A stretch of DNA of 64,000 bases from a virus. The notes under the pieces were generated by a model. That model had not been told where the DNA came from and did not search any database. It saw only the letters and a list, made by a program, of their open reading frames with translations. This document shows positions 1-64,000 of the stretch, piece after piece. The first letter of the stretch is position 1; every line of letters starts with the position of its first letter. The stretch spans positions 1 through 64,000 of the IMG/VR virus record IMGVR_UViG_3300025133_000063. The stretch is one strand, 5' to 3'. The position numbers were made by a program, and so were the translations under genes.

Positions 1-1
1 A

Positions 2-3000
2 GAAGGGGCAAACACTACAACAAGATTGGTAAAACCAGAAGTTGGAACCACACCGACGAGAGTGACTGACCCGCCGAAACTCCCACAGTTATTTCAATTT
101 GCCGTAAATGGTATAACAACACCCATAAAGTCTAGCGCTTTTGGAAGCGTTAAATTTATCCCGACAGTAGAGTCAGAGGAAGCAACAAACGCAGTAGAAG
201 ATCTGCTGATAAGCGGAACACCGGCTGAAGGTAATGTAAGCACGATCGCAAATGGCTCTTTGATGCTTGTAAAAGTAGAGAATAATGAGGTTCATCCAGC
301 ATATCATTCTACTGAAGCATCTGAGGTATTTTTAAACTACATACCAACAATAGAAAGATCAAGGTGTACACCTGAGCTTACAGTAAACGTGTTTACAAGA
401 GGCGTGTTCGATGGAATAACAACAACAGCCAGTAGTGCAACTCCCAGCGCTAATGGGGCCTCCGTCTTTAGCACATTCAACCCTCAGGAAAATAAGCAAT
501 CAACTCTCACGACGGCGCCAAACCTTATAGCTCTACGTTTTTTAAACGATTATAACACAGTAGGAGCAACTCAGAAAGATTCAGACGAAAATTCACTGCC
601 TTCGATGCCATATAAATCAGCAGACGGGTTAATGACGATGGCGTCAACTACTATGCATGAAAGCACATCAACGCCTCAATTGGACAGCGAAGGTGAACCC
701 GCAAGATATCAACCACCAGAGGGATCAGCTGAAGGAACTGAGGGAGGGCTTAAGGACAATATAGTAAAACCTGGTTATACTATGCAAAAAAATGGTATGG
801 AAATGTTCACAATGCCTCAATCGTTAATTTCTAAGAAAAAAGGAGTGAACATAGATCCATTTAGACCCTTTATGTCAATAAAGAGTGTAACTATAAATAC
901 ACAATCAGCAGGCCAAGGTCTGATTGCATGGAATACAGCAGAGCTTGTATTAGAAGTATACGATAGACACAGATTAAATGATATAGCCTTTTTACTAGAC
1001 CCAGGCAAGTATGGGTTTACAAAGTTCGAAATTTCAGCAGGATGGAGACATCAAGATCCGACTTCTCCTTATGGAAAATATTTAAATAGACTCAAGACAA
1101 AAGAAGTATATGCCCTAAAATCGAGCTCTTACAGCTTCAACGATGCAGGAGTCGTAACTGTGAACCTCAGCCTTGCAATGTCGGGTCAAAGAGAGATGTC
1201 AAACACTTCAATGTTTTCTTCTTCACCAGGTGGTGCCGGAATACGAGAGCTTCATGAATCGTTGATACAAGATTTGCAGACTGTTCGTGCAGGGACAACG
1301 GCTATAAACTCACGAAGGACTACGGGTAATCTTTTACCTACAAGTATAGTAACGCAAGCGGACTCAGATAGTGCTATGATTCTTGACAATAATGCACTTC
1401 AAAGAGTAAAAAATGCAAGAGGGCAAGGAGGCATGTCAGAAGAAGAGCAAGCGGAGTTCAACACCGCTTTAAGCAGTCTCACTTCTAGCAGATTCACAGA
1501 ATACTATACAATGCTTGATACATATGTTGGAAATTTTCTAGAGCAGTGTGGATTATCTGGGCAGAAAATAAATCTGGATTTTACAAGAGCAGGAGATGAG
1601 TACACGTACAGGTGGACAGTAGACGATACGTGGAAATACAAAGGCCCTGAAAACGATGATTTTGTTCCTATGACAGGAGGAATCGAAGACATCGAAGCTG
1701 AATTTAGAAGTCGAATCGACGAGCAAAGATCTACGATCGCATCAGGAAATGATATAACGTTTGACAAGCTTTTTATAAATGCAATAGTAAAAAGATTATT
1801 GTTAGGAGATACACCACCTGCTGACGAAATTCATGTGTTCATATACCAGTTTAACAGAAAATGCCCTGGTCTAGCTGACCAATATATTGGCAACTTTCGA
1901 ATAAACAATAATACTGTGCGTGAAAAATTAAAAAAATCAATAAGAGAGACACAAAATTTAACAGTCGCTACCTTTACTAGTGTTATACGTTCTGAGATGA
2001 AAGATAAGTTTAATACACAGTTCAGTATAGTAACTACAACACAATTAACTGAAATAGAAGGTTATAGAACACAAATTGATCAAGAAAGAGACACACTACG
2101 ACAAAAAACGGCAACTAGAGAAGACAAGACTACAAGACAGTCACAAGCTACAAGTGAAACAACGAGAGCATCACTTCAGACTGAAATCGATGCCCTAGAT
2201 ACCGAGATCGCCGCATTAGAAAGCAAAATTGCAGATCTTCAAGATAAAATTGATGACTTGGTTGAAGCCGGAGAAACGGAACAACAAAGAACATTAAGTA
2301 CAAGTAAAGTTGAAATGCCAGATTTAAAAATATTGGTACAATCAAAAAGATCTCAAGATGGAAAAAATATTTTGAGAATGCATGTATACGACGGAAAATC
2401 AAAACCAAATGAATTACAAACATTTTTGTCAAATCTAAACAATGGATTTTCTATCGATGCTAGAGATTTAAATCTAAGCAGAGGAGACACAGAAGAAGAA
2501 GTCATCACCAACAGAGATGCTCGTACTGCGTTAATAGAAAAACTTAAAGCAAAAGGCATTTTAATTAGTCGTGACACTATAGACGAATACGGAGTTCCAT
2601 CTCAAAAATATGTTGTAAATACACAATCACATAAGCTAAAACATACAATAAAGGATTCGATGCCGTCTATAACTTATGGCTTAGACGGAACGGCTATAAA
2701 TAAAATATCTATGAATATGCTTTCTGATGACAACATACAGGCTCACTTTTTATTGCAGACACAAAATGAAAACACTCCAAACACTAATAATTCACAAACA
2801 CCGGGAAGTCAGGAAGATGCACAAAAAATAATGCCAGCTAATCTCTCTATAGACCTAATGGGCTGCCCGTTATTAAGGTATGGACAAGAATATTTTGTTG
2901 ATTTTGACACAAACACAGACTTAGACAACGTGTACGCAATGACAAAAATAACTCATAAAATATCACCGGGAGTCTTCAAAACAACTGCACAACTAAAGCC

Positions 3001-3124
3001 AACGTTCAAGGGAAGCGTTTCATTCACAGGGTTAATAAGCGATGTACGTTTTTTAAACAGTCCTACGGGCGAAGAGACACCCGCCGCTACAGCAACAACA
3101 CCAACAACAGCAGCCGCTGAATAA
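2..3124 (+). CDS. Large virion (tail/baseplate-type) protein, 5' end missing
   Basis: The reading frame is open to the left edge, so the gene starts upstream of the window; the first candidate start inside is only a TTG at 26. At least 1,032 residues are present. The N-terminal half is Ser/Thr/Pro-rich with beta-type sequence. Residues about 670-755 form a charged coiled coil rich in Glu, Lys and Gln. The C-terminal 150 residues (LSIDLMGCPLLRYGQ, then a region ending near TAQLKPTFKGS) resemble hub/late-control-type domains of phage baseplates, which is a resemblance by eye only. The tail is Ala/Thr/Pro-rich low complexity. There are no enzyme motifs. A structural role is inferred from size, composition and phage context; the precise component is not identified. 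Confidence 0.6.
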   Translation, partial: EGANTTTRLVKPEVGTTPTRVTDPPKLPQLFQFAVNGITTPIKSSAFGSVKFIPTVESEEATNAVEDLLISGTPAEGNVSTIANGSLMLVKVENNEVHPAYHSTEASEVFLNYIPTIERSRCTPELTVNVFTRGVFDGITTTASSATPSANGASVFSTFNPQENKQSTLTTAPNLIALRFLNDYNTVGATQKDSDENSLPSMPYKSADGLMTMASTTMHESTSTPQLDSEGEPARYQPPEGSAEGTEGGLKDNIVKPGYTMQKNGMEMFTMPQSLISKKKGVNIDPFRPFMSIKSVTINTQSAGQGLIAWNTAELVLEVYDRHRLNDIAFLLDPGKYGFTKFEISAGWRHQDPTSPYGKYLNRLKTKEVYALKSSSYSFNDAGVVTVNLSLAMSGQREMSNTSMFSSSPGGAGIRELHESLIQDLQTVRAGTTAINSRRTTGNLLPTSIVTQADSDSAMILDNNALQRVKNARGQGGMSEEEQAEFNTALSSLTSSRFTEYYTMLDTYVGNFLEQCGLSGQKINLDFTRAGDEYTYRWTVDDTWKYKGPENDDFVPMTGGIEDIEAEFRSRIDEQRSTIASGNDITFDKLFINAIVKRLLLGDTPPADEIHVFIYQFNRKCPGLADQYIGNFRINNNTVREKLKKSIRETQNLTVATFTSVIRSEMKDKFNTQFSIVTTTQLTEIEGYRTQIDQERDTLRQKTATREDKTTRQSQATSETTRASLQTEIDALDTEIAALESKIADLQDKIDDLVEAGETEQQRTLSTSKVEMPDLKILVQSKRSQDGKNILRMHVYDGKSKPNELQTFLSNLNNGFSIDARDLNLSRGDTEEEVITNRDARTALIEKLKAKGILISRDTIDEYGVPSQKYVVNTQSHKLKHTIKDSMPSITYGLDGTAINKISMNMLSDDNIQAHFLLQTQNENTPNTNNSQTPGSQEDAQKIMPANLSIDLMGCPLLRYGQEYFVDFDTNTDLDNVYAMTKITHKISPGVFKTTAQLKPTFKGSVSFTGLISDVRFLNSPTGEETPAATATTPTTAAAE

Positions 3125-3157
3125 TGAACAATTTAAAACTCTTCGTTATAATAAAAC

Positions 3158-4369
3158 GTGGAATTTGTAATATCAAAAAATATTCTTGGAACCAAAAAAG
3201 ACTTCATTATACAAGATGATACATTTACTGTAACTTCTGAGTACACTGATGAATGGGCTGTCGACGGCTGCAGTACATTAAAGAGTTTAGATGTGGTTTC
3301 CATCATAAACAAACGCAGTGCCCCTGTGATTACAAGCGAGATACACGCAAATGCATACTCCCAATTAGGCGTAAACAAAATCAACTGGGTTCATGCCTTA
3401 GGTTTAAATCATTTCAAAAGATTCGTAGATACGGCTCGTGAGTATGCAGAAAAGGAGCAAAGTTTTATAAAAGAAAACAACTACTATTCTGATGAATTCT
3501 TAACAGGTCGGTCAGTTCTCTTTGATCTAGAGGATTATTCAATAGACACGCTTGCACTAAGAAATCATATAAAAAACACAGATGTCAGAAATCTAAAACT
3601 TCTCAACGAGTTCAGAAGACAAGAAAAAATAAAATATACACAAACTGCAAGTGTAACAGGAAGACTATCTGTAAAATCAGGACCAAACATTCTTCATCTA
3701 AAGAGAGAGCACAGAGATATACTTAAATCAAAGCACGGATCAGACGGAGCAATAATACAGCTGGACTTTAAGTCACTAGAACCAAGAATCTTAGCACTCG
3801 TAAAACAGGACAATGTACCTGACGATCTTTACACTGATATATCTGATATGTGTAATAACAGCATAGATCGTGAGCTAGCAAAGAAAGCAACTCTTGCAAT
3901 CATATACGGAATGTCAAGAGGTAACTTAAACAATCTCATCAGGGTGAACAATTCAGACGAGATATTCAACCACATATCAGACTACTTTGGGATCAGAAAT
4001 CTACATGATGCACTTGTGAACTCTATTGATGACAACGGCGTCATTCAAAATTTATACGGGCGTAACATCTATACGAGTGCCAACAATGATCATCTTTTTG
4101 TAAACTACTTCACGCAGTCAACAGGAGTAGATGTCTCACTGTTAGGATTCAGACAAATAATCGACAACATAAAAAAAGAAGAACTAACAATAAGCCCGCT
4201 TTTCGTATTACACGATGCACTAATTCTTGATGTACATAAAAATAGTATAAAACAGTTGAAAAATATAACAAAAGATGGTATAATAATACCAGGGTTTAAA
4301 CAAAACAGATTTCCGCTCGATTTGAGCTTATTTTACAAAAGGACAAAAAATGACACAGCACCTACATGA
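3158..4369 (+). CDS. polA: Short family A DNA polymerase (PolA palm/fingers)
   Basis: Template-directed DNA synthesis. Motif A is LDFKSLEPRIL at about 202-212 (Pol I DYSQIELR), the fingers helix is RELAKKATLAIIYG at about 237-250, and motif C is LHDALIL at about 350. Both catalytic Asp are present. The Glu after the second Asp in Pol I (HDE) is Ala here. The residue equivalent to Pol I Phe762 is Leu, the Leu762 type known from virioplankton polymerases. At 403 aa it is far shorter than Pol I (928) or T7 polymerase (704) and has no recognisable 3'-5' exonuclease domain. The GTG start has no Shine-Dalgarno and lies 5 nt after a TATAAT (3147-3152), so the mRNA could be nearly leaderless. It overlaps the HD gene by 20 bp. 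A second, family C polymerase lies at 20956. Confidence 0.88.
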   Translation: MEFVISKNILGTKKDFIIQDDTFTVTSEYTDEWAVDGCSTLKSLDVVSIINKRSAPVITSEIHANAYSQLGVNKINWVHALGLNHFKRFVDTAREYAEKEQSFIKENNYYSDEFLTGRSVLFDLEDYSIDTLALRNHIKNTDVRNLKLLNEFRRQEKIKYTQTASVTGRLSVKSGPNILHLKREHRDILKSKHGSDGAIIQLDFKSLEPRILALVKQDNVPDDLYTDISDMCNNSIDRELAKKATLAIIYGMSRGNLNNLIRVNNSDEIFNHISDYFGIRNLHDALVNSIDDNGVIQNLYGRNIYTSANNDHLFVNYFTQSTGVDVSLLGFRQIIDNIKKEELTISPLFVLHDALILDVHKNSIKQLKNITKDGIIIPGFKQNRFPLDLSLFYKRTKNDTAPT

Positions 4370-4952
4370 TATCGACACTCTTACAAGCAATTATGCACTC
4401 TTTTTAAAGATGTGCTCTAAGTTAGGAGATCGATCTGAATCAGTAACAACAATGGTAGAACATATGGGTGAGAGGCTTCTAATGGCCCCAGCTTCTACGA
4501 AATTATCTTTTCATTGTGCACACCCAGGCGGGCTCGTCGAACACTCACTGAATGTTCTGCGCAACTTAAAAAAATTAATACAAGTTTACGATGTAACAGT
4601 ACCTGCTGAATCGATGATTATATCGGCTCTATTTCATGACTGGGGAAAGGTCGGCGATCTAGAAGAAGCATATTACTTAGAGCAGGACAGCGATTGGCAT
4701 CGTGAAAAGCTCGGTCAAATGTACAAAGTAAATGAAGACATGCAGTCAATGCCAAACGCCGAACGTGGACTTTGGATGCTCCAACACTTTGGAGTACAGC
4801 TAACATTAGACGAGTGGATCGCTATACGCACAAATGACGGCCCTGGAGTAGACGAGAACAAGCCTTATTTCGGAAGAGAGCCAACACTAGCACTTTTATT
4901 ACAGCACGCTGATCAAATGGCAACAAAACAAGAAAAAGAGCGCTACTCGTAA
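4350..4952 (+). CDS. HD-domain phosphohydrolase
   Basis: Metal-dependent phosphohydrolase of the HD superfamily. Histidines lie at about 54-65 (FHCAHPGGLVEHS), the HD doublet is in ALFHDWGKVGD at about 93-103, and a downstream Asp is in LLLQHADQMA near 187. That gives the complete H...HD...D ligand set. Members act on nucleotides, cyclic nucleotides or nucleic acid ends; the substrate cannot be told from sequence. It overlaps the polymerase by 20 bp and is followed by a short gap holding TAATATTTATA. Its position among replication genes suggests nucleotide metabolism or 3'-end processing, which is inference. Confidence 0.75.
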   Translation: MTQHLHDIDTLTSNYALFLKMCSKLGDRSESVTTMVEHMGERLLMAPASTKLSFHCAHPGGLVEHSLNVLRNLKKLIQVYDVTVPAESMIISALFHDWGKVGDLEEAYYLEQDSDWHREKLGQMYKVNEDMQSMPNAERGLWMLQHFGVQLTLDEWIAIRTNDGPGVDENKPYFGREPTLALLLQHADQMATKQEKERYS

Positions 4953-4963
4953 TATTTATATGT

Positions 4964-6331
4964 ATGAAGAAGAAATTAAATGAAAGAGGACTCCCGTCTG
5001 TAGGAGGAGTACCTCATACAGACACATCGGGTCAGCTTGGACAAGCACGCAGACCCTGGAGTCTAACAGGCGCCTCGGGCGGACATTCACAATCAGCAGA
5101 TAGCAATTTTTCATCTAGGCTTAGTCGTGTCAATAAAGGGCGCGATGACGACAAGTATGCATATCGCGATATGTTTCCAGAGAACGAAGAAGAAGAAACA
5201 GAAGAAGATACGTATGATAAATCAATACGAGCGAAGATTTCAATTGATCTTAGAGGTAGAAAACCAATGCCAGAAAGAAAACTAACAGATGACATAGACA
5301 CGTTAATTGAAAACAACGAAGAGTTTCAAGCTATGCTTGAAGATGACCGACGTGGTATGTGGGGAAATGCTTTGAAGTCTTTAAAGACAGGAGCCCTCGC
5401 AATAGGAAGAGATTTATTAGTGTCATTTATGGCCGCAATACCAATAGCTGGATTAACAGCTTCAGTTTCAAGTATGGTATTGGCTGTTAGAAATATGTCA
5501 AAAAAAGGTGAAGAATCAGTTCATTGGATAACAAGATATAATACAGATAGACTTTCTATAACGGGACCTGAGATAGATGAGATGAACGACGCAGTCGACA
5601 ACATCGTAAACGAGATAGTTCATTTTACTACTGCGGGAATAACACTTTTACCAGACGGAGAGACGCCTGTAGGAGAAGTAGCAGGATTCTTCGGCTCAGT
5701 AGTAAAACGTATACACGGTTTTTCATCTGTTTTTACTAAAGGAAGTTTAGTCGGTAGAGGGATTAGAAGAAAGATATTAATAGAGGCACTAGAGCTTATA
5801 GGCGATGATAAGTTTGATACATTTAATTCTGCTCTACCTGACGGAGGAATTAATATTGACAGTGCTGTTACATCAATAAACATTGCGGAATCACTATTAG
5901 ACATTGTAGAAAATTTTGAAATAGTTTATTCAAGAGCAAATTCAGAGCTTAATCAAGATTATAATATGTTAAGTCGTGAACAAAAAGAGCAATTGTGGAT
6001 AACACTAGAGTCAGGAGAGGCTGTAAATCAACAATTTGATAGCGAAGTATCTCATGAACAGTCAGACATACCTGTCTCAGAGTCTAAAATACGCGCTTTA
6101 GTTGTTCAGATTCTCAACGAAGAATCAAATCCTCATGACTGTGATGAAGACCATCCTGGGAAGACTTGTGCCGAATGGGAAGAAGACAAACCAGATTTTG
6201 AAGAACACTCAATAGGTGGTTACACGGGTCCCATGGCTTCTCCAGCTAACCCAAAGAAATTTTATAAAGGAATGCTTGATGCATATCCTGGATCACATTA
6301 TGTCGACGACATGCCAAAGTCGAAGGCATAA
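4964..6331 (+). CDS. Virion-type protein with embedded tag-like helix
   Basis: 455 aa, function not recognised. The first 100 residues are Gly/Ser-rich then strongly acidic (EEEETEED). Residues about 140-170 hold a hydrophobic Ala/Gly stretch (LLVSFMAAIPIAGLTASVSS) that could be a membrane or helical packing segment. Near residue 370 comes SKIRALVVQILNEE, which resembles the amphipathic tag ending in L-x-E that dominates the right end of the window. The last 80 residues are a distinct Cys/His/Trp-containing module (HDCDEDHPGKTCAEWEED, then GGYTGPM). A tag-like site before a small C-terminal module suggests a head protein processed by prohead protease (inference). Confidence 0.5.
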   Translation: MKKKLNERGLPSVGGVPHTDTSGQLGQARRPWSLTGASGGHSQSADSNFSSRLSRVNKGRDDDKYAYRDMFPENEEEETEEDTYDKSIRAKISIDLRGRKPMPERKLTDDIDTLIENNEEFQAMLEDDRRGMWGNALKSLKTGALAIGRDLLVSFMAAIPIAGLTASVSSMVLAVRNMSKKGEESVHWITRYNTDRLSITGPEIDEMNDAVDNIVNEIVHFTTAGITLLPDGETPVGEVAGFFGSVVKRIHGFSSVFTKGSLVGRGIRRKILIEALELIGDDKFDTFNSALPDGGINIDSAVTSINIAESLLDIVENFEIVYSRANSELNQDYNMLSREQKEQLWITLESGEAVNQQFDSEVSHEQSDIPVSESKIRALVVQILNEESNPHDCDEDHPGKTCAEWEEDKPDFEEHSIGGYTGPMASPANPKKFYKGMLDAYPGSHYVDDMPKSKA

Positions 6332-6332
6332 A

Positions 6333-6350
6333 AATAGTTGAAAAACTATT
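6333..6350 (+). terminator. 7-bp hairpin with GAAA loop after 4964-6331
   Basis: AATAGTT and AACTATT pair perfectly around a GAAA tetraloop, directly after the stop at 6331. No U tract follows, and the stem is A/T-rich. It may be a weak terminator or an mRNA 3'-end stabiliser. Confidence 0.35.
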
Positions 6351-6380
6351 GAACAACACAAAATATCACGTTATTATAAT
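6349..6380 (+). promoter_or_regulatory. Candidate promoter for the SSB gene
   Basis: TTGAAC at 6349-6354 and TATAAT at 6375-6380 lie 20 nt apart. The -10 is followed by AAGGTGATT, almost the same as the AAGGTTATT after the TATAAT at 30166. The stop-to-start gap here is 134 nt, one of the widest in the window, which fits a separate promoter for this highly expressed protein. Confidence 0.45.
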
Positions 6381-6465
6381 AAGGTGATTTGGCACAAACT
6401 AAACAATTAAACAATTAAAAAATCACATTTTTAAAAACTAAATATTACATAAGGAGTAATAAAAA
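6381..6465 (+). promoter_or_regulatory. Unstructured A/T-rich leader of SSB mRNA
   Basis: The leader is almost free of G, with a tandem AAACAATT repeat near 6399-6415 and then runs of A and T, ending in AAGGAG about 10 nt before the ATG at 6466. In T4, gp32 binds an unstructured A/U-rich leader to repress its own translation; the same logic is plausible here. A pseudoknot was not identified. Confidence 0.35.
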
Positions 6466-7257
6466 ATGGCTATTGACTTAGACGCTATTAGAGCAAAACT
6501 TAATCAACTATCTGGTAAGAACAGACGAAGCAACGTAATGTGGCGCCCAACCGAGGGTGAAACAGCAACAATTAGGCTTCTTTCGTTTCCAGACAACGAT
6601 GGACAACCGTGGAAGGACATGTACTTCTACTACAACATCGGAAACAACCCAGGACTATTGGCACCATACCAATATGATCAACCTGATCCCGTTCAAGAGC
6701 TTATTACTAAGCTACGTGACGACAGCAGCAAGGAGTCTTATGAATTGGCTAAGAAGCTATATCCTAAGATGAGAACATTCGCTCCTGTTGTTGTTCGAGG
6801 AGAAGAAGACAAGGGTGTCCGCCTTTGGTCTTTCGGCAAGATGGTATACCAAGATCTTCTCAATCTTATGCTTGATGAAGACTATGGTGACATTACAGAC
6901 CCAGAAAATGGTCGTGACATCCGTGTTGTTTGCGAAAAGCCACCAGGACGTCAGTTTGCAACAACGTCTGTTACACCGCGCGGTTCAGTAACTGCTCTTA
7001 CAACAGACACTGACCAGCTTACCAGCTGGACAGAAAACATTCCATCTCCAACTGATCTTTATGAGTTAAAAACTTATGATGCTCTTGAGAAGATAGTAAA
7101 TGACTGGCTGAATGGTGACGACACTGAGAGCACTGGTACCGAAAGAGGTAGAACTACGACTACAACATCTGATACATCTACTACAGAGACAACTACTGCT
7201 GCAACTACAACAACTAAGTCACTAGACGATGCATTCGCGGATCTAGAAGATCTATAG
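6466..7257 (+). CDS. gp32-like single-stranded DNA-binding protein
   Basis: Coats and protects single-stranded DNA at the fork and recruits recombination and replication partners. MWRPTEGETATIRLLSF at about 25-41 matches the start of the T4 gp32-type OB-fold core. The core runs to about 205. It is followed by a Thr/Ser-rich linker (about 215-250), then an acidic tail SLDDAFADLEDL typical of SSB C-termini that bind partners. The start has a strong AAGGAG. The gene stands alone between a candidate promoter and an intrinsic terminator, upstream of recombinase, exonuclease and helicase genes. The long Thr run is unusual and resembles a disordered spacer. Confidence 0.85.
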   Translation: MAIDLDAIRAKLNQLSGKNRRSNVMWRPTEGETATIRLLSFPDNDGQPWKDMYFYYNIGNNPGLLAPYQYDQPDPVQELITKLRDDSSKESYELAKKLYPKMRTFAPVVVRGEEDKGVRLWSFGKMVYQDLLNLMLDEDYGDITDPENGRDIRVVCEKPPGRQFATTSVTPRGSVTALTTDTDQLTSWTENIPSPTDLYELKTYDALEKIVNDWLNGDDTESTGTERGRTTTTTSDTSTTETTTAATTTTKSLDDAFADLEDL

Positions 7258-7277
7258 AATCTAGTTGTATATAATCT

Positions 7278-7316
7278 AATGGACGGTAACTTGAGAATAG
7301 TTACCGTCCATTTTAG
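7278..7316 (+). terminator. Intrinsic terminator after SSB gene
   Basis: A perfect 14-bp inverted repeat (7278-7291 with 7299-7312; AATGGACGGTAACT) encloses the loop TGAGAAT and runs into TTTT. It is the clearest rho-independent terminator in the window and separates the SSB gene from recA. Confidence 0.85.
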
Positions 7317-7374
7317 TATTCTATGAACAAGATCAAAAAATAAGGTAGTATAAAAATACTCATAGAGGAATAAT

Positions 7375-8589
7375 ATGGCTAGAAAGAAGAAAGTAAAAGA
7401 GACTGAAACCAAAGTAGATTTAGACGATTTCGCAAGTGATCTAATTAAATCATTGAATAAAGAGCAAGGCAGTAGAGTAGCTTATAATTTAAGCGCCGAT
7501 GACTCACCTACACATGTAAAACGCTGGATTTCAACAGGATCAAGGCTTCTTGATTACATTTGCTCTAACAGGCGAAACGGCGGTCTCCCAGAGGGAAGAA
7601 TAATAGAGATGTTCGGTCCTCCTTCAATTGGTAAAAGTCATATCGCAACTCAGATTGCAGCATCAACTCAAAGAATGGGTGGAATAGTTGTTTATATCGA
7701 CACAGAGAATGCTACAAGTCCTGAAAACCTTGCCAATCTAGGCGTTGATGTTTCATCAAGATTCGTTTATGTTGACGAACACTGTACAGAAAACGTCTTT
7801 GCAATTGCAGAGTCAACTATTCTTAAAGCAAAGGCCATGAATAAAGATGTTCCAATTACTATTATTTGGGACAGTGTAGCTGCTACATCACCAAAAGCAG
7901 AGCTTGACGGTGATTATGATCAAAACAGTATTGCCCTAAACGCTAGAACTATCTCAAAAGGCATGCGTAAGATCACAGGAATCATAGGTCAGACAAATAC
8001 ATTGATGGTCTGTCTAAATCAGATCAGGGTAAACGTAGGCGTTATGTACGGAGACAATACAACTACGCCAGGGGGAAAAGCTATACCTTTCCACGCATCA
8101 ACACGCATTAAGCTCGGAGCCGGACAACAGATAAAGAATGGAGAAGATGTAATTGGTATCAACGTTTCGGCAAAAACAATAAAAAACAAGGTAGCAGCAC
8201 CTTTCAGAACAGTAAAATTCCAGATTCATTTCGGCAAAGGAATAGTTGAACACGAAGAAATGTTTGACATTCTCAGAAAGCATGGTGAAGAAGTAATAAA
8301 CGGAAATGTAATCTCACTATCAGGTACTGGAGCTTGGAAAGTATTAAATGTTACAAACGAAAAAACGGGCGAAGTAGTAATTGAAAAGAAATTCTATAAA
8401 GCAGATTTTGATAAAATTATAGCAGATCCACAGTATACTGAGTATATTGATGACTTACTAGAAAAGACAATGGTAAAAGTAATGGGAAACTCAGACAATA
8501 TGGATATAGATGCTGAGTCATACGAGGAGATGAAAGCTGTCGCACTAGAAATAGAAGATACATCTGACGGATATGATGAACTTATATGA
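7375..8589 (+). CDS. recA: RecA/UvsX-family recombinase
   Basis: ATP-dependent strand-exchange protein for recombination-dependent replication and repair. Walker A is GPPSIGKSH at about 81-89. Walker B is ITIIWDSVAA at about 161-170. CLNQIRVNVGVMYGDNTTTPGG at about 210-232 is the RecA signature and L2 region (shown here only as a landmark). The N-terminus is Lys-rich, and the C-terminus is acidic, as in bacterial RecA. At 404 aa it is closer in motif detail to bacterial RecA than to T4 UvsX. It is preceded by AGAGGAATAAT at the ATG and overlaps the exonuclease gene by 4 nt (ATGA), so the two are translationally coupled. Confidence 0.92.
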   Translation: MARKKKVKETETKVDLDDFASDLIKSLNKEQGSRVAYNLSADDSPTHVKRWISTGSRLLDYICSNRRNGGLPEGRIIEMFGPPSIGKSHIATQIAASTQRMGGIVVYIDTENATSPENLANLGVDVSSRFVYVDEHCTENVFAIAESTILKAKAMNKDVPITIIWDSVAATSPKAELDGDYDQNSIALNARTISKGMRKITGIIGQTNTLMVCLNQIRVNVGVMYGDNTTTPGGKAIPFHASTRIKLGAGQQIKNGEDVIGINVSAKTIKNKVAAPFRTVKFQIHFGKGIVEHEEMFDILRKHGEEVINGNVISLSGTGAWKVLNVTNEKTGEVVIEKKFYKADFDKIIADPQYTEYIDDLLEKTMVKVMGNSDNMDIDAESYEEMKAVALEIEDTSDGYDELI

Positions 8590-9554
8590 AAAAGAAAAAT
8601 CAGCCAATATTAATAATTGATTTTCTTAATATATTCACACGTCATTTTACGATAAATCCAACCCTTAATAAAGACGGCATTCCTGTCGGCGGAGTTGTTG
8701 GGTTTTTAAATAATTTCAAATATATTCTGGAAGAAATTTATCCAAAAAAGGTTGTAATCGTATTCGAATCAGGAGGCTCTCCGAGAAGAAGATCGCTATT
8801 CAAAGATTATAAGTCCAATAGAAAGCCAATAAAATTAAATAGAACGTACGACGAGAATGCAACAAGCACCGATGAAGTAGAAAACAGAATGTATCAGATC
8901 AATTTATTGATGGAGATGTTAAGAAGACTTCCAGTGACTCAAATGTACGTTAAAGACTGTGAAGCAGATGATGTAATAGGTTATCTAACGAAATATAAGT
9001 TCCCGGAAGATGATTGCGTAATACTGTCTTCAGATAAAGACTTTTATCAACTTCTAGATGAAAAGACAACAATTTATTCACCTACTTCAAAAAAGTTTAT
9101 AAAAAGCGAAGATGTATTTGAAAGATTCGGAATACACCCTATCAACTTCTGTCTAGCTCGAACACTCCAGGGCGACCCTGCAGACAATATTGATGGCGTT
9201 AAAGGAGCTGGATTCAAAACAATAGTGAAAAGGTTTCCAAAGTTTTCACATGACAGCGAAATAGATATTGATATGGTCTTAGCAGTTAGCAAACAGCAAT
9301 CTGAAATAAGCAAACTAAAAATATACAAAGAAATAAACGAAAATCACGTAAAGATTCGTCGTAACTGGAAGCTAATGTATCTTGATACGCAAAATTTATC
9401 TGCAGATCAAATTAAAAAAATAAACTATGCTATTGATACATTTGAACCAAAAAAAGATAAAATAGGAATGTTCAGGTTATTAGTCAAACAAGGTCTTAAC
9501 AGATTCGATATCGAAAGACTTTTCTTTGTTATTGACTTCACACTAAAGAATTAA
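8586..9554 (+). CDS. 5'-3' exonuclease / flap endonuclease (FEN/RNase H type)
   Basis: Removes RNA primers and 5' flaps; FEN/PIN-like fold shared with the Pol I N-terminal domain and T4 RNase H. Acidic metal ligands are visible in LIIDFLN at the N-terminus, EADDVIGYL at about 125-133, SSDKDF near 149 and GDPADNIDGVKGAG near 196, where the helix-hairpin-helix begins. 322 aa is normal for the family. Supplying this activity as a separate gene fits a family A polymerase that lacks it. A paralogue of the same fold is encoded at 42158. Confidence 0.88.
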   Translation: MKKKNQPILIIDFLNIFTRHFTINPTLNKDGIPVGGVVGFLNNFKYILEEIYPKKVVIVFESGGSPRRRSLFKDYKSNRKPIKLNRTYDENATSTDEVENRMYQINLLMEMLRRLPVTQMYVKDCEADDVIGYLTKYKFPEDDCVILSSDKDFYQLLDEKTTIYSPTSKKFIKSEDVFERFGIHPINFCLARTLQGDPADNIDGVKGAGFKTIVKRFPKFSHDSEIDIDMVLAVSKQQSEISKLKIYKEINENHVKIRRNWKLMYLDTQNLSADQIKKINYAIDTFEPKKDKIGMFRLLVKQGLNRFDIERLFFVIDFTLKN

Positions 9555-9564
9555 ATTATTCACA

Positions 9565-10995
9565 ATGGAAAAGGAAGATAAATTGTCACAGGCAACAGCT
9601 CAAGTATATCAGTTCGACGAGTCCGCAACACAGCACTTCAGACAATACGGAAAATCGTTTCAAGAGAAGATATTTCAGTGTCTTCTTCATGATAATCCTT
9701 GGGCATCCCAGATGTCAGAAGTCATGGAGCCTGATTATTTTGAGCTTCGCTATCTAGCGTATTTAACTGACAGATATTTCGCATACTTTCAAAAATACAA
9801 GACATGGCCAACATTACAGCTCTTGATAACAATAATCAAAGATGATCTTTCATCTGGAACGGATGTTCTATTACGTGATCAGATTATTGAGTATCTTGTA
9901 AGAGTAAAAAGTAACCCTAATGTAGGAGATCTTCAGTTTGTAAAAGACAAGACACTGGATTTCTGCCGTCGACAAGCATTTAAAGAGGCACTAGAAGAGG
10001 CAGTGACAATGGTTTCTGACGATAACTTCGATAGTGTTGTAGGACTTATGAAAAATGCAGTATCAGTCGGCATCCCAGTTTCAACTGGTCACGATTTTTT
10101 CGAAGACATAGAGGCAAGATTCGTTAAGATAGACAGACAAGTGTGTCCAACAGGTATTAAACAAATAGATGCTAAAGATATTTTAAATGGTGGGTTAGGA
10201 AGAGGAGAGCTCGCATGTATTGTTGCAAATACAGGCGTCGGAAAAAGTCACTTTTTAGTCGAGATGGGCGCGGCTGCATTGAAACTAGGAAAAAATGTAA
10301 TACATTACACGTTTGAACTTACAGAGACCGCTGTTGGTCTGAGATATGATTCTAATTTGTGTGGAATTCCGAGCAATGAAGTACAAGACAACAAAGAAAT
10401 AGTAATGAAGCGTTATTCAGATAAAGATTTGGGGAGACTAATAATAAAAGAATACCCAACAGGTTCTTGTACGATAAATATGATGAGAAATCATATTGAA
10501 AAGCTATCTCTAAAAGACTTCAAACCAAGTTTAATTGTTGTAGATTATGCAGATATTATGAAAAGCTCTAAAGCGTATGACTCGTTGAGGCATGAACTAA
10601 AACTAGTCTACGAAGAATTAAGAAACCTTGCTATGGAACTGAATGTTCCAGTTTGGACGGCATCACAAAGCAACAAAGACGGATCAAATTCAAATGTAGT
10701 CGGGCTAGAAAATATGGGTGAAGCATATGCAAAAGCACAGATCTGTGACGTCGTTCTTACTATCTCACGCAAACCAGAAGAAAAAGAGAGCGGGCAGGCA
10801 AGATTATTTGTTGCCAAAAATAGAGCCGGTAGAGACGGTATGCTATTTCCAATCAATATAGACACAGCTTGTTCAAAATTTAAGGTACTAACTGATACTT
10901 CTATGACATTTGACGAAGTCAATAAAAACGACAATCAGAAGATGAAAGACCTCCTGAAACAAAAATGGCATGAAGTTAGCGGAAGCAAACAATAA
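9565..10995 (+). CDS. Replicative DNA helicase (DnaB/gp41-like)
   Basis: Hexameric RecA-fold helicase that unwinds the fork. There is an N-terminal alpha-helical domain of about 180 residues. Walker A is NTGVGKSH at about 221-228, HYTFELTE follows (H1a), and Walker B is LIVVDYADI at about 322-330. SQSNKDGSN near 370 and SRKPEE near 405 fit the H3/H4 region. 476 aa matches DnaB and T4 gp41. It is the last gene in the SSB-RecA-exonuclease-helicase run. No primase was recognised in the window. Confidence 0.88.
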   Translation: MEKEDKLSQATAQVYQFDESATQHFRQYGKSFQEKIFQCLLHDNPWASQMSEVMEPDYFELRYLAYLTDRYFAYFQKYKTWPTLQLLITIIKDDLSSGTDVLLRDQIIEYLVRVKSNPNVGDLQFVKDKTLDFCRRQAFKEALEEAVTMVSDDNFDSVVGLMKNAVSVGIPVSTGHDFFEDIEARFVKIDRQVCPTGIKQIDAKDILNGGLGRGELACIVANTGVGKSHFLVEMGAAALKLGKNVIHYTFELTETAVGLRYDSNLCGIPSNEVQDNKEIVMKRYSDKDLGRLIIKEYPTGSCTINMMRNHIEKLSLKDFKPSLIVVDYADIMKSSKAYDSLRHELKLVYEELRNLAMELNVPVWTASQSNKDGSNSNVVGLENMGEAYAKAQICDVVLTISRKPEEKESGQARLFVAKNRAGRDGMLFPINIDTACSKFKVLTDTSMTFDEVNKNDNQKMKDLLKQKWHEVSGSKQ

Positions 10996-11055
10996 AATCA
11001 TTAATCAAATACAAAAAACAAGATAATATAAAATAACACTATACAAAGGTAGCAC

Positions 11056-13521
11056 ATGAAAAAAGCCATCACAATAGAAAGTGCAATTGAAAAATCAAAA
11101 CAATATTTCAAAGGCGACGAATTAGCCGCATCAGTTTTTCCTACAAAATACGCTCTTACAGACAAAGAAGGAAACCTCCACGAGGAAACGCCTGATGATA
11201 TGCACCGAAGAATGGCTAAGGAATTTGCAAGAATTGAGGCAAATTATAAAAACCCGTTAACAGAAACAGAAATTTATAATCTATTCTCATCATGGGAGGT
11301 AGTACCACAAGGCTCACCGATGTCAGGAGTTGGAAACCCATTTCAGGTTCAATCACTTTCTAATTGTTTTGTAATTGATAGTCCAGAAGATAGCTACGCT
11401 GGTATTCTACATACCGATCAACAACAGGTTCAAATCATGAAACGCCGAGGAGGCGTAGGATTTGATATCTCTAATATTCGCCCAAAAGGTCTTGCTACAT
11501 CAAATGCAGCTCGCACAACTGATGGCCTTGGTATCTTTATGGAACGCTTCTCTAATTCTACAAGAGAGGTTGCCCAAGGCGGCCGCCGCGGTGCATTAAT
11601 GATCTCAATTGATATTCGCCATCCAGAAATTGAAACATTCATTAATATCAAGCGCGATCTTACAAAAGTAACAGGCGCAAACATTTCCATCAGATTAAAC
11701 GATGAGTTTATGAATGCCGTAAAGAATGATGAAGAATTTCATTTACAATGGCCCGTGGAATCTGATAATCCTACAGTAACAAAGGTAGTAAGAGCTACAG
11801 AAATATGGGATCAAATAATAGATTCAGCTCATCAAATGGCAGAGCCTGGAATATTCTTTTGGGATAATGTACTCGATAATTCTATTCCAGATTGCTATGC
11901 TGATCTTGGATTTAAAACAGTAAGTAGTAATCCTTGCGGTGAAATTGTACTCTCACCAAAAGACAGTTGTCGACTTATGGTTGTCAACCTTGCAAAGTTT
12001 ATTCAAAAACCTTTTACCCAACAAGCTCGCTTTAATTGGCAAAAATTCTCAGATATAGTGCAAAAAGCCCAAAGATTAATGGACGATCTTATTGATCTAG
12101 AAGTTGAACAGGTAGATAAAATAATAAACAAAATACAAAGTGATCCAGAATCACAAAGTGTTAAAAGAATCGAGCTTGTTTTGTGGGAGGGAATTAAAGA
12201 GCAAGCGCTAAAAGGTAGAAGGACTGGCCTGGGTGTAACAGCAGTCGGCGATGCACTTGCAATGCTTAATCAGCAATATGGGTCAGATAAATCAATAAAA
12301 ACAATTGAAAAAATCTACAAACATCTTGGAATTAACTCACATATTTCATCATGTATAATGGCTGCTGAGAGAGGTCCCTTCCCTGTATTTTCACATGTAA
12401 GGGAGGCTGGTAACCAACACCTTGAAAAAATAATATCAGCAAGTGACGAATTGGCACACCTATATTCAAAGCATGGTCGTAGAAATATTGCACTTACAAC
12501 AACAGCACCAGCCGGATCGGTTTCAACCCTTACTCAAACAACTTCAGGTATCGAGCCTGCATTTATGCTCAAATATACTCGCCGCCGCAAAATTACTCAC
12601 AATGAAAATGTTGAAGCAAATTTTATAGATGCCATGGGCGATAAATGGGTAGAGTATGATGTATATCACCATGGTCTTAAGAAATGGATGGAAGTAACAG
12701 GAAACAACAATATAGAAGAATCTCCATATTGGGGATCAACTGCAAATGATCTTGACTGGAAACAAAGAGTAAAAATACAAGCAGTTGCCCAGAAATGGAT
12801 CGATCATAGTATTTCATCGACCTGTAATTTACCAGAAGATGCAACACCGGAAGACGTTAGAGAAATATATGAGGCCGCATGGAAATCAGGATGTAAAGGG
12901 TTTACTGTGTATAGGGAAGGCTCAAGATCAGGTGTATTGATTAATAAGTCAAAACAAAAAGAAAAACACCAATTTCAGACACATAGTGCACCAAAGCGCC
13001 CAGATATTCTTGAATGCGATATTCAACATGCATCAATCCAGGGTGAACAGTGGACAATATTGGTTGGTCTATTTGATGATAAGCCATATGAACTTCTTGG
13101 CGGCCTATCGGAATTTGTGACAATACCCTCAAAATATAAAAAAGGTAAAATTGTAAAACACCCTCGTAAAACAATGAATAGTATTTATGATCTTCATTTT
13201 GGCGAAAATGGTAATGAGGTAATAATCAAAAATATTGTAAGGGTGTTCAACAATCCAAACTACGCATCGTTTACCCGAGTCATCTCGCTTGGCCTTCGTC
13301 ATGGAACACCTGTAAACTATATGGTTGAACAATTACAAAAGGACAGAGAGGCTGACATGTTTTCATTTTCAAAGGTCATTGCTCGAGCCCTTAAAAAATA
13401 TATACAAAATGGAACAAAATCATCTGATAAAAAGTGTGGTAACTGCAGCGCTGTCGATACACTAATGTTTCAAGAAGGGTGTGTTACATGTAGCGCGTGT
13501 GCTGCATCTAAATGTTCATAA
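11056..13521 (+). CDS. nrdJ: Adenosylcobalamin-dependent ribonucleotide reductase (class II)
   Basis: Makes deoxyribonucleotides from ribonucleotides with coenzyme B12 as radical source, independent of oxygen. LSNCFV near 100 supplies the first redox Cys. RRGGVGFDISNIRP near 133-146 and NPCGEIVLSP near 292-301 (the thiyl-radical Cys) are class II/NrdJ signatures. ALTTTAPAGSVSTLTQTTSG lies near 478-497. The C-terminus carries CGNC and CVTCSACAASKC, a zinc-ribbon-like tail that reshuttles electrons. At 821 aa it is a full-length, single-subunit enzyme. No nrdA/B genes are in the window, so it may be the phage's sole reductase. Confidence 0.92.
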   Translation: MKKAITIESAIEKSKQYFKGDELAASVFPTKYALTDKEGNLHEETPDDMHRRMAKEFARIEANYKNPLTETEIYNLFSSWEVVPQGSPMSGVGNPFQVQSLSNCFVIDSPEDSYAGILHTDQQQVQIMKRRGGVGFDISNIRPKGLATSNAARTTDGLGIFMERFSNSTREVAQGGRRGALMISIDIRHPEIETFINIKRDLTKVTGANISIRLNDEFMNAVKNDEEFHLQWPVESDNPTVTKVVRATEIWDQIIDSAHQMAEPGIFFWDNVLDNSIPDCYADLGFKTVSSNPCGEIVLSPKDSCRLMVVNLAKFIQKPFTQQARFNWQKFSDIVQKAQRLMDDLIDLEVEQVDKIINKIQSDPESQSVKRIELVLWEGIKEQALKGRRTGLGVTAVGDALAMLNQQYGSDKSIKTIEKIYKHLGINSHISSCIMAAERGPFPVFSHVREAGNQHLEKIISASDELAHLYSKHGRRNIALTTTAPAGSVSTLTQTTSGIEPAFMLKYTRRRKITHNENVEANFIDAMGDKWVEYDVYHHGLKKWMEVTGNNNIEESPYWGSTANDLDWKQRVKIQAVAQKWIDHSISSTCNLPEDATPEDVREIYEAAWKSGCKGFTVYREGSRSGVLINKSKQKEKHQFQTHSAPKRPDILECDIQHASIQGEQWTILVGLFDDKPYELLGGLSEFVTIPSKYKKGKIVKHPRKTMNSIYDLHFGENGNEVIIKNIVRVFNNPNYASFTRVISLGLRHGTPVNYMVEQLQKDREADMFSFSKVIARALKKYIQNGTKSSDKKCGNCSAVDTLMFQEGCVTCSACAASKCS

Positions 13522-13564
13522 AATATTTGAAAAGATACTTAAATAACAAGAGGTTTATTAGTAA

Positions 13565-14167
13565 ATGAAGTGGACGACAACAATATCGCCTTTAATCAAA
13601 GAGATAGAATTACGAAAATCTCCAATTATAATTCGGGTGAATAGTTTTGATGAAAAATCAGCAAAAGAATTTCAAGAACAAGTCGCTCTAGCTCATAATA
13701 CAGGTCAAAAAGTAATTCCTGTCGTAATTGATTCATATGGTGGCCAGGTGTATTCTTTAATGACAATGATTTCAGCCATAAAACATTCAGAATTACCAGT
13801 CGCAACAATAGTAGAAGGTAAAGCAATGTCTTGTGGCGCCGTCTTACTTACGTTTGGCGAAGAAGGAATGAGATTTGCAGATCCTGATGCGACCATAATG
13901 ATCCATGACGTTAGTTCTGGTGGATATGGTAAAATTGAAGAGCTTAAGGCTGATGTTAAAGAAGCAGATCGTTTAGACGAGAAAATATATGTTATGATGG
14001 CAAGAAACTGTGGTAAAAAAGACGATTATTTCAAAAAGAAAGTTTTTACAAAAAAGCATGCTGATTGGTTTATGGACTCAAAAGAGGCTAAGAAACATAA
14101 CATAGTTAATCATCTTCGAGTACCAAAAATTGGTATAAGTGTATCCGTAGATATAGATTTTGAGTAA
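13565..14167 (+). CDS. clpP: ClpP-like serine protease
   Basis: Clp-protease-fold serine peptidase. IDSYGGQVYS at about 56-65 forms the oxyanion strand, GKAMSCGAVL at about 85-94 carries the nucleophile Ser (about 89), and ATIMIHDVSSG at about 108-118 carries the His. 200 aa is standard for ClpP. ClpP-fold proteins act as prohead proteases in many siphophages and in degradation with a Clp ATPase in bacteria. No Clp ATPase is seen here, so either role is open. It is monocistronic-looking, after a 43-nt gap containing AAATATTTGA. Confidence 0.8.
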   Translation: MKWTTTISPLIKEIELRKSPIIIRVNSFDEKSAKEFQEQVALAHNTGQKVIPVVIDSYGGQVYSLMTMISAIKHSELPVATIVEGKAMSCGAVLLTFGEEGMRFADPDATIMIHDVSSGGYGKIEELKADVKEADRLDEKIYVMMARNCGKKDDYFKKKVFTKKHADWFMDSKEAKKHNIVNHLRVPKIGISVSVDIDFE

Positions 14168-14172
14168 TTTAA

Positions 14173-14967
14173 GTGCTTAATTTTTTTTGCTTATCGAATA
14201 AAATAGAAGATAATATTTATGCTGCAGCAATTACTTCTGCAATTGCTAAAAAAGGTTTTAAGTGTACTCTTTTTGTTCGTGAAATTCCATATTTTGCTGA
14301 AAGATATGACAATATTAAAATAACGGCAGATTTACCAAAGGCTTTGTTACGAACTCGAAGATCAATTCATGATGATGTAGTTTATGATCGATATGATGAA
14401 AATAAACAATACATAAATGTGTGGTTAAATCAACTTCATGGTTCATTTATTTACGAGTCTATTAATAAAACTTTGTTATCTATTACAAAACATATAATAA
14501 GTACGTTAGGTATTAGGAAACGAATAACGATAGGTAATATACTATCTTCATCTTCGTCAAAATATATTGACGTTAAAACAAAACATCAAGCAACAGGCTT
14601 AATAAAGGTTTGTATACCACCCCAGACAATTACTAAACTTGAAAACGAGATTTCTATTTCGCTATCACAAATTTTTAGTGGATGCTCTAGAACCACATTT
14701 TATATTTTTGACGATAATCAAAAGTACAGATCGGGTAATTGTAAATCATTTACAGAAATAAACACCCTTATTAGTGCTATGATAGAGTCCGATGTTATAA
14801 TACTTTCTTCACCAGCATTTATTTTGCCATATACTAATATTATTAAGAAGCAAAAATTATTGTTTTTATCAAATATAGATAAGAATAGTAAAATAAAAAA
14901 CAAGACTGTTTTTTTGCCCAATCCAACATCAAACGATGTTATTAGATATTTGAGAACGCTATACTAA
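14173..14967 (+). CDS. Hypothetical protein, 264 aa
   Basis: Starts with GTG five nt after the ClpP stop. It is Ile/Ser/Lys-rich, with two alternating hydrophobic halves (IYAAAITSAIAKKGF near 15-29; DVIILSSPAFILPYTNI near 208-224). These suggest two Rossmann-like subdomains of the kind found in GT-B glycosyltransferases, but no catalytic motif was recognised. Function unknown. Confidence 0.55.
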   Translation: MLNFFCLSNKIEDNIYAAAITSAIAKKGFKCTLFVREIPYFAERYDNIKITADLPKALLRTRRSIHDDVVYDRYDENKQYINVWLNQLHGSFIYESINKTLLSITKHIISTLGIRKRITIGNILSSSSSKYIDVKTKHQATGLIKVCIPPQTITKLENEISISLSQIFSGCSRTTFYIFDDNQKYRSGNCKSFTEINTLISAMIESDVIILSSPAFILPYTNIIKKQKLLFLSNIDKNSKIKNKTVFLPNPTSNDVIRYLRTLY

Positions 14968-15005
14968 ATTTTACTCTTGTTATATTTAAAAACAAGGGTT
15001 AATAT

Positions 15006-15599
15006 ATGTTATATGCTATTTTATTTGCTGCGTTCCTCACCGGCTGTTGTCCATCTGCTGTAAAAAATGTTGACACAAACACAAGTGATAATTCTGGTTT
15101 AACACTAGAATTTGATAGCTGTTCTCAAAATATAGGTGATAATCCATGTGATTTCTCGCTTGTCAATCAGCACGGTACAACAATTAATTTGTATGATTTT
15201 TATGAAGAAATTATTATAGTTGATTTAAGCGTAATGTGGTGCGCGCCATGTCAACAAATGGCACAATCCGCGGACAGAATTGTTTTAGAGTATGGCGATG
15301 AGAATGTTGAATGGTTGACATTATTAATTGAAGATAATAGTGGTAATCCTCCAGATCAAGAAGATACAACATTATGGGCAACACAAAATAATATTACAGG
15401 TCATGTATTGGCAAGTGATAGAAGTATAATTGATAACACTCCCGAATTAATTACAGGTTATCCAGTTACCGGTTGGCCGACATTTGTTGTTATAGATGAT
15501 GAAATGGTTTTACGGTATGGTGTAACAGGGTGGAGTGAGGAAGTGCTTAAGCAAATGCTTGATGTACTTGTGTTGGAGAAACAAAGTAGAGATGGATAA
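15006..15599 (+). CDS. TlpA/thioredoxin-like lipoprotein
   Basis: Predicted envelope thiol-disulfide protein. The N-terminus is a lipoprotein signal (LYAILFAAFLTGCC, lipobox LTGC with Cys14). The mature part has CDFSLVNQHG and then SVMWCAPCQQ at about 75-84, the CxxC redox site of thioredoxins. GWPTFVVID near 158-166 contains the cis-Pro-type loop. The Ser-x-Met-Trp-Cys style is common in lipoproteins of Myxococcota-type bacteria, a hint to host or gene source (inference). It overlaps the endolysin gene by 8 nt. A lipoprotein redoxin in a phage could modify the periplasm or support a disulfide-containing lysis protein. Confidence 0.75.
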   Translation: MLYAILFAAFLTGCCPSAVKNVDTNTSDNSGLTLEFDSCSQNIGDNPCDFSLVNQHGTTINLYDFYEEIIIVDLSVMWCAPCQQMAQSADRIVLEYGDENVEWLTLLIEDNSGNPPDQEDTTLWATQNNITGHVLASDRSIIDNTPELITGYPVTGWPTFVVIDDEMVLRYGVTGWSEEVLKQMLDVLVLEKQSRDG

Positions 15600-16494
15600 A
15601 GTATTTTATAATAAGGCATCCGCTGATTCTCTCGGCTGGACACCTCAGTGGTTTAATTCTAGCCATCATGATGATCTACTCGTTTCAGCAATTAAAAAAT
15701 GGCAAAAGAAAAATGGATTAAAAGATGATGGTCTTTGTGGACCGACAACATATAGAAGAATATGGACTGAACGTGAGGCGGATATTGGAAATTTTATTAA
15801 TAAGTGTCCACCAGAAAAAGAGCAGTCATTTATTATCTGTAATTCGAAGCCTATTGTTATTAATTGGCCAAGAGTTGTTTTGTGGGATGAGCCAAATGGT
15901 CTTAAGGCTAAGGCGAACACACATTATAACAATGCCGGGAAAGAACCTCGTGATGTAAGCATGTTTGTAAATCATTGGGACGTATGTTTAAGCTCCGAAT
16001 CTTGTGCAAAAGTGTTAAACAATAAAGGAATATCGGTTCATTTTTGTATTGATAATGATGGAACAATATATCAGATGCTTGATACTCAACACGGTGCATG
16101 GCATGCCGGTGTATCCAAGGTAAATAAAAAATCAGTTGGTGTTGAAATTTCAAATGCCTATTATACCAAATATCAGGATTGGTATGTTAAAAATGGTTTT
16201 GGTGAAAGACCATTAATCGAAGATGCCAAAGTTAACGGTAGAACACTTAAGCCATTTTTAGGTTTTTATGATATTCAACTTCAAGCGTTAAAAGAATTAT
16301 GGCGTGCATGTGCATTAGCTTATGATATTCCACTATCTACACTTGAATCATCATCAACTAATTTTAAAACTTCTACTACAACAGAGTCAAAAGCAAAAGA
16401 TGGTTCATTTAGTGGATTTGTTAGTCATTATCACGTTAGTAAAAGGAAAATTGATTGTGCTGGTTTAGATATTGCAAAATTACTTAATGAATAA
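15592..16494 (+). CDS. N-acetylmuramoyl-L-alanine amidase endolysin with N-terminal binding domain
   Basis: Cleaves peptidoglycan at the MurNAc-L-Ala bond for lysis. Residues 1-55 form a PG_binding_1-like domain (LLVSAIKKWQKKNGL, GPTTYRRIW). The rest is an Amidase_2 domain with zinc ligand candidates in VNHWD (about 126-130) and SHYHVSKRKIDCAG near the C-terminus, plus AWHAG near 169. The ATG at 15592 is chosen because GGAGA lies 12 nt upstream and the domain begins there; an upstream in-frame ATG would run deep into the lipoprotein gene. Holin and spanin candidates lie 19 kb away at 34.5-35.5 kb. Confidence 0.88.
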   Translation: MDKVFYNKASADSLGWTPQWFNSSHHDDLLVSAIKKWQKKNGLKDDGLCGPTTYRRIWTEREADIGNFINKCPPEKEQSFIICNSKPIVINWPRVVLWDEPNGLKAKANTHYNNAGKEPRDVSMFVNHWDVCLSSESCAKVLNNKGISVHFCIDNDGTIYQMLDTQHGAWHAGVSKVNKKSVGVEISNAYYTKYQDWYVKNGFGERPLIEDAKVNGRTLKPFLGFYDIQLQALKELWRACALAYDIPLSTLESSSTNFKTSTTTESKAKDGSFSGFVSHYHVSKRKIDCAGLDIAKLLNE

Positions 16495-16544
16495 AAGCAT
16501 AAAAATGTAATATTTAGAAGTGTTACGTTTATGTCGAGGTCTTT

Positions 16545-17084
16545 ATGAGTGTACGCCTTCAGCGCCTTCGGGCACTTACGGATGAATTAGTCGTTCGTGA
16601 TCAAAAAAAGCTTAAACAGCTTGATTTATATCATGCGTTTTTTGATAACATTCCTGTAAATACGCTTACGTGGTCTATTGATTCAGAGTGTAATGTTACC
16701 ATAAAAAGTAAATCAACCTCAAGTGAATTAGGTGGTATTTTACCAAATGGAACAATTTATGATATGTATGCATGTGATAAAACAAACGAAACAAATGTTT
16801 ATTATCATAAAAAAGCCCTTACCGGTAATAAGCAGACGTATTTAGTGCAAGAGTGTAATGCTACATTTCTTACAACACTTGTTCCTGTTGAAAGTCAAGT
16901 AGAAAATAATATTGTTCATGGTTGTTTGTGGGATGTTACAAATTTAGTAAAACTTATTGAATCATATAAATTAGTTGAGTCAAATGTACCAGAACACAAT
17001 AAACAATTATTAGAACCGTTAAAGCAAGCTTTTAGGGAAAACAAACTTTTACAACTTGTAAAGGAAATGTTAAATGGGCGATAA
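16545..17084 (+). CDS. PAS-like small sensor-type protein
   Basis: 179 aa. After a basic helix (LQRLRALTDELVVRDQKKL) comes FFDNIPVNTLTWSID near 32-46, and later VPVESQVENNIVHGCLWDVT near 115-134, a PAS-fold layout of alternating strands ending in a G-x-x-x-D-V-T strand. There is no kinase or output domain. Phage PAS-like modules are often structural or regulatory. It overlaps the next gene by 11 nt. Confidence 0.5.
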   Translation: MSVRLQRLRALTDELVVRDQKKLKQLDLYHAFFDNIPVNTLTWSIDSECNVTIKSKSTSSELGGILPNGTIYDMYACDKTNETNVYYHKKALTGNKQTYLVQECNATFLTTLVPVESQVENNIVHGCLWDVTNLVKLIESYKLVESNVPEHNKQLLEPLKQAFRENKLLQLVKEMLNGR

Positions 17085-17406
17085 CGGTTCACAAAATGGT
17101 TGGAATGAATATTCGAGGCTTGTCCTTAAAGAGCTTGAAACCCTTTCTGCGTCAATCGATGATCTCCGAGAAGATCTTCAAGGTGTTAAGCAAGAAATTA
17201 CGAAAATTCAAGTAAAAGAAGATAATATTAACCAAGTTAGAGAATGGAAAGCAAAAATTGACGAAATTTCGTCACCAACTCAATTAAAAGAATATTTACT
17301 AAAGGTAGATGAGCTTATACAATTTAAGACAAAGTCGGTGACCGTATTTATGGTTGTACAATTTATAATGGCTCTGGCAGTTACATTGACAAAGGTGTTT
17401 TCATAA
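17074..17406 (+). CDS. Coiled-coil protein with C-terminal membrane anchor
   Basis: 110 aa. Residues about 20-80 are a heptad-like coiled coil (LETLSASIDDLREDLQGV). Residues about 88-108 are one hydrophobic helix (VFMVVQFIMALAVTLTKVF). This resembles XhlA-type or other phage membrane-anchored lysis accessories. It lies two genes after the endolysin and overlaps both neighbours (ATG shares the stop region), so a lysis role is plausible. Confidence 0.5.
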   Translation: MGDNGSQNGWNEYSRLVLKELETLSASIDDLREDLQGVKQEITKIQVKEDNINQVREWKAKIDEISSPTQLKEYLLKVDELIQFKTKSVTVFMVVQFIMALAVTLTKVFS

Positions 17407-17738
17407 TGTTAAGTAAAAGATATGTTCGTAATTTAATACATTCGGCAATAATAAAAGAAAATATGCATATGACTATTGATGGTGATGTGGTTCCACATGA
17501 TTGTGAAGATTGTATTAACGATTTGGATTTTAGAATTAATGATATGGTGTCAAGTAGAAACAAATGCCCTTCTGGCTCTGCGGCCCGGGCCCATTATAGT
17601 GGCGTTTTAAATGATTTGCGTAAAAAGCGCAGGCGCGCTATCAAGCACAATGTTGCCAAAGCCCCAGTAGATAATCATAATGATGATAATGATGATTTAT
17701 TAAAAACTTTTGTTGAACATATTTTAAGCGTAAAATAA
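17406..17738 (+). CDS. Small protein with tag-like N-terminus
   Basis: 110 aa, function unknown. The N-terminus MLSKRYVRNLIHSAIIKEN is a basic amphipathic helix ending I-K-E, like the packaging-type tags at 50-64 kb. The body has CEDCINDLDFRINDM and a Lys/Arg-rich stretch (LRKKRRRAIKHN), a layout seen in small DNA- or RNA-associated phage proteins. It overlaps its upstream neighbour by 1 nt. Confidence 0.5.
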   Translation: MLSKRYVRNLIHSAIIKENMHMTIDGDVVPHDCEDCINDLDFRINDMVSSRNKCPSGSAARAHYSGVLNDLRKKRRRAIKHNVAKAPVDNHNDDNDDLLKTFVEHILSVK

Positions 17739-17766
17739 ACTTATCATAATTGAGAGTTTAGACATT

Positions 17767-18552
17767 ATACTTGAAGGTCCACAATATCGACATATAGCGC
17801 ATAAACTAGCTAAAATTGTCTCTGGTAAAACGCTTGTATCAATTGATATACTGTCAGGTCGTTATAAAAAAAATGAATTAAGCGGACTGAAGAGGTTACG
17901 ATCGGATTTACCGTTAACTATAGCCGGTGCCGGCGTTCATGGTAGATTTATATACATAATATGTGATAATGAATTTGTGATTTGGAATACACTTGGTACA
18001 GCAGGTACATGGGTTACAGAAAAAACAGATACCTCGCGTTGTAAATTTACGTTTTCAGACAATTCAAGTTTATTTTTTACAGATTCAAGAAATTTTGGCA
18101 CATTAAAAATTGTTACTGGGCGCCATCAGACAATTGAAAAATTACAATCTTTAGGTATGGATTTACTTGCTAATGATCCAGGTGCTGGTTTGTTTTTAAC
18201 ACGTATTAGAAAGAAAAATTCTAGCAATATCTGTAAAGTACTAACAGATCAAAAAATAATTGCCGGAATTGGAAATTGTATAAAATCAGAAGTGTTGTGG
18301 CATGCAAAAATATATCCTTTTGCGATGGTTTCTGATTTATCTGATGCAGATATTGCTGAACTTTATAAAAGTATACGCGAAATCATGCATATAGGTTTTG
18401 AAACTAAAAATCAAAAAAATGATTACTTAGACAGTCTTTTTGTTTATAATAAGCAAGTGGATAAAACAGGAAATAATGTTATAAAAGGTATGACGCCTGA
18501 CAACAAAAACACCTATTGGGTTGAAAAGAAACAAATTCGAGGAAAAAAATGA
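17767..18552 (+). CDS. Nei/Fpg-family DNA glycosylase, non-standard start, zincless finger
   Basis: Base-excision repair enzyme. LEGPQYRHIAHKL at the N-terminus matches the Nei start (M-x-E-G-P). The H2TH element DQKIIAGIGNCIKSEVLW at about 161-178 is clear. The Met position is encoded by ATA at 17767 (ATT at 17764 just before); the frame is open back to 17734 with no ATG, GTG or TTG before the conserved start. A GAGAG lies 7-10 nt upstream. Residue 2 is Leu instead of the nucleophile Pro; Glu3 is kept. The C-terminal hairpin (VYNKQVDKTGNNVI, then NTYWVEKK) has lost all four zinc Cys, like the zincless finger of NEIL1. It may be a diverged enzyme, or the start may hide a base error. Confidence 0.72.
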   Translation: MLEGPQYRHIAHKLAKIVSGKTLVSIDILSGRYKKNELSGLKRLRSDLPLTIAGAGVHGRFIYIICDNEFVIWNTLGTAGTWVTEKTDTSRCKFTFSDNSSLFFTDSRNFGTLKIVTGRHQTIEKLQSLGMDLLANDPGAGLFLTRIRKKNSSNICKVLTDQKIIAGIGNCIKSEVLWHAKIYPFAMVSDLSDADIAELYKSIREIMHIGFETKNQKNDYLDSLFVYNKQVDKTGNNVIKGMTPDNKNTYWVEKKQIRGKK

Positions 18553-18749
18553 AACTAGACGATTCGGCTATTGCACAGATTGCCAAAAGCTTGCAGGTTG
18601 CAATGTTAACAGGAACAGATATTGTTGATAACTTACGGCAACTTGAGTTTATTTGTGAAGATAACACTTTACATGTAGATCCAGATTATGCTACCCGCTT
18701 TGAAGAAAATGTTGAAAAAATGTTGAGTGAAGTAAATCAAACCGTTTAA
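18549..18749 (+). CDS. Small acidic protein, 66 aa
   Basis: Overlaps the glycosylase stop by 4 nt (ATGA). Helical and acidic (DDSAIAQIAKSLQVAM, then RFEENVEKMLSE). No family recognised. Confidence 0.5.
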   Translation: MKLDDSAIAQIAKSLQVAMLTGTDIVDNLRQLEFICEDNTLHVDPDYATRFEENVEKMLSEVNQTV

Positions 18750-18776
18750 TATCTTCATATTTAGATGAGGGGTTAA

Positions 18777-19580
18777 ATGACACCAAGAAGCGCGCGATCA
18801 AAAAGTATTGGTGTTGCGACCCTAAAGGCACTGGGTACGCAATATTCGATGTTTGATAATATGTTTGAGCAGGTAATGGTGCTTCACGTTGAATTTGAAC
18901 TTGAATTGATGGAGGTATTACAACTTGTAAGTACTAAAAGTCAAGAGTCTAAAAATTCAAATGCATCAACTGAAACAACTTTACAATCAGATATTAATAG
19001 TGATTCTAATTCTAAATCACAGGTTAATGGTTCTATCGATGAAGATTCTATAAGTAACGATCTATCTTTAGATGATCAACTTTCTACTAAAAATACCTGG
19101 ATGAGAAAATTGTTTAAACGTATAGCATTACAATGTCATCCTGATAAAGTGCTTACTAGCACTGACAACACTGAGATTAAACATCAAAAGCTTGTAATGT
19201 ACAATAAGGCCCGCAGGGCGCTTGATGATTCAAATGAGTCGTCAATGATTTCTATTGGCTTAAAATATGATGAAATACCTACAATTGGCATAAAAAAATC
19301 AAAAACTATTTTAGCCTCCGGGGTTAAAGAACTTGAAGTCGCAATAGCAACAAAACAAAAGAGCATTGCCTGGTTTTGGGGTATGTCAGAAGACGATTTT
19401 TCTACAAAGGCAAAATTGTTAATACAGGCTGTTGAACAGGTATATAATAAAAAAATAACCGATGATGAAGCGTTAAAAATTATTAAAACATTTTTTAATG
19501 TACATGAAAAAAAGAAACGGCGCAAGGTAGGTGAACACCCTGGGCCAAGATTAAGAGCATGCAAGAATAATGTTGATTGA
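18777..19580 (+). CDS. J-domain (DnaJ-like) protein
   Basis: 267 aa. LFKRIALQCHPDKVL at about 117-131 carries the HPD motif that stimulates Hsp70 ATPase; helices flank it on both sides. The N-terminal part has a Ser/Asn/Asp-rich spacer (about 55-105). The C-terminus is helical and basic (EKKKRRKVGEHPG). There is no Gly/Phe region, zinc finger or substrate domain, so this is a type III J protein that could redirect host DnaK. A Shine-Dalgarno (GAGGGG) lies at 18767-18772. Confidence 0.72.
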   Translation: MTPRSARSKSIGVATLKALGTQYSMFDNMFEQVMVLHVEFELELMEVLQLVSTKSQESKNSNASTETTLQSDINSDSNSKSQVNGSIDEDSISNDLSLDDQLSTKNTWMRKLFKRIALQCHPDKVLTSTDNTEIKHQKLVMYNKARRALDDSNESSMISIGLKYDEIPTIGIKKSKTILASGVKELEVAIATKQKSIAWFWGMSEDDFSTKAKLLIQAVEQVYNKKITDDEALKIIKTFFNVHEKKKRRKVGEHPGPRLRACKNNVD

Positions 19581-19773
19581 ATTTATAGATGACTGCTATG
19601 TATATAAATACGACAAAAATCCTCAACGGCCCTTATTTTTAAAACCACTTAAAATTTCTTCTGGTAATGTTGGCTTAATTATTTCGGAAACATCTCATGA
19701 CGTTATGTTTTTGCTAGGCAATGTTTTATTATTTGTTAACAAGCAAGACTCATGTCATGCGTATGTAGCTTAA
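19570..19773 (+). CDS. Small beta-rich protein, 67 aa
   Basis: Overlaps the J-domain gene by 11 nt and converges with the minus-strand HAD gene, whose stop overlaps by 4 nt. Sequence is mostly beta-type (MLIEFIDDCYVYKYD, VGLIISETSHDVMFLLG), reminiscent of small SH3-like barrels. Function unknown. Confidence 0.45.
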   Translation: MLIEFIDDCYVYKYDKNPQRPLFLKPLKISSGNVGLIISETSHDVMFLLGNVLLFVNKQDSCHAYVA

Positions 19774-20459
19774 CATTCTTTCATTTCACCTGGAAAACCT
19801 TGACTGACCTTATATGTTATAATATTTGGTCCACCTTTATATTCGTCACACAGTTGATGAATGGCTTCAACATTTAAATCATTGTCGTCATAAAAATATA
19901 CTGTTTTCGGATTTAGCGCGTCGATATATCGCCGAACAATTCTTGCTTTAGCAGCAGGATCACTATCACCAACAGGAAAAACTTGGCTTCCATCTATTTT
20001 GGCACCCGCAGATTTTAAAAAATCCGATATGTCATCCCTATTTGTTGGTGTAACTTTTCCAAAAGGCGATGTAAATTCACTATTACCTCTAGCGGTTACA
20101 ACAATTACTCGTGTGTTTTTAGTACTTTCGGCCTGTTTTAGAATTTTAATAATTTCTGGATTTTCTTTCGACGTCGATTGATTTACACCAGATGTATCTG
20201 AAAAGTCAAAATACTCAACTGTCTCATCACTTATTTCATCTGACGCAAATTTTTGGTATTTTGCGAAATCTTCCGACGTTAGATAATAATAAATTAAGTC
20301 ATCTGCTTTTTCTTCACTTACTGGAAATAAATCATGCTCAATTAGCCACTGTCGAAACAAAGTATCGTTTTGGTCTTTATGTGTTCTAGCTACACCAATT
20401 GTTGCAATTGTTTCAGCCAATGTATCGTCGAAATCAAAGACGAATAAGTAATCAGTCAT
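19770..20459 (-). CDS. HAD-superfamily phosphatase
   Basis: The only minus-strand gene. FVFDFDDTLAET at about 6-17 is HAD motif I (DxDxT), VVTARGNS near 116 is motif II, and YFYDDNDLN near 194-202 is motif III/IV. At 229 aa with a helical cap (about 20-90) it resembles phage HAD proteins of the polynucleotide 3'-phosphatase or nucleotidase type. No kinase domain is attached. Its promoter must lie between 20460 and 20504, divergent from the dCTPase-like gene. Confidence 0.8.
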   Translation of the reverse strand: MTDYLFVFDFDDTLAETIATIGVARTHKDQNDTLFRQWLIEHDLFPVSEEKADDLIYYYLTSEDFAKYQKFASDEISDETVEYFDFSDTSGVNQSTSKENPEIIKILKQAESTKNTRVIVVTARGNSEFTSPFGKVTPTNRDDISDFLKSAGAKIDGSQVFPVGDSDPAAKARIVRRYIDALNPKTVYFYDDNDLNVEAIHQLCDEYKGGPNIITYKVSQGFPGEMKEC

Positions 20460-20504
20460 ATGTACACCTTTTAATTACTAAATATATTATTCAAAGGAGA
20501 TATT

Positions 20505-20879
20505 ATGGATAACAAATTAGAAAATATGTTTATAACTCGTGAAGCTTTTATGCGAGCTATTTGTGATAAATACCCAAGCAGCTACCCTGATTGGCCTGTT
20601 GATGTAACAAAAAAGAGAAGCCAGAAGGCTCTGCGTGAAACTGCGCTAAAGGGCGTTGAAGAAATGTTTGAGGCATTACAGGAACTTAAAAACTGGAAAA
20701 CGCATAAAAAGAAAGGTTCATCAGATTTTAATCGCGATGATTTTTTAGAAGAGATGGTTGATGCGTTTAATTATTTTTTTGCGATGTTTATTATGCTTGG
20801 TGTAACACCTGACGAATTGTATGATGCTTATATGAATAAAAATAAGAAAATTCATTCAAGACTTATTGACGGTTATTAG
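20505..20879 (+). CDS. gp56-like dCTP/dUTP pyrophosphatase (all-alpha NTP-PPase)
   Basis: Hydrolyses dCTP/dUTP to the monophosphates. LKGVEEMFEALQELKNWK near 48-65 carries the E-x-x-E metal site. EEMVDAFNYFFAMFIMLG near 83-100 carries the second E-x-x-D pair. The C-terminus (DAYMNKNKKIHSRLIDGY) ends like T4 gp56 and type 2 dUTPases. In T4 the product dCMP feeds gp42 and unmodified dCTP is destroyed. A gp42-like gene 3.7 kb downstream makes the same role likely here. A Shine-Dalgarno AAGGAG precedes the ATG. Confidence 0.75.
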   Translation: MDNKLENMFITREAFMRAICDKYPSSYPDWPVDVTKKRSQKALRETALKGVEEMFEALQELKNWKTHKKKGSSDFNRDDFLEEMVDAFNYFFAMFIMLGVTPDELYDAYMNKNKKIHSRLIDGY

Positions 20880-20887
20880 TAGATAAA

Positions 20888-20918
20888 TTGTGAAAATACG
20901 TCATATACATGATATAAT
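20888..20918 (+). promoter_or_regulatory. Sigma70-type promoter upstream of dnaE
   Basis: TTGTGA at 20888-20893 and TATAAT at 20913-20918, spacer 19 nt, followed by ATAAACAT. The same architecture and flanks recur at 44762 and 38083, so this is a repeated phage promoter rather than a chance match. Confidence 0.7.
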
Positions 20919-20955
20919 ATAAACATTGATAAACATAGTAGCTTAAAGGATATTC

Positions 20956-23900
20956 ATGGATATTAAGCCAGTCAAATTTGTAGGTCTTCATTCTCATTCG
21001 GGTTTTTCTACTTTCGATGGAATGGATCTACCTCAAAAGCATATTGATTTTGTTCGTTCAAATGGTATGAATGCCTGGGCGTTAACAGATCATGGTAACA
21101 TGAATGGTTATTGTCATGCGTACTTACATATGCAAAAAATTAATGCAGAAGATCCAGAGAATCAATTTAAGTTTATTCCTGGTTGTGAAATGTATGTTCA
21201 TCCAGATCTTGATGTTTGGAAACTTGATTACGAAATTCAACGTGCTATCAAGGCAAATGACGAAGAAAAACGCTTGCAATTAGTTTCTCAACGAGCCGAG
21301 ATTGCTGGTCCAGTTTTCGAAATTCAACGTGAGCATAAACAAGAACATGAAGTAAATGATGAAGATGCTTCAATGACTGTTGAAAATGAAGATGAAACAA
21401 AGTCATCAAAATTTTATAATCCGATTAAGCGCCGTCATCATATGGTTGTTTTACCCAAGACATCTGTCGGTCTTAAGAGACTTTTTGGACTTGTTTCAAA
21501 AGGCTATCTTGAAGGCTTTTATCGTTTTCCTCGTGTAGATTATAAAATGATAAAGGAAGCTGCCAAAGGTGGTCATATTATTGTGACATCTGCTTGTATT
21601 GGCGGCCCGTTGGCATATGAAATATTTAAACACTTTCAAGGTGTTGAATTTGAAGATTTAAAACCAGAGCTTTTAGATGATAGCGACGTTTTTAAGCGGG
21701 TGCTTCATAGTGTTGGTCTTGGATATTCTGCAATAGCAAATACTGTTGGTGAGGAAAATTTTTATCTTGAGCTACAATTTAATAAGTTAAACGCACAACA
21801 CTTAGTCAACCGCGTTCTTTTGGCATTTGCTGAACAGGAGGGTTTACAGAGTAAGCTAATTGTTACTACTGATTCTCATTATTCTCAACCAGAATTATGG
21901 CGTGAAAGAGAATTATATAAGAAGCTTGGGTGGCTAAATTATAAGGACTTTGATCCGGATAAATTGCCAAAATCAAAAGATGAACTTAAGTGTGAATTGT
22001 TTCCAAAAAATGCACAACAAGTTTGGAATACTTATCTTGACACAAAACAAACCCGATCTTTTTATAATGATCAAATTATTTGTGATGCAATTGAAAGAAC
22101 ATATGATATTGCACATGATGTAATTCAAGATATTAGGCCAGACACAACGATGAAGTTGCCATCGTATGTTTGTCCAGAGGGTAAAACAGACAATCAGGCG
22201 TTATTGGAATTATGCGTTAAAGGTCTTCATAGAAAAGGTTTGCTTAAAGATAAAGAATATGTCGATCGCCTAAAGTATGAATTAAAGGTAATTGCTGATA
22301 AGGATTTTTCTCGTTATTTCTTGACAATGTTTGCAGTTGTAGAAGTGGCTCGAAGAAAGATGACTGTTGGGGCCGGCCGTGGATCTGCTGCCGGTTCATT
22401 AGTTGCGTTTGTTCTTCGATTAACAAATATTGATCCACTAAAGTATGATTTAATGTTTGAGCGGTTTTTGAATCCGTCACGTAAAGGAGCACCAGATATC
22501 GATACTGACATTGCTGATCGTGATCTTCTGATAACAATGCTTAAAGAAGAATTTGGCGACTTAAATGTTATTCCAATTTCCAACTATAATACATTTAAAT
22601 TGAAGAGCTTGGTTAAAGATGTATCTCGTTTTTATGGAATCGACTACTCTGAGGTTAACGCTTCGTTAAAGACAGTTGAGAATGATGTTAAACGAAAGGT
22701 TATGAATCGAGGGCAAGATAAAAACCTGTTTGTACTAAAGTATTCTGACGCTATAAAACATAGTCCAACATTCAAAAAGTTTATCGATAAATATCCAGAT
22801 GTTGGTCAATCTATTGAAGGTTTGTTTCAGCAAAATAAAGCTCTTGGTAGACATGCTGGTGGTGTTATTGTCGCGGAAGATATTCCGGAACAAATGCCTG
22901 TTATTATGGCCCGTGGCGAGCCACAGACTCCTTGGGTCGAAGGTATGCAATATAAACATCTTGAAAGCTTTGGGTGGATCAAGCTTGATCTACTTGGTCT
23001 TGAGACACTCCGATTAATTGAACGAACTGCTGAATTGATCCTCAGGCGTCATCATGGAATTGAAAACCCGACATTTCCAGAAATTAGAGACTGGATTGAA
23101 GAAAATTTAGATCCAAGTATTCTTGATCTTGACGATCAAAAAGTATACAAGTATGTTTATGAAGACGGTCACTTTGCTGGTGTGTTTCAATTAACTTCTG
23201 GCGGTGCACAAAAATTGTTTAAAAAAGCAAAACCAAAGAGCATTATTGATATTGCAACATTGACATCAATTTATAGACCAGGTCCTTTAAGTGCAAAAGT
23301 TGATAAATTGTACGTTGAGGCAAAAAATAATCCTGAAGATATCGACTATGGTCATCCGCTAATAGAAAGCGTGTTAAAAGAAACATATGGTCTAATAGTA
23401 TTTCAGGAATCTATTATGAAATTATGCAGTGTTGTAGGTGGTTTTCCAGAAAAGGAAACCGATTCAATACGTCGTAATATTATGAAAAGAACCGGTGCAA
23501 AACAAGCCGAGACTTTGGCCGCGGCCGTCGCTGCTAAGAAAAGTTTCGTTGCTGGTGCCATGAAAAATGGTGTTGATAGACAATTGGCTGATGATCTTTA
23601 TGAAAAGGTCTTGTTCTTCTCTGGTTATGGCTTTAATAAGAGCCATGCGGTGTCATATGCCGTTGATTCATATCAATGTGCATGGTTACATACCTATTAT
23701 GAAGAAGAGTGGCTCTGCGCCTATCTTGAAGCTATGTCAAGTAATGATAAGAAGCGTGCCCGGGCTTTTGCCGACGTTAAAAAAATGGGATATACAATTG
23801 TTCCCTTAGACATAAATTACGCTGAGAAAACGTGGACAATTTTGCCAGGTAAAAAGTTTATGCCTTCGTTTTTATCGTGTAAAGGAATTGGTGAAGCCGC

Positions 23901-24615
23901 TATTGATGAGCTAATTAAAATTAGAAAAACAGCAGGAGCACCATTTAACACTATACAAGATATGCTTTGGAATGAAGATGGTGAATGGAGATTTTCAAAG
24001 TTTAATAAACGAGCTATAGAGGGATTAATATCTATTAAGGCATTTGCTTCGATGGACGTAGTTGGGCAAGATAAAACTTTTGCATCATACAAGCATATGC
24101 ATAATGTCTTGGTTGAAAATAATACACTCATTAAACGCCGCTTAAAGTCAAAGCCAAAAATTGGTCAACAAAATTTTCAAGAGTTATGTCAAGCAAAAAT
24201 GCTTATTGACGATGCCGATTCTATAACCCAACACGAATGGGACGAATGGACTCCTCGCGAAGTTGCTGAGCGTAGTGTTAAGTGTCTCGGATCATTTTCT
24301 GCACAACAACTACTTGATAGTAGTGAAATTGAATTTTTGGAAAAATCAGGTTATACACCTCTAGATGAAGTAAAAAAGAAAAGTAAATACTGGTTTATTG
24401 TTTGTGATACCGTGCCTAAGCTTACAAAGAATGGAAAACCTTATCTTATCGTCACGGCTACAGGCCTTTCCGGAGCTCGTCATCGAATGTTTTGCTGGGG
24501 TTGGAATGGTAGACAAAAAATAGAACCATATTCATTATGTGTTTCAAAGGTTGGTCCAAGTGATTTTGGGCTACAAACCTCAATGCGCGATTTTGAAAAT
24601 TTAAGTGAACAATAG
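20956..24615 (+). CDS. dnaE: DNA polymerase III alpha subunit (family C replicative polymerase)
   Basis: Full-length DnaE of 1,219 aa. The N-terminal PHP domain begins FVGLHSHSGFSTFDG (metal His) and continues ALTDHGNMNG; LIVTTDSHYSQPE near 295 belongs to it. The palm has GAGRGSAAGSLVAFVLR near 476-492 and the catalytic pair in GAPDIDTDI near 514-522. The third region is AGVFQLTSGGAQKL, and the fingers include GFNKSHAVSYAVDSY. The tail after about 1,000 is diverged. It is unusual beside a family A polymerase at 3158 in one genome. It has its own promoter and is followed by the nucleotide-modification genes. Confidence 0.93.
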   Translation: MDIKPVKFVGLHSHSGFSTFDGMDLPQKHIDFVRSNGMNAWALTDHGNMNGYCHAYLHMQKINAEDPENQFKFIPGCEMYVHPDLDVWKLDYEIQRAIKANDEEKRLQLVSQRAEIAGPVFEIQREHKQEHEVNDEDASMTVENEDETKSSKFYNPIKRRHHMVVLPKTSVGLKRLFGLVSKGYLEGFYRFPRVDYKMIKEAAKGGHIIVTSACIGGPLAYEIFKHFQGVEFEDLKPELLDDSDVFKRVLHSVGLGYSAIANTVGEENFYLELQFNKLNAQHLVNRVLLAFAEQEGLQSKLIVTTDSHYSQPELWRERELYKKLGWLNYKDFDPDKLPKSKDELKCELFPKNAQQVWNTYLDTKQTRSFYNDQIICDAIERTYDIAHDVIQDIRPDTTMKLPSYVCPEGKTDNQALLELCVKGLHRKGLLKDKEYVDRLKYELKVIADKDFSRYFLTMFAVVEVARRKMTVGAGRGSAAGSLVAFVLRLTNIDPLKYDLMFERFLNPSRKGAPDIDTDIADRDLLITMLKEEFGDLNVIPISNYNTFKLKSLVKDVSRFYGIDYSEVNASLKTVENDVKRKVMNRGQDKNLFVLKYSDAIKHSPTFKKFIDKYPDVGQSIEGLFQQNKALGRHAGGVIVAEDIPEQMPVIMARGEPQTPWVEGMQYKHLESFGWIKLDLLGLETLRLIERTAELILRRHHGIENPTFPEIRDWIEENLDPSILDLDDQKVYKYVYEDGHFAGVFQLTSGGAQKLFKKAKPKSIIDIATLTSIYRPGPLSAKVDKLYVEAKNNPEDIDYGHPLIESVLKETYGLIVFQESIMKLCSVVGGFPEKETDSIRRNIMKRTGAKQAETLAAAVAAKKSFVAGAMKNGVDRQLADDLYEKVLFFSGYGFNKSHAVSYAVDSYQCAWLHTYYEEEWLCAYLEAMSSNDKKRARAFADVKKMGYTIVPLDINYAEKTWTILPGKKFMPSFLSCKGIGEAAIDELIKIRKTAGAPFNTIQDMLWNEDGEWRFSKFNKRAIEGLISIKAFASMDVVGQDKTFASYKHMHNVLVENNTLIKRRLKSKPKIGQQNFQELCQAKMLIDDADSITQHEWDEWTPREVAERSVKCLGSFSAQQLLDSSEIEFLEKSGYTPLDEVKKKSKYWFIVCDTVPKLTKNGKPYLIVTATGLSGARHRMFCWGWNGRQKIEPYSLCVSKVGPSDFGLQTSMRDFENLSEQ

Positions 24616-24627
24616 GAAAAGTATTAA

Positions 24628-25656
24628 ATGCATATTGGAACATTTACAGATTTTACGACTTGTTACTTGTCGTTAATTAAAAGTGTATATAACAACCCAC
24701 AATATATTTCAGCACCTCGTGGTCAAAAAATTAAAGAGGTGTTAGGTGCAACGTTTACAATTAGTGATGCAAGACAACGGTTACCATATGTTGTTGGTAG
24801 AAAATTTTCATTAACGTATTTAATTGCTGAATTAACATGGTATCTATCAGGTAATGATAAAACTGAATGGATATCGAAATACTCATCATTTTGGAAAAGC
24901 ATATCTGATGATGGTGTAACAGCAAATTCAGCATATGGTGCAAGACTATTTCAGCCCCATGATTCAATTGCAGAATCAAGGTTTACACAATGGGATTATG
25001 TTGTTGAAGAATTGCGCAAGGATCCTGATTCACGAAGAGCAATTATGCATCTTAGGGTACCAGCAGATAGTATTGATGCCAGATTAGACGTACCTTGTAC
25101 GTTAGCGCTTCAATTTTTTATTCGTGATAATAAATTACATCAAATTGCAACAATGCGCAGTTCGGACGTTATTTTTGGTATAGCGTATGACGTTCCAGCA
25201 TTTACAATGTTTCAAGAGATACTGGCTGCCGAAGTTGGGGTCGACGTTGGTAGTTATACACACGTAAGCAATTCGCTTCATATCTATGAACGTCATTTTG
25301 ATATGGCTGCCAGAATATTAAAGAGAGAGAATGTTGAAAGTTCAATGGCTTGGTCATATCGTCATTTACCCAATAAGGGTTTACGTTGTATGACAAATGC
25401 TACAAATTCTTTAAGTGGTTTACGAAATACAATTATTAATGATTTAATTGAATTTGAGACAATAATAACTAGTGAGATTAATTGTGACAAAATATTAGAG
25501 GCCACATACAATTTCCAGGCCCCAGGTTTTTGGAGGGATTATGCAATTATATTTGCGGCTAAAAGACTTAAAGAACTTAATTTACCAACACAATATAAGA
25601 ATTTAATGAAAAATTTAAGTAATAGTGATTATGATTTTTATGTAAGGAGACTTTAA
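24628..25656 (+). CDS. dCMP hydroxymethylase (gp42-like; thymidylate synthase fold)
   Basis: Predicted to add a one-carbon unit from methylene-tetrahydrofolate to C5 of dCMP. The nucleophile Cys is in DVPCTLALQF near 154-163. PDSRRAIMHLR and MRSSDVIFG hold the phosphate-binding Arg. SNSLHIYERH matches the TS His/Tyr loop. The key residue is Asp near 188 (GIAYDVPAF), where thymidylate synthase has Asn177. T4 gp42 has Asp there (FGFRNDYAW) and uses dCMP. SRR and SLHxYxRH also resemble gp42 closely. 342 aa. Its stop overlaps the kinase ATG (TAATG). The alternative is a dCMP methyltransferase; an ordinary ThyA is less likely. Confidence 0.78.
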   Translation: MHIGTFTDFTTCYLSLIKSVYNNPQYISAPRGQKIKEVLGATFTISDARQRLPYVVGRKFSLTYLIAELTWYLSGNDKTEWISKYSSFWKSISDDGVTANSAYGARLFQPHDSIAESRFTQWDYVVEELRKDPDSRRAIMHLRVPADSIDARLDVPCTLALQFFIRDNKLHQIATMRSSDVIFGIAYDVPAFTMFQEILAAEVGVDVGSYTHVSNSLHIYERHFDMAARILKRENVESSMAWSYRHLPNKGLRCMTNATNSLSGLRNTIINDLIEFETIITSEINCDKILEATYNFQAPGFWRDYAIIFAAKRLKELNLPTQYKNLMKNLSNSDYDFYVRRL

Positions 25657-26162
25657 TGCAAAATTTAATTATTTGGGAAGGTTGTGACGGCTGTGGCAAA
25701 ACCAATATAGCAGCAGCTGTTTCTGAAAAATTGGGTATTCCGGTTTACAAAAGTGGGCTTGAAGATCAAATGTTTTACGACAAGGATTCGCAATATTTGG
25801 TTCTTAAGCACGGGAATTATGAAATGATTAAATTACTTGATGTGGCAAACTCAAATATAATGTTTGATAGGTTCTTCCCTTCAGAATGGGTTTATTCACA
25901 GGTTTTTAATCGTCAACAGGGACTAGACATAGTTTTAGCCCTTGACGAATATTGGTCACGATTAGGTGGAAAAATTATTTGGCTTGATAAACCAAATATT
26001 GAAGAAAGTGATGAACTAGTTCCTAAAAGCAAATATAATGAAATACGTCAGAAATATAAAGAATATATGAATTTAACAAAATGTGACGTATTATATCTTG
26101 ATACAACTGATCGTAACTTAGAAAAGCAAGTTAATTTAATTAGCAAATTTATTATGGAGTAA
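25656..26162 (+). CDS. Deoxynucleoside monophosphate kinase-like P-loop protein
   Basis: 168 aa of the thymidylate-kinase-like fold. WEGCDGCGKTNIAA at about 7-20 is the P-loop, NIMFDRFFPSEWVYSQ near 66-81 is the DR(Y/F) nucleoside motif, and IIWLDKPN near 107-114 follows as in TMPK. The gene starts on the last base of the hydroxymethylase gene, so it is coupled to it. It may phosphorylate hydroxymethyl-dCMP (the role of T4 gp1, a different fold) or dTMP. Confidence 0.75.
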   Translation: MQNLIIWEGCDGCGKTNIAAAVSEKLGIPVYKSGLEDQMFYDKDSQYLVLKHGNYEMIKLLDVANSNIMFDRFFPSEWVYSQVFNRQQGLDIVLALDEYWSRLGGKIIWLDKPNIEESDELVPKSKYNEIRQKYKEYMNLTKCDVLYLDTTDRNLEKQVNLISKFIME

Positions 26163-26165
26163 AAA

Positions 26166-27308
26166 ATGAATAGAATTTATTATTATGGTGTCGGTTCACT
26201 ACACAACAACGAGAGTTCCGTCGACGGCGGAAAGCACATTCGGTTACCTTTGGTTGAGGCGTTTAAGAAAAATGGTTTCGATGTTACATGGCTTGGGTTT
26301 GAAACTTCTGGTAATGTAAAAAACCACTATCTTGATCTTATCGGTCTTTATGCAGATGATTTTAATCATGATGTACGAGATCAAGTTGACAATCATTCAA
26401 GTCAATTTATGAATAGCGAAAAGACAGGTATTACAGACAGCGCTAAAAATCATATTAAAAATAACCCCGGAGTACTATTGGTTGAATTACGACCAAAACT
26501 TGATAAGCCAGGTTATAATTTTATGAACGAATACAATGTACAAATGGAATACGTGTATGAATTTCTAAATAATAATCTTCCAGTATTTATTTGGGATCAA
26601 GATGGCTGGTGTGATATGCTTCCAGACGACATTAAAGATGACGTTGTACTACTGAAGCCTTATACGGAGATGCTTGATTCAAGCTTTCCAAAGCAAGAAG
26701 ATTTTTTGTTTGGTTGGTTTAAACCACAATTTGATAATAAGTTAGCAACATTGGCAAAAAACAAAAAGTTTGATGTTGGCTATTGTGGTAATGTTTATGG
26801 CCGTCGTGATGATTTTTATGAATATTTTGGCCGTTTTGCAAAGACAGATAGAGCCGTAAATATTCAAGGGAATTGGCTTCGCAAGAAGTATGGTGATAGA
26901 GACTTTTCGTTAGATAATTTTCCAAACTTCATGTTTTTTGGTAGAACACCACACTGGTCAACACTACCAACTATTGCAATGAGTAAATCTGTTTTTCATT
27001 TTTCAAATCCACACCAGCAAAATATTGGTATGCCAACCGCTCGAGTCTTTGAGGCACTGATGGGTAAATCAACGTTGTTTTGTTCATCAAAGATTAAAAA
27101 TATTGATAGGTTTGTACCAGAAGAATTAATTGTCGAAACCGGTGATGAATTGTTTGAAAAATGGAATGCTATTGAATGCGATGGAAATTGGGAGCACTAT
27201 CGACAATTATTCGTTGATAAGCTAGCTGTTTATGAACATACATATGATTATAGGGCAAAGCAGTTTATCTCATATATTAATAAATATTTTGGTGGTAGAC
27301 AACAATGA
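26166..27308 (+). CDS. Glycosyltransferase (GT-B, CgeB-like C-terminal domain)
   Basis: 380 aa. VGYCGNVYGRRDDFYEYF near 201-218 and MPTARVFEALMGKSTLFC near 289-306 match the C-terminal donor-binding half of CgeB/Glyco_trans_1-type enzymes. The following VPEELIVETGDEL is the conserved tail of that domain. The acceptor is not evident. The gene sits between the kinase and a sugar epimerase in one tightly packed run, so glycosylation of hydroxymethylcytosine DNA is the favoured hypothesis; a surface polysaccharide role is the alternative. Confidence 0.72.
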   Translation: MNRIYYYGVGSLHNNESSVDGGKHIRLPLVEAFKKNGFDVTWLGFETSGNVKNHYLDLIGLYADDFNHDVRDQVDNHSSQFMNSEKTGITDSAKNHIKNNPGVLLVELRPKLDKPGYNFMNEYNVQMEYVYEFLNNNLPVFIWDQDGWCDMLPDDIKDDVVLLKPYTEMLDSSFPKQEDFLFGWFKPQFDNKLATLAKNKKFDVGYCGNVYGRRDDFYEYFGRFAKTDRAVNIQGNWLRKKYGDRDFSLDNFPNFMFFGRTPHWSTLPTIAMSKSVFHFSNPHQQNIGMPTARVFEALMGKSTLFCSSKIKNIDRFVPEELIVETGDELFEKWNAIECDGNWEHYRQLFVDKLAVYEHTYDYRAKQFISYINKYFGGRQQ

Positions 27309-28309
27309 TTGCTGCGCCAACAATACCTCAGCGTGTATTAGTTACAGGTTGCTGTGGTTTCATCGGCGCGCATGTAGTAACAGCCCTTCTTGATAAAGGG
27401 TATATTGTTGATGGCATTGATAATATGTCAACAGCAAATTATGACTTTTTTGTTACAGAGCATACTAAAAGGTCAATTAGGGTGTTACCTACTGAGATGG
27501 GTTTTATTTGGGAAACCACGGCTGAGGAGCATGATAAATCTGATATTATTGTATTTGAAGGTGATTTTGTAGATCCATTTATTTTAAGGCGTATTATAAG
27601 CGATAAGTACGATGCCGTAATTCACTTGGCTGCCGAACCTCGAATAGAATATTCAATTAAATATCCAGTTAGTACTTACGAAAATAATTGTCAAAAGACA
27701 ACAGAGCTATTTCATGTTTGTGCAAATACAAACACAAGGGTTGTGTTTGCCTCCTCTGCTGCGGTCTATGGTAATACACCAACACCGTCGTTAGAGGCAG
27801 GCCTGTTAAAACCAGCATCACCTTATGCCATTCAGAAAAAACATTCTGAAGAGATTGGATTACTTTTTTCCGATTTATATGATTTACAGTTTGTAGCACT
27901 TAGGTTTTTTAACGTATATGGTCGTGGACAACTTGGTAATTCTTCATATTCGACAGTTATTGCTTCATGGCTTGATAAGCTAAAAAATAAATCTCCTCTG
28001 CGATTAGATGGTGATGGAGAACAAACAAGGGATTATATTAATGTACTAGATGTAGCACAAGCTTGTCTGACTGCAGTACAATATGAGAAATCAGACATAT
28101 TTAATATTGCATCTGGTGTATCAATATCAAACAATGACGTGCTTAATATATTGGCAACATATGTTGATATTGTTACTAAAAATGCACCGCCACGAATAGG
28201 TGATATTAAACATAGTCTTGCCAACATAGAAAAAGCCAATAAATGTCTTAAATTTAATTCACGAATAGATATTAATGCTGGTTTAAAAGAGCTAATATTA
28301 GCAAAATAG
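27305..28309 (+). CDS. NAD-dependent sugar-nucleotide epimerase/dehydratase (extended SDR)
   Basis: VLVTGCCGFIGAHV at about 11-24 is the NAD-binding GxxGxxG. AAEPRIEYS near 110-118, SSAAVYG near 150-156 (catalytic Ser) and SPYAIQKKHSEE near 174-185 (YxxxK) complete the SDR site. FFNVYGRGQ follows as in UDP-glucose 4-epimerases. At 334 aa it is full length. It overlaps the glycosyltransferase by 4 nt (ATGA) and probably supplies its sugar donor. Exact sugar unknown. Confidence 0.85.
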   Translation: MIAAPTIPQRVLVTGCCGFIGAHVVTALLDKGYIVDGIDNMSTANYDFFVTEHTKRSIRVLPTEMGFIWETTAEEHDKSDIIVFEGDFVDPFILRRIISDKYDAVIHLAAEPRIEYSIKYPVSTYENNCQKTTELFHVCANTNTRVVFASSAAVYGNTPTPSLEAGLLKPASPYAIQKKHSEEIGLLFSDLYDLQFVALRFFNVYGRGQLGNSSYSTVIASWLDKLKNKSPLRLDGDGEQTRDYINVLDVAQACLTAVQYEKSDIFNIASGVSISNNDVLNILATYVDIVTKNAPPRIGDIKHSLANIEKANKCLKFNSRIDINAGLKELILAK

Positions 28310-28317
28310 GAATTTAA

Positions 28318-28707
28318 ATGGGTGATGGGTATAAAACGGTTTGGAGTACTACCTCAGACAATGTAACTAAAGACTGGGGTTCTGAAACCACAATAGGAAC
28401 ATTAAATACCATTAGGGCTAAAGTAATTTATATTGATTCTGGAAAGCAAACATCGCTGAAGTATTATACGAATAAAGATGAAATACTTTTTGTTCGAACC
28501 GGTAAAATTCTTGTTGAATTTGATTCTGAAAAATATCATTTTCAAGATAGATCTAAGCAATTAAAGACAACAACATTAGTTGCAGGTGATGTTTTATATG
28601 TTCAATCAATGTGCCCATATAGAATCAGCGCAGTAGAATATTCCGAAATTATTGAAATAGGCTCTGGTGGAAATTCTGAGGCAATAAGGATTACAAGGGA
28701 ATTTTAA
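28318..28707 (+). CDS. Cupin-domain protein (sugar isomerase/epimerase type)
   Basis: 129 aa single cupin. VIYIDSGKQTSLKYYTNKDEILFVRTG near 38-64 is motif 1 (landmarks only) and VLYVQSMCPYRISA near 93-106 is motif 2. The second motif resembles the type II mannose-6-phosphate isomerase/guanylyltransferase cupin, with the usual HR partly changed. Placed next to the epimerase and glycosyltransferase it likely handles the same sugar. The usual His ligands are partly lacking (Lys in motif 1), so activity is uncertain. Confidence 0.62.
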   Translation: MGDGYKTVWSTTSDNVTKDWGSETTIGTLNTIRAKVIYIDSGKQTSLKYYTNKDEILFVRTGKILVEFDSEKYHFQDRSKQLKTTTLVAGDVLYVQSMCPYRISAVEYSEIIEIGSGGNSEAIRITREF

Positions 28708-29696
28708 TGGGAAGACCTAATCCGAATGAAGTCGAAATAGTTTTATATCATGCAAACTGTAGTGATGGCTTCGGCGCAGCCTGGGCTGCATGGAAACTTC
28801 TTGGCTCAAAGGCAAAATATATTGCATGTAAGCATGGTACCTCACCACCAGATGTAACTGGAAAAAATGTAGCAATATGTGATTTTAGTTTTGATAATGT
28901 AACAACAAAACAAATGATTGAAGATGCAAACTCGCTTGTTATACTTGATCATCATAAATCTGCAGTTGTAGAATTGCATGATATATCAGAAGCTATATTC
29001 GACATGAATCATTCAGGTGCTGTAATTACTTGGAAATTTTTCCACCCTGGAAAAGAACCTCCAAGACTTTTGAATCTAATTGAAGATCGAGATCTTTGGA
29101 AATGGAAGATCTCTTATTCAAAAGAGTTTAGTGCGTATTTCGACATGGTTCCGTTTGAATTCGAAGAGTTTTCAAAATTTGAAGATGAATCAGTAATAGA
29201 AGCTGCAATGAAACAGGGCGCAATTATTTTGGCCTATTCTAAGACGGTTGTCAAAAAAATCGCAGATAAAGCAAAAAAGAGAGTGTTTAAAGGCAAAAAC
29301 GCGTATGTTGTAAACTCATCTCACTGGATGTCTGAAATCGGCTCACGACTTGCACCTGATTGCGATGTAGCCGTTATATGGTATTATGATCACGAGCAGC
29401 GAAATATTAAGGTAAGCCTAAGGGCTCATCATGACAATATAGACGTTTCAGAATTTGCAAAAGAATTTGGCGGTGGTGGCCATCCTAAGGCTGCTGGTTT
29501 TACTTTACCTGGTGATACTGTTGTCGATGATTTATTTGATGTTGTAGAAGAAAAAGTAGACACATCTGCCGCAAAAGAAGAACTTGAAAAGATTAAGGCA
29601 CAACTCGAAGAAGCTGGAGATGTCGAAAAAGCCGCAGCTATTGAAGCGGCAACTGTACTGCTGACAGGCGTATCAACCACTGATAAAGAAGATTAA
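28707..29696 (+). CDS. DHH/DHHA1-family phosphoesterase
   Basis: 329 aa. YHANCSDGFGAAWAAW at about 12-27 is the first metal motif, VAICDFSFD near 52-60 the second, and LVILDHHKSAV near 77-87 the DHH. DHHA1 ends with EFGGGGHPKAAGFTLPG near 252-268. Relatives are nano-RNases, pAp phosphatases and RecJ-like exonucleases. The size fits the NrnA or oligoribonuclease-like type. The C-terminal 50 residues are an extra Glu/Ala-rich helix. It overlaps the cupin by 1 nt. Confidence 0.85.
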   Translation: MGRPNPNEVEIVLYHANCSDGFGAAWAAWKLLGSKAKYIACKHGTSPPDVTGKNVAICDFSFDNVTTKQMIEDANSLVILDHHKSAVVELHDISEAIFDMNHSGAVITWKFFHPGKEPPRLLNLIEDRDLWKWKISYSKEFSAYFDMVPFEFEEFSKFEDESVIEAAMKQGAIILAYSKTVVKKIADKAKKRVFKGKNAYVVNSSHWMSEIGSRLAPDCDVAVIWYYDHEQRNIKVSLRAHHDNIDVSEFAKEFGGGGHPKAAGFTLPGDTVVDDLFDVVEEKVDTSAAKEELEKIKAQLEEAGDVEKAAAIEAATVLLTGVSTTDKED

Positions 29697-29714
29697 TTGT
29701 AAGAAAGATATAAA

Positions 29715-30164
29715 ATGTTGGACCTAAATAATATCACTGACCGTGAACGACAAAAAATAAATGTTTTTAAGAATGTTTGCGTTGAAATATCAACATTGTC
29801 ACATGATCCAAAACTTAAAGTTGGTACAATTATTATTACCGATGATTTTAGAGATGTCTGCGCAATTGGGTTGAACGGAAATTATACCGGCGGCCCAAAT
29901 TCTCGTGATTCTAATGAGGTAGGAATGTCTGGTTTTTTACATTCTGAGGAAAATGCTCTTTTTCACTTAAGCAAGCCATATGAGCTTCGTGATAATTTAA
30001 TAATGATTTGCACACATAAGCCATGCCCAATGTGTGCAAAAAGAATAGTAAATTCAGGTATAAAACGAATACTATATATAAATGAATATAACGCTCTTGG
30101 AACAGCAACCGATATTATATTCAAGCACAGCAACGTTTTTTGTTCAAGTATACACGATATCTGA
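29715..30164 (+). CDS. Deoxycytidylate/cytidine deaminase-family protein
   Basis: 149 aa zinc deaminase. FLHSEENAL near 75-83 is the H-x-E motif (HSE) and HKPCPMCAKRIVNSGIKRI near 101-119 the PCxxC. VGTIIITDD near 35-43 is the first strand. In T4, dCMP deaminase makes dUMP for thymidylate synthase; here the same step would compete with the hydroxymethylase for dCMP. No separate TS gene is in the window. Confidence 0.82.
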   Translation: MLDLNNITDRERQKINVFKNVCVEISTLSHDPKLKVGTIIITDDFRDVCAIGLNGNYTGGPNSRDSNEVGMSGFLHSEENALFHLSKPYELRDNLIMICTHKPCPMCAKRIVNSGIKRILYINEYNALGTATDIIFKHSNVFCSSIHDI

Positions 30165-30171
30165 ATATAAT
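30147..30171 (+). promoter_or_regulatory. Candidate promoter before the 30.2-kb structural cluster
   Basis: TATAAT at 30166-30171 is followed by AAGGTTATT, nearly repeating the sequence after the SSB-gene -10 at 6375. A 66-nt gap precedes the 697-aa protein. No good -35 is visible. Confidence 0.35.
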
Positions 30172-30230
30172 AAGGTTATTAAACCAATAATCATTATAAT
30201 TAAGATTGTTATTTTTTTTGGAGTTGAATG

Positions 30231-32321
30231 ATGTCAAACAAGTCTGCCCTTTTATTATATGAAGGACTGTTGGAAATATACGAACTTGCTTACGAAGCAA
30301 AAGCTGAAAAACCAATGTTGTATGAAGGTGTTGGATATTCACCTTTGCAAATTGTATTACAAGAAGCAGGTGCCGAAGCGAAAAGTAAAGGTAAGAAGAA
30401 AAAAGGTAAAGGTGGAAATTTTCTAGCTAGAACAACTGCAGCAGTAAAAAAAATAACTGCCGCCGGAGAGGCGGGTGTAAAAGAGCTTACTACTTTACGT
30501 GATAGTCTTCAAGCTACAGATCCACCAATGATAAATTCAGTTACTGCAGCAACTAAGGCAATAGACAAATTAAAAAAATCAATGCCTGGCTCTGGTTTTC
30601 TTGGAAAAATTTCTACATTAGGTTCTGCAATTTTTGGTAATGAAGATGATCCAATTGAGGCAATAACTGAAATTGTTGCAGATTCTGCAGCGTTCCAAAC
30701 AATGATATCAAATATAGTTAAGGCAGTGTTGGAAAAGCTGGACGAAATTAAACCAGAAGAGATTGTTGAGCAAGAAGCTGAAGATAACGAAGATGCTGCT
30801 CCAATTGATGATTCTCAAAAAAATGAATATATTAAACAAATAAAAGAAAAAATGCTTTCTGGAACCATTAATGATATATTAAGTTCTGATGATGAAATGT
30901 ATGTGGCAGTTAGGGAAGCAACAGGTTTTAATAGCGGCATAATTAAAAAGGCAATTAAGACATCTGCGAAACCAGCAAAATGGTTTTCAGGTTTAAAGAG
31001 CCTTGGAGGTGCCTTAGGTATTGGCCTTGGCGGCGATTTACCATTTAAGAAATTTGGATTAAAGATCGGAGGCTTGGAGCAAGATATTATACTTGTAAAA
31101 ATATCATCACTACGTGAATTAGCAGGTGGAGTAAAACCAGATAAAAAAGATGCAGCAGTAATAAAAACAACGACTGCTGCAATTGGTGATCTGGCTGATA
31201 TTAAGAACGATCAGCAAAACCAGCCAGAGGCACAGCCTGATGAAGGTACTACAACTCCTGGTTCTACTAGTGAAGACCCATCCGGAGATGTAGCCGACGA
31301 GCCCACCCCGGAGCAAGCAGAGGACAAAAGTAAGTACCTTAAAATTGTTAAGACCGTTCCAGGCCTTAATGATCCTGAAGGTGCTGCTACTAAATTGGCA
31401 TCGCTTCTAGCCGCTGATATTTCATTTTCTAGGGTGTCACTTCTTGATATATTGTCTGAGAAGGTATTGAGATATGACGACGTTGTTGCATCGATGAAAG
31501 ATCATTTACCAGAAAATGAAACAGAAATTCCAGCAGTTGTAAAGAAGCTTGCTGATGAAGTAAAAGTCGAGCTTGGTGCTGATTTTGATATAGTTGGAAT
31601 ACCGTCTGCATCGGAACAGCTTGAAAAATTACGTGCAGAGTTAGCTGCTTTACGTGATGAAATAAAATCTGCACCTGAAGATGATAGAGAAGCACTTGAA
31701 ACAGAGTTATCTTCTAGGCTTGAAGACGACGGGTTAGATTCAGCTGTTGCTGAAGACTTAGTTGATGTTAATACAGATCTTGATTCTGCCATTGAAGATT
31801 CAACAGCCGGTCTAGATGTTGAAGAGGAAGAGGACAAATTAGCACAAATGATAGATTTTATTCAGAAATTAAAATCATCATACGACAAAATCTATTCTGA
31901 CACAATTGAAGATACACCTGCAGTAGAAGATGAAGGCGAAGAATCTAAGGCTACAAAAACTACTAGAGAACCAGGCTCATATTGGAAAGTATCAGATGAA
32001 GCTTTGGCAAAGGATAGTAAAAAACGTCCATGGGCAGCAAAGGGTAAAGGGCCAAAGTCAAAGAAGCAACAGCGGTTTAAGAGTGAAGAATCTGCAAAAA
32101 AATACTCCCTTAAGACAGAGCGGATTGTACTTGCAAATATGCGTGCTTATATTTTAAATGAAACAAACAATTTTAGAAAAGTATCAAATATGCCTCCACG
32201 TGAAGTTATTGTTGAATATTATAGACTTGGTGGAACAAACAACAGAATAAAACAAGTGCTGACTGAATCTTCATTTGATTCTTCACGCTTAAGTCTTCTT
32301 GCTGGAATTACAAATGAATAA
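30231..32321 (+). CDS. Large acidic head/prohead-type protein
   Basis: 696-697 aa; ATG at 30228 or 30231, the latter better spaced from TTGGAG. The N-terminus SALLLYEGLLEIYELAYEA is an amphipathic helix with L-L-E sites. A Lys/Gly-rich basic patch follows (KSKGKKKKGKGGN). Then come long Ala/Glu/Asp-rich helical stretches, an acidic Pro/Glu/Asp linker (about 335-365) and a basic C-terminal segment before NMRAYILNETNNF. Composition suits a prohead core or internal capsid protein, to be cleaved on maturation. No catalytic motif. Confidence 0.5.
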   Translation: MSNKSALLLYEGLLEIYELAYEAKAEKPMLYEGVGYSPLQIVLQEAGAEAKSKGKKKKGKGGNFLARTTAAVKKITAAGEAGVKELTTLRDSLQATDPPMINSVTAATKAIDKLKKSMPGSGFLGKISTLGSAIFGNEDDPIEAITEIVADSAAFQTMISNIVKAVLEKLDEIKPEEIVEQEAEDNEDAAPIDDSQKNEYIKQIKEKMLSGTINDILSSDDEMYVAVREATGFNSGIIKKAIKTSAKPAKWFSGLKSLGGALGIGLGGDLPFKKFGLKIGGLEQDIILVKISSLRELAGGVKPDKKDAAVIKTTTAAIGDLADIKNDQQNQPEAQPDEGTTTPGSTSEDPSGDVADEPTPEQAEDKSKYLKIVKTVPGLNDPEGAATKLASLLAADISFSRVSLLDILSEKVLRYDDVVASMKDHLPENETEIPAVVKKLADEVKVELGADFDIVGIPSASEQLEKLRAELAALRDEIKSAPEDDREALETELSSRLEDDGLDSAVAEDLVDVNTDLDSAIEDSTAGLDVEEEEDKLAQMIDFIQKLKSSYDKIYSDTIEDTPAVEDEGEESKATKTTREPGSYWKVSDEALAKDSKKRPWAAKGKGPKSKKQQRFKSEESAKKYSLKTERIVLANMRAYILNETNNFRKVSNMPPREVIVEYYRLGGTNNRIKQVLTESSFDSSRLSLLAGITNE

Positions 32322-32703
32322 AATTTTATCTGAACAATTACGCAAAGAATATGTTTCAAAATTACTTGAAGCCCTTAAAGAAGTTGACATTCTTGATAAA
32401 GAAGGAAACATTTTAATATCAAAAGATCTAAAGGTTTTTCATAAAAAGTCTGGATATGAATATACAGTTCATGATGTTGTTAATACACCAGAAGGTATTA
32501 AGGTTATGTTGCGGCTACCAGATTCACCACGTCCTATCCAGGGCAAAGCAACAAGACCGTTGGATGAAATATCCACCGATAACTTAGAAGTCCCAGAAAC
32601 AACTCATAATGATACTAATCCTTCAGCACTTTCTGATTTGGTCGATGATGACATATTTATTGTTGATGAAGAATTATTTGAAAAGGAATACGAGGTAAAA
32701 TGA
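32314..32703 (+). CDS. Small acidic protein with tag-like N-terminus
   Basis: The ATG at 32314 overlaps the upstream stop by 8 nt and gives MNKILSEQLRKEYVSKLLEA, an amphipathic helix ending L-L-E. A KOW/SH3-like middle (HKKSGYEYTVHDVVNTPEGIK) and a very acidic C-terminus follow. 129 aa. Likely virion-associated; function unknown. Confidence 0.5.
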   Translation: MNKILSEQLRKEYVSKLLEALKEVDILDKEGNILISKDLKVFHKKSGYEYTVHDVVNTPEGIKVMLRLPDSPRPIQGKATRPLDEISTDNLEVPETTHNDTNPSALSDLVDDDIFIVDEELFEKEYEVK

Positions 32704-33386
32704 AAATCACAGAAAAAGATATCGTTTCTGGAATTATTAACGATTTAAAAATAGATAAATTACGTAAAGTAAATGAAGCGTATGTAGTATCATCACAGAA
32801 ATTTGATTATAATGTTGATATTGTAGGTGATAAGACAAAGCTTGCACATCAAAAGTTACTTAACGATTACGTTGATTCACTAAATAAAATTGCCGCTGAA
32901 CTTGATACTGTAAATAGAGATGATGCAAATTCCACGAATTCTATTTATCGTTCATTTAAAATTGATGAAGTATATAATTTAAATGCTGCTTTTCTTCATG
33001 GAATGTTTTTTGAAAATATTACTGAAAGTTCGACTATTACAGTCGACTCTCTGGCATTTTTACGCTTAGAACGTGATTTTGGAAGTTTTGATAGCTGGCA
33101 AAAAGATTTTATAGCCACGGCTCAATCCGCTAGAAGCGGTTGGGCTGTTACTGTTTACAATACATTTTTGCGAAGATATATTAATGTTGTTGTTGATTCA
33201 CACGCAAATAATGTTCCATTTAGTTCTTATCCAGTTATAGTAATTGATATGTGGGAGCATGCATATTTTGATGATTATCTTAATGATAAAAAGAAATATA
33301 TATATGCAGTAATGAAACAGCTTGATTGGCAAAAAATCAATGAAAGATTTCAACGTGCCGAAGATATTGCCGAGGTTTTTAAATGA
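32700..33386 (+). CDS. Fe/Mn superoxide dismutase-like protein
   Basis: 228 aa. The C-terminal half follows SOD: DFGSFDSWQKDFIATA near 121-136, WAVTVYN near 143, IDMWEHAYFDDYLNDKKKY near 182-200 (metal Asp and His of DxWEHAY). The N-terminal helices include LAHQKLLNDYVDSLN near 56-70 and FLHGMFFEN near 98-106 (second His). The first ligand His appears displaced by one residue relative to the family, so metal binding may be altered. A 50-residue N-terminal extension starts MKITEKDIVSGIINDL, similar to the MKITK tag. It lies among head-type acidic proteins, so it may be packaged or structural rather than free enzyme. Confidence 0.7.
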   Translation: MKITEKDIVSGIINDLKIDKLRKVNEAYVVSSQKFDYNVDIVGDKTKLAHQKLLNDYVDSLNKIAAELDTVNRDDANSTNSIYRSFKIDEVYNLNAAFLHGMFFENITESSTITVDSLAFLRLERDFGSFDSWQKDFIATAQSARSGWAVTVYNTFLRRYINVVVDSHANNVPFSSYPVIVIDMWEHAYFDDYLNDKKKYIYAVMKQLDWQKINERFQRAEDIAEVFK

Positions 33387-33967
33387 TTAAAACAGACAAA
33401 CTAAGTCTTAAAATGCTTTTAGAAGAAGAAGAACCTGTTGAAGATGATGCTGAAGTTGTTGATTCCGATGACGAGGATCTACTTGATACAGACGACGAAT
33501 CCACCGATACAGATACTGACACGGATACATCTACGGACGCTACTGAGGAAGAGGTTGATGTTTCTGCTGATGAGGAGGTGGAATTAAAGAAGCCGTTAGA
33601 AGCACAGGTTGATATGGTTTTAGGTGACTTTGAGATGGATGCCCTTAAGAGTGCAAAAGTTAATGAACATCTAACGTTTCGATCTATTCTAAATGAAGAT
33701 ACAAACAATTTCGATGTCCAGCATTTTGCCAATAATGTTGCAAGATTAATTGACAATTACACAACCTTGCTAGATATAGAGTCGGCAATTTATTATCGAG
33801 CTATAGCGATGTTGGAAAAAAATTATGGAGCGGACGTTGTTGATGCCTTCCGTGAAACATTACATAGCCGTCATGGTTTTGACTTTGGCGATGTTAGGAT
33901 CGATCCTATAGAAAATTCTGCTCCATTGGCACTTGGTTCCGGAGGCGAAGGCGGCGCCGGCGCATGA
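33383..33967 (+). CDS. Highly acidic prohead-core-like protein
   Basis: 194 aa. The N-terminus LSLKMLLEEEE offers an L-x-E cleavage site and is followed by about 50 residues of almost pure Asp/Glu/Thr/Ser (TDTDTDTDTSTD). The C-terminal half is helical (RSILNEDTNNFDVQHF; LDIESAIYYRAIAML) and ends Gly/Ala-rich. It resembles T4 gp67/gp68-type prohead core components in composition, not demonstrated by homology. It overlaps the SOD-like gene by 4 nt. Confidence 0.5.
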   Translation: MIKTDKLSLKMLLEEEEPVEDDAEVVDSDDEDLLDTDDESTDTDTDTDTSTDATEEEVDVSADEEVELKKPLEAQVDMVLGDFEMDALKSAKVNEHLTFRSILNEDTNNFDVQHFANNVARLIDNYTTLLDIESAIYYRAIAMLEKNYGADVVDAFRETLHSRHGFDFGDVRIDPIENSAPLALGSGGEGGAGA

Positions 33968-34245
33968 GTCAATTTCAAACCCACAAGTCGGTCCATATTA
34001 AACTTACAACAAGTACTCACTATAATTTAAGAATGGAATTGTTTAGGCGAGGATTGTCAATGCAAGAGGTATTAGAAGCACTATCATGTGAGTTTGTCAA
34101 TGGAAATAAACATATTTGTAAAATTATAGACGAACTAGAATATAATAAAAAACACAAAATTAAGGTTAAGAAAGTTGCTAAAACGGATAATGAATCTATT
34201 TTTGATGCCATTGCGGTCGATGGGCCTTTTACGAAAGAAGGATGA
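33964..34245 (+). CDS. Small ribbon-helix-helix-like protein
   Basis: 93 aa. HIKLTTSTHYNLRMELFRRGLSMQEV near 11-36 has the strand-helix-helix spacing of RHH/CopG-type DNA-binding proteins (landmark only). The C-terminus is Lys-rich. Overlaps the acidic protein by 4 nt. A regulator or virion DNA-binding role is possible. Confidence 0.45.
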   Translation: MSQFQTHKSVHIKLTTSTHYNLRMELFRRGLSMQEVLEALSCEFVNGNKHICKIIDELEYNKKHKIKVKKVAKTDNESIFDAIAVDGPFTKEG

Positions 34246-34246
34246 T

Positions 34247-34492
34247 ATGCTAGAAATAAATAGCACTATTTTACGTATTGAAACAAGCATCGCAAAGCTT
34301 AGCAACGATAATCGTATTATAAAGAAAAATATTGAATTAATTAACAAAAAGACGAAAGAACTTGGTGTTGTTAACGATATACTTTTAAGTGTTCAGCAAA
34401 GTATGCTTGATGAGTTTGTTGTTGAAAATCCTTCAAAACAAATAACGGTATTTCCATTGACATCAGATAATGATGATGATTTACCAAATTAA
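34247..34492 (+). CDS. Small coiled-coil protein, 81 aa
   Basis: The ATG at 34247 follows AAGGATGAT directly after the upstream stop; an upstream in-frame start would overlap heavily. Residues 8-55 form a charged coiled coil (ILRIETSIAKLSNDNRII), then an acidic tail (DNDDDLPN). Function unknown. Confidence 0.45.
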   Translation: MLEINSTILRIETSIAKLSNDNRIIKKNIELINKKTKELGVVNDILLSVQQSMLDEFVVENPSKQITVFPLTSDNDDDLPN

Positions 34493-34512
34493 AAACAGCA
34501 GGAGAAAATAAT

Positions 34513-34701
34513 ATGGCAAAAGCACTTTTAGATAAGATTATTGAGAAATTTATTTCTAGAAAATTTTTAGTATTTGCAACCGCAACTGGTTTGATGGCTT
34601 ATTCAAATTTAGATTCAGAGACCTGGGGCCTCATTGCAATTACATATATAGGTACTCAAGGTGCCGTTGACGCTATGAAAACTTGGAGACATGGAGGCTA
34701 A
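34513..34701 (+). CDS. Holin-like small membrane protein
   Basis: 62 aa with a basic N-terminal helix, then two hydrophobic segments (FLVFATATGLMAYSN; WGLIAITYIGTQGAV) separated by a short acidic turn, and a basic end. This pattern is common in small class II holin-type phage proteins. It is immediately followed by spanin-like genes, supporting a lysis function. Shine-Dalgarno CAGGAG. Confidence 0.6.
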   Translation: MAKALLDKIIEKFISRKFLVFATATGLMAYSNLDSETWGLIAITYIGTQGAVDAMKTWRHGG

Positions 34702-35114
34702 TGTTAAATTCTGCCCTTGCAAAAGCCTTATTTTCATTTGCTAAAACAAATTGGAAAGAAATTCTTTTAGTTGGGTTTCTTATTGCTGCGTTGGGTAAAA
34801 CCCGCGCTGACTATATGAGGTTAAAAGAAGCATATGCAACGACAGAGACGTCTTTAAGAAATCAACTGGATAGTCTTTCTGAACTACATGAAGAAGAATT
34901 ACGCCTTCGCGACGAAGCAATTGAAAATTATCAAAGAGATTTAGTTGCGTTGCAAAAACAGTATGATGACAATTTAAGACAGGCCGATACTGATCGAGCC
35001 GAGCATCATGAAGAAATTGTTAACGAGATAATAGACAATGATCAATTTTTTGAAAACAAGGATGAATTAGCGGAACGAATTAGTGATGCATTTGGATTTG
35101 AATATGTTCATTAA
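34701..35114 (+). CDS. Inner-membrane spanin-like protein (Rz-like)
   Basis: 137 aa. The ATG at 34701 shares one base with the holin-like stop. N-terminal membrane helix (EILLVGFLIAALG, about 20-32), then a long charged periplasmic coiled coil (about 40-115). This is the i-spanin architecture, used to fuse inner and outer membranes at lysis. The next gene overlaps by 11 nt. Confidence 0.62.
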   Translation: MLNSALAKALFSFAKTNWKEILLVGFLIAALGKTRADYMRLKEAYATTETSLRNQLDSLSELHEEELRLRDEAIENYQRDLVALQKQYDDNLRQADTDRAEHHEEIVNEIIDNDQFFENKDELAERISDAFGFEYVH

Positions 35115-35538
35115 ATTTTTAATTTTATTGTTATTATCACCGGCCCATGCTCAAGATACGCCTTTTGAACCTGGCTCTTTTACAATTTTGAGTCAAAGGC
35201 AGTGTGCACCATTTAATGGGGTCTTATTTGATATTAATGCCACAGCAACATTATTAACCTTACCTGATTATTATGTATCACAATGTAAAGCAAAAATTGA
35301 TTTTCAACTTGGTGAACAAGCTGCAGAACATCAACTTGAAATTACAAACCTGAATATTAGGCTTAATGCTTTAAGCGAACAATATACGACAACTATAACT
35401 CAAAAAGATTTTGAAATTGATGCACTTCAAGCAGCACTTACAAAAAATTCGTTTAGAAATCATTGGCTTTGGGCTCTTGGTGGTGTTGCTGTAGGGTCTG
35501 CGGCAACAATTGCTATAGTTGAAACGGTTAATAGATGA
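35104..35538 (+). CDS. Secreted coiled-coil protein with C-terminal membrane helix (spanin partner?)
   Basis: 144 aa from the ATG at 35104. Cleavable signal MFIKFLILLLLSPAHAQ, a Cys-containing ectodomain, a coiled coil (about 80-115), and a C-terminal membrane helix (WLWALGGVAVGSAATIAIV). There is no lipobox, so it is not a classic o-spanin; it may be a second inner-membrane spanin or another envelope lysis protein. Confidence 0.5.
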   Translation: MFIKFLILLLLSPAHAQDTPFEPGSFTILSQRQCAPFNGVLFDINATATLLTLPDYYVSQCKAKIDFQLGEQAAEHQLEITNLNIRLNALSEQYTTTITQKDFEIDALQAALTKNSFRNHWLWALGGVAVGSAATIAIVETVNR

Positions 35539-35562
35539 TATTTAAAACGTGAGGAATGAATA

Positions 35563-36567
35563 ATGTCACTTACTAAAAAAATTAAAAGTATTTTATTTGA
35601 AGATTCATACAATATGTATGGTTCTGAATATATGTCACACCCTGTAGCAGAAAAAGATCAATTAACGATTCATGCTGAACTACCGATAGCACCTTCTGCC
35701 CATGCAAATATGCAGCTAACAGATTCTGCCCCCCCTATAGATGATGAGGCATATGTTCCAGTAAACAATAAAGAATTGGGTTCGGCTTTAGCCGCTTTAG
35801 CATTAAAGGTTCCAGATAATTTTGTTGGCAATGTATATAGACAAATTAAAGCAGTAGTTTTATCCGCAGAACAATCCGATGCCACCATGGTTTCTCCCGA
35901 CGACGCAGAGTCGAAGCCTTCCACTCCTCCGGAAGAAGAAATGTCTGAACGTTTAAACAGGCTAGTCTCTAAAATGTCTAATAACGCTAACCTAACTGAG
36001 TCTGATTGGTCACAAATTAAATTTGGCGCTCAAGATGATGTTGAAGAGGAAGAGGAAGAGGAAATAGTTGATCGACCTCCTGATGTTGTGAAAGGTAAAT
36101 ACTTGGCACAATATTATAGAGACCGCCCTGGAAAAGATCCTTCAAAACATAAAGGTTCTGGTGAATCTACTATGGTTACTGGTACAGGTCGTTTATTACA
36201 GAATGTCGTAAGACCATTACTTGATGTTCCCAAAGATCAACTTCAAGATGCAGTTGAATATTTAAGATTACAATTCAGAATGCTTACACGTGACGTTGAG
36301 ACCCTACCTAAAGAAGCGCCAAAAACATTTTCTGGTATGTATTTAAAAAAATTAGTACCAAAATTAGACGATAATCAATTAGGTGCCAATTTTCTGACAA
36401 CGGTCGTTAGAGATTTTAAAGATAGGAACGATAAGTGGTTAAACGATTTAGCTCAAAAAGCACTTGCTGAAACAGAATCAGAAAGAAAAGCGTTTCAACG
36501 TCTCAAAGATACACTTGCAAAAGAAGATCCAGCCCAGGCTGAATTGGTAGACAATTTAATTAATTAA
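35563..36567 (+). CDS. Acidic head-type protein with L-x-E N-terminal site
   Basis: 334 aa. The N-terminus MSLTKKIKSILFED is a short basic amphipathic segment ending L-F-E, like the packaging tags. The middle is acidic (DDVEEEEEEEIVD near 164-176). The C-terminal third is helical (LLDVPKDQLQDAVEYLRL). No enzyme motif. Probably an internal head or core protein. The gap before it contains TGATATTTAAAA. Confidence 0.45.
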   Translation: MSLTKKIKSILFEDSYNMYGSEYMSHPVAEKDQLTIHAELPIAPSAHANMQLTDSAPPIDDEAYVPVNNKELGSALAALALKVPDNFVGNVYRQIKAVVLSAEQSDATMVSPDDAESKPSTPPEEEMSERLNRLVSKMSNNANLTESDWSQIKFGAQDDVEEEEEEEIVDRPPDVVKGKYLAQYYRDRPGKDPSKHKGSGESTMVTGTGRLLQNVVRPLLDVPKDQLQDAVEYLRLQFRMLTRDVETLPKEAPKTFSGMYLKKLVPKLDDNQLGANFLTTVVRDFKDRNDKWLNDLAQKALAETESERKAFQRLKDTLAKEDPAQAELVDNLIN

Positions 36568-36581
36568 GCCGGATAGTATAA

Positions 36582-36923
36582 GTGCAGATAACAACATTAA
36601 TGGAGGGTTACTTTAGAGATCGCCAGCCACACTTATCTCTAACAACTGAAAATATTTCCAAATTTTCCAATTGGGAAATAATAGAATCACCCCAACGCTT
36701 AATAAAGGATTTTCAATTTGCTAATAGATCTTTGGCTTATGAATTTTTAAGACAAATTATGTTGTACGAAAACGAAGTATTACATTACGGTAAATTAACG
36801 CTTGAAGAACTAAATGTCAGAATTGAAGTATACACGTCAGATATTGACAGTATTACGAATCTTGATTATGAGTACGCGGAATTTATAGAACAAATATTTG
36901 TTGATGTGTGTGAATATGCCTGA
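36582..36923 (+). CDS. Pterin-4a-carbinolamine dehydratase-like protein
   Basis: 113 aa. NWEIIESPQRLIKDFQF near 29-45 and LAYEFLRQIMLYENEVLHYGKL near 51-72, followed by LNVRIEVYTSDIDSITNLDYEYAEFI, follow the strand-helix-strand plan of PCD/DCoH (landmarks only). The catalytic H-H-P is reduced to a single His. Such PCD-like proteins occur in other marine phages. GTG start; an ATG at 36600 is possible. Enzyme activity is doubtful. Confidence 0.5.
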   Translation: MQITTLMEGYFRDRQPHLSLTTENISKFSNWEIIESPQRLIKDFQFANRSLAYEFLRQIMLYENEVLHYGKLTLEELNVRIEVYTSDIDSITNLDYEYAEFIEQIFVDVCEYA

Positions 36924-37272
36924 TAACGAATATTTAGCGCACCTGGAATCATCTTCGGCTTTTATGAGTGAAAATCTTAGACCACGTATTAATTCTGATC
37001 GACAAACATTATCAATAAATATGTTAATTACAAATACGACTGGTCTAAAATTACAAATACAAGATATTAAAAAGATAAAGTGTAGTGCTGATAATTTTGA
37101 GGTGTGTGCCCTTTTACCGCCATCTGCAATAGATAAAGTATTGCGGGTGTATCAAGAAACAAACAACATAGTGTATGGTTCAATAAGACATAATGATATT
37201 TTGTGTGATGAATACTCGATTGAATATTCATCATCTAATGCTATGATTGTAACATTACTGTTTTCTAAATAA
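36916..37272 (+). CDS. Hypothetical beta-rich protein, 118 aa
   Basis: Overlaps upstream by 8 nt from the ATG at 36916. Sequence looks like a small beta domain (LSINMLITNTTGLKLQI; NAMIVTLLF). No family recognised; virion association inferred from neighbours. Confidence 0.45.
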   Translation: MPDNEYLAHLESSSAFMSENLRPRINSDRQTLSINMLITNTTGLKLQIQDIKKIKCSADNFEVCALLPPSAIDKVLRVYQETNNIVYGSIRHNDILCDEYSIEYSSSNAMIVTLLFSK

Positions 37273-37295
37273 TTAAAGTACACGGGAGGATTAAT

Positions 37296-37490
37296 ATGTC
37301 TAATAAAGCAAATAAAACAAAGAATTACTTTGACAAATTTATTGATGATCAAATACAGCGAGAGACAACAACTACACAGCGTAAAAGGCAACGAATTGTG
37401 CCAAATGACTTAGATGTAAAAAGAACACTACTTCGTCGATATAGGGAAAGTGTTTCACATTTAATAAAGCGAAATAAGAAAAATGCCTAA
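37296..37490 (+). CDS. Small basic protein, 64 aa
   Basis: Rich in Lys/Arg/Thr/Gln (TTTTQRKRQRIV; LLRRYRESVSHLIKRNKK). Strong Shine-Dalgarno GGGAGG. A nucleic-acid-binding or packaged basic protein is plausible. Overlaps the next gene by 8 nt. Confidence 0.5.
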   Translation: MSNKANKTKNYFDKFIDDQIQRETTTTQRKRQRIVPNDLDVKRTLLRRYRESVSHLIKRNKKNA

Positions 37491-38076
37491 TTTATTATCA
37501 CAAATTGAAGAAATGATGAATAAAACAATCGAGGCCGCTCTATTAGAGGCGGCGGATGAGAAAGGTATTCAGTCAACACTTGTAAAGCGCATAAAGGCTG
37601 ATGGCAGAAAGCTTAAGGCAACTAATAATGATAAGAACGTCGACGAAGTTGAAGATACAGACACTCCCTCTGGAGAGGATAGTAAATCTTCAAAGTCAGG
37701 TGGCGATATGTCGAAACGTGATGTTATTGTTCCAGATGAGCTTCCTGCATCTATAACTGTAGATATGGTAATCGATTCTATCGACGCAATTAGATCTGCT
37801 AGATCACTTAAAAAACCTGAGGTTCGAGAAGAATTTGAAGAATACTTCAATTCACTAGATTCAGCTGAAAAAATAGCATTATTGGCATTTATGCATGGTG
37901 TTGCCCAAACACTCATTGGAAGTGATGAAGGCACTGAAGTTGATCCAGCATCAGCTCCATACAATGTTGATATGAAGGCTCGACCAGAACAATCGACCTC
38001 CCCATCAAAAACGTCACAGGCCAATGATTCAATTGAGAAACAAGATGCAAGTATGCCAATTGTTGTTGGTGGTTAA
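37483..38076 (+). CDS. Virion-type protein with tag-like N-terminus
   Basis: 197 aa. MPNLLSQIEEMMNKTIEAALLEA is an amphipathic N-terminal helix containing L-L-E and a following Ala (landmark). A Ser/Asp/Lys-rich acidic linker follows (about 48-80), then a helical core (ITVDMVIDSIDAIRSARSL) and a disordered C-terminus. Likely a head-internal or scaffold-type protein. Confidence 0.45.
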   Translation: MPNLLSQIEEMMNKTIEAALLEAADEKGIQSTLVKRIKADGRKLKATNNDKNVDEVEDTDTPSGEDSKSSKSGGDMSKRDVIVPDELPASITVDMVIDSIDAIRSARSLKKPEVREEFEEYFNSLDSAEKIALLAFMHGVAQTLIGSDEGTEVDPASAPYNVDMKARPEQSTSPSKTSQANDSIEKQDASMPIVVGG

Positions 38077-38082
38077 TAAAAA

Positions 38083-38113
38083 ATGTGAAGATCCTTCTAT
38101 TATGTGTTATAAT
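38083..38113 (+). promoter_or_regulatory. Sigma70-type promoter before the ligase-like gene
   Basis: ATGTGA at 38083-38088 and TATAAT at 38108-38113, spacer 19 nt, then ATATCTATAAA. Same spacing as the promoters at 20888 and 44762. Confidence 0.65.
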
Positions 38114-38154
38114 ATATCTATAAAACGTTAATAATAACATAGGAGAGAATAGTC

Positions 38155-39411
38155 ATGGGAGGAAATGCTAAGCATATGCAGCATATTTGGGAACGTTACG
38201 ACGCAACGTTTTCTGATGTATTTAAGCTGCTTAATGATTTAACAACTGGATCGATTCAGGTAACTGAAAAATTTGATGGTGCAAATATTCACTTTCGAGT
38301 TGATAATGCTGGTACAGTTAAGTTTTCTAGAAATAAGGCTACGCTTACATCTGGTGGTTTTACGTTTCAAGATGCATTAACAATTTATCAAAATCATCCT
38401 GCAAGAGATTTGTTTGTCGAAGGTTGCCGCGTTTATGACGAGGTGTATACCGATAAGTGGTGGCCTTTCGGATATTCCGGCCGTGATTGGATTAATGCAG
38501 AAATTGTTTTTAAGGCACAGCCACAGTTGCTAAATTATTCTGAGAGTGCAATTGTATTACATCAGGTTGCAACATTTTTACCAAGCGGTGAGAAGTTTAT
38601 TGACCATGAAAAACAAGCTAAAATTGCTAACTTAACTGAAGCATCTCAATTTACTAGTAATACCGGTCATACATGGAAATTATTTGGCCCACAAGTTATA
38701 GAATTAACGAATGATTCTGGCACTGGATATTTAACTGAAGCGATAAGTAGGTTACGGCAATGCATGTACGCAGCTGGTCTTAGTGAACATAATACATTAC
38801 AAGATTTTCTACGTCATTCTATTTATGAAGGATTTGTGTCAAAAATTAGAACATCCCAACACGTTAAGTCAAAGCTTGCTGATAAAATTAGTGGTGTAGA
38901 TACATCTATTAGACTAGTTGATTTAAAACGTAATCAACCACCTGGAGTTATTAAGCAGATTAGTGAATATGGCCAGCGTAAAAATGAAGCTAAGTTACAA
39001 AAAGCTGCCATGCGCCCAATTATTAGTACATTGGACACCTTTGCGTCTGCTCGTCTTTCAAATGTAACCTCGGTACTAATCGATGATCCTATTTTTGAAC
39101 GTAATAGAATTATGCGAGAAATTACAGAGCTTGGTGTACTTGTTGATACATACCAAGATGCGTTTTCTGTAGAAAGAAAAGCCTTATTCAACGACTTGTT
39201 CAATGAATGGAACACCGTTGAAAGGCGCCCAGCTGCTATTGAAGGTGTTACATTTAACTTTCTTGGTACAACGACAAAAATAACAGGTGGCTTCGCAAGC
39301 TTAAACCAACTTCTTGGCTTAAGGAAATATGGACGAGGTAAAATTCCAGGTATGATAGAGCCAAGCTCTAAGCAAAATATTAACTTAACTGACTTTTTTG
39401 CGCTGGAGTGA
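38155..39411 (+). CDS. Nucleotidyltransferase/RNA-ligase-like protein
   Basis: 418 aa. VTEKFDGANIHFRVD near 36-50 matches motif I (KxDG) of ATP-grasp-independent nucleic acid ligases, with Lys39 as the likely adenylated residue. RDWINAEIVF near 118-127 fits motif III/IIIa and YEGFVSKIR near 222-230 motif IV. The C-terminal 90 residues are a separate conserved-looking block (GVTFNFLGTTTKITGG, LLGLRKYGRGKIPG). RNA or DNA end-joining or repair is the natural role; the exact substrate is unknown. It has its own promoter and AGGAGAGA Shine-Dalgarno. Confidence 0.65.
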   Translation: MGGNAKHMQHIWERYDATFSDVFKLLNDLTTGSIQVTEKFDGANIHFRVDNAGTVKFSRNKATLTSGGFTFQDALTIYQNHPARDLFVEGCRVYDEVYTDKWWPFGYSGRDWINAEIVFKAQPQLLNYSESAIVLHQVATFLPSGEKFIDHEKQAKIANLTEASQFTSNTGHTWKLFGPQVIELTNDSGTGYLTEAISRLRQCMYAAGLSEHNTLQDFLRHSIYEGFVSKIRTSQHVKSKLADKISGVDTSIRLVDLKRNQPPGVIKQISEYGQRKNEAKLQKAAMRPIISTLDTFASARLSNVTSVLIDDPIFERNRIMREITELGVLVDTYQDAFSVERKALFNDLFNEWNTVERRPAAIEGVTFNFLGTTTKITGGFASLNQLLGLRKYGRGKIPGMIEPSSKQNINLTDFFALE

Positions 39412-39441
39412 CATAGTTATATGATACGATAGGTGTTTAAT

Positions 39442-40656
39442 ATGAGTAAAGAAACGGAGGTTTTCCTTCGAGCCGAAATTAAGGATTGTCTTTATACAAA
39501 ATATTTTTATAAAAAGCAATTACACGAAAATTATGCTATAAATATGAGTTCAGATGAATTTGCAAAAATATTCATTAATCCATGGAAGAATGCAGTTAAA
39601 AATGCATTTAATGAATTAAAGAAAATTGCAAGTCAAGCAGTTACAACTGTTCGTCTCGCATTTACATTGAATCAGAAAAAAGCAGAAGAAATAGTAGCTC
39701 GTCAAAAAGATAGAATGAAGCATCTTGATGCAAAAACAAAAGATTTAATGGGTAAATTGGATGCTGACAATACGGATTTAAATATTTTATTTTTTGCAGC
39801 TTCTCCTGGTGCATTTGCAGCAAAGGCATTATTTCAAGGTGCCGAAGCAGTTGGCAAAGGGACTATTGATTTTGCAAAAGAGGTTGGTTTAAGCGACAAG
39901 TCAATTAAAACATTTAAGGGTGAGGAGACTGAGGAGGATGCTCTCGTCCGCCGGCGGAAAGAAGACGGTCCAGTAAAGAAAGCCCTCCGCGGATTGGAAC
40001 AAATATTTTTTTTAGCCCATGCAGCACCATCTGGTAATTTAATTGTAGAGTCAGCCTTGAGTCAAGAGGCAATCGAGAAGGAAATCATGGCCGGTCCTTA
40101 TGGTGATACTATAAGGGAATATCGGGAAGGTTTTGAGAGTGACATGAATACCTTTATGACACTTGTAAAGCAGGTTGCTGCCCAAAATGCATTTCTTTCA
40201 TCGATTGCTCGTATAGAAACAGCCGAAAATCCCTCAAAGGGACTTGCTCAAATGGATCTTGCTTTAAACGAACTTGCCAAAAATGATCCAGAAGCAGCTG
40301 CTAAGTTTAAAATATTGCCAGCAGAGATAAAGAAAGAAGCCCTTGCATTAGCAGACAGTAAGAAATTTCAAGATGAAGTAAAATCACAAAGTTCTGAAGA
40401 CGAAGAGCTTAGCAAAGAACAAATATCTGATAAGGCCCTCTTAGCTGTTATGGGCGCAACGTTTAAAGACAACATAAAGGAATACATTTCTGCAATTAAT
40501 GAAAATAATGGTCTTATTGACAAAACATTACAGAGTATGTTAAACGCTACAGAAATTAATAAAGATCTTGTCGCAAGTATTGATTTAATGATGCCTGGTT
40601 TTAAAAAATCAATAATGATTGCTGAAAAATTATTACAACGAAGAATTATTGTATAG
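39442..40656 (+). CDS. Helical hypothetical protein, virion-type
   Basis: 404 aa from the ATG at 39442, preceded by AGGTG at 5 nt. Basic, helical N-terminus (LRAEIKDCLYTKYFYKKQL), then Ala-rich hydrophobic helix (ILFFAASPGAFAAKALF near 117-133) and a long charged helical body. It resembles the 4964-6331 protein in overall plan (central Ala-rich segment, helical C-terminus), not in obvious sequence. Function unknown. Confidence 0.45.
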   Translation: MSKETEVFLRAEIKDCLYTKYFYKKQLHENYAINMSSDEFAKIFINPWKNAVKNAFNELKKIASQAVTTVRLAFTLNQKKAEEIVARQKDRMKHLDAKTKDLMGKLDADNTDLNILFFAASPGAFAAKALFQGAEAVGKGTIDFAKEVGLSDKSIKTFKGEETEEDALVRRRKEDGPVKKALRGLEQIFFLAHAAPSGNLIVESALSQEAIEKEIMAGPYGDTIREYREGFESDMNTFMTLVKQVAAQNAFLSSIARIETAENPSKGLAQMDLALNELAKNDPEAAAKFKILPAEIKKEALALADSKKFQDEVKSQSSEDEELSKEQISDKALLAVMGATFKDNIKEYISAINENNGLIDKTLQSMLNATEINKDLVASIDLMMPGFKKSIMIAEKLLQRRIIV

Positions 40657-40713
40657 TTTACATTTAAATTGTGAGCGTTATGTTTAATCATAAAAATATT
40701 AACGAGGTTTTTT

Positions 40714-41046
40714 ATGTCTAATAACAATTGGTATCCAGAAATTATGTACGAAGAAGATTCAAAAATCCCATTCGTTCCAGTCCCTGAGGGTGAAAAAATG
40801 CCCGATCTTTTATTTATGTTCGAAAGTCGTGAGACTGGAGAGTTTGAGCCAGATCAGGATGGAAATCCTTTACCAATAATTCAAATGGATTTGTATCAAT
40901 ATGCAAATATGTCAATTCTTAAAAGTGCTTTGACACCAAAGGCGTTTGATAAAGTTAGATCTGCTCTTGGTCTTGAATCATTACTAGAGGCTGCAGAGAA
41001 AGGAAATAAAATAACAAATAATATCAAAAATACATTAGAAAAATGA
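40714..41046 (+). CDS. Small acidic protein, 110 aa
   Basis: Acidic and Pro-rich N-terminal half (YEEDSKIPFVPVPEGEKMP) and a helical C-terminus (VRSALGLESLLEAAEKG). Shine-Dalgarno ACGAGG. Unknown function. Confidence 0.5.
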   Translation: MSNNNWYPEIMYEEDSKIPFVPVPEGEKMPDLLFMFESRETGEFEPDQDGNPLPIIQMDLYQYANMSILKSALTPKAFDKVRSALGLESLLEAAEKGNKITNNIKNTLEK

Positions 41047-41071
41047 ACTCTTAACACAAACCTGTTATAAT
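41044..41071 (+). promoter_or_regulatory. Candidate promoter before the PD-(D/E)XK nuclease gene
   Basis: Extended -10 TGTTATAAT (TATAAT at 41066-41071) followed by AAAAACAG, and TGAAC 22 nt upstream of its start. The same TGAAC-to-TATAAT distance precedes the family A polymerase (3125 and 3147). Confidence 0.45.
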
Positions 41072-41094
41072 AAAAACAGCTTGGAGGAAGTATT

Positions 41095-41748
41095 TTGAAT
41101 TGTTACGTTACAAAAGAAATGACCGCAACTGCATTGGAAAATATGCAAAAATTTTATGGAGATCTTGTATCTCTTTATAAACAATATGGTATTAATGTCG
41201 AATCAGATTTAGGTCGCCGCAATATGCTTATGTCGTCTTTACAAGAAAAGATGTTTGCAGAGCAAATAAAGTTAACATATCCGAGTGCATACTCAGATGG
41301 TAAAACAGGTGAGCCAGATATTGTTATTCCAGAAATTGATTCTGAACTTGAATGTAAATTAACAAGTAAGGGAAAATCTGGTAGTTGGCAATTACAAACC
41401 GACTATGGCACTTTAAAAGTGAAAGGTTCGCTTGATTATCTGTATGTTTTGGCATCAAATGATTTTTCTGAATTTGCGGTATTATTTTTTAAACAATTGA
41501 CAAACGATGATTTTTATCCTCCCGCCCCCGGGAGTAGAGGTAAATCAAGAATGCGCCTATCTACTGCACTAAAGAAATGTACTATTCTTTGTGGAGATTA
41601 TACAGATAAGAGCCTTGCTTATTTAGCCGCTGCCCATGAAGTAATTGATAATAAAACAAGTTCAAATTACGAATTAAAAAAGGCGCTATCAAGAATCGAA
41701 CATTGGACAAACACGTCAAAGATTTCATTCGCGCTTGAGGCAGTATGA
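41095..41748 (+). CDS. PD-(D/E)XK-type restriction-endonuclease-like protein
   Basis: 217 aa with a TTG start placed 8 nt after GGAGG. GKTGEPDIVIPEIDSELECKLTSKG near 62-86 contains the PD...ECK catalytic triad of the PD-(D/E)XK fold (landmarks: Asp near 68, Glu near 78, Lys near 80). LQTDYGTLKVKGSLDYLYVL follows as the core strands. A type II restriction-like or homing nuclease is possible, as is host DNA degradation. If the phage DNA carries modified cytosine, the phage genome could be protected. Confidence 0.68.
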   Translation: MNCYVTKEMTATALENMQKFYGDLVSLYKQYGINVESDLGRRNMLMSSLQEKMFAEQIKLTYPSAYSDGKTGEPDIVIPEIDSELECKLTSKGKSGSWQLQTDYGTLKVKGSLDYLYVLASNDFSEFAVLFFKQLTNDDFYPPAPGSRGKSRMRLSTALKKCTILCGDYTDKSLAYLAAAHEVIDNKTSSNYELKKALSRIEHWTNTSKISFALEAV

Positions 41749-42161
41749 TGGCATTTGGTGTTGGTAAAATTTTATACTTGTTGTCAAACAAAAATCTAAA
41801 AATAGTTGCTGCAAGAGTTGAAGCGGTTACGACAGTTGAAAGTGTTGCTGGCAGTAAAACAACACATCAGGTTTCTGTTCTTGGATATGATGACAATATT
41901 GTTTTAGAGACTTTGGACGTAAAGCCCTTTGTGGATGTTGCGGTATTAAAAGAACATCTCTTAAAAGTAATTAGTGATAAAGTAAATTCAGAAGTGGCAG
42001 ATGTCGTTAATTTAGCCAGCACAGAATGGAATCTGACAGATGCTGATAAAGATTTATCAACAATTGGTGAAGTTGTTGGTTCCAGTGTTGATGACACCGT
42101 TCACGTTGAATTAGGCGATGGTGTACGAGCTCGAGTGCATATTCCAAAGGAACTACTATGA
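41745..42161 (+). CDS. Hypothetical protein, 138 aa
   Basis: Overlaps upstream by 4 nt (ATGA) and downstream by 4 nt. Beta-rich N-terminal half (HQVSVLGYDDNIVLETLDV), helical middle, then DTVHVELGDGVRARVHIPKE at the end. No family recognised. Confidence 0.5.
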   Translation: MMAFGVGKILYLLSNKNLKIVAARVEAVTTVESVAGSKTTHQVSVLGYDDNIVLETLDVKPFVDVAVLKEHLLKVISDKVNSEVADVVNLASTEWNLTDADKDLSTIGEVVGSSVDDTVHVELGDGVRARVHIPKELL

Positions 42162-42994
42162 ACGTTGTTTTTTATGATGCGTACAATTTAATTTATCGTG
42201 CAAAACATGCTCTTCCTCATCATATGCAGAAATCTAGCTTTGGTATTCTTTTTGCTTTTTTTCGATCATTCGCTGCAGTCAATAGAAAATTGCAGCCAGA
42301 TCTTGCGTATTTTGTAACTGAAGGTACACCGGTTGAGCGATTACAATTGTTACCAGAATATAAAGGAAATCGTGTTTATGAAAAAGATGATAATTTTATT
42401 TCTCAGCGTAGAAAGATAATTGAAATAATGGCAAGTGATATGCCTGTTGTTGTTGCAAATCACTTAAATCACGAATGTGATGATATTCTTGCTCACCTTG
42501 TAAAGAAACACGCCAAATTGGGAGATGACGTTACCGTTGTATCAACAGACACTGATTTTTTACAACTTGCAAATACGGTTGATGGTTATAAGCAATATGA
42601 TCCAATTAGAAAAGCGTATAAAATTTTACCAGAACACGACTATATATCATGGAAGGCCCTTGTTGGTGATTCAAGTGATAATATCTCGGGATTCAAAGGG
42701 ATTGGTAACAAGCGTGCCTTGGGTTTTTTAGATGATACCAAAAAATTAAACGATTTTTTATTACTCGATAATAACAGCGAGAAGTTTCTACTTAATAAAA
42801 AGCTAATTTCGTTTATCGATGTTACTAATACCGAACACATGATTACACTTAGTAAGTGCAGCCCAAATTGGGATACCTTATTTAAAACATTTTCAGATAT
42901 GAATCTTAAGTCAATTATTTCCAATAAAGGTTGGACAAATTTTATCGATGCTTTTGGAGGGTGTTGTGGAGCAAATGAAAACAGTAGACACTGA
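42158..42994 (+). CDS. Second FEN-like 5'-3' exonuclease
   Basis: 278 aa, same fold as the 8586 gene but clearly diverged. VFYDAYNLIYRAK at the N-terminus, ECDDILAHL near 107-115, VVSTDTDFLQLA near 126-137 and GDSSDNISGFKGIGNKRAL near 170-188 give the acidic metal centre and helix-hairpin-helix. The C-terminal 70 residues are shorter. Two such nucleases in one phage suggest split duties, for example primer removal versus host DNA or flap processing. Confidence 0.83.
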   Translation: MNVVFYDAYNLIYRAKHALPHHMQKSSFGILFAFFRSFAAVNRKLQPDLAYFVTEGTPVERLQLLPEYKGNRVYEKDDNFISQRRKIIEIMASDMPVVVANHLNHECDDILAHLVKKHAKLGDDVTVVSTDTDFLQLANTVDGYKQYDPIRKAYKILPEHDYISWKALVGDSSDNISGFKGIGNKRALGFLDDTKKLNDFLLLDNNSEKFLLNKKLISFIDVTNTEHMITLSKCSPNWDTLFKTFSDMNLKSIISNKGWTNFIDAFGGCCGANENSRH

Positions 42995-43163
42995 AACTCA
43001 GGTACTACTTCGTACTAAAGGTTTAATTGGTGAACAAGAAGTTGTTCATATACAAGGTGATTTGCTTGTCGTAGTAAATGTTGTTGAGAATTCTCGACGT
43101 ATATTAGGGCCGGCAGCTAATTTTTTAAACGAGTCCGTAAATAAACGAATATTAAAAGGGTAA
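42975..43163 (+). CDS. Small protein, 62 aa
   Basis: The ATG at 42975 has GTGGAG just upstream and overlaps the exonuclease by 20 nt. Beta-type (VLLRTKGLIGEQEVVHIQG) with a basic end. Function unknown; lies immediately before groEL. Confidence 0.45.
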   Translation: MKTVDTETQVLLRTKGLIGEQEVVHIQGDLLVVVNVVENSRRILGPAANFLNESVNKRILKG

Positions 43164-43168
43164 AGAGT

Positions 43169-44749
43169 ATGGACGTTGCCGCTAAAGAAGTTATATTTAA
43201 GGACGATTCACAGGAAAAATTGGCCAAAGGTGTTAATGTGCTTGCGGACGCAGTCCGTGTTACAATGGGCCCGGGTGGAGAAAATGTAATTATAGAAACT
43301 GAATCCGGTCCACCAATTTTAACGAAAGATGGTGTCACAGTTGCTAAAGCAATTGCTCTTTCGCTTCCATTTCAAAACATGGGTGTTCAGGCCGTTAAAG
43401 AAGCCGCGGCTAAAACTGCCGAAACGGCCGGCGATGGTACTACCACTGCAACTGTTTTAACTCAAGTACTTGTTAATAAAGGTCAAAAGCTTGTCGCTGC
43501 CGGTCATAATCCAGTAAAAATTAGAAAAGGTATTAAACTTGCAACAGCTGAGATTCTTAAAGAATTAAAAGAAAACTCATACCCTGTTGAAAGCGATGAT
43601 GAAATTATAAATGTTGGTGCAATTTCTGCGAATGGTGATAAGCAAATAGGTGTATTCCTTGCTGAGGCTATGTCTCATGTTGGTAGAGATGGCGTGATTA
43701 CCGTTGATGAAGCCCGAGGGTTTGATACCACACTCGAAATCGTAGATGGTTTTGAGTTAAACAGGGGATTTATATCACCATATTTTATTACCAATCAAGG
43801 CCGTGGTGTTGTTGAGTTTGATAACCCAAAGATTCTTTTAGCGAATAGACGAATATCAGCCGTTCAGGACTTAGTGCCGTTGTTAGAATCTGTCCGTCGC
43901 CAATCGGAAAATTTGCTTATTATTGCAGACGACGTCGATGGCGACGCACTCAAGGTTTGTGTTCTAAACAACTTAAAGTCAATTATCAAAATTTGTGTAA
44001 TTCGATCTCCTGGATTTGGAAATATGCGTGCTGAATCACTAAATGACTTGTCACTTCTATTTGATACAAAAGTATATACTCAAGGCGAAAATCTACCAGC
44101 AGACGTTTCAGAACTTGGTACATGTGAGAAGTTTACAAGTTATCGAAATTCGTCAATTTTTGTTGGCACGTCAACTAATAGTACAGATCAGATTGTCAAT
44201 CGACTCGACGCTGTAATAGAAATGTCAAACAATCCTGGAATTACACCACAGGAACATCAATACTTACAACGCCGGCAGGCTGTGCTAAGTGGTGGAATAG
44301 CAGTAATTAGAGTTGGTGGTTCAACTGATTTAGAGCTTCGAGAAAGAAAAGATAGAATTGACGATGCAGTTTGTGCCACCAGGGCAGCAGCAAGAAGCGG
44401 AATTGTTGAAGGTGGTGGTTTTGCATTAATTAGGGCAAGTAATAAAGTTGCTAAGCTTGATAATACTATCCTTGATAAGGATGTTCTGGCTGGTTGGAAT
44501 CTTCTATTATCAGCTGTGTCCGCACCAGCCCAGCAAATTGTTTCTAATGCTGGATATGTTCCTGAAATTATAATGGCAAAATTACTTGAAGATCCAACCA
44601 TTGGTTTTAATTCTAGAACGGGCGAATGGGTAAACCTTAGAGAGACAGGCGTAATCGATCCACTTCTTGTAGTAGAATCAGCACTAATTCATGCCTCATC
44701 TGCAGCAATGAACTTGTTATCAGTTGGTTGTGCAATTGCAAATGAATAA
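43169..44749 (+). CDS. groL: GroEL-like chaperonin (HSP60)
   Basis: 526 aa. VRVTMGPGGENVIIE near 29-43 and AETAGDGTTTATVLTQ near 82-97 are the ATP-site motifs; DDAVCATRAAARSGIVEGGG near 395-414 carries the Asp for ATP hydrolysis. The apical domain is full length. The C-terminus ends VGCAIANE without the GGM repeats of bacterial GroEL. No GroES was recognised. Phage chaperonins of this type are known from large phages and fold capsid or other phage proteins, some without a co-chaperonin. Confidence 0.93.
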   Translation: MDVAAKEVIFKDDSQEKLAKGVNVLADAVRVTMGPGGENVIIETESGPPILTKDGVTVAKAIALSLPFQNMGVQAVKEAAAKTAETAGDGTTTATVLTQVLVNKGQKLVAAGHNPVKIRKGIKLATAEILKELKENSYPVESDDEIINVGAISANGDKQIGVFLAEAMSHVGRDGVITVDEARGFDTTLEIVDGFELNRGFISPYFITNQGRGVVEFDNPKILLANRRISAVQDLVPLLESVRRQSENLLIIADDVDGDALKVCVLNNLKSIIKICVIRSPGFGNMRAESLNDLSLLFDTKVYTQGENLPADVSELGTCEKFTSYRNSSIFVGTSTNSTDQIVNRLDAVIEMSNNPGITPQEHQYLQRRQAVLSGGIAVIRVGGSTDLELRERKDRIDDAVCATRAAARSGIVEGGGFALIRASNKVAKLDNTILDKDVLAGWNLLLSAVSAPAQQIVSNAGYVPEIIMAKLLEDPTIGFNSRTGEWVNLRETGVIDPLLVVESALIHASSAAMNLLSVGCAIANE

Positions 44750-44761
44750 AAGTGAATGAAA

Positions 44762-44792
44762 TTGTGAAAGTTTCCTTTACATGTGGTATAAT
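44762..44792 (+). promoter_or_regulatory. Sigma70-type promoter before the sigma-factor operon
   Basis: TTGTGA at 44762-44767, 19-nt spacer, TATAAT at 44787-44792, followed by ATAAACAT exactly as at the dnaE promoter. Drives the 44823 gene and the split sigma pair. Confidence 0.7.
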
Positions 44793-44822
44793 ATAAACAT
44801 AACAAATGAGGCATGGTGATAA

Positions 44823-45014
44823 ATGTCTAAAGAGTTAACTGTTGATATGACTACATATGTAGAAATACAACGACTACGAAAACGAATAAGAATATTGTTA
44901 CAACTAATAAAAGACGGAAATTTGTCAAAGGAGAAAGAACTTGAATTGCAGTTAGAACATTGTTATTTACAACGTGAATTAGAAATTTTTGAAAAGGATT
45001 ATAGAAAAAAATGA
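44823..45014 (+). CDS. Small coiled-coil protein, 63 aa
   Basis: Two charged helices (IQRLRKRIRILLQLIKDG; KEKELELQLEHCYLQREL) forming a likely helical hairpin. Overlaps the sigma gene by 4 nt (ATGA), so translation is coupled; an anti-sigma or sigma-binding role is possible but unsupported by homology. Confidence 0.5.
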   Translation: MSKELTVDMTTYVEIQRLRKRIRILLQLIKDGNLSKEKELELQLEHCYLQRELEIFEKDYRKK

Positions 45015-45778
45015 ATTTAGACGCTTTCTTTAAAGAAGTAGGTCAACACAAATTGTTGACAAGAGAACAAGAGGTACAATTGGCACAAGCTATTGAGGGT
45101 GGTGATAAACTAGCTCGTGATAGAATGATTCAAAGCAATTTGCGCTTAGCCATTAGTATTGCAAAGCAGTATAATAAAAGTGGTTGTGCACTTGAAGATT
45201 TGATTCAAGAATCAACTGTTGGGTTGATGGAGGCTGTCGATCGATTTGATTGGCGTCGAGGCTTTAAGTTTTCCACCTATGCATGTTGGTGGATTAAACA
45301 GGCTGTGCGTAAGCATGTAACATCTCATTCATCAATGATTCGTCTACCTAATCATGCTAGAACAGTTTTGTGGCAAGCAGGACAGCTTAAGAAAGACTAC
45401 GTTAAATCTTTTGGTAAGGAGCCAACATTAGACGAGATCGCAGAGGCCCTTGGTCTTCCAACTAAATCTTTACGCTCATTATATCAAAGCGCTGGTACAA
45501 TGATGTCTTTAGATGCAACAGTTGGCTCAAAGGATGAGGGATCTCGAAAACTATATGAAGTGATTCCAGATGAAGGTGCAACAATTGTTGAAAAAATGGT
45601 TCGTCAAGATACACAAGATGTTATTCGTAAAGCGCTGGTGTCTTTATCTGCTCGCGAAGAAAAAGTTATTAGGCTTCGTTTTGGTATAACGGCCGATAGA
45701 AATGATTCAGATAATTTCCCAATTACTCAAAATGAGCTCAAAGAGCTTGAAGGAAGAATTAAAAATGCCAATGCCTAA
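45011..45778 (+). CDS. Sigma70-family factor lacking region 4.2
   Basis: 255 aa. Region 1.2 (LLTREQEVQLAQAIEGGD near 15-32), complete region 2 (LRLAISIAKQY; FKFSTYACWWIKQAVRK near 86-102), region 3 (GKEPTLDEIAEALGLP near 136-151) and region 4.1 (LSAREEKVIRLRFGI near 215-229) are present. After that the protein ends in about 26 unrelated residues instead of the region 4.2 helix-turn-helix. The overlapping next gene encodes an HTH of that type. It can bind core polymerase and melt -10 DNA; -35 recognition must come from elsewhere. Confidence 0.88.
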   Translation: MNLDAFFKEVGQHKLLTREQEVQLAQAIEGGDKLARDRMIQSNLRLAISIAKQYNKSGCALEDLIQESTVGLMEAVDRFDWRRGFKFSTYACWWIKQAVRKHVTSHSSMIRLPNHARTVLWQAGQLKKDYVKSFGKEPTLDEIAEALGLPTKSLRSLYQSAGTMMSLDATVGSKDEGSRKLYEVIPDEGATIVEKMVRQDTQDVIRKALVSLSAREEKVIRLRFGITADRNDSDNFPITQNELKELEGRIKNANA

Positions 45779-46043
45779 AGGATATACTAGTAAATTTGGT
45801 TATGCTTCAGTAGCATCAGATGATGATTGTTTGACCTACCGTGAAATCGCAGAAATTATGACCGCTGATGGTGATAAGATTAATCACAGTACTGCACGTA
45901 ACATTTTTCTTCGTGCAATGCGTAAAATTGCAAGCGAAGTTACATCGAGTTATGCAGTTGAAGATAGCTGTAATAGCAATGACATTGCGGAGGATCCACG
46001 GTTTCAGGCAGCAATTCAAGAGTTGGCAACTGAATTTTTGTAA
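45765..46043 (+). CDS. Small HTH protein resembling sigma region 4.2
   Basis: 92 aa from the ATG at 45765, overlapping the sigma stop by 14 nt in another frame. LTYREIAEIMTADGDKINHS near 24-43, then STARNIFLRAMRKIASEV near 43-60, has the helix-turn-helix spacing of sigma 4.2 and an acidic C-terminus. With the preceding gene it would rebuild a whole sigma factor from two chains, analogous in logic to T4 gp55 plus gp33. It is not a simple frameshift: it starts with its own conserved-looking segment (MPMPKGYTSKFGYASV). Confidence 0.62.
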   Translation: MPMPKGYTSKFGYASVASDDDCLTYREIAEIMTADGDKINHSTARNIFLRAMRKIASEVTSSYAVEDSCNSNDIAEDPRFQAAIQELATEFL

Positions 46044-46070
46044 TATTTATAAACATCAAGGAGATAAAAG

Positions 46071-46367
46071 ATGTCAATTTCATGGAATTTTTACGTTAAA
46101 CGTCGAAAGATAAATGTTGAAGAATTTGTTAGATCTAAAAAATGTAAGACTTATAATGAGTTTTGTAATGCCCTCAATCAGCATGATGTAATACCACCGC
46201 TTGAAAAAGAAGTGTCAGCGTATTTTGTTAAGTCTCCGCCCAAACCTCGGGTCCGGCCACCACAAAAAGCAAAACCATTAAAGAAGCCTTCGCCTAAAGA
46301 GCAGGTTAAAGATAGTGAATCTAAGCCTGAGCCTAAAGTGAAAAAAAGTTCAAAAAGCGCAACATAA
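46071..46367 (+). CDS. Small basic Pro/Lys-rich protein
   Basis: 98 aa. Compact N-terminal domain (WNFYVKRRKINVEEFVRSK, TYNEFCNALNQHDVIPP) then a disordered Pro/Lys tail (PPQKAKPLKKPSPKE). Possible small DNA- or polymerase-binding protein next to the sigma genes. Shine-Dalgarno AAGGAG. Confidence 0.5.
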   Translation: MSISWNFYVKRRKINVEEFVRSKKCKTYNEFCNALNQHDVIPPLEKEVSAYFVKSPPKPRVRPPQKAKPLKKPSPKEQVKDSESKPEPKVKKSSKSAT

Positions 46368-46368
46368 A

Positions 46369-46614
46369 GTGTCTATTGTAGAACTTGCTCATGGTGCAAC
46401 AATAGATATAGACTCAGGTTTGATTAATTTGCCAATTGGTAATGTAACACTTAATTTTTCGCTTGAAGAATGGTTGGTGTTTGCAGGCGTTATTGACGAT
46501 ATAAATACGGTAATTCAAGTTAATACATTGGAGAATGTAATGAAATGTTCGACATGCAATACAATTACTTCGTATGTTCATTATGAGGAACCAGATGAAA
46601 ACGAAATTAATTAA
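46369..46614 (+). CDS. Small protein with single CxxC, 81 aa
   Basis: GTG start directly after the previous stop. Acidic, beta-type N-terminus (VELAHGATIDIDSGLINLP) and MKCSTCNTI near 61-69. Function unknown. Confidence 0.45.
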   Translation: MSIVELAHGATIDIDSGLINLPIGNVTLNFSLEEWLVFAGVIDDINTVIQVNTLENVMKCSTCNTITSYVHYEEPDENEIN

Positions 46615-46804
46615 AAATAGTTTAATAAATTTAAAGCCTGGTGAATATATTTGTTCTGCTGAAGGTGCTAATGCATTATTAAAAATACAGACAAGTACAC
46701 AAGGGTTGATTGTCGACATTGTTGGAGATTCTCATAGATGTGATAAGTTATTAACGGTTTTGGTCAATGGCAAATTAATTAATGTGTGGTCTGAGAAAGT
46801 GTGA
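46595..46804 (+). CDS. Small protein, 69 aa
   Basis: ATG at 46595 overlaps upstream by 20 nt. Beta-type sequence (LLKIQTSTQGLIVDIVG) typical of a small barrel. Unknown. Confidence 0.4.
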   Translation: MKTKLIKNSLINLKPGEYICSAEGANALLKIQTSTQGLIVDIVGDSHRCDKLLTVLVNGKLINVWSEKV

Positions 46805-46971
46805 AGCGTTTAATATTACCAAGCTGGTTTTGGTTGGCGCTAATTATAGTAAATGTATTTGTGTTTACGGTTGGCTTCTTTGTCGCCGATAGAGGTTTGA
46901 TGGCCACAGCATTATTTAGTGGCTTATCATGTTATTGTGTTTTAAAATTAAATGGAGAAAAAAATGAATAA
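46801..46971 (+). CDS. Small two-helix membrane protein, 56 aa
   Basis: GTG at 46801 overlaps the previous stop (GTGTGA). Translation gives a basic start, a strong membrane helix (FWLALIIVNVFVFTVGFFV), a short loop (ADRG) and a second hydrophobic segment (LMATALFSGLSCYCVL), ending 8 nt inside the next gene. It exactly fills the gap between two tightly packed genes, which supports it being real. Confidence 0.6.
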   Translation: MKRLILPSWFWLALIIVNVFVFTVGFFVADRGLMATALFSGLSCYCVLKLNGEKNE

Positions 46972-47200
46972 TAATAAGACGTTACTGGTTGAGTTTGTTG
47001 AAAAGTATACCAATATTGAGAATGAGCGCAAGCTTCTTGGTGAAGATAGAAAACTATTAATTTCGGATTATAAAGATAAGCTAGACGTTAAAGCAGTTCA
47101 AGCTGCGATGCGAATTGTAAAGATGCGTGCTAGTTTAGACATATCCGACACCGAATTTGACAATATGCTTCTTGCACTTGATCGTATTACAACGGTTTAA
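46964..47200 (+). CDS. GapR-like (DUF2312) DNA-binding protein
   Basis: 78 aa from the ATG at 46964, 5 nt after GGAGA. LLVEFVEKYTNIENERKLLGEDRKLLISDYKDK near 7-39 and LDVKAVQAAMRIVKMRAS near 40-57 follow the long coiled helix and D-V-K-A-(h) segment of GapR, which clamps overtwisted A/T-rich DNA. Phage copies are known. Role in replication or transcription supercoiling inferred. Confidence 0.55.
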   Translation: MNNNKTLLVEFVEKYTNIENERKLLGEDRKLLISDYKDKLDVKAVQAAMRIVKMRASLDISDTEFDNMLLALDRITTV

Positions 47201-47203
47201 TAA

Positions 47204-47806
47204 ATGGCTTTTCGGAAAATTTTAAAATTTCCACATCAAGATTTATTAAAAAAGTCAGAATTGGTTTGTGATATAGATGACTCAATCGTTGCACTAATCA
47301 ATGATTTACGTGATACAGTTAATGTCGCTGGTGGGGTTGGATTATCTGCTCCACAGGTTGGTGTATTAAAACGAGTTATATATGTCGCATGTGATACTTT
47401 TTCTGATATATTAATAAATCCTGTTATTAAAGAAACCTATGATTTTGCTGGTGTACAAGAACAATGCCTTTCATTTCCAGGTGTATCAGAAATAGTTCCA
47501 AGATATTCTAGAATTACAGTAGAATATATAGATGAATTAGGTCAAAGTCAAATCTCAGATTTTGATGGTCTTGTATCACAAGTAATCCAACATGAAATTG
47601 ATCATTTAGATGGAAGGCTTATTATCCATCATCTTAGTAGATTAAAGCAGAGGATGATAAGAAAACGTGTCGAAAAGGTAAAGAATAAGGTAAAAAAAAT
47701 ATTGAAATCTTCAGATAATTCTAACATAGGTCGTAGTAAAAAAAATAATCATTTAAGTAGAAAAGAAGTAAAATTGCGTCGTAAACGCCGTAAACAAAGT
47801 CTTTAA
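47204..47806 (+). CDS. def: Peptide deformylase with basic C-terminal extension
   Basis: Removes the formyl group from nascent N-terminal Met. All three motifs are present: GGVGLSAPQVG near 44-54, EQCLSFPG near 86-93 (metal Cys) and QHEIDHLDG near 127-135 (metal His/His, catalytic Glu). Phage deformylases are usually short; this one has about 55 extra residues packed with Lys/Arg (RKRVEKVKNKVKKILKSS; RKEVKLRRKRRKQ). In bacteria the C-terminal helix of deformylase docks on the ribosome, so the tail may strengthen that contact. Confidence 0.92.
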   Translation: MAFRKILKFPHQDLLKKSELVCDIDDSIVALINDLRDTVNVAGGVGLSAPQVGVLKRVIYVACDTFSDILINPVIKETYDFAGVQEQCLSFPGVSEIVPRYSRITVEYIDELGQSQISDFDGLVSQVIQHEIDHLDGRLIIHHLSRLKQRMIRKRVEKVKNKVKKILKSSDNSNIGRSKKNNHLSRKEVKLRRKRRKQSL

Positions 47807-47838
47807 ATTGAATATTTAAAGATATGGAGGTACTTAAT

Positions 47839-48075
47839 ATGACTGACATCGAGCGCGCCCGAATTCGTCAATACTCGTTTAGAAAATATAATCTAATGGG
47901 ACCAAAATCTTTAATGGTTGCAAGAAAAAAATTGTGCCAAAAGATAACAAATATGACAAATATTGATGAAGATGCATTAAACGAGATAATTAATGATACC
48001 ATTACAGAAAATGACTGGTCTGAACCAGAAGCACTAGCATACTTTGAATGTACAAGCATTGAGGATAGAATTTAG
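47839..48075 (+). CDS. Small acidic protein, 78 aa
   Basis: ATG at 47839 chosen for GGAGGT 7 nt upstream. Basic N-terminal half (RARIRQYSFRKYN) and acidic second half. Unknown; the gap before it carries GAATATTTAAA. Confidence 0.45.
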   Translation: MTDIERARIRQYSFRKYNLMGPKSLMVARKKLCQKITNMTNIDEDALNEIINDTITENDWSEPEALAYFECTSIEDRI

Positions 48076-48297
48076 ATGGAAATTGAAATAGATGAATTGT
48101 TAGGTATTGCAACAACATCGGAACTTGTCTCCGCAGATATTGCACAAGAAATATTAAGCTTAGGAATGTCAGAATTTTTAAGCCATGGCATAAGCTATGA
48201 TGAGGCTATTAACTTGATTACAAAGGCACAATTATCTGTTGCACATCAAGCACACCAAAAGTCATTACTTGTTGTCGACACCAGTGATAGTGAATAA
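48076..48297 (+). CDS. Small helical protein, 73 aa
   Basis: Starts directly after the previous stop. Acidic and helical (ADIAQEILSLGMSEFLSHG). No family recognised. Confidence 0.4.
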   Translation: MEIEIDELLGIATTSELVSADIAQEILSLGMSEFLSHGISYDEAINLITKAQLSVAHQAHQKSLLVVDTSDSE

Positions 48298-48310
48298 GCG
48301 GTTGTTATAA

Positions 48311-48640
48311 ATGTCTGATTTATTACAAATTCGTGTCGACTTGTTACTTGAGTCATTAACAAAGACAGACAAGAAAGATATTGAAAAAATGATTAAAAAG
48401 ATTGTTGCTGACAACGACAAAACAAAAAAACAAGATTTTCAAGATTTTTTTAGTAAAGAAGTAAAAACTCAGAAATTTAAAAAAGCGTTAAATACAATGA
48501 TTCAAGATGAACTTAGCAAAGGTTTAAAGTCAAAACAGTCTAAAGATATTACTGTTGATATAGTAAAACGTGTAATGGTTAAGTTGTATCGAGAATTGGC
48601 ATATAATTATTCACCTGTTATTGATAGAATCAAAATTTAA
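48311..48640 (+). CDS. Helical Lys-rich protein with tag-like start
   Basis: 109 aa. LLQIRVDLLLESLTK at the N-terminus contains L-L-E and a following Ser, similar to the packaging tags. The rest is a Lys/Asp-rich helical protein (KKQDFQDFFSKEVK) with a C-terminal segment IVKRVMVKLYRELAYNY. Possibly virion-associated. Confidence 0.45.
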   Translation: MSDLLQIRVDLLLESLTKTDKKDIEKMIKKIVADNDKTKKQDFQDFFSKEVKTQKFKKALNTMIQDELSKGLKSKQSKDITVDIVKRVMVKLYRELAYNYSPVIDRIKI

Positions 48641-48654
48641 ATACGAGAATTATT

Positions 48655-48897
48655 ATGGTTACTTTTTTTAAAATTATTTTAACATTGTCTTTTTTCTTTG
48701 TTATTACTTTACTTTTAATGGGTTCCAGTGATGAAAAAAGACAATCACAACCCGCGCTGGAACCAGCAATAGAAAATATGCGGTTTGAACATGTACCTGG
48801 TACGGTAAGAAGAGGAGTTAACAGTGAGAAAAAATTCAGTTGGAACATTGAGGCGCGACGTAGACGATATATGCAAAACCCAAGCCAGGCTAGATAG
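48655..48897 (+). CDS. Small membrane-anchored protein, 80 aa
   Basis: N-terminal membrane helix (FKIILTLSFFFVITLLLMG) then a hydrophilic, Arg-rich tail (WNIEARRRRYMQ). Its second half is overlapped by another small gene in a different frame. Confidence 0.45.
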   Translation: MVTFFKIILTLSFFFVITLLLMGSSDEKRQSQPALEPAIENMRFEHVPGTVRRGVNSEKKFSWNIEARRRRYMQNPSQAR

Positions 48898-48964
48898 AAG
48901 ACTAAAGTACATAAGCTGGGTAGTTGCTCTACTGTCGATATTAACAATATATAACATGTTGTAG
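48824..48964 (+). CDS. Small membrane protein overlapping 48655-48897, 46 aa
   Basis: GTG at 48824 with AGGAG 6 nt upstream. Basic coiled segment (LRRDVDDICKTQARLDRRL) then a membrane helix (WVVALLSILTIYNML) to the stop. A good ribosome site and clean helix argue for a real nested gene of the Rz/Rz1 or small-holin style. Confidence 0.5.
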   Translation: MRKNSVGTLRRDVDDICKTQARLDRRLKYISWVVALLSILTIYNML

Positions 48965-48969
48965 TCTAT

Positions 48970-49182
48970 ATGCGCGAAGGTCAGCTTGTCAATATTAAGG
49001 TAGATACAAAGCTTCAAGGTGAAGGCCCTTATATAATTCTTAGAGGCCCATATGAATTTGCAAAGATCCTAAACATCGCCGGTAATAAAATTACCGAAAT
49101 TACAACGTGTGTTGATCTTCTATCATCAACTGGTGATATTTTTGAAGCAATTAAGTGCAAAACACTGGAAAGAATTAAATAA
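48970..49182 (+). CDS. Small beta-rich protein, 70 aa
   Basis: KVDTKLQGEGPYIILRGPYE suggests a small SH3-like barrel. Overlaps the next gene by 1 nt. Unknown function. Confidence 0.45.
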   Translation: MREGQLVNIKVDTKLQGEGPYIILRGPYEFAKILNIAGNKITEITTCVDLLSSTGDIFEAIKCKTLERIK

Positions 49183-49526
49183 TGTCACAATTGATTACGG
49201 GCGTTTTTATGTTTGCTGTAATGCATTTTGGCATATGGTGGTCAGCAAACGCACAATTTATTGATGGTTGGGATAAGAAAACTGCTCTTACATTATCTAT
49301 ATTAATGTCTATTCCAATTACACTTTTGGCATTTTTTGCATCACGATATACATATTATGCGCTTGATGAAAAAATGTGGACTGTTCGCTTTTTAGCATTT
49401 GGAATGTCATACCTTATTTTTCCAGTATTAACATGGCTTTTTCTTAATGAAACACCATTTACGGCAAAAACAATTGTCTGTACAATATTATCCGTATTAA
49501 TTATTTTTGTACAATTGAGATATTAA
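49182..49526 (+). CDS. Four-helix membrane protein (EmrE/EamA-like)
   Basis: 114 aa with four hydrophobic segments (GVFMFAVMHFGIWW; LTLSILMSIPITLLAFFA; FLAFGMSYLIFPVLTWLFL; TIVCTILSVLIIFVQL). The third and fourth resemble small multidrug-resistance/DMT transporters (E-x-P-x-T-A before the last helix). Such proteins recur in marine phages without known substrate. Confidence 0.65.
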   Translation: MSQLITGVFMFAVMHFGIWWSANAQFIDGWDKKTALTLSILMSIPITLLAFFASRYTYYALDEKMWTVRFLAFGMSYLIFPVLTWLFLNETPFTAKTIVCTILSVLIIFVQLRY

Positions 49527-50338
49527 TGCCTTCCCGTATTCCAGACAAGTTTTATCGCCCTCTTAATATGGCTATACTTGAGTCAAATTTTTGGTTGGAG
49601 ACGAACGATCCAGATTCTGCAGATTATAATACGATTGAAGGTGAAAATGTAGATCAAACTCCAGCAGCTGAGGTTTTAGGTCATGCGCTTACTACATTTT
49701 TTAAAGAGTCCGGTTATTTAACGAATGTTCTTGTTCGATCGCCAGATCCAGAAAATAACCCAAATTCGACATTTGATAAAAGTCACACCAACTATCCAGA
49801 TAAGATTGTTATTGGTGGTGAGATGGGTTTATCCTCTAGAGGAAGAAGAATGCTTTACCTCAATCTTGCAACATATGCAGAAGATTTTGATGTTAATGAT
49901 ATTACACCACAAATTCTTGCAGCCGAGGCTGCTGAAACCATACGCCATGAGCTAATCCATTCAGGACAATACGATAAAAGATCGCAAGCTCAAAAAGTTT
50001 CTAGAGTAGCAGCTAAAGAAAGCTATTATGATGAAGGTCAAATATCAACGTCGAACAATCGCGAACAGTACCTTTCTGCATATATTGAAATAGATGCATA
50101 TGCTCATGAATTTGCCGAATACTTGTTACGAAATTACGGTAAGCAAAAGGCACTAAGCATTATTAAGAAACCTAAAGGTCTAAATAACGTCAAGCTGCCC
50201 GATCAAATGAAAGAGTATCTAGATGGTGTTTCAAGTAAAAAGGCGTATATAAACCTGTTGAAGAAGATATATTTTCATATTAACGATCTCTTTGACAGGA
50301 AATTAATAGAAAACGTGCTTAAGCGTCTAATATCTTAG
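49526..50338 (+). CDS. Zincin metallopeptidase (HExxH)
   Basis: 270 aa. ETIRHELIHSGQYD near 136-149 is the HExxH zinc site, and EQYLSAYIEIDAYAHEFAEYLL near 173-194 supplies a Glu ligand on a following helix (landmark only). There is no signal peptide, so it acts inside the cell or virion. The next genes carry packaging tags; this one does not have an obvious one. Confidence 0.68.
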   Translation: MPSRIPDKFYRPLNMAILESNFWLETNDPDSADYNTIEGENVDQTPAAEVLGHALTTFFKESGYLTNVLVRSPDPENNPNSTFDKSHTNYPDKIVIGGEMGLSSRGRRMLYLNLATYAEDFDVNDITPQILAAEAAETIRHELIHSGQYDKRSQAQKVSRVAAKESYYDEGQISTSNNREQYLSAYIEIDAYAHEFAEYLLRNYGKQKALSIIKKPKGLNNVKLPDQMKEYLDGVSSKKAYINLLKKIYFHINDLFDRKLIENVLKRLIS

Positions 50339-50377
50339 TGCCAATATAATATTTAAAGCAGTATAAAGGAACCAACA

Positions 50378-50665
50378 GTGAAAATTACAAAAACACAAAT
50401 CAGAAGAATTATTAGTGAGAGTAGAATACTCCCCGGTGAGCGAGCCTTGGACTTATACGCAGATATGTCTTTGACCGCAGATATTAAATCGAATATGCTT
50501 AAGCTTATTGAACAAGTAGCAGACAACGCAAACCTTGATGGCTTGAATGACGATGAGGCTCTAGAATCTGCCCATGACGCATTTTGTTCACTAGTGTCGG
50601 AGATAGCCGACGCTGTTGGTTATCATCATGTCGCAAATCAAATGGACACATTTCAACGAAAGTAA
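50378..50665 (+). CDS. Tagged small protein (first MKITK-type tag)
   Basis: 95 aa, GTG start. Tag MKITKTQIRRIISE at residues 1-14, ending I-S-E before Ser15, a prohead-protease-like site. The cargo is an acidic helical protein (ADNANLDGLNDDEALESAHD). Function unknown. The gap before it has TAATATTTAAA. Confidence 0.6.
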   Translation: MKITKTQIRRIISESRILPGERALDLYADMSLTADIKSNMLKLIEQVADNANLDGLNDDEALESAHDAFCSLVSEIADAVGYHHVANQMDTFQRK

Positions 50666-50681
50666 GCTTTAGGGCTAATTT

Positions 50682-51515
50682 ATGTCATATGGTAATACAC
50701 CTCTTATAAAAATTTCTGATGGGATTTATGGAAAACTTGAAGCATATAATCCAACAGGTTCAGTTAAAGATAGACTGATCAAGTTTCTTATTGAAAAAGA
50801 AGTTTCTAATAAGAAAATAAATTCTGACACGGTGTTCTGTGAGGCTACATCTGGAAATACTGGAATAGCCCTTGCTTCGGCTGCTGCCTCCTTTGGTGTT
50901 ATTTGTAGGATATATATGCCTGCAAACATGTCAAAGGAACGTGTGGATATGATGAGTGCCTTCGGTGCTAAAATTATAAAGGTTCCTGATAATGATTTTG
51001 AAGAAGCCATACGACAACGCGATATATTTTTAAATAAAAACAAAAATTCTTGGTCGCCAATGCAGTTTAGCAATCCAAATAATATTGATTGTCATTTTTC
51101 TACTACTGCTCCAGAAATTCATAAACAAGTCGCTAAGAAATGGTCGGCATTTATTCATGGTTCTGGTACCGGTGGAACAATCGCCGGCGTTAAGAAATAT
51201 ATTGATAGCTTATCACTACCAACAAAGGTCTGTCTAGTTGTTCCTGCCGAGGAAAAACATGGAATTCAAGGAATTGGCGATGGTCAAGATTTTTTAGCAA
51301 CACCAAGTGAGTATGACGACATTTATATTATAAGAACTGAAGATGCAATTACACGATCAAAACAATTTGCAAAATCCAGCGGCTATTTAGTAGGCATCAG
51401 TTCAGGGGCAAATATACTTGCTGCTGAATTGTGGAAGAAAAAAAATAAACCTGATGGAGATATTATTACTATATTGGCCGATAGAGGTGAACGTTATATG
51501 TCAATTTATAGTTAA
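50682..51515 (+). CDS. cysK: Cysteine synthase (O-acetylserine sulfhydrylase)
   Basis: PLP-dependent synthesis of cysteine from O-acetylserine and sulfide. GNTPLIKI at 4-11, NPTGSVKDRL near 24-33 (PLP Lys), TSGNTGIALASA near 55-66, GSGTGGTIAG near 159-168 (phosphate loop) and GISSGAN near 242-248 are all intact. At 277 aa it is slightly short at the N-terminus. It carries no tag, so it is a metabolic gene rather than cargo. A phage copy could raise cysteine supply during infection. Confidence 0.9.
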   Translation: MSYGNTPLIKISDGIYGKLEAYNPTGSVKDRLIKFLIEKEVSNKKINSDTVFCEATSGNTGIALASAAASFGVICRIYMPANMSKERVDMMSAFGAKIIKVPDNDFEEAIRQRDIFLNKNKNSWSPMQFSNPNNIDCHFSTTAPEIHKQVAKKWSAFIHGSGTGGTIAGVKKYIDSLSLPTKVCLVVPAEEKHGIQGIGDGQDFLATPSEYDDIYIIRTEDAITRSKQFAKSSGYLVGISSGANILAAELWKKKNKPDGDIITILADRGERYMSIYS

Positions 51516-51541
51516 ATGAATATTTAAATACAGAGGTTTTT

Positions 51542-51910
51542 GTGTTAGAATATTCTATGCCATTTTTTTATGAAGACAGTAATGTTCCAGCCGTGCTGTC
51601 AAAAATCTCCCCAATTGAAATCGGCGCCATTACATTGGGGCCATTTGTTTTTTCTAGAGGGAAAATAAGTGAATCAACACGTATACACGAAACAATACAC
51701 TGGCAACAATATATTGAGACAGGGATAATTGGTTTTCTTGTCTTATATTTATTGTTTTGGATAATAGGTTTATTCAAATATCGGAGTGGTGTATTGGCTT
51801 ATCGTAATATGCCATTTGAGCATGAAGCATATAAACACCAAGATGATGTATCATATTTGTTTAACAGATCACGTTATGAGTGGTGTCGATTAGGATATTA
51901 CAATGAATGA
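51542..51910 (+). CDS. Membrane-associated zincin-like protein
   Basis: 122 aa, GTG start. STRIHETIHWQQYIE near 42-56 holds HExxH followed by a membrane helix (GIIGFLVLYLLFWIIGLF), and MPFEHEAYKHQDD near 93-105 may supply the third ligand. Small membrane metalloprotease architecture. Overlaps the next gene by 8 nt. Confidence 0.6.
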   Translation: MLEYSMPFFYEDSNVPAVLSKISPIEIGAITLGPFVFSRGKISESTRIHETIHWQQYIETGIIGFLVLYLLFWIIGLFKYRSGVLAYRNMPFEHEAYKHQDDVSYLFNRSRYEWCRLGYYNE

Positions 51911-53354
51911 ATTAACGTTAAGACACTATATTAGAGAAGCTCTTGTATTAGATGCCGGTGCCGCTGGAACAGCCAGCTTAGACATACCAGATGGTATTAA
52001 AAATATAGATATAATGGATATAGTCACCGCAGAAATAGCCAAAGGTGATCCTACCGGTAAGAGAATGCAGCAAATTTTAGCATTTAATGAAATGGTTTAC
52101 AATATTGCTATGGAAGGTGGAAATAAAAATGCATGGCAAGCAATTGCCGAAAAAATGTTGGCTTATTGGGGTTATAATGTTGAAGACCAAACAGGCGCCG
52201 ATGCAACAGGAATAACTGTTTTTTACGATGTTGAGAAAGACAATATATACTATTCAGTAAAATCATCGTTTAAATCAGGTGCTAACAGCTATAGGGCTGC
52301 TACATCAAGCTCCAATGTTAAAATTCAGTCTATTTGTGCACTTATTATTAAGGAGCCTGAAAAGAACGTATTGGGTAATATTGGGTGTTTTTGTAACAAG
52401 AAGAACCCTATCATAGGGTGGGGACAAGTTACTGCTCCAATATCAAGAGAAGCAGTGATAAAGAATATTTTGTCTATTGTTTCTAGTGATAATGATTTAG
52501 CAAAAAGATTTATCGATGCAACAGAAAACAAACCATCTTCTTCCATTGCTGATAAAATTATTAGTGATATTAAAAATTATTTTGCCTCGGCCGGCTTAAC
52601 ACCAGCAGATGGTCGTATGGGCTTAAGCCCTATGGCTGCAGTTCTTGGTGATATAAATGAAAAAGAAATAGGATCTCTTACCCTTGTAGATCCAGTTGAG
52701 CTTTTTGAAAAAACATTGGGTTCAGGTATAAAAGATGGTGTTCGTTCAGATGGCACTAAGGTTGCTCCTGAAGAGGATAGATCTGACTTTTTAAGAAGAA
52801 TGAGATCTGTCGCTAGAACGTTAAGTAGCGTTGAGATGGAAGATGTTATAGCGGCGGCTATAGGAATGTTGACATCTGCTAAGCCTGATGCACCATTGGA
52901 GGAAACCTTAAGACAATTTACTCCTTCTACACAAGCTTATCTTAGAGAGCATTTTAAAATAAATGAATCAAGATTATTAAAAAAATATATCCGAAGTTTA
53001 CTTGAATGTGGTGAAGAACCAGGGCAAACTTTACAACCTCTTATGGATCCCTTATTTAATCTTCGCGAAATAGTAAAAGAGCTAACTCTTCTAGAAGATC
53101 ATATGAATAATCCGTCAAAACAATGTCCGGATTGTATTAACAAACATTTAATGAAGTGTGAGGCCTTGTCTGAAGAGGCTATTTCTTTAGATGGTGATAA
53201 CCAGTACCCATTTATTTCCAGTGTACCACAGGTTATTAGAGGGTGGCATAAGGCCGTATTAGATAACGATGTTATACCTCCAGCTGTTCCAGCTGAGATG
53301 AGAAGATTTAGAAAAATGATTATGCCACATGTGGCCAATAAATTTGAGGTTTAG
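51903..53354 (+). CDS. Two-module tagged protein
   Basis: 483 aa. N-terminal tag-like MNELTLRHYIREAL and a second, internal tag SRLLKKYIRSLLECGEE near 356-372. The first module (about 20-350) contains GADATGITVFYDVEKDNIYYSVKSS near 94-118, faintly like a PD-(D/E)XK nuclease with Ser in place of the acidic residue; this is weak. The second module (about 373-483) has CPDCINKHLMKCEALSEEA near 412-430, a Cys/His set that could bind metal. If the internal tag is cut, the gene yields two cargo proteins. Confidence 0.5.
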   Translation: MNELTLRHYIREALVLDAGAAGTASLDIPDGIKNIDIMDIVTAEIAKGDPTGKRMQQILAFNEMVYNIAMEGGNKNAWQAIAEKMLAYWGYNVEDQTGADATGITVFYDVEKDNIYYSVKSSFKSGANSYRAATSSSNVKIQSICALIIKEPEKNVLGNIGCFCNKKNPIIGWGQVTAPISREAVIKNILSIVSSDNDLAKRFIDATENKPSSSIADKIISDIKNYFASAGLTPADGRMGLSPMAAVLGDINEKEIGSLTLVDPVELFEKTLGSGIKDGVRSDGTKVAPEEDRSDFLRRMRSVARTLSSVEMEDVIAAAIGMLTSAKPDAPLEETLRQFTPSTQAYLREHFKINESRLLKKYIRSLLECGEEPGQTLQPLMDPLFNLREIVKELTLLEDHMNNPSKQCPDCINKHLMKCEALSEEAISLDGDNQYPFISSVPQVIRGWHKAVLDNDVIPPAVPAEMRRFRKMIMPHVANKFEV

Positions 53355-53361
53355 TATAGCA

Positions 53362-53400
53362 ATGAAAATTACTAAAACAAAAAAGAGGATTTTAAAATGA
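53362..53400 (+). other. Vestigial tag mini-ORF (12 codons)
   Basis: ATG at 53362 encodes MKITKTKKRILK and a stop whose bases overlap the next ATG at 53397. It repeats the first residues of the MKITK tag and then ends. It is either a decayed tag left by recombination or a leader that couples translation to the next gene. Confidence 0.45.
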
Positions 53401-53789
53401 AAATCACAAAGAGACAGCTACGAAGAATTATTAGAGAAGCTTTTACAACGGTGTCTGATGAAGAATTTGACAGGGACACCTTTGCAGACTATAGGGGTGG
53501 ACTACGAGATTTAGTTCCATCAGATCCAAAGCGCCCATGGGGATCATATGCTGGTGTTGGTGATGAGACATATTCTGATACTATTGTGATGAGTCCAAAT
53601 GGAGACTCAGTCTTGGTTGATGGTCTAGAAACTTATATACAAGATGTACCCTCACAATTACACCATACTTCAGGTTTTGAAATGAGTAAGACCGATGCAG
53701 ATAATTTAATATTCGCCCTTGAAACTCAGGAACAAGATGGTTATATAGAGCTTGGTGTCGAATACAAAAATGGAAAATGGAGTTGGTAA
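53397..53789 (+). CDS. Tagged cargo protein, 130 aa
   Basis: Tag MKITKRQLRRIIREA with I-R-E before Ala15. The body is acidic and ends VEYKNGKWSW. No fold recognised. Overlaps the next gene (TAATG). Confidence 0.6.
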   Translation: MKITKRQLRRIIREAFTTVSDEEFDRDTFADYRGGLRDLVPSDPKRPWGSYAGVGDETYSDTIVMSPNGDSVLVDGLETYIQDVPSQLHHTSGFEMSKTDADNLIFALETQEQDGYIELGVEYKNGKWSW

Positions 53790-54166
53790 TGAGAATTACA
53801 AAGAGACAACTACGAAAAATTATTAGAGAAGTTAGCGACTGGTATGATGACGAAAACGAGACGCTTGCCGACAAAAAATTTCGTGACTCCTATGAGAGTG
53901 AAAAACGGCCCCGCGATGATTTACGAAATCGAGTACATCAATACTTGATTGATAAAAAGTTTTTCAAAGGACGTAATCTCAATGGCCGGCCACAGATCGA
54001 GATATTCTGGGGACCACCTGAAGGACCAGATGTCCCAAAAGGTGCAGGATATACAAATCCCGCCCATGATTTTCTAAAATCAGCAGTTGAATCCGGTGAC
54101 ATTGACTGGGCCACATGGGAAGAAATTGAGCCTATCTGGCGAGAAATTGACAGATCAATTAACTGA
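53789..54166 (+). CDS. Tagged cargo protein, 125 aa
   Basis: Tag MRITKRQLRKIIREV at the N-terminus from the ATG at 53789. The body is charged (KKFRDSYESEKRPRDDLRNR) and Pro-rich (FWGPPEGPDVPKGAG). A C-terminal acidic helix follows. Function unknown. Confidence 0.58.
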   Translation: MRITKRQLRKIIREVSDWYDDENETLADKKFRDSYESEKRPRDDLRNRVHQYLIDKKFFKGRNLNGRPQIEIFWGPPEGPDVPKGAGYTNPAHDFLKSAVESGDIDWATWEEIEPIWREIDRSIN

Positions 54167-54186
54167 CATTTAAAAAGGAGATAACA

Positions 54187-55143
54187 ATGAAAATTACAAA
54201 AAGACAACTTAGAAGAATCATTAGAGAAACTGGCCGGCCCGAACACGATGCCGAAGCCCGCGGCATGGTGGCTTCATACCGTCAAGGTTACAATGATGCC
54301 TATCGCGGACCAGGATATAAAAAACGTGGCAATCGCGAATATCTTCGAGGGTACCAACAGGGTGTTGCTGACGTCGAACAAGGTAAGCCCCCACCGGACG
54401 GCTTCCGGCCAGCCCGGCGCATTAGGGAAGCCGAAGGCTCTACCAAGAAATACGATGATGACTCTGCGCTTAAGGGCGGGCAAAGCAAACTTCCTGATGC
54501 CCTTCAAAAAGGGATCATTGATAAGACAGTTGATGACCGTGAAGAGCGTGAAGAAGAAGAGAGAGAAGAGAAGAATGAATCCGTACAAATTATAAAGCGA
54601 CAGCTTAGAAGAACTATTCGCGAAATGATGAGGGGTCCAGCTGCTGAGATGGCTGCAGCCGCTGCAGAGACCGGTGCAGCCGGTATGGCACATCGCCGTG
54701 ATGGCCTCGGTAAAAATATCACCGACGTTGACTTTCCAATTATCGTAGGTTACGAAGGTAAGTCGGAGATTGCATATAATCAGGATGAGCTGGACGACAT
54801 ATTGGATTATGTTGCTCCTACCCATGGCAGTTCTGGAATTCCATACAGCTTAGATTCTATTTCTGATTTAGAACCACACTCTGTTCCTGTAGGTGTTGGA
54901 ATAGAGCAATTGTCTGCTGGAAAGAAAATAAAGATTACAAAAAGTCATTTAAAAAGAATTATTCAAGAAACAGTATTACGTGAAAATTTAAACAGTGCTA
55001 TTGAAAAAGCACTAACAATGTCAGACACTAAATCTATTAATGTTGTAATAGAAAAAGTAAAAGAGATTGTTGGTGATCAATATAATGATGAACAAATTGC
55101 AATTGCTGTTGAAGATAGCTTTGATAACGCCATGGGAATATAA
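54187..55143 (+). CDS. Three-tag cargo protein
   Basis: 318 aa. Tags lie at the N-terminus (MKITKRQLRRIIRE), near 135-147 (IIKRQLRRTIREM) and near 247-262 (IKITKSHLKRIIQE). Between tags 1 and 2 is a Tyr/Gly/Arg-rich repeat-like region (YRQGYNDAYRGPGYKKRG) and an Glu/Arg run (EEREEEEREEKNE). Between 2 and 3 is an Ala-rich then acidic segment. The last segment is a small helical domain (IAIAVEDSFDNAMG). Three evenly placed tags in one chain look like a polyprotein cut into separate packaged pieces. Confidence 0.58.
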   Translation: MKITKRQLRRIIRETGRPEHDAEARGMVASYRQGYNDAYRGPGYKKRGNREYLRGYQQGVADVEQGKPPPDGFRPARRIREAEGSTKKYDDDSALKGGQSKLPDALQKGIIDKTVDDREEREEEEREEKNESVQIIKRQLRRTIREMMRGPAAEMAAAAAETGAAGMAHRRDGLGKNITDVDFPIIVGYEGKSEIAYNQDELDDILDYVAPTHGSSGIPYSLDSISDLEPHSVPVGVGIEQLSAGKKIKITKSHLKRIIQETVLRENLNSAIEKALTMSDTKSINVVIEKVKEIVGDQYNDEQIAIAVEDSFDNAMGI

Positions 55144-55179
55144 AAAGTAAGATATATTTTGAACCTAACGGAAACTAAA

Positions 55180-55743
55180 GTGAACATTATTCGTGAATAT
55201 ATAAGAGAGCTTCTTGTTGAAGATTTAGCTAAGCGTCAAACTATGGTTATAGAACTGATAACTGAAGAAGACAATTCAGCAGGTCCAGGGTTTAAATACA
55301 TTCACCGTGGAATGAAGATTGATATAGGTAGTGCACCTCTCGCCTCACAGATAAGAAAAGTAGCACAAAAGAAATCAGCCGGTATAAGTGAGCGCGAAGC
55401 TGGTGCTTTTATTATGGCCAAGTTGAAAAACGAAGAAATCGGTGAATCTTGGACAACAAATAGAGATGTAGCTTCAAACTTTGCAGATGTTTGGGAGGCA
55501 ACCAATCGAGGCAGCACTCTTCACGTGATGTTTACTGGCAAGATTCCAAATAATTTTGGTTATGATCCAACAATAACTGGTGAAGAGCCTGCGATGTTTG
55601 ACGATGAAAGTGAGGTTCGAATTCCAAAAGGCGAAGAAATAGAAATCTCTTCTGTTTCTGTTTTTATTGCTAGTAAGGCCAGCGGCAAAAATTGGATGAA
55701 ATTTCGCCCAGTCGCATTTAGCTTAGGCAAGGTAAGAGCATGA
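55180..55743 (+). CDS. Tagged ADP-ribosyltransferase-like effector (R-S-E type)
   Basis: GTG at 55180 gives MNIIREYIRELLVED, matching the tag of neighbouring genes, so it is preferred over the TTG at 55159. The cargo has the ART triad: Arg in YIHRGMKID near 45-53, ESWTTNRDVASNF near 89-101 as the S-T-S strand, and DDESEVRIPKGEEIEI near 144-159 with E-x-E. Transfer of ADP-ribose from NAD to host proteins is predicted, as by T4 Alt, which is also packaged. Overlaps the next gene by 4 nt. Confidence 0.75.
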   Translation: MNIIREYIRELLVEDLAKRQTMVIELITEEDNSAGPGFKYIHRGMKIDIGSAPLASQIRKVAQKKSAGISEREAGAFIMAKLKNEEIGESWTTNRDVASNFADVWEATNRGSTLHVMFTGKIPNNFGYDPTITGEEPAMFDDESEVRIPKGEEIEISSVSVFIASKASGKNWMKFRPVAFSLGKVRA

Positions 55744-56531
55744 ACCTACTCCGCGAATACATAAGAGAGCTGCTAGCAGAAGACGCCATGGGCTTTGTCC
55801 ACGATCTTGCAGCTACATCAGAAGAGTTTGGTGAAGAAGGCGAAATGTTCTTTGGTGGTAATCCCGGAAAAGGCGGAGGCAAGGCAATTAAGCGCGCATT
55901 CAATGCAAATGCTGATCACCAATGGTTGGCAACACTAGACACTGTCCATTGGACCGGTGAGATTTACAATATGGAAGGGCTTGTTGGAAAAGGAAAGGAC
56001 GAACTTTCTGCAACAATGACGCTTCCAGGCGAAGATTTTGATTGGCAGCTTTATTATGGATTATGGATAAAGGGCCGCATAACCTTAGCAGCAAATGATC
56101 AAGACGCGTTATATACAGGTCACTATTCGACAGGTACTCCAGACGAGAAACAAGCACATATAGATAAATCTTCTGGAAGAAACAAGCTGCCATCCGTCTC
56201 AAAAGATTATAGTCGTTACGGACAACTTAAACGTGGGAACGAATATGCCGAAAGGACGGCGAAGAAAATTCCATATCTTTTAGACCAGTCTATGTGGAAT
56301 CCTTCTGGGAATAATAACGAAGCACTGGTCGACAATTGGAAACCTGTTGGAATAATCCTAACGAAATTCGACGAGATAGATATCGTTTCAGGATTGGGGT
56401 ATGTTGAGGGCACCAAAGAAGATATTGAAGAATTTACGCTTGGTGTGACGAAACAAATTCTATTAACGGCCCTTGCGTTTGGTGTACCAGTTTATGATAC
56501 AGAGCGAGAGTTATTATGGAGCCCGGAATGA
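55740..56531 (+). CDS. Tagged cargo protein, 263 aa
   Basis: Canonical tag MNLLREYIRELLAE, cut site before Asp15. The body has a Gly/Lys-rich loop (GGNPGKGGGKAIKRAF near 39-54), HWTGEIYNMEG, and a hydrophobic C-terminal strand (TKQILLTALAFGVPVYD). Not recognised. Its tag DNA is identical for 26 nt to that of the 62394 gene. Confidence 0.6.
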   Translation: MNLLREYIRELLAEDAMGFVHDLAATSEEFGEEGEMFFGGNPGKGGGKAIKRAFNANADHQWLATLDTVHWTGEIYNMEGLVGKGKDELSATMTLPGEDFDWQLYYGLWIKGRITLAANDQDALYTGHYSTGTPDEKQAHIDKSSGRNKLPSVSKDYSRYGQLKRGNEYAERTAKKIPYLLDQSMWNPSGNNNEALVDNWKPVGIILTKFDEIDIVSGLGYVEGTKEDIEEFTLGVTKQILLTALAFGVPVYDTERELLWSPE

Positions 56532-57037
56532 AATTCATGTCATTTCAGAGCTGGCTGGCACAAACAATAGCAGATGATGGTTGTTGTCAATCTGAAAACA
56601 TATCATATCTTTGGGCTGATCCGAATCAGGAAGATGTGCTGGATTATTTCGCCACTCAATATGATTTAAACACTATACGGATGGAAGACATTCAAGCTGC
56701 TGCCGATGAAATGTATCAGAAAACTCAGTCTGCCATAGCCTCTGATTTTCCAGATGAGATTCAAGTTTGGCGGTGTGGTGGATTAGCCGGTGATGTAACA
56801 TCGGTGACGACTAACAAGAGAGTTGCTGATGGTGGGTGTAGCGGTGGTTATTATGGTGGCAAGGATGCCACCGTCACATCATATATGGTAAATCGTTCTG
56901 ATGTTCTAGCTTCGGTTGAGCATCTCTGGCCCGCGGGCGATTTTGTGGAGGACGAACTCTTGGTCCGCCCCGGAGCACTCCGGCCAATGAAAGAATCTTT
57001 ACTCCGTGAATACATAAGAGGGCTCCTAGAGGTTTAG
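56528..57037 (+). CDS. ADP-ribosyltransferase-like effector with C-terminal tag
   Basis: 169 aa from the ATG at 56528 (GGAG 6 nt upstream). Amphipathic start MKFMSFQSWLAQTIADD. The ART triad is IQVWRCGG near 78-85, VTSVTTNKRVADGG near 90-103 and FVEDELLVRPGAL near 138-150 (E-x-E). The last 16 residues, MKESLLREYIRGLLEV, are a copy of the tag at the C-terminus. The tag there includes its own Met, suggesting fusion of a former start into this gene. Confidence 0.68.
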   Translation: MKFMSFQSWLAQTIADDGCCQSENISYLWADPNQEDVLDYFATQYDLNTIRMEDIQAAADEMYQKTQSAIASDFPDEIQVWRCGGLAGDVTSVTTNKRVADGGCSGGYYGGKDATVTSYMVNRSDVLASVEHLWPAGDFVEDELLVRPGALRPMKESLLREYIRGLLEV

Positions 57038-57038
57038 A

Positions 57039-57656
57039 ATGAAATTACTTAGAAAATATATAAAGCAACTTTTAAAAGAAGAATATAACATTGAAAAAAA
57101 CAAGTGGACACTTTTAGGACCTGACGATTTAAGACGTGATGACGTAATGCAACAATTATATGATATGACGTGTGAAACTTATGGTCCAATTGGTGGTCAC
57201 CCAAAAATATCATGTCCTTTAGCATTAAATAAATACATGTATTGGATTGTCGCAGATATCGATGATGATCCAGAAATTGATGTTGGAATGTATGGAAAGC
57301 CAACTGCTGCCGGCCATAAAATGGGTGGTGCAGCAAATGATGGTACTCCTCAAGCCGCACAGGCATATAAAGAAAAGTCCGCAGAATTACGTTCTGGTGG
57401 ATCAATAGATGGTGTTGGTAATTGGTATGGTGAAGTTTCCGGAAAGCCAGCGTACGCAATGTTATCAAGAGGGGCTCCGGCTATAGTAAATGAACAACAG
57501 GTCAAGGCACTATTAAAAGGCAAAGGTGTAATTTGGCATGGAATGCATCCTGATCCAGCTGCACCAGCTGTTTTTAAAAATAGCCCTGGATGGTATTCTA
57601 GAAACTTAGGTGGTGTTCTTCATACAAAAATAATTGTTGGCTCACCAAAGGTTTAA
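57039..57656 (+). CDS. Tagged cargo protein with GNAT-like features
   Basis: Tag MKLLRKYIKQLLKEE, then LLGPDDLRRDDVMQQLYDMTC near 25-45, ISCPLALNKYMYWIVADIDDDPEID near 56-80 and GHKMGGAANDGTPQAAQAY near 90-108. Strand and helix order resembles GNAT acetyltransferases, with no clear acetyl-CoA loop (low confidence). 205 aa. Confidence 0.55.
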   Translation: MKLLRKYIKQLLKEEYNIEKNKWTLLGPDDLRRDDVMQQLYDMTCETYGPIGGHPKISCPLALNKYMYWIVADIDDDPEIDVGMYGKPTAAGHKMGGAANDGTPQAAQAYKEKSAELRSGGSIDGVGNWYGEVSGKPAYAMLSRGAPAIVNEQQVKALLKGKGVIWHGMHPDPAAPAVFKNSPGWYSRNLGGVLHTKIIVGSPKV

Positions 57657-57658
57657 CA

Positions 57659-58660
57659 GTGCACTCCATTCTTTTAAAAAGTTATATTAATGAAGTAGCA
57701 CTCATAGATTATAACCATAAACAGATCAATGAAGCTCTTGAAATTAAAGAGCTCTTGCGTGATGTGGTTCGTACCGCTCTTGACGCTGGTGCTATAACAT
57801 TGTCTGGAGGAATGGGTGGTGACACAGTTGTAGATATAATATTTGCCGTGGAGTCATCTAAAGAAATACTAAAGGCTGTTAATGATGCTATTAATTCGGC
57901 TAATGAAATTGCCCAAGCACTGAAAGCGGCCATGGCGGCAAATATAAGCTCTGGCCCCGATTCGATTTATGCAGCAGTGGAGAACGTTATAGAAACAATT
58001 GTTGAAAATTCTGATTCTGCTACTGATACCATAGAAAATATGTCTTCTAAGGTTGAAGATCTTTTAAGCCGTTTGGCTGCATCTGTTGGCGATTGGGTCG
58101 CGACTGTGTTACCTGATGATGCTGGACTTGGTGGTATATTAGTTCGCGAGACGCTTCAAGAAATTATAACAAAACTTGGTCAAAATGTTTTTGATTTTGC
58201 CAAAGGTGCATTTTCAAAATTACCTACACAAGCACAAAATTTTATAGCAAGTCCAGAAGCCATGGCTAATTTTCTTAATGAAATAGCAAATAAGATCGTT
58301 GTACATTTAAGTCCTGATGGTGAAAATAACGAGGCCAATGGTGGTTTTTTAGGAATGGCGTCAACAGCAACAAATATAGTTCAGGGTGATTATAGTAAGC
58401 TTGCAAAAGATAAAGCTGTATCATTTTTAAATGGTGATTTTAGAAAAATGATTCCTGTTGCAACACAAATTTTAAATAAACTTATTACGGCATTTTTTGG
58501 TGGTGTTGCCGTAGCACAAATATTGGCAAACTGGAATGAACGGGATGAAGATGAAGAGCAAAATGAAGAGCAAGAGAGCCAAGAAGAATCGCTAGTTCGT
58601 GACTGTATTAAACATATGCTTTATGAAAATGCAACATTAATAAATGGACATGTAAAGTGA
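57659..58660 (+). CDS. Helical cargo protein with tag-like segments at both ends
   Basis: 333 aa, GTG start. N-terminus MHSILLKSYINEVAL and, near 310-323, SLVRDCIKHMLYEN, a diverged C-terminal tag with L-Y-E. The body is Ala/Asn-rich and helical, with a possible hydrophobic hairpin (ITAFFGGVAVAQILANW near 280-296), like pore-forming or tail-tape-type proteins. Function unknown. Confidence 0.5.
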   Translation: MHSILLKSYINEVALIDYNHKQINEALEIKELLRDVVRTALDAGAITLSGGMGGDTVVDIIFAVESSKEILKAVNDAINSANEIAQALKAAMAANISSGPDSIYAAVENVIETIVENSDSATDTIENMSSKVEDLLSRLAASVGDWVATVLPDDAGLGGILVRETLQEIITKLGQNVFDFAKGAFSKLPTQAQNFIASPEAMANFLNEIANKIVVHLSPDGENNEANGGFLGMASTATNIVQGDYSKLAKDKAVSFLNGDFRKMIPVATQILNKLITAFFGGVAVAQILANWNERDEDEEQNEEQESQEESLVRDCIKHMLYENATLINGHVK

Positions 58661-59520
58661 AGATATTATTTTTACATGGTTTAGAATCTCAGCCTGGAGG
58701 TTCAAAAGTTAAATATCTTCAAGGCTTAGGGCATACTGTTTTAAATCCTCTTTTACCAAAACATGATTTCGATGAGTCAGTTAAAATTGCACAAGCGCTT
58801 ATAGATAGCGAACATCCTGAAATTGTTGTTGGTTCTAGTCGAGGCGGCGCTGTAGCCATGAACATCAATGCTCAAGGTGCTAGACTAATCTTAATAGCTC
58901 CTGCATGGAAGCGTTTTGGAAATTCTTCATCTATTCCGGTAAATACAACAATATTACATTGTAGAGACGATAAAATTGTACCATATAAAGATAGCGCTGA
59001 ATTAGGTGTTAATTTAATGAGTTGTGGTGATGATCATAGAATGTCTGACAAATTGGCTTTGACGGCTCTTGGACAAGCAGTTGGCTTACAAAAAGATAAA
59101 AATATGAAAACAGAAAATTTTCTTCGTAAATATATAAGAGAAACGTTGTGTGAATTTATAAATCAGCCGATTGGAACAGTGGATGGCGACGACCCTCGTC
59201 CCACACCATCAGAAGAAGAATTTGTTACTGGGCAGGATATTTTGGCTGGTTATATTGTTGTAAGTGATTCTCACGATAATATCATAGTAGGATACGCTCC
59301 AATAACCCGTACTGATGGTCCTGATAGACCCTTCCTTGTAAGGACGACTGACACCAAATGGCTTATTCCCTTTGGTATGGTGAGGGCCTTATATCCTCAA
59401 GTGGAGGACACATTTAACTGGGTCGATTCAAAGGAAGACTGGCGAGATCTCGGTGTTGGATCTCGTGGAACGGTTGGAAATTTTTCATGGGAGTGGTTAG
59501 AAAATGAACCTACTCCATGA
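58657..59520 (+). CDS. Alpha/beta hydrolase fused through an internal tag to a second module
   Basis: GTG start overlapping the previous stop. Residues 1-148 form a small esterase of the YqiA/UPF0227 style: LHGLESQPGGSK (oxyanion), IVVGSSRGGAVAM near 52-64 (nucleophile Ser), HCRDDKIVPY near 104-113 (Asp) and GDDHRMSD near 125-132 (His), a complete triad. At 150-165 comes MKTENFLRKYIRETLCEF, a tag. Then follows a 120-residue module (ITRTDGPDRPFLVRTTDT; WLENEPTP) unlike known folds. The hydrolase has no N-terminal tag. Confidence 0.7.
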   Translation: MKILFLHGLESQPGGSKVKYLQGLGHTVLNPLLPKHDFDESVKIAQALIDSEHPEIVVGSSRGGAVAMNINAQGARLILIAPAWKRFGNSSSIPVNTTILHCRDDKIVPYKDSAELGVNLMSCGDDHRMSDKLALTALGQAVGLQKDKNMKTENFLRKYIRETLCEFINQPIGTVDGDDPRPTPSEEEFVTGQDILAGYIVVSDSHDNIIVGYAPITRTDGPDRPFLVRTTDTKWLIPFGMVRALYPQVEDTFNWVDSKEDWRDLGVGSRGTVGNFSWEWLENEPTP

Positions 59521-60643
59521 ATACATAAGAGTTTTACTCGAGCAAGAGCAAGGATCGAAAGGCAGTCTTATTGTTGTCGACATTCAACCAGAGTACGAGA
59601 GCGGCACACTGTTCGATGTCGGTGATATGTTAAGAGCTGCAGCAGAAGATTATTCCAGAGTGTTATTCTTATTCAACGGTGAAGACACTCTTGGTATGGT
59701 TTCAGAATCTGCACTAAAGAACTTCTATTTTGAAAAGCTTGACTACGATGAAGAAGTGTTTGATGAATTACTATCTAAGTCAGAGTTTTTTGACAAAGGC
59801 TACGGCTTCTTTAGGGACGTCATGGATTCCGATGCTTGCTTTGACCGCAACCAGGTTGTGAAAATCGTCAAATATATGATCGATAAAGACATTCAAGATA
59901 TTCGTGATCTTGAAGAAGAAGACATTGAAGTTATTGGGGTTAGTGAGCTGTTATTTGATGATCTTGAAGACTACGGATTCTGGGTTCCTGAACTATCTGA
60001 TGAGTTGCCTAATTGGAACGGATCAGATCTTGTAGGTGGCGCCAGAAACGAATGTATGGCTGAAGTTGAGATACTCGGCGTAGCACAAGGGTTAAGCTTT
60101 AATCACGTTGACAAGTTCATATATGAGGGCGACAATAGATATATAGAAACCTTGACAGAGGCTGCTACGTTTAAGCATAAGGGATCTACGGTTTATGGAC
60201 ACAAGATAGAAGACTTGCTCCGTAATCTTAAGAGGGGCGAAGGCATATATGAAGACGAAGGACTTGAAATGATAGAATTCCAGAAAGATTATCTGGAAGG
60301 CATGTCGAAGAAGCCGTCAGTCGAACTATACAGAGTAGTGTTTGCAAAGTCGATTGATGATGTCGATAGAAGTAATCTCGGGCATCACTATACAGACGAC
60401 TATGATTCGTTCACTTTGCAGATGATGGAATCTTTGTTATCTCAGGCGAGGCAGGAAAACCCTTCGCTTGAGCTGGAGGACGCTCGGATAGTAAAAGTAA
60501 GCGCCCCGGCAAATGCGATAGATTACGAAGAAGTTATGAGGACATGGTCATTATTCCCATATGAATATGAGATCACTCTAGGCGACACTAGCGGCGTAGA
60601 GATACTTGACATAGACGATGCTTACGAAAGTAGCGAGAGATAA
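59504..60643 (+). CDS. Tagged isochorismatase/nicotinamidase-like hydrolase fused to ART-like domain
   Basis: 379 aa. Tag MNLLHEYIRVLLEQE. First domain (about 20-215): Asp in LIVVDIQPEYES near 22-33, Lys in FDKGYGFFRD near 98-107 and Cys in GGARNECMAEVEIL near 181-194, the D-K-C triad of cysteine hydrolases of the isochorismatase fold. Second domain (about 230-375): VELYRVVFAKSIDDV near 275-289, HHYTDDYDSF and FPYEYEITLGDTSGVEI near 352-368 look like an ART with E-x-E. If the first domain is a nicotinamidase it would remove the nicotinamide released by ARTs. Confidence 0.6.
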   Translation: MNLLHEYIRVLLEQEQGSKGSLIVVDIQPEYESGTLFDVGDMLRAAAEDYSRVLFLFNGEDTLGMVSESALKNFYFEKLDYDEEVFDELLSKSEFFDKGYGFFRDVMDSDACFDRNQVVKIVKYMIDKDIQDIRDLEEEDIEVIGVSELLFDDLEDYGFWVPELSDELPNWNGSDLVGGARNECMAEVEILGVAQGLSFNHVDKFIYEGDNRYIETLTEAATFKHKGSTVYGHKIEDLLRNLKRGEGIYEDEGLEMIEFQKDYLEGMSKKPSVELYRVVFAKSIDDVDRSNLGHHYTDDYDSFTLQMMESLLSQARQENPSLELEDARIVKVSAPANAIDYEEVMRTWSLFPYEYEITLGDTSGVEILDIDDAYESSER

Positions 60644-60645
60644 AT

Positions 60646-61224
60646 ATGAACCTACTCCGTGAATACATAAGAGAACTCCTCACTGAATCTGTCGATCCCA
60701 AAATCATGTCAATGATTGATAAACTCGAGGAACTAGAAGGTTTTGTTGAGATCATGCCAGACAGAGCAGTGATTATGATTAACAAAGTTGTTGGGGAAGA
60801 TCGCTATCCGGTTCCACTCGGCCATGTGGCGTGGGGAGAAGGAAGGCTCGATGGTCCATGCCTTGGAGCAAAAATAGTATCTTCATCCACTATGAAAATG
60901 GGTTTTGGTCCGCTTGCTTACGATGTTGCGATTGAGGTAACCGGCGGACTAACATCAGATCGAGATTCAGTTACGAAATATGCAAATGCTGTCTGGGATC
61001 GATATATGAATGGTCGTCCTGATGTCCAAGTGCTACAAATGGATAATGATCGAAATCACCTAACTCCTGAAGACGAAGATAATTGTGAACAACGTTCCGC
61101 CAGAGTCGATTCAGGAGGATGGTCACCACCAGGCAGCTTTTGGGATTCTTCTTTGAGTAAGGTTTACAAAAAATCAGGCACTCCAGTCATGGATGAGTTG
61201 CGCCGAAGAGGGATGTTAGACTAA
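60646..61224 (+). CDS. Tagged cargo protein, 192 aa
   Basis: Tag MNLLREYIRELLTES. Body has RYPVPLGHVAWGEG, MGFGPLAYDVAIEVTGGLTSDRD near 85-107 and LQMDNDRNHLTPEDEDNCEQ near 129-148. Domain of unknown function, probably enzymatic given conserved-looking charged loops. Shares its stop base with the next gene's ATG. Confidence 0.55.
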   Translation: MNLLREYIRELLTESVDPKIMSMIDKLEELEGFVEIMPDRAVIMINKVVGEDRYPVPLGHVAWGEGRLDGPCLGAKIVSSSTMKMGFGPLAYDVAIEVTGGLTSDRDSVTKYANAVWDRYMNGRPDVQVLQMDNDRNHLTPEDEDNCEQRSARVDSGGWSPPGSFWDSSLSKVYKKSGTPVMDELRRRGMLD

Positions 61225-61583
61225 TGGAACTCATCCGCGAATACATAAGAGATTTGATAAAAGAATCGATAGCTATCGGCCAATGTTATCCTCACGCTGT
61301 TAATATGGCAAAAGATTCAAAAGTGTCAGATAGAAATGATCTGTCGAAATTCAAGGTAGTGCACGGTCGAGTTACAAACAAATGGAATGATAAGTCATTT
61401 GAACATGCATGGGTTGAAAAGGGTGATATGATATTTGATTGGCAAACCCATTCAACAAAACCAGACGGTGTTCCTCATGATGTATACTACGATATGTATC
61501 AGCCTGAGATCTACAAAGAATACACCGGTGCAGAAACAATAATGAACTGTGTCAATTCAGGACATGCAGGACCTTGGCGATGA
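61224..61583 (+). CDS. Tagged transglutaminase/papain-like C-H-D protein
   Basis: 119 aa. Tag MELIREYIRDLIKES. The cargo has Cys in GQCYPHAVNMA near 19-29, His in KSFEHAWVEKGD near 58-69 and Asp in IFDWQTHS near 71-78: the spacing C-(about 40)-HAW-(about 10)-D of transglutaminase-like cysteine enzymes. It is very small for the fold. It may be a protease, deamidase or transglutaminase acting on host proteins. Confidence 0.6.
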   Translation: MELIREYIRDLIKESIAIGQCYPHAVNMAKDSKVSDRNDLSKFKVVHGRVTNKWNDKSFEHAWVEKGDMIFDWQTHSTKPDGVPHDVYYDMYQPEIYKEYTGAETIMNCVNSGHAGPWR

Positions 61584-61894
61584 AACTGTTACGTGAATAC
61601 ATAAGAGAGATGCTTAATGAACAAATAGACCTGCAGGCTGTTATAAATGATTTGGATAATCTTACTGCAGATGAGATCATGAAGCTGTGGCGTGCTGTCG
61701 CTACTGCCAGTAGGAAGAAAGAAAAGGAGATAAAAGCCGACTTTAACAAAGGCGACAAAGTCGAATTCGACCACGATGGCGAGACAATCACTGGCACTGT
61801 CGCCCGGCGAGGTGGAAAGTTTGTGAGTGTTAATGTTCACGGGTACGGCTCGCCGTGGAAAAGAAATCCATCTAGCCTGAGAAAAATATCATGA
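61580..61894 (+). CDS. Tagged SH3/KOW-like protein
   Basis: 104 aa from the ATG at 61580. Tag MKLLREYIREMLNEQ. A helix (NLTADEIMKLWRAVATAS), a Lys-rich linker, then FNKGDKVEFDHDGETITGTV near 56-75, a small SH3/KOW-like barrel. Overlaps the next gene by 4 nt. A nucleic-acid- or protein-binding cargo. Confidence 0.55.
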   Translation: MKLLREYIREMLNEQIDLQAVINDLDNLTADEIMKLWRAVATASRKKEKEIKADFNKGDKVEFDHDGETITGTVARRGGKFVSVNVHGYGSPWKRNPSSLRKIS

Positions 61895-62397
61895 ACATTC
61901 TCCGCGAGTACATAAGAGAGCTATTGAGAGAAAAACGAAATACCGCCGGCACCTTTTATCACTTTAGTAATGAAAAGTTTGATGAATTTAGTCTCTCCAA
62001 CGCGTCGGATAGCGCAATATGGGGGAAGGGAATTTATCTTTCTGACGACCCTGACGATTTGAGCGGCTGGGGGAAAGAAGACAGAAACCGAGGCTTCTTG
62101 TACACAGTGGAGATAAAATCCGATCAGAAAAATATTATAGATATGACACAACCGATCCCTCCAGAAATATATGAAAGGATTGAGGCGCATCTTGAAAGAC
62201 CTCTGTCAGACATAACCAAAGAGGATGGGATATTCCCTTTTAATACTTTAGATCGAAAATCTGGATCTGTGGCAAACGCAATGCGAGAAATGGGCTTTGA
62301 AGTTTTAAAGCACCCACCACCGGGTAGCCATAAGGGAAGCCATTATTTAGTCACCGAACCATCAGTTATAGGCGTTTTAGAGGTTCAACAACAATGA
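61891..62397 (+). CDS. Tagged ADP-ribosyltransferase/PARP-like effector
   Basis: 168 aa. Tag MNILREYIRELLREK. Body GTFYHFSNEKFDEFSL near 20-35 (NAD-binding His), WGKGIYLSDDPDDLSG near 45-60 (Tyr) and YLVTEPSVIGVLEV at the end follow the H-Y-x plan of small phage- and toxin-associated ARTs. Predicted NAD-dependent modification of a host target after injection. Confidence 0.7.
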   Translation: MNILREYIRELLREKRNTAGTFYHFSNEKFDEFSLSNASDSAIWGKGIYLSDDPDDLSGWGKEDRNRGFLYTVEIKSDQKNIIDMTQPIPPEIYERIEAHLERPLSDITKEDGIFPFNTLDRKSGSVANAMREMGFEVLKHPPPGSHKGSHYLVTEPSVIGVLEVQQQ

Positions 62398-62933
62398 ACC
62401 TCCTACGCGAATACATAAGAGAGCTGCTAGCTGAGGCTCCCACCCTTAACCACAAGGGGGATGAGAATTATTTCCGAGTTGAACTGGGAAGAATTGGATA
62501 TGCCCAAGGTGCCCGACATCTTAGGTTCCAAGACTGTCAAGCTGACGTCGATAAAATCATGCAAACACCTGAGTACCTGGTTGCTAAAGAAAAATACGAA
62601 ACCACCAACACGACGAAGGACATGGTTGAAGATCCGGATTCTCCGAATGGGTTCAGGATGCAGAAAAAACCAGCAACATTCCGGCCACCGTTCTACGATG
62701 TAGCAAATGCATGGATCCACGATGAAGATAATCGTGGCAAAGGTCATGGTAAAGAAATCTATAAAGCATTCATAGACAAAGCCAGTGAGTATGCAAAAAG
62801 AAGCGGTGGTGTCTTTATCGGAGCACATCACTGCACAATAGGTTCAGGCACATCAGAAGCGGCAAAGCGGGTTTGGAAATCTATAACTAAAAACTACACA
62901 TCATCTGGTGATGTTATCTTTATAGGATTATGA
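62394..62933 (+). CDS. Tagged GNAT-family acetyltransferase
   Basis: 179 aa. Tag MNLLREYIRELLAEA. The body has VANAWIHDEDNRGKGHGKEIYKAFI near 103-127 with the acetyl-CoA loop RGKGHGKEIY, and GVFIGAHHCTIGSGTSEAA near 140-158. The N-terminal part before about 95 is unusual for GNAT. It could acetylate a host protein or translation factor. Overlaps the previous gene by 4 nt. Confidence 0.68.
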   Translation: MNLLREYIRELLAEAPTLNHKGDENYFRVELGRIGYAQGARHLRFQDCQADVDKIMQTPEYLVAKEKYETTNTTKDMVEDPDSPNGFRMQKKPATFRPPFYDVANAWIHDEDNRGKGHGKEIYKAFIDKASEYAKRSGGVFIGAHHCTIGSGTSEAAKRVWKSITKNYTSSGDVIFIGL

Positions 62934-62934
62934 A

Positions 62935-64000
62935 ATGAGCTTACTTCGTGAATACATAAGGTTGTTAAGTGAAAAACAAGTTCGTGATCAAAAAAAGAAA
63001 CGTGTTCTTTATCACATTGGTCCACGCCCTGCAAAGCCTATGCCAATGTCTCGCCCTTATGCACAGTCCTGGCGCCGGTACTGGCTCGATCAAGGTGTGG
63101 AATCTGGAGTATTTTTCTCACCCAACCCAATTGACATAGCCCAGTATCATGGAATTAGTGGTGATGTTTATGCCTACAAAATTCCAGAGTGGGTAATTGC
63201 AAAAGCAGGCGGAGTCCACAGATATGATCATGGCTCTGAAGTGTTGATTTCTGCCGATGTATGGCAAGAAGCTGGAGATGAAATAGAGTTTCTTGGAAAG
63301 AGCATGCCGGAAAAAGAGCTTTGGGAGAAGATTGAATCTCTTGGAGCTGAACCATTAAGAAGATCTGCCGGAAGCCGACCAGGCTGGATGAGTGATGACG
63401 AATGGGAAAAAGCAAGTATGAACAAAACCACACAGAGTCATATATCTGGACTAAGATCTACTAAGCATCTAAAAAACGCCATCCGCATGATGAAGCCCAA
63501 TGAGCGTGACGAAGCTCTTACCGCGTTTGAGACTATTGATGTCCTTAGAAAAAAAGATTATGAGATAATAGATATGATCAAGAGCTATATGAATGAGTCA
63601 TCTCTTCGGGGTTACATAAAAGAGGTGTTGGAAAGTCAACCTGAAGAGCCAGATATGACTCAATACGTTGACGATCTAGAAAATGAGATTTTTACGATGC
63701 TTTTTCAAAAGAGCACATATGACTATCTTCAGTCTCAGGATGAAGGTATAGAATCGACGATGATCATGAATACATCTCTGTTTGATGAATATAATAATAT
63801 AAACGAAGTACATTTAGGTATCCTGGTGAACGATTCAGAGTCCGCGGACGTCGAAGCTGCATATGTTTGTGCCCCAGAGGAGAGGAATAAGTCGAACCTT
63901 GTGTTGAGTATCAATATTCCTAGAAACTATCCCCAGGTTGAGGGTTTCCAAGATTGGCTCAGTGCGGAGCTAGCCGATAGTTTATCTCACGAAATCCAGC
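62935..64000 (+). CDS. Tagged ART-like module plus second tagged module, 3' end missing
   Basis: Open to the right edge (at least 355 codons). N-terminal tag MSLLREYIRLLSEK. Module 1: VLYHIGPRPAKPMPM near 24-38, ESGVFFSPNPIDIAQYHG near 57-74, VYAYKIPEWVIAKAGG near 78-93 and HRYDHGSEVLIS near 95-106, the layout of an ART-like domain common in phages. A second tag SSLRGYIKEVLES near 222-234 begins module 2, which ends in SLSHEIQ at the edge, the likely start of an HExxH zinc site. Two cargoes in one gene, continuing outside the window. Confidence 0.6.
   Translation, partial: MSLLREYIRLLSEKQVRDQKKKRVLYHIGPRPAKPMPMSRPYAQSWRRYWLDQGVESGVFFSPNPIDIAQYHGISGDVYAYKIPEWVIAKAGGVHRYDHGSEVLISADVWQEAGDEIEFLGKSMPEKELWEKIESLGAEPLRRSAGSRPGWMSDDEWEKASMNKTTQSHISGLRSTKHLKNAIRMMKPNERDEALTAFETIDVLRKKDYEIIDMIKSYMNESSLRGYIKEVLESQPEEPDMTQYVDDLENEIFTMLFQKSTYDYLQSQDEGIESTMIMNTSLFDEYNNINEVHLGILVNDSESADVEAAYVCAPEERNKSNLVLSINIPRNYPQVEGFQDWLSAELADSLSHEIQ

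Follow-up and report, generated by a model that had tools for sequence, protein, structure and literature searches.

A split sigma factor and an associated promoter class in many uncultured phages of aquatic origin

Background

Domain 4 of sigma factors is normally one compact domain that ties RNA polymerase to the -35 box. In the phage SPO1, two phage proteins, gp33 and gp34, are both needed for late transcription. The latter is an indispensable sigma factor (PMC9429907). In Bacillus subtilis a sigma factor is made of two proteins, RsoA providing domain 2 and SigO domain 4 (PMC10028694). The T4 protein gp33 occupies the polymerase flap though it is structurally unrelated to sigma region 4, and it does not bind DNA on its own (PMC7892883). 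A survey of jumbo phages reports HTH-only and RpoD-like sigma factors, with gp33 orthologues in one phage group (PMC7824862); the part of its text considered here contains no description of a split pair. More generally, no description of either this split of a sigma or a GTGnAA promoter box was found in the open-access papers searched.

Here we analyse a stretch of viral DNA of 64,000 nucleotides (IMG/VR record IMGVR_UViG_3300025133_000063, positions 1 to 64,000), hereafter the window, in which a sigma gene ending after region 4.1 is followed by an overlapping gene for a small protein with a predicted helix-turn-helix (HTH). Such split sigmas are shared by a large group of aquatic phages that are uncultured. 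We put the probability that the two proteins form a two-subunit sigma factor, whose small HTH subunit reads a new -35 box, at roughly 0.7. The features of the locus are summarized in Table 1.

Table 1. Features of the sigma locus and related promoters in the window
Feature	Position	Strand	Basis
Predicted promoter of the GTGnAA class, before the gene (20956) for DNA polymerase III alpha	20889..20918	+	Pattern; also before the G021 orthologue (L451)
Predicted promoter of the GTGnAA class, upstream of ORF 38155-39411	38084..38113	+	Pattern; also before the G004 orthologue (L443)
Predicted sigma-operon promoter, TGTGAA-N18-TATAAT (GTGAAA-N17-TATAAT), extended -10 TGgTATAAT	44763..44792	+	Pattern search
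63-aa ORF, first gene of the sigma operon	44823..45014	+	Similar ORF after the same promoter in G021 (L449, by eye)
Sigma subunit: regions 1.2, 2, 3 and 4.1, without 4.2	45011..45778	+	Pfam, PDB alignments, relatives
Region 4.1 (residues 208-225), last canonical sigma segment	45632..45685	+	Sigma70_r4 positions 1-18; EExxxRLRFG nearly invariant in relatives
Sigma C-terminal tail (residues 231-255), where region 4.2 would be	45701..45775	+	Alignment of relatives
Shine-Dalgarno AAGGAAG of the small gene, within the sigma gene	45750..45756	+	Shine-Dalgarno count in relatives
Small HTH protein of 92 aa, proposed to read the -35 box as partner of the sigma; core KxNHSTARN conserved	45765..46043	+	Relatives, AlphaFold2
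Predicted HTH, helices at residues 25-34 and 41-62	45837..45950	+	AlphaFold2, pLDDT >90
Third cassette gene, 98 aa, N-terminal domain and Lys/Pro-rich tail	46071..46367	+	Gene order in loci

The sigma gene and the small HTH gene

The sigma gene encodes a protein of 255 amino acids. Pfam models place region 1.2 at residues 3-33 (Sigma70_r1_2, E = 4e-10), region 2 at residues 39-107 (r2, E = 2e-20) and region 3 at residues 131-188 (r3, E = 2e-7), all above the curated cut-offs, which makes it a member of the Sigma-70 family. The Sigma70_r4 model matches only with its positions 1-18 of 50, corresponding to region 4.1, and a complete region 4 with the HTH of region 4.2 is absent from the chain, as judged by Sigma70_r4 and by the tails in all relatives. 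Alignments with sigma chains in the PDB stop near residue 230 or carry on weakly, and the last 25 or so residues are not region 4.2. In the relatives, the tail after the RLRFG motif measures 6-36 residues, with a median of 25 (census of small-protein loci). The first-pass annotation had described a sigma that comprises regions 1.2-4.1 and ends after 4.1 with unrelated residues, a description that the Pfam and PDB alignments confirm.

The small gene starts at an ATG (45765) in the +1 frame relative to the sigma gene, which it overlaps by 14 nucleotides. Among the relatives, a Shine-Dalgarno 4-mer precedes the small gene in 71 of 81, in comparison with 12 of 81 at a control position. A longer ORF from 45702, given for this gene by a mechanical listing, is unsupported by the alignment of relatives. 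The AlphaFold2 model of the protein, made with 87 relatives (mean pLDDT 80), consists of a disordered N terminus, an HTH and two C-terminal helices; that the next, overlapping gene encodes a small HTH protein in another frame, as had been claimed, is thus borne out at the level of structure prediction.

Conservation of the gene pair

A search of viral contigs with the sigma as query returned 41 loci, and all of their sigmas end after region 4.1 except L041, which is partial, and L040, a full-length outgroup. The small gene adjoins every sigma of this search that ends at 4.1 (all sigma-first loci with full coverage). A separate search with the small-protein family matched 253 contigs (best 80 per query), and bacterial genome contigs were searched as well. 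Among the matches listed in these searches, a truncated sigma lies upstream on the same strand of 121 out of 121 distinct small proteins; 82 of these abut or overlap the sigma gene, 38 are separated from it by about one small gene, and one (L124) is fused to it. The relative frame of the two genes varies between loci, indicating that there is no common frameshift signal. A frameshift, or a single joined gene in relatives, had been named at the outset as what would undermine the split; both were looked for, and the frames vary while the genes are joined only in L124. The two genes are an adjacent, separately translated pair, and the split sigma is real and conserved far beyond chance.

In a tree of the sigma proteins, 36 viral-type split sigmas cluster together, and the split L123 and the fused L124 form a separate pair (SH-aLRT 98); their deeper placement is unsure, given the long branches. 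The small protein has no match among the 50,697 phage records of INPHARED, and no cultured phage carrying it was found there.

Promoters of the split-sigma phages

The split-sigma phages have a common promoter class, GTGnAA, 17-18 nucleotides and (TGn)TATAAT, with a -35 box other than TTGACA. In the split-sigma loci, the intergenic TGnTATAAT sites that lie upstream of genes share the -35-like box cGTGnAAA, and the positional profile has T in 80%, G in 70% and A in 90% of sites at core positions. Among 103 TGnTATAAT sites, GTGnAA stands 17 nucleotides before TATAAT at 22 and 18 nucleotides before it at 5, while each other spacing occurs 0-1 times; there are none in controls. Where TATAAT lacks the TGn, the corresponding counts are 21 at 17 nucleotides, 16 at 18 nucleotides and 0-8 at other spacings. 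For whole records we used the strict pattern GTGNAAN{13,15}TGNTATAAT, which has 46 matches in the 18 split-sigma records (3.86 Mb), spread over 13 of them and absent from the other 5, versus 2 matches of the reversed pattern, and no match in 12 control phage records (2.92 Mb). The class is specific to the split-sigma phages. A relaxed pattern occurs at most 1.2 kb upstream of the sigma gene in 42 of 82 loci.

In the window itself, TGTGAAN{16,20}TATAAT occurs three times against 0.28 expected, always in intergenic DNA on the + strand (Table 1). In the relatives G004 and G021 the GTGnAA class precedes evident orthologues (L451, L443, L449, L442 and L450; orthology by eye). Two of these, L442 and L450, correspond to the window ORF 41095, where the site of the class is weaker. 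The variable base n has no clear relation to the residues of the recognition helix, most peptides having 1-3 sites. A scan of the whole collection with one exact promoter variant was not relied on: 52 of 123 sites among the matches listed lie inside ORFs and many are chance sites, though the module is present in about nine contigs among these matches, far above the base rate. In the same scan, L329, a 13.8-kb viral contig, has four exact GTGTAAA-N13-TGnTATAAT sites and no sigma cassette in its stretch (among the matches listed); it is possibly a fragment of a split-sigma phage.

The first-pass annotation had proposed that the split lets the phage switch between -10-only and -35-dependent promoters. 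This finds no support, since the promoters found carry the -35-like box and the -10, often an extended -10, together. Two separate proteins leave room for such a switch, although the data do not need it.

The main rival to a two-subunit sigma is that these are early promoters of the host sigma-70, with the split sigma serving some other class; even then the small protein may replace region 4.2. We consider this unlikely. The sigma operon, whose own transcription has to be started by something, has a promoter of the GTGnAA class in front of it, and TGnTATAAT is a good extended -10 for sigma-70. GTGAAA also agrees with TTGACA at 4 of 6 bases, yet promoters of the form TTGACA-N16-18-TATAAT are not enriched in the split-sigma records (6 versus 4 reversed). 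Nor does the strict pattern show enrichment in about 146 Mb of bacterial DNA, from 56 genomes of the class of G013 (5 matches versus 13 reversed), or in the control phages, and the box is identical across divergent phages that presumably have different hosts. As extended -10 promoters can be used by the host sigma without a -35 element, the small protein is linked to GTGnAA by association: both belong to the same phages, the spacing is fixed as expected for a flap reader, and the sigma chain offers no other candidate.

The small protein and region 4.2

The similarity of the small protein to models of sigma region 4 is weak (Pfam r4_2, E = 0.085; PHROG 1190 sigma, E = 0.0023). It has no significant match to Pfam families, neither it nor the family profile has a meaningful sequence match in the PDB, and a Foldseek search of the PDB with the model of the small protein alone gave no match. 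An hhalign comparison of the family with 22 region 4 sequences aligned them in the right register with a score of 21, not clearly above the 19.9 that the highest-scoring of 20 shuffled controls reached. Purely for modelling, the window pair was also read as one artificial chain via a four-letter word, using an alignment with partly paired rows. The resulting model has a mean pLDDT of 89 and a pTM of 0.58, a value at which the interface and the placement of domains are not fixed. In the PDB it is matched best by chains of sigma A and sigma S, over 315-350 alignment columns. The sigma part by itself would fill fewer columns, and the HTH is therefore probably aligned to region 4.2.

A natural fusion is provided by L124, a single ORF of 357 amino acids in which the small-protein domain directly follows region 4.1, on a contig binned as a Flavobacteriales MAG; it argues that the two parts work together. 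Further candidates retrieved with the L124 fusion as query looked like generic sigmas and were set aside. The label "4.2-like" that the protein had been given draws on its position, its predicted HTH and the fused relative; by sequence the protein is no demonstrable homologue of region 4.2. That it takes the place of region 4.2 is thus better supported than that it descends from it.

With homology to region 4.2 unproven by sequence, the small protein could instead be a separate regulator, such as a co-activator, a flap-binding factor or an anti-sigma in the manner of T4 gp33 or AsiA, while the truncated sigma acts alone on extended -10 promoters. This we regard as improbable, and more so than the use of host sigma-70. 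T4 gp33 sits on the flap in spite of being unrelated to region 4 (PMC7892883), and the gene that intervenes between the pair in 38 of 121 cases (among the matches listed) would be compatible with independent roles; the strict co-occurrence and the L124 fusion, on the other hand, speak for a joint function, and the -35-like box, conserved and at a fixed distance, calls for a flap reader, which the sigma lacks. Finally, although the window ORFs overlap in different frames, a sequencing error, a frameshift or a decaying pseudogene has practically no chance of explaining the split and is already refuted by its presence in more than 100 distinct contigs with varying frames, own Shine-Dalgarno sites, conserved proteins and no truncated sigma that has its own 4.2.

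Cassette neighbours and other genes of the window

The third cassette gene follows the small gene in 109 of the 118 loci with enough downstream DNA. The gene, which apparently also occurs behind the fused gene of L124, encodes a WxFYxxRR...PP domain and belongs to no known family; neither its product nor the small protein has significant similarity to T4 gp33. In L088, L100, L102, L109, L115 and L118 an extra small gene separates the sigma from the HTH gene, and the intervening genes of this subset are of at least two unrelated kinds, one of them membrane-like.

By eye, the sigma cassette of the window is flanked by a GroEL-like gene (43169-44749) and a peptide deformylase-like gene (47204-47806); a deformylase-like ORF lies downstream of the cassette in L023 and L025 as well. 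The window also encodes a family A DNA polymerase domain (3158-4369) and a bacterial-type DNA polymerase III alpha subunit (20956-24615). Between 50378 and 62933, about a dozen ORFs have in common a short, near-identical peptide at the N terminus (MKITKRQLRRIIRE or MNLLREYIRELLxE) and continue with domains that are unrelated. The peptides are reminiscent of the capsid-targeting sequences of T4, with an L/IxE cleavage site, and the proteins may be packaged internal head proteins.

Proposed mechanism and significance

In each of the 18 split-sigma records there is a single Sigma70_r2 gene, and a gene for RNAP beta is absent, so that the polymerase of the host is presumably used. In the mechanism we propose for a two-subunit sigma, the larger protein (regions 1.2-4.1) would bind the host core enzyme, melt the -10 and read the extended -10 (TGnTATAAT), and it ends at 4.1, the segment expected to lie on the beta flap. 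The small HTH protein, translated from its own ribosome start in the overlapping gene, would substitute for region 4.2, docking on 4.1 and the flap and reading GTGnAA(A) 17-18 nucleotides upstream of TATAAT instead of TTGACA. Together, they would redirect the host polymerase to a range of conserved phage genes, among them the DNA polymerase III alpha gene and those of their own operon. Complex formation, docking on the flap, the reading of GTGnAA by the HTH protein and autoregulation are all inferred. With slightly less confidence than in the two-subunit sigma itself, we favour the fuller view that the pair represents a previously undescribed bipartite sigma class, split inside domain 4, with a small HTH specificity subunit that reads GTGnAA and defines a regulon conserved throughout this large group of uncultured phages.

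If this is true, a natural break between 4.1 and 4.2 in more than 100 divergent phages would mean that -35 reading can be assigned to a detachable subunit. Two small proteins and one short promoter motif would offer an experimental system for studying the exchange of promoter specificity and its possible regulation apart from core binding, and the promoter signature could be used for regulon prediction in phages that have never been cultured.

Comparison with known systems

The RpoD/RpoS-like sigmas of cultured phages (Kyanoviridae, Ackermannviridae and Vibrio phages) are related to the window sigma and resemble it in regions 2-4.1, but carry region 4.2 within the same chain. In those examined (Kyanoviridae MA01, Vibrio phages GR28A and 2.275.O and Bacillus phage BM15), an HTH-like segment stands at the 4.2 position of the same chain (by eye). 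The sigma of BM15, a member of the Herelleviridae, retains its HTH-like end, and SPO1 gp33/gp34 are likened to the present pair by description only.

The first-pass annotation had compared the locus with the division of tasks between T4 gp55 and gp33. The T4 system of gp55, gp33 and gp45 does share with it a phage sigma without a -35-reading part, an additional small protein with a possible seat on the flap, and the use of host polymerase. However, gp55 is a minimal region-2 sigma, unlike the window sigma, and T4 promoters have a -10-like element only. Kinship is unsupported and we retain the comparison as an analogy: gp33 is unlike region 4, and in 13 split-sigma records, which may be incomplete, the gp33 family PF16805 gave nothing above the cut-off (T4 alone passes; two records have weak sub-threshold matches) and the gp45 clamp PF02916 gave no match (T4 only).

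SigO-RsoA is the nearest established precedent. There, too, a sigma consists of two separate proteins, both of which are needed at the target promoter, a feature proposed for the present pair. The split-sigma phages differ in that regions 1.2-4.1 lie in one protein, the break falls inside domain 4 and the genes are phage-encoded; they also differ in having a small-protein family without known relatives and a different -35 box.
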